Shown piece by piece: positions 1 through 12,243 of a DNA stretch of 12,243 bases. This stretch comes from Chitinophagales bacterium (GTDB lineage: Bacteria > Bacteroidota > Bacteroidia > Chitinophagales > UBA2359): positions 1 through 12,243 of the forward strand of contig JAHDDN010000129.1 in NCBI GenBank assembly GCA_020629335.1, given 5' to 3'. Position numbers and translations under genes: made by a program. The notes under the pieces were generated by a model, which saw only the letters and a list, made by a program, of their open reading frames with translations, was not told the origin of the DNA and did not search any database. Within the stretch, counting starts at the first letter, position 1. The number at the start of each line of letters is the position of its first letter.

Positions 1-710
1 GTGGGATGAATCTGCGTATGGCTCTTTTTTCTCATTTTAAAGATGAGAAAAGACCAGCAGGAAGTGGAGGTAGTCAAATAACCTTTATCATTCATCGAGT
101 GGATATTTGGGTTTGGATTATTCCTTTTTCTAATGGCATTACTTCTGTAGGATTTGTTGGTAATCCTGATTTTTTTACTGAATATGAATCTATTGAGGAT
201 CAGGAGGAGCGTTTGCGTAAGATGGTTCATGACGTACCACAAATGCTTGATCGATTCAAGGGCGCAGAGCTGGTAATGGATGTTAAAAGCATGAAAGCAT
301 TTGCAGTATCTTCTGAAAAGTTATACGACAAAGGCTATGTTATTACTGGTAATAGTTCTGAGTTTATTGATCCTGTTTTTTCTTCGGGTGTTACCTTTGC
401 TACACAATCTGGCTTGATTGCTGGCAAGTTAGTTGGTCGCTCTTTGAAAGGAGAGGCGGTTGATTGGGAAAAGGAATATGCAGAGATGATTCATCAAGGA
501 GTGGAAACCTTCCGAACTTATGTGAAGCATTGGTATGATGGGAGTCTTCAAGATATTTTCTTTTATACTTCATCTATTGTGAATCCTATATTAAAGAGAC
601 AGCTATGTTCCGTTTTGGCGGGCTATGTTTGGGATGATAGTAATCCATTTGTCAAGAAACATCAACGTGCAGTAAAATCACTTGCGAAGGTGGTTAAAAT
701 CTATGAATAA
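1..710 (+). CDS. Flavin-dependent halogenase, C-terminal part (5' end outside window)
   Basis: The frame is open to the left edge (codons run from base 3), so the ATG at 6 is internal and the N-terminal FAD-binding GxGxxG region is off the window. The visible part, about 235 residues, carries WVWIIP, which fits the WxWxIP motif of flavin-dependent halogenases. Further on it has GNSSEFIDPVFSSGVTFA, the second FAD-contacting block typical of this family and of related geranylgeranyl-reductase-like flavoproteins. The family uses FADH2 and oxygen to chlorinate or brominate aromatic rings. Flexirubins are commonly chlorinated on their aryl rings, so a role in tailoring the pigment made by the downstream genes is the natural inference. 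A flavin-dependent reductase or hydroxylase is the alternative. It ends 39 bp before the next likely ATG. Confidence 0.82.
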   Translation, partial: GMNLRMALFSHFKDEKRPAGSGGSQITFIIHRVDIWVWIIPFSNGITSVGFVGNPDFFTEYESIEDQEERLRKMVHDVPQMLDRFKGAELVMDVKSMKAFAVSSEKLYDKGYVITGNSSEFIDPVFSSGVTFATQSGLIAGKLVGRSLKGEAVDWEKEYAEMIHQGVETFRTYVKHWYDGSLQDIFFYTSSIVNPILKRQLCSVLAGYVWDDSNPFVKKHQRAVKSLAKVVKIYE

Positions 711-749
711 TTTTTGAGCTTCTTAAGGGGTTTAGAAAAGCACACTGAA

Positions 750-3278
750 ATGAATTTTCAAAAAATCATTCTTTTTTATTGTACTTGTATATTGCCAACT
801 ATATTAATTGCTCAGATTGATATCAATGGAATAGTATTAGACGCACACTCAGGGGAACCGATTCCTTTTGCGAATGTCGTATTGGTGGAAGATTTATCTA
901 TTGGTGCTACGACAGATTATGAGGGTCAATTTAGCCTTTCTCTTAGTACCCAAGCCGATTCATTACAGGCGAGTGCTTTGGGCTATGAAACCGTCCGAAT
1001 TCCTTATGAAAAAAAAGATCGACTCATCTTCCAACTAAATGCTACCTCTTATGAAATGTCAGAAATTGTAGTCAAGGCAGAAGAAGATCCTGCAGTCGCT
1101 TTTATGCGTAAAGTATTCCAACAAAAAGCACAAAATAATCCAGCCAAAATTCCTACTTATCAATGCGAGGTTTATAATAAGTTAGAATTGGATTTAGTGG
1201 GTATTACAGAACGATTTAGAGATTTGAAAATCATTCGCCCTTTCGAATTTGTTTTTGAGAATGTGGATTCTGTTTCTGAGGATAAACCTTTCTTGCCTTT
1301 ATTCCTATCAGAAAGTATTTCAGATTATTATTATCGCTTATCGCCTAAGGCTAAAAAAGAGGTAATTAAAGCAAGCAAAGTGTCAGGCATACAAAATGAA
1401 AGTATCTCACAAGTCACAGGTAGAATGTATCAAGACTTCAATGTCTACGATAACTGGATCACTATATTGAATAGTGAATTTGTCAGTCCATTGTCTGAGA
1501 ATGGTCTTTTTTATTATCGTTACTATATGGTAGATAGTGCTTTCATTGATAATAAGTGGTGTTATCAAATACAGTACTATCCAAAAGCTAAAAACTTCAA
1601 TTCTTTCTTTGGAGATATTTGGGTGAATGATAGCAGTTATGCGGTCAAGCGGGCTAATTTACAAATGAATGAAGATGTGAAACTCAACTATGTCACCCAG
1701 CTGAGTTTGCTACAAGACTTTGAGTTATTAGCCGATAGCGTTTGGGTATTGAAAAAAGATTTTATTACGGTCAGTTTTGAAAAAATAAATGAGCCACTTT
1801 TAGGCGTAAATATGATAAAATTTATTGCCGAAAATGCACCTAATGTACAAGGAAAAAAAACAACTACTTATAAGCATTACTCTTTTGAAGAAAAAGAAGT
1901 GGAGCGACTCAAAAGTGATATAGAGGTATCGGAAGAAGTCTTTAATAAAGACGATGCATTTTGGGAGGAAAGACGGCATGTGCCTTTATCATCGAATGAA
2001 GAAAAAGTCTATGAACTCATAGACACTATACAAGGTTTGAAGGTCATTGATCGCTGGAAAAAACTAAGCACTTACTTATTTACAGGCTATGTGGGTATTG
2101 GTCCGATAGAGGTCGGGAGCTTTTATGGTATTTATAACAATAATCATATAGAAGGAGCTCGATTTAGATTGGGGGCGAGGACAGGAATTAAGCTTAGTGA
2201 TCGTTTTATGGTCGGTGGATATGCCGCTTATGGCTTAAAGGATAAACGTTATAAGTATGGAGCAAATTTCCTTTATTTGTTAAGCAAAAAACCTCGTCAA
2301 TCTATCAGTGGAAGTTATATTGATGATATACAATTTTCTGTTTTTACAGAAGCAGAATTTAATACGCCAGCTCGTGGCTTGGCCTCCAGTTATTGGTTTA
2401 GACGAAGAAGAATTCCATTCAAGTTGTTAGGCGTCAAAGCTTTGCAGTTAGATTATTTTAAAGAGTGGAATTCAGGTTTCTCTACTAACATAAGTATACA
2501 AAATCGTCGCTTAGATCCCTACTTCAATTTCTACTATAAAACAACGGAAGATGATATTTACGAACCAGCCATAATAGACGCATTCGATCAATTGGAGATA
2601 GGGGTGAAATTGCGCTTTGCTCATCAAGAAAAATTCCTGTCAGGCGTATTTAATCGCATGAGTTTAGGAAGTCCCAAGCCGATTGTTTCCTTGGAATATA
2701 AGTTAGGAATAAAAAATTGGCTAAATAGTGGTTTTGACTATCACAAATTAGAATTGCTATTCACTGATAAAGTTAAGCTATACCCATTAGGACACACTCA
2801 GCTAGATATTTTGGGAGGAAAAATCTGGGGGACTTTGCCCTATTTGTTGCTCAAAATTCCACAAGGTAATGAAGGCATTATGGCCAATTATAATGGTTTC
2901 AATCTTATCAACGAATTTGAGTTTGCGATGGACACTTACGGCATGTTGTTTTTGGATCATCACTTTGATGGATTGCTGCTACACAATATTGGGATTTTCC
3001 GTAAGTGGAAGATTCGTTCAGTCGCCAATTTCCGTATGATGATGGGCAGTATGAATGCAGCCAATCGAGCCGCTAACGAGATGAATCTATTTGAAAATAC
3101 AATTTTAGAGGATGAAGTAAGGGTAGTGGTACCTGATGAGCGTCCTTATATGGAAGGCGGTGTAGGAGTCGAAAATATCTTTCGCTTCCTTCGATTGGAT
3201 GCCATGTGGAAATTAAGTTATCATCGTCCTGATGCGCCCGATTGGGGAATCAGAGCTAATTTTCATTTTAAATTTTAG
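750..3278 (+). CDS. DUF5686 family outer-membrane protein with N-terminal carboxypeptidase-regulatory-like domain
   Basis: The frame is open from a TTG at 714, but I chose the ATG at 750 because a clean signal peptide begins there: MNFQKIILF, then a hydrophobic core ending in LIAQ. The mature protein starts with a carboxypeptidase-D-regulatory-like beta domain (GIVLDAHSGEPIPFANVVL, about residues 26-105 of the 842-residue product), as in TonB-dependent receptors. The long remainder resembles the DUF5686 family. Its C-terminal half alternates aromatic and polar residues and ends in Phe (NFHFKF), as expected for an outer-membrane beta-barrel. No biochemical function is established for the family as far as I know. 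Its place between the halogenase and the ammonia-lyase suggests it may help place or hold the pigment in the outer membrane, which is inference. A family 2 repeat begins 2 bp after its stop. Confidence 0.82.
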   Translation: MNFQKIILFYCTCILPTILIAQIDINGIVLDAHSGEPIPFANVVLVEDLSIGATTDYEGQFSLSLSTQADSLQASALGYETVRIPYEKKDRLIFQLNATSYEMSEIVVKAEEDPAVAFMRKVFQQKAQNNPAKIPTYQCEVYNKLELDLVGITERFRDLKIIRPFEFVFENVDSVSEDKPFLPLFLSESISDYYYRLSPKAKKEVIKASKVSGIQNESISQVTGRMYQDFNVYDNWITILNSEFVSPLSENGLFYYRYYMVDSAFIDNKWCYQIQYYPKAKNFNSFFGDIWVNDSSYAVKRANLQMNEDVKLNYVTQLSLLQDFELLADSVWVLKKDFITVSFEKINEPLLGVNMIKFIAENAPNVQGKKTTTYKHYSFEEKEVERLKSDIEVSEEVFNKDDAFWEERRHVPLSSNEEKVYELIDTIQGLKVIDRWKKLSTYLFTGYVGIGPIEVGSFYGIYNNNHIEGARFRLGARTGIKLSDRFMVGGYAAYGLKDKRYKYGANFLYLLSKKPRQSISGSYIDDIQFSVFTEAEFNTPARGLASSYWFRRRRIPFKLLGVKALQLDYFKEWNSGFSTNISIQNRRLDPYFNFYYKTTEDDIYEPAIIDAFDQLEIGVKLRFAHQEKFLSGVFNRMSLGSPKPIVSLEYKLGIKNWLNSGFDYHKLELLFTDKVKLYPLGHTQLDILGGKIWGTLPYLLLKIPQGNEGIMANYNGFNLINEFEFAMDTYGMLFLDHHFDGLLLHNIGIFRKWKIRSVANFRMMMGSMNAANRAANEMNLFENTILEDEVRVVVPDERPYMEGGVGVENIFRFLRLDAMWKLSYHRPDAPDWGIRANFHFKF

Positions 3279-3280
3279 TA

Positions 3281-3497
3281 GGGGCTTCCCTGATTATATT
3301 TTGGCCATCGATATGTAGGGGCCGTACCGATGTGTCGGCCCAACGATGGCCAAAATATAATCAGGTCGGGCTGTTCGCTCTTATATGGCTATGTTGCTTC
3401 TGCTCTGCTAAGTGCTGCTTGTCTCTAAGGAGCCTTCGCATCACTAAGCGCCGCAAGTCGCATCATATACGCCATATACCGCTGCCATCCCTAAGCC
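3281..3497 (+). repeat. Dispersed structured repeat, family 2, copy 1 (+ orientation)
   Basis: This 217-bp stretch begins GGGGCTTCCC and ends CATCCCTAAGCC. The same element lies in reverse orientation at 7870-8092. It contains a perfect 22-bp inverted repeat (3289-3310 with 3344-3365) around a 33-base loop, and the loop holds a smaller GGGCCG/CGGCCC hairpin. A second 8-bp stem pairs TATATGGC (3382-3389) with GCCATATA (3471-3478). It starts 2 bp after the stop of the outer-membrane protein gene and could act as a terminator or mRNA-end structure. No target-site duplication is visible. An open frame through it (3332-3580) is not conserved in copy 2 and is not a gene. Confidence 0.85.
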
Positions 3498-3589
3498 AGA
3501 TCAAGCCTTTACTTTGGTATAAGGGATGCTTGGGAAGTAATGAGATTGCTATTGCCAAAAAGGAGTTGGTAAGGAATTAGCCAAATTGA

Positions 3590-3749
3590 GAACTCATTTA
3601 AAGTTTTATGGTGATGCTGAAAATAAGCTATTTTTTCGTAATTCAAGGCATTTTTGAGGTGCATAGCAGCGCTACGGGCCGATAAAATAACGCAGAAGTA
3701 CGGAAAAATAGCCATTTTCTAAGCCAGCAGAAAAACTTTAAACGAGTTC
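3590..3749 (+). mobile_element. MITE-like 160-bp foldback element, family 1, copy A
   Basis: The element is bounded by GAACTCATTTAAAGTTTT (3590-3607) and AAAACTTTAAACGAGTTC (3732-3749), terminal inverted repeats matching at 17 of 18 positions. It is flanked by the direct repeat TGA (3587-3589 and 3750-3752), which looks like a 3-bp target-site duplication. By eye it differs from copy B (5434-5593) at about 16 of 160 positions with no gaps. Inverted complementarity extends imperfectly beyond the termini, leaving an asymmetric centre around AAGGCATTTTTGAGG. No transposase is encoded, so it would be a non-autonomous element. It sits about 130 bp upstream of the ammonia-lyase gene. Confidence 0.85.
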
Positions 3750-3816
3750 TGATACAAAAAATGAGCTTTTAAGTTAATAAGTCATTATTTATTATTCCTT
3801 ATGTAAATGAATTAGT

Positions 3817-3824
3817 TATTTTTG
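3817..3824 (+). promoter_or_regulatory. Candidate Bacteroidota -7 promoter element for the ammonia-lyase gene
   Basis: TATTTTTG fits the Bacteroidota -7 consensus TAnnTTTG and lies about 55 bp upstream of the GTG start, just downstream of repeat copy A. A convincing -33 TTG at the usual spacing is not present, so this is a moderate-to-weak call. It falls in the unique-sequence leader (3753-3878) between the repeat and the gene, where a promoter would be expected. Confidence 0.4.
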
Positions 3825-3878
3825 CATCTTGTACTCAAATTAGCCTTCTTATAATAGACATAAAAAACTAACAATACA

Positions 3879-5435
3879 GTGCAGAAACTGACTATAGGAA
3901 ATAAGTTACTTGATTTAAACGACTGTTATCGTATTCTTTTTAGGGAATCGTCTATCGATTTAGATGAGGGAGCGATGCTGCAAGTGAAAGATTGTTTTTC
4001 TTTTTTGAGTGAATTTTCTCAAAATAAGGTGATTTATGGTGTGAATACAGGTTTTGGTCCTATGGCACAGTATATTATTCCTAAAGAACAATTGAAAAGC
4101 TTACAAATAAACCTTATTCGGAGTCATGCTGCTGGTAGTGGTGACTTAGTAGATGATCGCTATATTAGGGCGACGATATTAGCAAGGCTTAATAGCTTAC
4201 TACAAGCAAAGTCAGGAGTGCATCCATCTACCGTTCAATTATTGGCTATATTACTCAATGCAGAAGTATATCCTTGTATTTATGCGCATGGAGGAGTGGG
4301 TGCAAGTGGTGATTTAGTACAATTAGCGCATCTAGCTCTAAGTATGATAGGAGAGGGGGAAGTAAAGTATAAAGGAGAACTAAGAGATACTGCGGAGGTA
4401 TATGAGGAGCTAAATATAGAGGCACTTTCAATTCATATAAGAGAAGGCATTGCTTTAATCAATGGTACATCTGCTATGACAGGAGTGGGGATTGTCAACT
4501 TGATACAAGCGAAGAAACTATTGAAGTGGAGTATTTGGGCTTCATCGGCGATCAATGAGATTGTAGAGTCTTATGACGATCACTATTCAGCCCCTTTGAA
4601 TGAGGTGAAAAGGCATCAAGGCCAGCAACAAGTTGCTGCTGAAATGAGGGCTATTTTAAAGGATAGCCAACTATGTAAAAAACGAGCAGACTTTTTGTAT
4701 CAAGCTAATGGAGCCAATGGCCAAGATCACAGAGGAAAAATAGCGGATAAGGTACAAGAATACTATTCAGTTAGGTGTGTTCCTCAAATACTTGGGCCTG
4801 TATGGGATAGCTTAGAGTATACAGAAAATGTATTAATCAATGAGTTAAACTCGGTCAATGATAACCCAATAGTAGATGTAAAAAACAAAGATGTTTATCA
4901 TGGAGGGAATTTTCATGGAGATTATATTTCTATGGAGATGGATAAGTTAAAAATTGCGATAAGTAAGCTATCCATGCTTTGTGAGCGCCAATTAAATTTT
5001 CTCTTGAATGATAAACTCAACTCTAAGCTGCCTCCATTTGTTAATTTAGGGGTTATCGGCTTAAATTTTGGTATGCAAGGGGCTCAATTTACCGCTACAT
5101 CGACAGTTGCGGAGAATCAAAGCCTTTCTTATCCAATGTATTTGCATAGTATTCCGAATAATAATGATAATCAGGATATAGTAAGTATGGGATTCAATGC
5201 AGCATATTTAGCTAAAAAGGTGATTGACAACACATTTGAAGTTTTGGCTATTGAGTTAATGACCATTATACAGGCGATTGATCATCTTCAAATAGTCTCT
5301 TCCCTTTCTTCTAAATCGAAGTCGATCTACTTTGAATTAAGGGCTATAGTTCCTATATTTGAACAAGACAGTATTAAATATAGAGAGATTAAAAAAATGA
5401 AAGAGTTTTTAATGAATTCGCCGATCAATTCATGA
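3879..5435 (+). CDS. Tyrosine ammonia-lyase (HAL/PAL/TAL family)
   Basis: This 518-residue aromatic amino acid ammonia-lyase would convert L-tyrosine to 4-coumarate, the aryl starter of flexirubin-type pigments. The MIO cofactor triad is Ala142-Ser143-Gly144 within GGVGASGDLVQLAHL. The inner-loop Tyr53 lies in YGVNTGFGPMAQY, and NNNDNQDIVSMG provides the conserved C-terminal active-site block. The selectivity position reads Ser82-His83 (LIRSHAAG), as in histidine ammonia-lyases. However, I recall the characterised F. johnsoniae TAL having the same RSH, and the two proteins resemble each other throughout, so TAL is favoured over HAL by sequence and by context. The GTG start is forced: an in-frame stop lies at 3861 and the next ATG is at codon 33. 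The stop codon is made partly by the repeat at 5434 (see findings). The gene is bracketed by two same-orientation copies of one element. Confidence 0.88.
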   Translation: MQKLTIGNKLLDLNDCYRILFRESSIDLDEGAMLQVKDCFSFLSEFSQNKVIYGVNTGFGPMAQYIIPKEQLKSLQINLIRSHAAGSGDLVDDRYIRATILARLNSLLQAKSGVHPSTVQLLAILLNAEVYPCIYAHGGVGASGDLVQLAHLALSMIGEGEVKYKGELRDTAEVYEELNIEALSIHIREGIALINGTSAMTGVGIVNLIQAKKLLKWSIWASSAINEIVESYDDHYSAPLNEVKRHQGQQQVAAEMRAILKDSQLCKKRADFLYQANGANGQDHRGKIADKVQEYYSVRCVPQILGPVWDSLEYTENVLINELNSVNDNPIVDVKNKDVYHGGNFHGDYISMEMDKLKIAISKLSMLCERQLNFLLNDKLNSKLPPFVNLGVIGLNFGMQGAQFTATSTVAENQSLSYPMYLHSIPNNNDNQDIVSMGFNAAYLAKKVIDNTFEVLAIELMTIIQAIDHLQIVSSLSSKSKSIYFELRAIVPIFEQDSIKYREIKKMKEFLMNSPINS

Positions 5436-5593
5436 ACTCATTTAAAGTTTTATAATGAAGCTGAAAATTAGTTGTTTTTTCGTAGTTCAAGGCATTTTTG
5501 AGGTGCATAGCAGGGCTACGGACCGAAAAAATAACGAAGAAATACGGAAAAACAGCCATTTTCTAAGCCAGTAGGAAAACTTTAAATGAGTTC
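5434..5593 (+). mobile_element. MITE-like 160-bp foldback element, family 1, copy B
   Basis: The ends are GAACTCATTTAAAGTTTT (5434-5451) and its exact complement AAAACTTTAAATGAGTTC (5576-5593), a perfect 18-bp terminal inverted repeat. The direct repeat CAT on each side (5431-5433 and 5594-5596) is the expected 3-bp target duplication. It has the same length and orientation as copy A. Its first two bases, GA, complete the TGA stop of the ammonia-lyase gene. It fills nearly all of the 175-bp gap before the ketoreductase gene, leaving only 17 bp. No protein is encoded. Confidence 0.9.
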
Positions 5594-5610
5594 CATTAGT
5601 AGAATAGTAT

Positions 5611-6354
5611 ATGAGCACAGAAAAAAAGAAATACGCACTAGTAACAGGCGGGTCTAGAGGAATAGGTAGAGCCATTTGCTTGCGTTTAGCAGAGATGGGA
5701 TATGATATTATTATCAACTTTCATTCTAATGAAGAGGCGGCCAGTGAAACTCAAGGTTTAATAGCAGAAAAGGGAAGAATAGCAAGCTTAATGCCTTTTG
5801 ATGTAGCGGATAAGGAGGCTGTTAACAAAAGCATTGCTAATTGGCAAAATGAAAATGAAGATGCGGTCATAGAGGTGGTTGTGAATAATGCGGGTGTTCG
5901 TAAAGATAACCTCATGGTGTTCATGAAAGATGAAGAGTGGGATCAGGTATTAGATATACATTTGGGAGGCTTCTATTATGTTACGAAAGCTCTATTAACA
6001 GGGATGGTGCGTAATAAGTATGGCCGTGTAGTGAATGTTGTTTCTTTGTCGGGCTTAAAAGGCTTGGCAGGTCAAACTAACTACTCTGCGGCTAAAGCTG
6101 GTATTATAGGGGCATCAAAGGCATTAGCTCAAGAGATAGGCCGCAAAAATATTACGGTTAATTGTGTGGCACCTGGCTTTATCAAAACTGATATGACAGC
6201 AGATATAGATGAAAAAGATTTTAAAAAGATGATTCCGATGAGGCGTTTCGGTAGAGCAGATGAAGTAGCTGCTGTAGTAGGTTTCTTGGCTTCAAGAGAA
6301 TCTTCTTATATAACAGGAGAGGTGATCTCTGTAAATGGAGGGCTTTATACATAA
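5611..6354 (+). CDS. FabG-like 3-oxoacyl-ACP reductase (SDR), aryl-polyene ketoreductase
   Basis: This 247-residue classical short-chain dehydrogenase/reductase would reduce the 3-keto group of each extended acyl-ACP with NADPH. The glycine-rich cofactor motif TGGSRGIG is at residues 12-19 and NNAG at 92-95. The catalytic Ser145, Tyr158 and Lys162 sit in the VSLSG and YSAAK blocks, and PGFIKTDM at 188-195 follows. The Asn of the usual SDR tetrad is His117 here (LDIHLGG), a substitution also seen in other SDRs. Length and motifs match FabG, and the operon position points to the KR of the pigment system (ApeQ-like role) rather than housekeeping fatty-acid synthesis. It stops 4 bp before the ketosynthase ATG, so the two are probably co-transcribed. 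A promoter of its own would have to lie in repeat copy B. Confidence 0.88.
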   Translation: MSTEKKKYALVTGGSRGIGRAICLRLAEMGYDIIINFHSNEEAASETQGLIAEKGRIASLMPFDVADKEAVNKSIANWQNENEDAVIEVVVNNAGVRKDNLMVFMKDEEWDQVLDIHLGGFYYVTKALLTGMVRNKYGRVVNVVSLSGLKGLAGQTNYSAAKAGIIGASKALAQEIGRKNITVNCVAPGFIKTDMTADIDEKDFKKMIPMRRFGRADEVAAVVGFLASRESSYITGEVISVNGGLYT

Positions 6355-6358
6355 GCTT

Positions 6359-7579
6359 ATGAATCATAGAGTGGTCATAACAGGTATTGGTGTTTACTCT
6401 TGTATAGGAGAAAACATAGCAGCGGTTCAGCAATCGCTTTATGACGGGGTGTCTGGTATTCACTTCGATCAAGTGCGTAAGGATTTTGGCTTTCGTTCTG
6501 CTTTGACAGGTAAGGTAGAAGAGCCGAATCTGAAAGGCCTATTGAAGCGTAGAGATAGAGTCGGTTTAGCAGAAGAAGGACGATATGCTTATCTAGCCAG
6601 TATAGAAGCCATGAAGATGGCCAAAATGGACCTTGATTTCACTGAAAAAAACGAAGTTGGTATTATTTATGGCAATGATAGTTCAGCGAGAGCTGTCATT
6701 GAGTCTATAGATACTATCAGAGAAAAAAAAGATACGACTTTATTGGGTTCAGGCGCTATCTTTCAGTCTATGAATTCGACTGTAACGATGAATCTTTCTA
6801 CTATTTTTAAATTGAAAGGAGTCAACTTTACGATTAGTGCGGCTTGTGCGAGTGGTTCTCACTCTATAGGAATGGGCTATTTGTTGATTAAAAGTGGTTT
6901 GCAAGAGCGAATCATTTGTGGAGGTGCCCAGGAAACACATCATTTTTCAATGGCGAGTTTTGATGGCTTAAGCGCTTTTTCTATTCGGGAGTCTGATCCT
7001 ACTAAGGCTTCTCGTCCTTTTGATAAGGGTAGAGATGGTTTAGTACCAAGTGGAGGAGCGGCTACCGTTATCATTGAGAGTTATGAGTCTGCTGTGAAGC
7101 GGGGAGCACCTATATTAGGGGAAATAATTGGTTATGGTTTTTCTTCTAATGGAGCGCATATATCTCAACCAAGTGTAGAAGGGCCTGTTAGGGCTTTAGA
7201 GATGTCTTTAAAGGGGGCGAATATCCAAGCTTCCGCTGTGGATTATATCAATGCTCATGCGACTTCTACTCCTATAGGAGATATGAACGAGGCTAAAGCG
7301 ATTGATCAGGTCTTTGGGGAGAGTAGGCCCTTAGTGAGTTCTACTAAATCCATGACTGGACATGAGTGTTGGATGGCTGGTGCGAGTGAGATTGTGTATA
7401 GCTTATTGATGATGCAAAATTCTTTTGTGGCTCCGAATATTAATTTAGAAGAACCAGATGAGGATTCTGCTCGATTGAATATCCCAACGCAAGCAGTCGA
7501 TAAAAATATTGATGTCTTCTTGTCCAATTCCTTTGGTTTTGGTGGGACGAATTCATCATTGATCATTAAAAAAACATAA
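6359..7579 (+). CDS. Beta-ketoacyl-ACP synthase (KS), aryl-polyene/flexirubin type
   Basis: I chose the ATG at 6359 (MNHRVVITGIGVYS, the usual KS beginning) over the in-frame ATG at 6335, which would overlap the reductase gene. The 406-residue enzyme has the full FabF/FabB triad: Cys163 in SAACASGS, His300 in NAHATSTPIGD and His335 in TGHECWMAGASE, with Lys330 in STKSMTGH. The C-terminal glycine-rich SFGFGGTNSS loop is present. It would condense malonyl-ACP with the growing chain. The Glu-Cys-Trp-Met sequence after the second His departs from the usual GHxxGAAG, and I associate it with aryl-polyene KSs (ApeO-like). The downstream half-KS (11371-12018) is a possible partner, as in KS/chain-length-factor pairs. 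Confidence 0.88.
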   Translation: MNHRVVITGIGVYSCIGENIAAVQQSLYDGVSGIHFDQVRKDFGFRSALTGKVEEPNLKGLLKRRDRVGLAEEGRYAYLASIEAMKMAKMDLDFTEKNEVGIIYGNDSSARAVIESIDTIREKKDTTLLGSGAIFQSMNSTVTMNLSTIFKLKGVNFTISAACASGSHSIGMGYLLIKSGLQERIICGGAQETHHFSMASFDGLSAFSIRESDPTKASRPFDKGRDGLVPSGGAATVIIESYESAVKRGAPILGEIIGYGFSSNGAHISQPSVEGPVRALEMSLKGANIQASAVDYINAHATSTPIGDMNEAKAIDQVFGESRPLVSSTKSMTGHECWMAGASEIVYSLLMMQNSFVAPNINLEEPDEDSARLNIPTQAVDKNIDVFLSNSFGFGGTNSSLIIKKT

Positions 7580-7868
7580 TAACAATGAATGATGAACAAT
7601 AAACAATGAATGTTTAGTCTGATTAAATTTCTACCCTATGGGTTCAATTTATTAGTTCTTGACAGCCCAAGTTTTGTCTTTTTACGATTCTACTTCGTTA
7701 TTTTTTCGTTTCGTAGCCCTGCTATGGGCCTCAAAAATGCCTTGTATAATCGCAAAAATCCTACAACTTAACTGTCAGAAACTTATAAACTGAACCACTA
7801 TGAGTACTTTTATTGAAAGAAAAAGTTAGCAGTTCATAGTTATTCCGTTCATTATTCATTGTTATTTA
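7577..7868. repeat. Inverted repeat pair around repeat copy C
   Basis: The left arm at 7577-7597 (TAATAACAATGAATGATGAAC) and the complement of the right arm at 7847-7868 agree except for one extra base and one substitution. The left arm overlaps the ketosynthase stop codon TAA. AACAATGAATG-like units are partly repeated just inside it, with AACAATGAATG at both 7581 and 7603. The pair encloses family 1 copy C and abuts family 2 copy 2. It may mark the ends of a further element or be simple-sequence AATGAAC repeats. Confidence 0.6.
7641..7796 (-). mobile_element. MITE-like foldback element, family 1, diverged copy C (inverted)
   Basis: On the minus strand this 156-bp stretch contains the centre of copies A and B: CAAGGCATTTTTGAGG, then CATAGCAGGGCTACG, then GAAAAAATAACGAAG. 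The termini differ from A and B. They form their own 25-bp inverted repeat (7641-7665 with 7772-7796, about 21 of 25 matching) starting GGTTCA. No clean target duplication is seen; CTATG occurs near both ends but one base off register. It is best read as a separate subfamily sharing the core. Confidence 0.7.
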
Positions 7869-7869
7869 C

Positions 7870-8092
7870 GGCTTAGGGATGGAAGTGGTATGTGGCGTTT
7901 ATGAGGCTGCTTACGGAACTTAGGACCATGCAGGCTGGCCCGCAGGGCAGACAAATGGGCCTTAGTGTAGTAGCAGACACATAGCCACATAAGAACGGAC
8001 AGCCCGACCCTATTATTTTTTGGCCATCGTATGTAGGGGCCGTACCGATGTGTCGGCCCAACGATGGCCAAAAAATAATAGGGGAAGCCCCC
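7870..8092 (-). repeat. Dispersed structured repeat, family 2, copy 2 (- orientation)
   Basis: This is the 223-bp reverse-oriented relative of 3281-3497, running from GGCTTAGGGATGG to GGGGAAGCCCCC on the + strand. The large stem is a perfect 22-bp inverted repeat (8008-8029 with 8062-8083) around a 32-base loop. The second stem pairs TATGTGGC (7889-7896) with GCCACATA (7984-7991). Both stems are kept relative to copy 1 although their bases differ. The loop reads the same on the + strand as in copy 1, so it is flipped relative to the rest of the element. Short open frames here on the minus strand are repeat sequence, not genes. Confidence 0.85.
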
Positions 8093-8138
8093 AAAAACAA
8101 AAAGTATTTAATTAATCCTAAAATTTGAGATTTTGAAT

Positions 8139-8393
8139 ATGGTAAGTTATCAAGAAATCATAGAAAAAGTGAATGAGTTTTTGGTCGATGAATTTGAAGT
8201 CGAGGAAGAGAGAATTGAGCCAGCGGCTAATCTGAAGGAGACTTTGGAATTGGATAGTTTGGACTATGTAGACTTGGTGGTAGTGATTGAAGCTAATTTT
8301 GGCTTTAAGGTAGATGGAGAGGACTTTAAGGAGATCATTTCATTCAAAGATTTTTACGATTATATTTTGCAGCGAGTAGGCCAAAGTAATTAA
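8139..8393 (+). CDS. Acyl carrier protein
   Basis: This small acidic protein of 84 residues starts at the ATG at 8139; a TTG two codons upstream is less likely. The phosphopantetheine attachment Ser40 lies in LELDSLDYVDLVV, the standard ACP DSL motif, and helices on both sides fit the four-helix fold. It would carry the growing polyketide chain between KS, KR and DH. It follows the repeat-filled gap (7580-8138) and begins the most tightly packed block, with the acyltransferase ATG 1 bp after its stop. A second ACP starts at 12080, matching the two-ACP arrangement of aryl-polyene clusters. Confidence 0.9.
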   Translation: MVSYQEIIEKVNEFLVDEFEVEEERIEPAANLKETLELDSLDYVDLVVVIEANFGFKVDGEDFKEIISFKDFYDYILQRVGQSN

Positions 8394-8394
8394 G

Positions 8395-9327
8395 ATGGCA
8401 GAGGTAAAGTGGAAAGGTAAGACGAGGGGTGGTTTGATAGGCTATCGTTTATTCTTGTATGTGTTGAAGCATTTGGGGATATCGGTATCTTATTTTGTGT
8501 TAATCTTTGTAGCAGCTTACTTTTTCTTTTTTGCGCCTAAAGCTTCTCGTGCAAGTTATTACTACTTTAGGGAAATCCATCAATATGGTTTTTTTAAGAG
8601 CTTGCTTCTAATGTACCAGAGTTACTATGTTTTTGGTCAAACGATCTTAGATAAGGTGGCTATCATGGGTGGTTATTCCGATAATTTTACTTTTCATTTT
8701 GATGGGGCAGAAAAGCTTGCTAAAATGTCTGAACTTGGTCAAGGAGGAATATTAATCAGTGCTCATGTGGGTAATTGGGATATTGCAGGTCATTTTTTGC
8801 ATAAGCTTGATACGCCTATTAACATCATTATGTTTGATGGGGAAAATCGGAAAGTGAAGGAGTTGATGGATAAGGAAACAGGGGAAGAAAAAAAGTATAA
8901 TATCATTTACATCAAAGAAGATGGCTCTCATGTTTTCGAAATTGGCAGAGCCTTAGTGAATAAAGAGTTTATTTGTATTCATGGTGATCGTTTCTCACCT
9001 GGCCAAGCATCTGTTGAGCATACATTTATGGGTAAACAGGCACTATTTCCTAAAGGACCATTTGAGTTAGTGGCTCGATTTAAAGTTCCTTATATCTTTG
9101 TATATGGTATTAAAGAAACCAGTAAGCATTATCACTTTTATGCGACTCTTGGGGAACAGACAAGTAGCTCGGAAAAAGACATCTTGAAAGAATACACAGA
9201 GAGTTTAGAAAAAATATTGGCGCAGCACCCTAAGCAATGGTTTAATTATTATCCGTTTTGGTTAGAGCAAGAAGGGCATGCGATGCCTAAAGCTGTTGTG
9301 GAGAAAGAAGCTGTAGAAACCTCTTAA
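8395..9327 (+). CDS. LpxL/HtrB-like lysophospholipid/lipid A-type acyltransferase
   Basis: This 310-residue inner-membrane acyltransferase has one hydrophobic segment at about residues 27-47 (rich in Phe and Val, ending in FAPKASR) followed by the catalytic domain. The HX4D catalytic motif is His124-Asp129 in SAHVGNWD. GDRFSPGQ (197-204), PKGPFELVARFKVP (219-232) and QHPKQWFNYYPFW (277-289) are the other conserved blocks of the LpxL family. Such enzymes move acyl groups from ACP to lipid acceptors. Inside this cluster it most likely transfers the finished aryl-polyene acyl chain from ACP to a lipid or alkylresorcinol acceptor, not a normal lipid A chain; this is inferred from position. It lies 1 bp after the ACP gene. 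Confidence 0.85.
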   Translation: MAEVKWKGKTRGGLIGYRLFLYVLKHLGISVSYFVLIFVAAYFFFFAPKASRASYYYFREIHQYGFFKSLLLMYQSYYVFGQTILDKVAIMGGYSDNFTFHFDGAEKLAKMSELGQGGILISAHVGNWDIAGHFLHKLDTPINIIMFDGENRKVKELMDKETGEEKKYNIIYIKEDGSHVFEIGRALVNKEFICIHGDRFSPGQASVEHTFMGKQALFPKGPFELVARFKVPYIFVYGIKETSKHYHFYATLGEQTSSSEKDILKEYTESLEKILAQHPKQWFNYYPFWLEQEGHAMPKAVVEKEAVETS

Positions 9328-9338
9328 TCTTGTATCAT

Positions 9339-9779
9339 ATGAAAGATCCTATCTTATCTGGTGCAGCCATCCTGCCTTATATTCCCCAGCGAGTTCCTAT
9401 GGTGATGATTGATCGCTTATTTCATGCGGACGATACTCAAAGTCGAACGGGTTTTTTGATAGAAAGTGAAAACATTTTTGTAGAGAATGGTGTATTTACA
9501 GAGCCAGGACTAATAGAGAATATGGCCCAGACAGCAGCAGTACGAGCTGGTTATTATTTCTTAAATAGAAAAGAGCCAGTTCCAGTGGGTTTTATAGGAG
9601 CCATCAAACACTTAAAGATAAATCGCTTAGCACCCATAGGAGCCGTGATTGAGACAGAAGCTACTTTAGTACAGCAAGTCATGGATATTAATGTAGTGGA
9701 AGGAAAGGTTTGGTGGAAAGAAGAGCTGTTAGCTTCCTGTGAATTGAAGATATTTGTGATGAAAAACTCTAAAAATTAG
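9339..9779 (+). CDS. Hotdog-fold 3-hydroxyacyl-ACP dehydratase (ApeP/FabZ-like)
   Basis: The 146-residue protein starts at the ATG at 9339; the TTG three codons upstream is less likely. ILPYIPQRVPMVMIDRL matches the LPHRxPxLLVDR opening of FabA/FabZ dehydratases. The helix with the catalytic acid is EPGLIENMAQTAA (Glu60). The catalytic His expected in the GHFP motif before that helix is absent: the region reads IFVENGVFTEPG and is also shorter than in FabZ. I recall the same look in aryl-polyene dehydratases, which work as mixed dimers. It may therefore contribute only one half of the active site, with another hotdog protein supplying the rest. Role: removal of water from the 3-hydroxyacyl intermediate to make the trans double bonds. 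The next gene begins 1 bp after its stop. Confidence 0.82.
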   Translation: MKDPILSGAAILPYIPQRVPMVMIDRLFHADDTQSRTGFLIESENIFVENGVFTEPGLIENMAQTAAVRAGYYFLNRKEPVPVGFIGAIKHLKINRLAPIGAVIETEATLVQQVMDINVVEGKVWWKEELLASCELKIFVMKNSKN

Positions 9780-9780
9780 C

Positions 9781-10230
9781 ATGAAAGAGCAATCTACTAT
9801 AGTGAAAAAAAGCCCAATACTAAAAATTAAAACCCCTCTACAAATACGATTTAGCGAAGTAGATTCTCTTCGCATTGTGTGGCATGGCCATTATATTCGA
9901 TATTTTGAAGATGGTAGAGAAGATTTTGCCAAACAACATGGCTTAGGCTATATGCAGGTTTATCGTCATGGATTTAGCACACCGATCGTAAAAGCAACTT
10001 GCGATTATAAGCGTATGCTGACTTATGAAGATAGCGCTTGGATCGAGACGAGCTTTGTGAATAGCGAAGCGGCGAAAATCATTTTTAAATATGAAATCTA
10101 TCGCCAATCAGATGAGGCATTGGTTGCTAGTGGGGAGACAGTCCAAGTTTTTTTGGATAAAAATAAGGAATTGGTATTGAATCAACCTGCTTTCTTTATA
10201 GAATGGAAAAAAGAGCAGGGACTAATATAG
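9781..10230 (+). CDS. Hotdog-fold acyl-thioesterase (4HBT/YbgC-like)
   Basis: The protein has 149 residues. The N-terminal block RFSEVDSLRIVWHGHYIRYFED fits the YbgC/4-hydroxybenzoyl-CoA thioesterase signature, with Asp28 as the likely catalytic acid, His35 and His37 in the loop, and Glu43 in YFEDGRED. The central strands (KATCDYKRMLTYED) and GETVQVFLD near the end complete a single hotdog domain. The family hydrolyses acyl-CoA or acyl-ACP thioesters. Here it could release the polyene chain, edit stalled ACPs, or pair with the neighbouring dehydratase. It lies 1 bp after the dehydratase and 3 bp before the second KS. Confidence 0.82.
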   Translation: MKEQSTIVKKSPILKIKTPLQIRFSEVDSLRIVWHGHYIRYFEDGREDFAKQHGLGYMQVYRHGFSTPIVKATCDYKRMLTYEDSAWIETSFVNSEAAKIIFKYEIYRQSDEALVASGETVQVFLDKNKELVLNQPAFFIEWKKEQGLI

Positions 10231-10233
10231 CAA

Positions 10234-11367
10234 ATGAAGAAAGTCTATGTGATAGGAGATAATATGCTCAGTTCAATGGGTATGAATAGCGCAGCGCATT
10301 GGGAACAATTAGCCGCCGCTCAATCGGGTATCCAAAAGCATGACTTTAAAGGTCAGTTTGAGGGCCAATATTATAGCTCTTTAGTAGATCCGATTGCGTT
10401 TGACGAAGCCACTCAGAAGATAAGTCAAGCAAATCATTATACTCGCTTAGAAAAGTATTTTATCCTATCCATTCAAGATGCCATCTCTCAAAGCGCATTA
10501 GCGGTTAATACTGACAAAACCATCTTTATATTTTCATCCACCAAGGGCAATATTGATTTGCTCAGCTCTAATGAGGCTATTCCAAAAGAGCGTTTAAGGT
10601 TGGGTAGTATGGCTCAAGTAATAAGTAATTATTTCGATAATCCCAATACACCAATTGTTATTTCGAGTGCTTGTATATCAGGCGTAGCAGCCATTCTAAC
10701 AGGCAGTCGCCTCTTAAGTGCAGGTATATACGATCAGGCAGTGATTAGTGGAGGCGATCTATTGACAGACTTTACGCTAAGTGGTTTTCATACGCTGAAA
10801 GCCATGAGTGATGCGCCTTGCCGTCCCTTTGATAAAAACAGAAAAGGAATTACTTTAGGTGAAGGCGCTGCCACCATCGTTTTATCGACTAAAAAAGCCT
10901 CCCCAATACAAGTATTAGGAGGAAGTATTAGTAATGATGCCAATCATATATCTGGCCCATCTCGTACAGGAGATGGATTGAGCCAAGCCATCCAAAATGC
11001 TCTTCAAATCAGCAAGAAAGCAGCCAAAGACATCGGTTTTCTCTCAGCACACGGCACCGCTACTCTCTACAATGACGAAATGGAAGCTAAAGCCTTTCAC
11101 ACCGCCCAATTAAGCGAGGTTCCTACTAATAGCTATAAAGGGTATTGGGGCCATACCTTAGGTGCCGCAGGCTTATTAGAGTCTGTAGCCAGTCTTCATT
11201 CCCTTCAAAATAATACCTTGATTCAATCCCTTGGTTTTGAAGAAATGGGCGTATCTTTAGCACTCAATATCATTCGAAAAAAACAAGCCAAAAGCCTTCA
11301 AACAGTACTGAAAACCGCTTCTGGCTTTGGGGGGTGTAATGCAGCCATCTTATTCCAAAAAGACTAA
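10234..11367 (+). CDS. Second beta-ketoacyl-ACP synthase (KS)
   Basis: This 377-residue ketosynthase is shorter than the first one (406). The triad is intact: Cys147 in SSACISGVAA, His273 in SAHGTATLYNDE and His307 in GYWGHTLGAAG, with Lys302 at the expected position five residues before. GEGAATIVL (209-217) and TASGFGGCNAA (361-371) are the other KS landmarks. Since the catalytic residues are all there it should be an active KS, perhaps for starter loading or early elongation (an ApeR-like role), not a chain-length factor. Assignment to a specific step is inference. C-ending codons become more frequent from about 10,900 on than in the genes before. It lies 3 bp from each neighbour. Confidence 0.86.
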   Translation: MKKVYVIGDNMLSSMGMNSAAHWEQLAAAQSGIQKHDFKGQFEGQYYSSLVDPIAFDEATQKISQANHYTRLEKYFILSIQDAISQSALAVNTDKTIFIFSSTKGNIDLLSSNEAIPKERLRLGSMAQVISNYFDNPNTPIVISSACISGVAAILTGSRLLSAGIYDQAVISGGDLLTDFTLSGFHTLKAMSDAPCRPFDKNRKGITLGEGAATIVLSTKKASPIQVLGGSISNDANHISGPSRTGDGLSQAIQNALQISKKAAKDIGFLSAHGTATLYNDEMEAKAFHTAQLSEVPTNSYKGYWGHTLGAAGLLESVASLHSLQNNTLIQSLGFEEMGVSLALNIIRKKQAKSLQTVLKTASGFGGCNAAILFQKD

Positions 11368-11370
11368 AAC

Positions 11371-12018
11371 ATGCCAACAGAATATCCAGTCATAAGCGCC
11401 CACGCATCTATTGCACAGCAAAGCATTTGGCTCAATGGAAAAAAAGTCTTTCAAGACGAAAAAAGCACTCATTTTAAAGCATTTGCCAAAGCTGCTTACC
11501 AAGCCTTTGAGTTATCCTATCCCAAGTTTCACAAAATGGATCAACTCAGCAAATTAGGCTTCCTTTGTGCCGAAACACTCCTAAAAGATCAAAATATAAA
11601 AAACTATGCACCACAAGAAATAAGCGTGGTCATAGCCAATAAAAATTCAAGCCTCGATACGGATGAGAAATACCTCGCTACTTTGGACAATATAGTCCCA
11701 AGCCCATCCCTATTTGTCTATACTTTGCCTAATATTTTGATAGGCGAAATTTGTATCAGACACCAGATTAAAGGAGAGCAAAACTTTTTTTTATCAGAAA
11801 GCTTTGACATAAATTTTGTTTCTAAGTATGTAATTGATATTTTTCATCAAAAATTGGCGAAAGCTTGTATCACAGGATGGATTGAATATTATAAGGATGA
11901 GTACCAAGCACATCTTTTTTATGTGGAATCAAAAACTACTGGAATGCCTTTTAATATCGAAAATCTAAGCGCCCTATTCAGGGATGATAAAAGAATAATA
12001 TGTACTTTTGAACCCTAA
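11371..12018 (+). CDS. Half-length ketosynthase-like protein without active-site Cys
   Basis: The 215-residue protein aligns by eye with the N-terminal half of ketosynthases. VVIANKNSS (86-94) matches the first KS around IIYGNDSS. SPSLFVYTLPNILIGEICIR (111-130) matches the KS helix before the nucleophile, and KGEQNFFLS matches KGVNFTIS. Where the KS has SAACASG, this protein reads SESFDIN, putting Phe145 at the Cys position. The part that would hold both catalytic His residues is missing. The gene is in frame and complete, with a normal ATG 3 bp after the second KS. I have seen similar short KS-like proteins in flexirubin clusters, so it is probably not a decaying pseudogene. A partner or chain-length-factor-like role is inference. 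Confidence 0.72.
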   Translation: MPTEYPVISAHASIAQQSIWLNGKKVFQDEKSTHFKAFAKAAYQAFELSYPKFHKMDQLSKLGFLCAETLLKDQNIKNYAPQEISVVIANKNSSLDTDEKYLATLDNIVPSPSLFVYTLPNILIGEICIRHQIKGEQNFFLSESFDINFVSKYVIDIFHQKLAKACITGWIEYYKDEYQAHLFYVESKTTGMPFNIENLSALFRDDKRIICTFEP

Positions 12019-12079
12019 TGCCTTATATCAAAACAAGGCAAATTTATTATTCCTTAACCAATCAATGAACTAATAAATC

Positions 12080-12243
12080 ATGGAAGACTTAATTCTACAA
12101 TTGAAACACCAAATAAAAGAACAACTGAATCTCGAAGATATCAAGATTGAAGATATGGATGAAAATGAACCACTTTTCGAAGGAGAATTGGGCCTCGATT
12201 CCATTGATGCACTCGAAATTATCGTACTTTTAGAACGAGAATA
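12080..12243 (+). CDS. Acyl carrier protein, second copy (3' end outside window)
   Basis: From the ATG at 12080 the frame is open to the edge (54 complete codons). It begins MEDLILQLKHQIKEQLN and has the phosphopantetheine site Ser41 in LGLDSIDALEIIV. DSID and a following hydrophobic helix are typical of ACPs. It differs clearly from the ACP at 8139 (DSLDYVDLVV), so the two are not a recent duplication. The 61-bp gap before it holds no clear promoter or hairpin, and it is probably part of the same transcript. Two distinct ACPs are usual in aryl-polyene clusters. Confidence 0.88.
   Translation, partial: MEDLILQLKHQIKEQLNLEDIKIEDMDENEPLFEGELGLDSIDALEIIVLLERE

What the first reader, a model, noticed from the sequence alone, without database searches (positions are those of the whole stretch)
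5425..5613. A mobile element supplies the stop codon of the ammonia-lyase gene, and the pre-insertion gene junction can be reconstructed
The TGA stop of the ammonia-lyase is T5433 (last base of the target duplication CAT) plus GA, the first two bases of the element. Removing 5434-5593 and one CAT copy gives TCA TTA GTA GAA TAG TAT ATG. The lyase would then continue three codons (Leu-Val-Glu), stop at TAG (5605-5607), and the ketoreductase ATG would follow after 3 bp. That matches the 1-4 bp gaps elsewhere in the operon and independently supports both the element's boundaries and its recent insertion. The insertion trimmed the enzyme by three residues and put a strong foldback between two pigment genes.
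Basis: seen in the sequence. Interest (0 to 1): 0.72.

Follow-up and report, generated by a model that had tools for sequence, protein, structure and literature searches.

The report
Jumping DNA hairpin ends pigment gene
A 160-letter non-coding mobile DNA hairpin has jumped into the last few codons of a flexirubin-type pigment gene and now provides most of that gene's stop signal; it belongs to a new family of a well-known kind of element, and other copies end other genes in other bacteria.

Summary
The element at 5434-5593 has perfect 18-bp inverted ends and a CAT/CAT target duplication, and supplies two of the three bases of the lyase stop TGA (5433-5435). Removing it restores SPINS-LVE-TAG, 3 nt, ATG.

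I identify it as a MITE (non-autonomous miniature transposon). A second window copy (3590-3749) is flanked by TGA/TGA. Of 41 complete copies (2 here, 39 in other genomes), 29 have an identical 3-bp duplication and none extends to 4. A 928-bp IS5-family insertion sequence with near-identical ends, in a genome carrying many copies, is the likely type of mover. The lyase and reductase are FlxA and FlxB of flexirubin synthesis.

Two of three reading frames would restore a stop before the reductase, so the reconstruction is modest proof. 'Recent' is not shown. No close empty-site relative could be fetched (best lyase 63%), so the lost LVE stays inferred; that tail is variable, so its loss is probably harmless.

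Beyond the finding: three other copies end upstream reading frames, two of them inside the native TAA stop, and the hairpin's central core is at least as conserved as the terminal repeats.

The parts
5434..5593 (.). MITE copy 2, 160 bp, a single long hairpin
   Evidence: Perfect 18-bp inverted ends, 90% identical to copy 1; hairpin z -8.7; 74-77% full-length relatives in two other genomes
5431..5433 (.). left target duplication CAT
5594..5596 (.). right target duplication CAT
5433..5435 (+). present flxA stop TGA: T of the target plus GA of the element
5605..5607 (+). inferred former flxA stop TAG, in frame once the element and one CAT are left out
5495..5520 (+). conserved apical core TTTTTG-N5-CATAGC-N3-GCTACG of the hairpin
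   Evidence: 0 mismatches to the family pattern; pattern in 20 of 199 genomes, reversed control 0
3590..3749 (.). MITE copy 1, upstream of flxA, flanked by TGA (3587-3589 and 3750-3752)
   Evidence: 16 differences from copy 2; ends 17/18 complementary
3879..5435 (+). flxA, flexirubin tyrosine ammonia-lyase, GTG start, 518 aa
   Evidence: NCBIfam NF053541 812.7 bits, cut-off 700; Pfam PF00221
5611..6354 (+). flxB, flexirubin SDR ketoreductase
   Evidence: NCBIfam NF053542 392.3 bits, cut-off 340; start shared with an 89% relative

Best explanation
5434-5593 is a MITE, a transposase-less miniature related by its ends to an IS5-family insertion sequence. An IS5-type transposase acting in trans moved it and joined it at staggered 3-bp cuts (CAT), inside the third codon before the original TAG of flxA. 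Its first bases GA, after the T of the target, made a new TGA, so FlxA lost a non-conserved tail (Leu-Val-Glu by reconstruction) and the flxA-flxB spacer grew from 3 to 175 nt. The insertion was tolerated because it hit the dispensable end of a gene. Shown: boundaries, duplication, inverted repeats, stop codon, family, and a candidate partner IS in another genome. Inferred: mobilisation by that IS type, the ancestral tail, neutrality for the enzyme, and any effect of the hairpin on flxB expression.
For: Both window copies have inverted ends and 3-bp duplications of different sequence. 29 of 41 complete copies have identical 3-bp duplications, none longer, offset controls mean 1.6, maximum 5. 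In genome G121 the end pattern (1 mismatch) occurs 18 times forward and 21 times reverse, control 0 and 1. G121 carries three copies of a 928-929-bp IS whose right end differs from the window's end at 1 of 18 bases; two of the three are flanked by ATT/ATT; its 305-aa frame passes the NCBIfam IS5 cut-off (119.3 against 110) and the Pfam cut-offs of PF13340 and PF01609. Hairpin pairing is kept by compensatory changes at 22 of 46 pairs in 20 sequences. Three further copies end an upstream frame. The present 175-nt spacer exceeds the longest of 39 measured gaps between adjacent flxA and flxB (137 nt); the reconstructed 3 nt falls among the 18 of 39 with 11 nt or less.
Against: No empty site in a close relative could be fetched. 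No transposase lies in the window and the window's genome is not held, so the partner IS is inferred from another genome; one of its three copies lacks a duplication. 12 of 41 MITE copies lack an identical duplication. None of 119 listed homologues ends in LV or LVE, and no measured gap is exactly 3 nt. 15 of those 39 relatives have gaps of 37-137 nt without this element being sought there, so long spacers also arise otherwise.
Confidence: 0.9

Rival explanations
1. The element began as a MITE but is now kept for function: as RNA its hairpin protects the flxA 3' end or damps flxB, a domesticated regulator inside a pigment operon.
For: A very stable hairpin stands between two co-directed genes; pairing is kept by compensatory changes across the family; a second copy lies upstream of flxA.
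Against: Pairing and core are shared by copies at unrelated sites in other genomes, so their conservation belongs to the element and not to this operon. No terminator-like site and no excess of promoter-like sites in 3500-5700. No orthologous cluster with the element was found (0 of 18 genomes with lyase loci).
Confidence: 0.08
2. It is a REP/RAYT-type palindrome and not an IS5-linked MITE.
For: Single-hairpin shape; GTAG-containing palindromes do exist elsewhere in the window.
Against: REPs are described as 20-40 bp (abstract in the listing of PMC3733652). This is 160 bp with 3-bp duplications and shares its ends with an IS5-type IS.
Confidence: 0.02

Closest known systems
MITEAba12 / ISAba12, Acinetobacter (PMC6382973; passages read)
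   Same: Short MITE of near-constant length (111-114 bp) whose ends match a co-resident IS; stop codons in all six frames; one copy fused to a gene's end gives a premature stop.
   Different: 9-bp target duplications, 113 bp, Moraxellaceae; the gene it ends was truncated by 398 residues. In the window the loss is 3 inferred residues.
BrickBuilt, MITE239, MITEPgRS of Porphyromonas gingivalis (PMC4596501; passages read)
   Same: Bacteroidota MITEs whose ends match IS5-family ISs (ISPg1, ISPg3, ISPg4, ISPg9).
   Different: Different end sequences, internal tandem repeats, variable duplications; there the ends are alike and the interiors not.
QMITE2 in enhC, Coxiella (PMC5896051; passages read)
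   Same: A MITE at the 3' end of a gene changes its C-terminus and stop.
   Different: 7-11-nt direct repeats, 150-190 bp; there it extends the protein by 33 residues in one strain.
MITECca01, Cardinium (PMC9769881; passages read)
   Same: Bacteroidota MITE that spread from a parental IS.
   Different: Its likely parent ISCca4 is of the IS982 family.
flx cluster of Chitinophaga pinensis (PMC3992019; passages read)
   Same: FlxA tyrosine ammonia-lyase and type II FAS-like genes.
   Different: No mobile element is mentioned in the passages seen.

Membership tests
MITE | terminal inverted repeats | tested here: met
   18/18 in copy 2, 17/18 in copy 1
MITE | target duplication of fixed length | tested here: met
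   3 bp in 29 of 41 copies, 4 bp in 0 of 41
MITE | dispersed multi-copy, short, non-coding | tested here: met
   2 copies in 12 kb; 15 matches to the whole element in G121; 160 bp, no transposase frame
MITE | ends match an autonomous element | tested here: met
   17 of 18 bases with one end of the 928-bp IS of G121; in another genome, as the window's own is not held
MITE | mobilised in trans | not testable with these tools
   needs a transposition assay
IS5 family (the partner IS in G121) | IS5-type DDE transposase | tested here: met
   NF033580 119.3, cut-off 110; PF13340, PF01609
IS5 family (the partner IS in G121) | short target duplication; 3 bp in some subgroups (recalled) | tested here: met
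   ATT/ATT in 2 of 3 copies, third AGT/CAT
FlxA / FlxB | score above the curated NCBIfam cut-off | tested here: met
   812.7 against 700 and 392.3 against 340
REP/RAYT palindrome | 20-40-bp palindrome (abstract) without target duplication (recalled) | tested here: not met
   160 bp with 3-bp duplications

The most novel reading that the evidence does not exclude
This is one branch of a superfamily of about 160-bp hairpins whose apical core (TTTTTG-N5-CATAGC-N3-GCTACG) and length are held fixed while the outer ends are exchanged between different IS5-type specificities (TTTAAAC, TCTTGAC and GAAGTG end types, perhaps also a TGACAG type as at 7660-7780). The core would then be a working part, for example a site bound by a host protein or folded during transposition, that makes the element portable between transposases. 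Ends that begin GA, with a following TTTAA, would act as a built-in stop that lets copies land in gene ends and even rebuild a split stop codon.
Probability: 0.2. Interest if true: 0.55.

Novelty: new member of a known kind. Interest (0 to 1): 0.33.

Why it matters
It gives a clean, checkable example of a miniature transposon editing a gene's end without destroying it, with three parallel cases elsewhere. It also names a likely partner IS for an element family that my paper searches did not find in print. If the fixed core is a working part, the family would let one ask what besides the terminal repeats a MITE needs. For the pigment operon itself the consequence is probably small.

Tried and rejected
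Empty-site relative: the lyase in genome contigs (18 loci, 50-58%), in 100 genomes of the family of G121 (best 62%) and in 291 of the order of G008 (best 62%), and the reductase in 397 genomes of the family of G121 (8 matches at the limit set, best 62%) gave no close relative. The 89% reductase P0122 is on a contig that no tool here could fetch. Plasmid records: no match to copy 1 with its flanks.

Viral contigs with the 18-bp end: 7 stretches, each a single match; the whole element was not found in them. Core pattern with GGCATTTTTGAGG: 0 in viral contigs. Rfam: no match in the window at the gathering threshold. The element in 18 genomes with lyase loci: 0 (which itself notes that an empty answer without a known positive shows nothing).

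Strict core pattern in 395 Bacteroidota genomes: G121 (9 places) and G089 (1). The G089 hit lies shortly after a tRNA-like sequence and I saw no inverted ends, and the reversed control also hit 2 genomes, so I count it as chance. In one search some of the 20 genomes have a single 1-mismatch hit; at least one of those (L139) showed no inverted ends.

Special targeting of stop codons: 4 of 41 copies (window included) end an upstream long frame and 2 of them split a TAA. I judge, without a computation, that tolerance of insertions only near gene ends explains this. Stops lie within 12 nt of the edge in 47% of end-and-phase combinations against 29% for shuffled ends (maximum of 500 shuffles 37%), but the copies share their ends, so this is one fact about the repeat and not 82 independent ones.

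Limits and dropped rows. One search looked only for end pairs 140-175 bp apart, so the length range it gives is bounded by that window; the wider look (whole 3-kb loci) paired ends only at 159-161 bp or 928-929 bp apart, apart from weak stray end matches. Of 68 loci, 14 lacked my search motif and 1 had no reductase found; L117 duplicates L008; whether another gene lies in the gaps above 1 kb was not checked. One search used the 120 listed lyases of 8000 scored. The conservation figure used 16 of 23 copies after removing near-duplicates. Those 23 leave out core-selected loci, but 16 of the 23 are the window copies or were found by BLAST with the whole element; the 7 found by ends alone all carry the core (6 perfectly, 1 with 3 mismatches in 12). 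In one search eight minus-strand loci were read on the wrong strand; one search replaced them. No structure was predicted.

Full report
What was checked. The lyase frame ends TCA-TGA with TGA at 5433-5435; G5434 and A5435 are the first two bases of a 160-bp element. The element's ends are perfect 18-bp inverted repeats and CAT flanks it on both sides. Taking out the element and one CAT gives SPINS-LVE-TAG, then TAT, then the reductase ATG. The coordinates in the finding are right.

What the genes are. The lyase scores 812.7 on NCBIfam FlxA (cut-off 700) and the reductase 392.3 on FlxB (cut-off 340), so this is a flexirubin-type operon. FlxA activity as a tyrosine ammonia-lyase was shown in Chitinophaga pinensis (PMC3992019, passages). 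The window is a single contig with no genome held. Its closest lyases are 60-63% identical; one reductase is 89% identical but on a contig I could not fetch.

What the element is. A second copy at 3590-3749, 90% identical (16 differences), is flanked by TGA/TGA. In an unnamed Bacteroidota genome, G121, full-length copies exist at 74% identity, and another genome, G470, has one at 77%. Across the loci I scanned there are 41 distinct complete copies. Of these, 29 have an identical 3-bp flanking repeat and none a longer one, against a mean of 1.6 (maximum 5) in 132 offset controls; 40 of 41 are 157-162 bp long, within a search window of 140-175 bp. In G121 three copies of a 928-929-bp IS carry the same kind of ends and a 305-aa frame that passes the NCBIfam IS5 transposase cut-off; two of the three have ATT/ATT. 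This is the anatomy of a MITE and its likely partner.

How good is the reconstruction? The boundaries are secure for reasons independent of the reading frame. The frame argument itself is modest: two of three frames in the flank reach a stop before the reductase. Gaps between flxA and flxB in relatives support it in kind. Of 52 distinct loci measured, 13 have more than 1 kb between the genes; the other 39 have gaps from -4 to 137 nt, 18 of them 11 nt or less, 6 of 14-25 nt and 15 of 37-137 nt. The present 175 nt is outside that range and the reconstructed 3 nt inside it, though no relative has exactly 3 (15 further loci gave no measurement there). The tail: 0 of 119 other listed lyases end in LV or LVE. 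Marinigracilibium ends NNSPINNL, which resembles the reconstructed N-SPINSLVE and shares its first restored residue, but its gap is 92 nt. Tail lengths from the column of residue 498 run from 16 to 45 in 120 sequences (window 21, reconstructed 24), and the FlxA profile match ends at residue 512. I therefore accept the loss of three residues as likely, and expect no strong effect.

Parallel cases. Besides the window, three copies of the 41 end a long upstream frame: a biotin/lipoate ligase family gene in G121 (PF03099; T|GA as in the window), a family 2 glycosyltransferase gene in G121 (PF00535; TAA at +12) and an acetyltransferase-like frame in G798 (TA|G; my reading of the translation, not scanned). 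Joining their flanks suggests that two insertions fell inside a native TAA and rebuilt a stop (TGA, TAG) with the protein unchanged, and one turned ...KDL into ...KDELV. One of the two split-TAA cases (L084) has a one-base mismatch between its duplications (ATT/ACT), so there the empty site is less sure. Ends that begin GA after a target that often ends in T make TGA readily; this is a property of the repeat.

An unexpected feature. The hairpin's apical core is found, with up to 1 mismatch, in 20 of 199 genomes of the family of G121, up to 45 times in one genome, while the reversed control is 0 in all 199 rows. Copies with different outer ends (GAACTC-TTTAAAC, GAACTC-TCTTGAC and GAAGTG-TTTAAAC types) share it. 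In 16 non-redundant copies not selected by the core pattern, mean pairwise identity is 0.84 in the core, 0.79 in the terminal 18 bp and 0.60 in the arms. Pairing along the hairpin is kept by compensatory changes at 22 of 46 pairs. Usually one expects the ends to be the best kept part (recalled; in Porphyromonas, MITEs share ends but not interiors, passages). Why the core is held is open.

Effect on the operon. No terminator-like site and no excess of promoter-like sites were found in 3500-5700. A stable hairpin between two genes could affect translation coupling or mRNA decay; nothing here tests it. 'Recent' is not shown.

Known or new. MITEs that alter gene ends or carry stops in all frames are known (PMC5896051 and PMC6382973; passages). 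MITEs with IS5-type ends in Bacteroidota are known (PMC4596501; passages), and a different Bacteroidota MITE (MITECca01) is traced to an IS982-family element (PMC9769881; passages). I found no paper with these repeat strings or on this family. So: a new family of a known kind.

Noticed in passing
window 7660-7780: A third hairpin with the same 26-base core (minus strand 7712-7737, 0 mismatches) but different ends (TTGACAGCCCAAGTTTTG / CAACTTAACTGTCAG) and no clear duplication; the core matches many copies in G841, which have GAACTC ends.
   Followed up: partly
window 3281-3365 and 8008-8091: Two near-identical palindromes containing TATGTAGGGGCCGTACCGATGTGTCGGCCCA between inverted GGCCATCG arms, with further inverted pairs 3343-3424/7949-8030 and 3444-3497/7870-7923; REP-like and possibly another mobile family.
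   Followed up: no
window 3817-3824: A Bacteroidota-type -7 motif TATTTTTG (motif recalled) lies between MITE copy 1 and the flxA start and may be the operon promoter.
   Followed up: no
L037, L038, L059, L060, L062 (G121): GAAGTGG-ended copies almost identical to one another in both orientations; L037, L038 and L059 have identical 3-bp duplications, L060 does not, L062 was not scored; this points to recent movement in that genome.
   Followed up: partly
L205, L209, L211-L214 (G841): Near-identical copies of the GAACTC-TCTTGAC type at different sites, a recent burst in that genome.
   Followed up: no
L080, L095 (G121): In the partner IS the transposase frame's stop codon TAA lies inside the terminal inverted repeat.
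   Followed up: no
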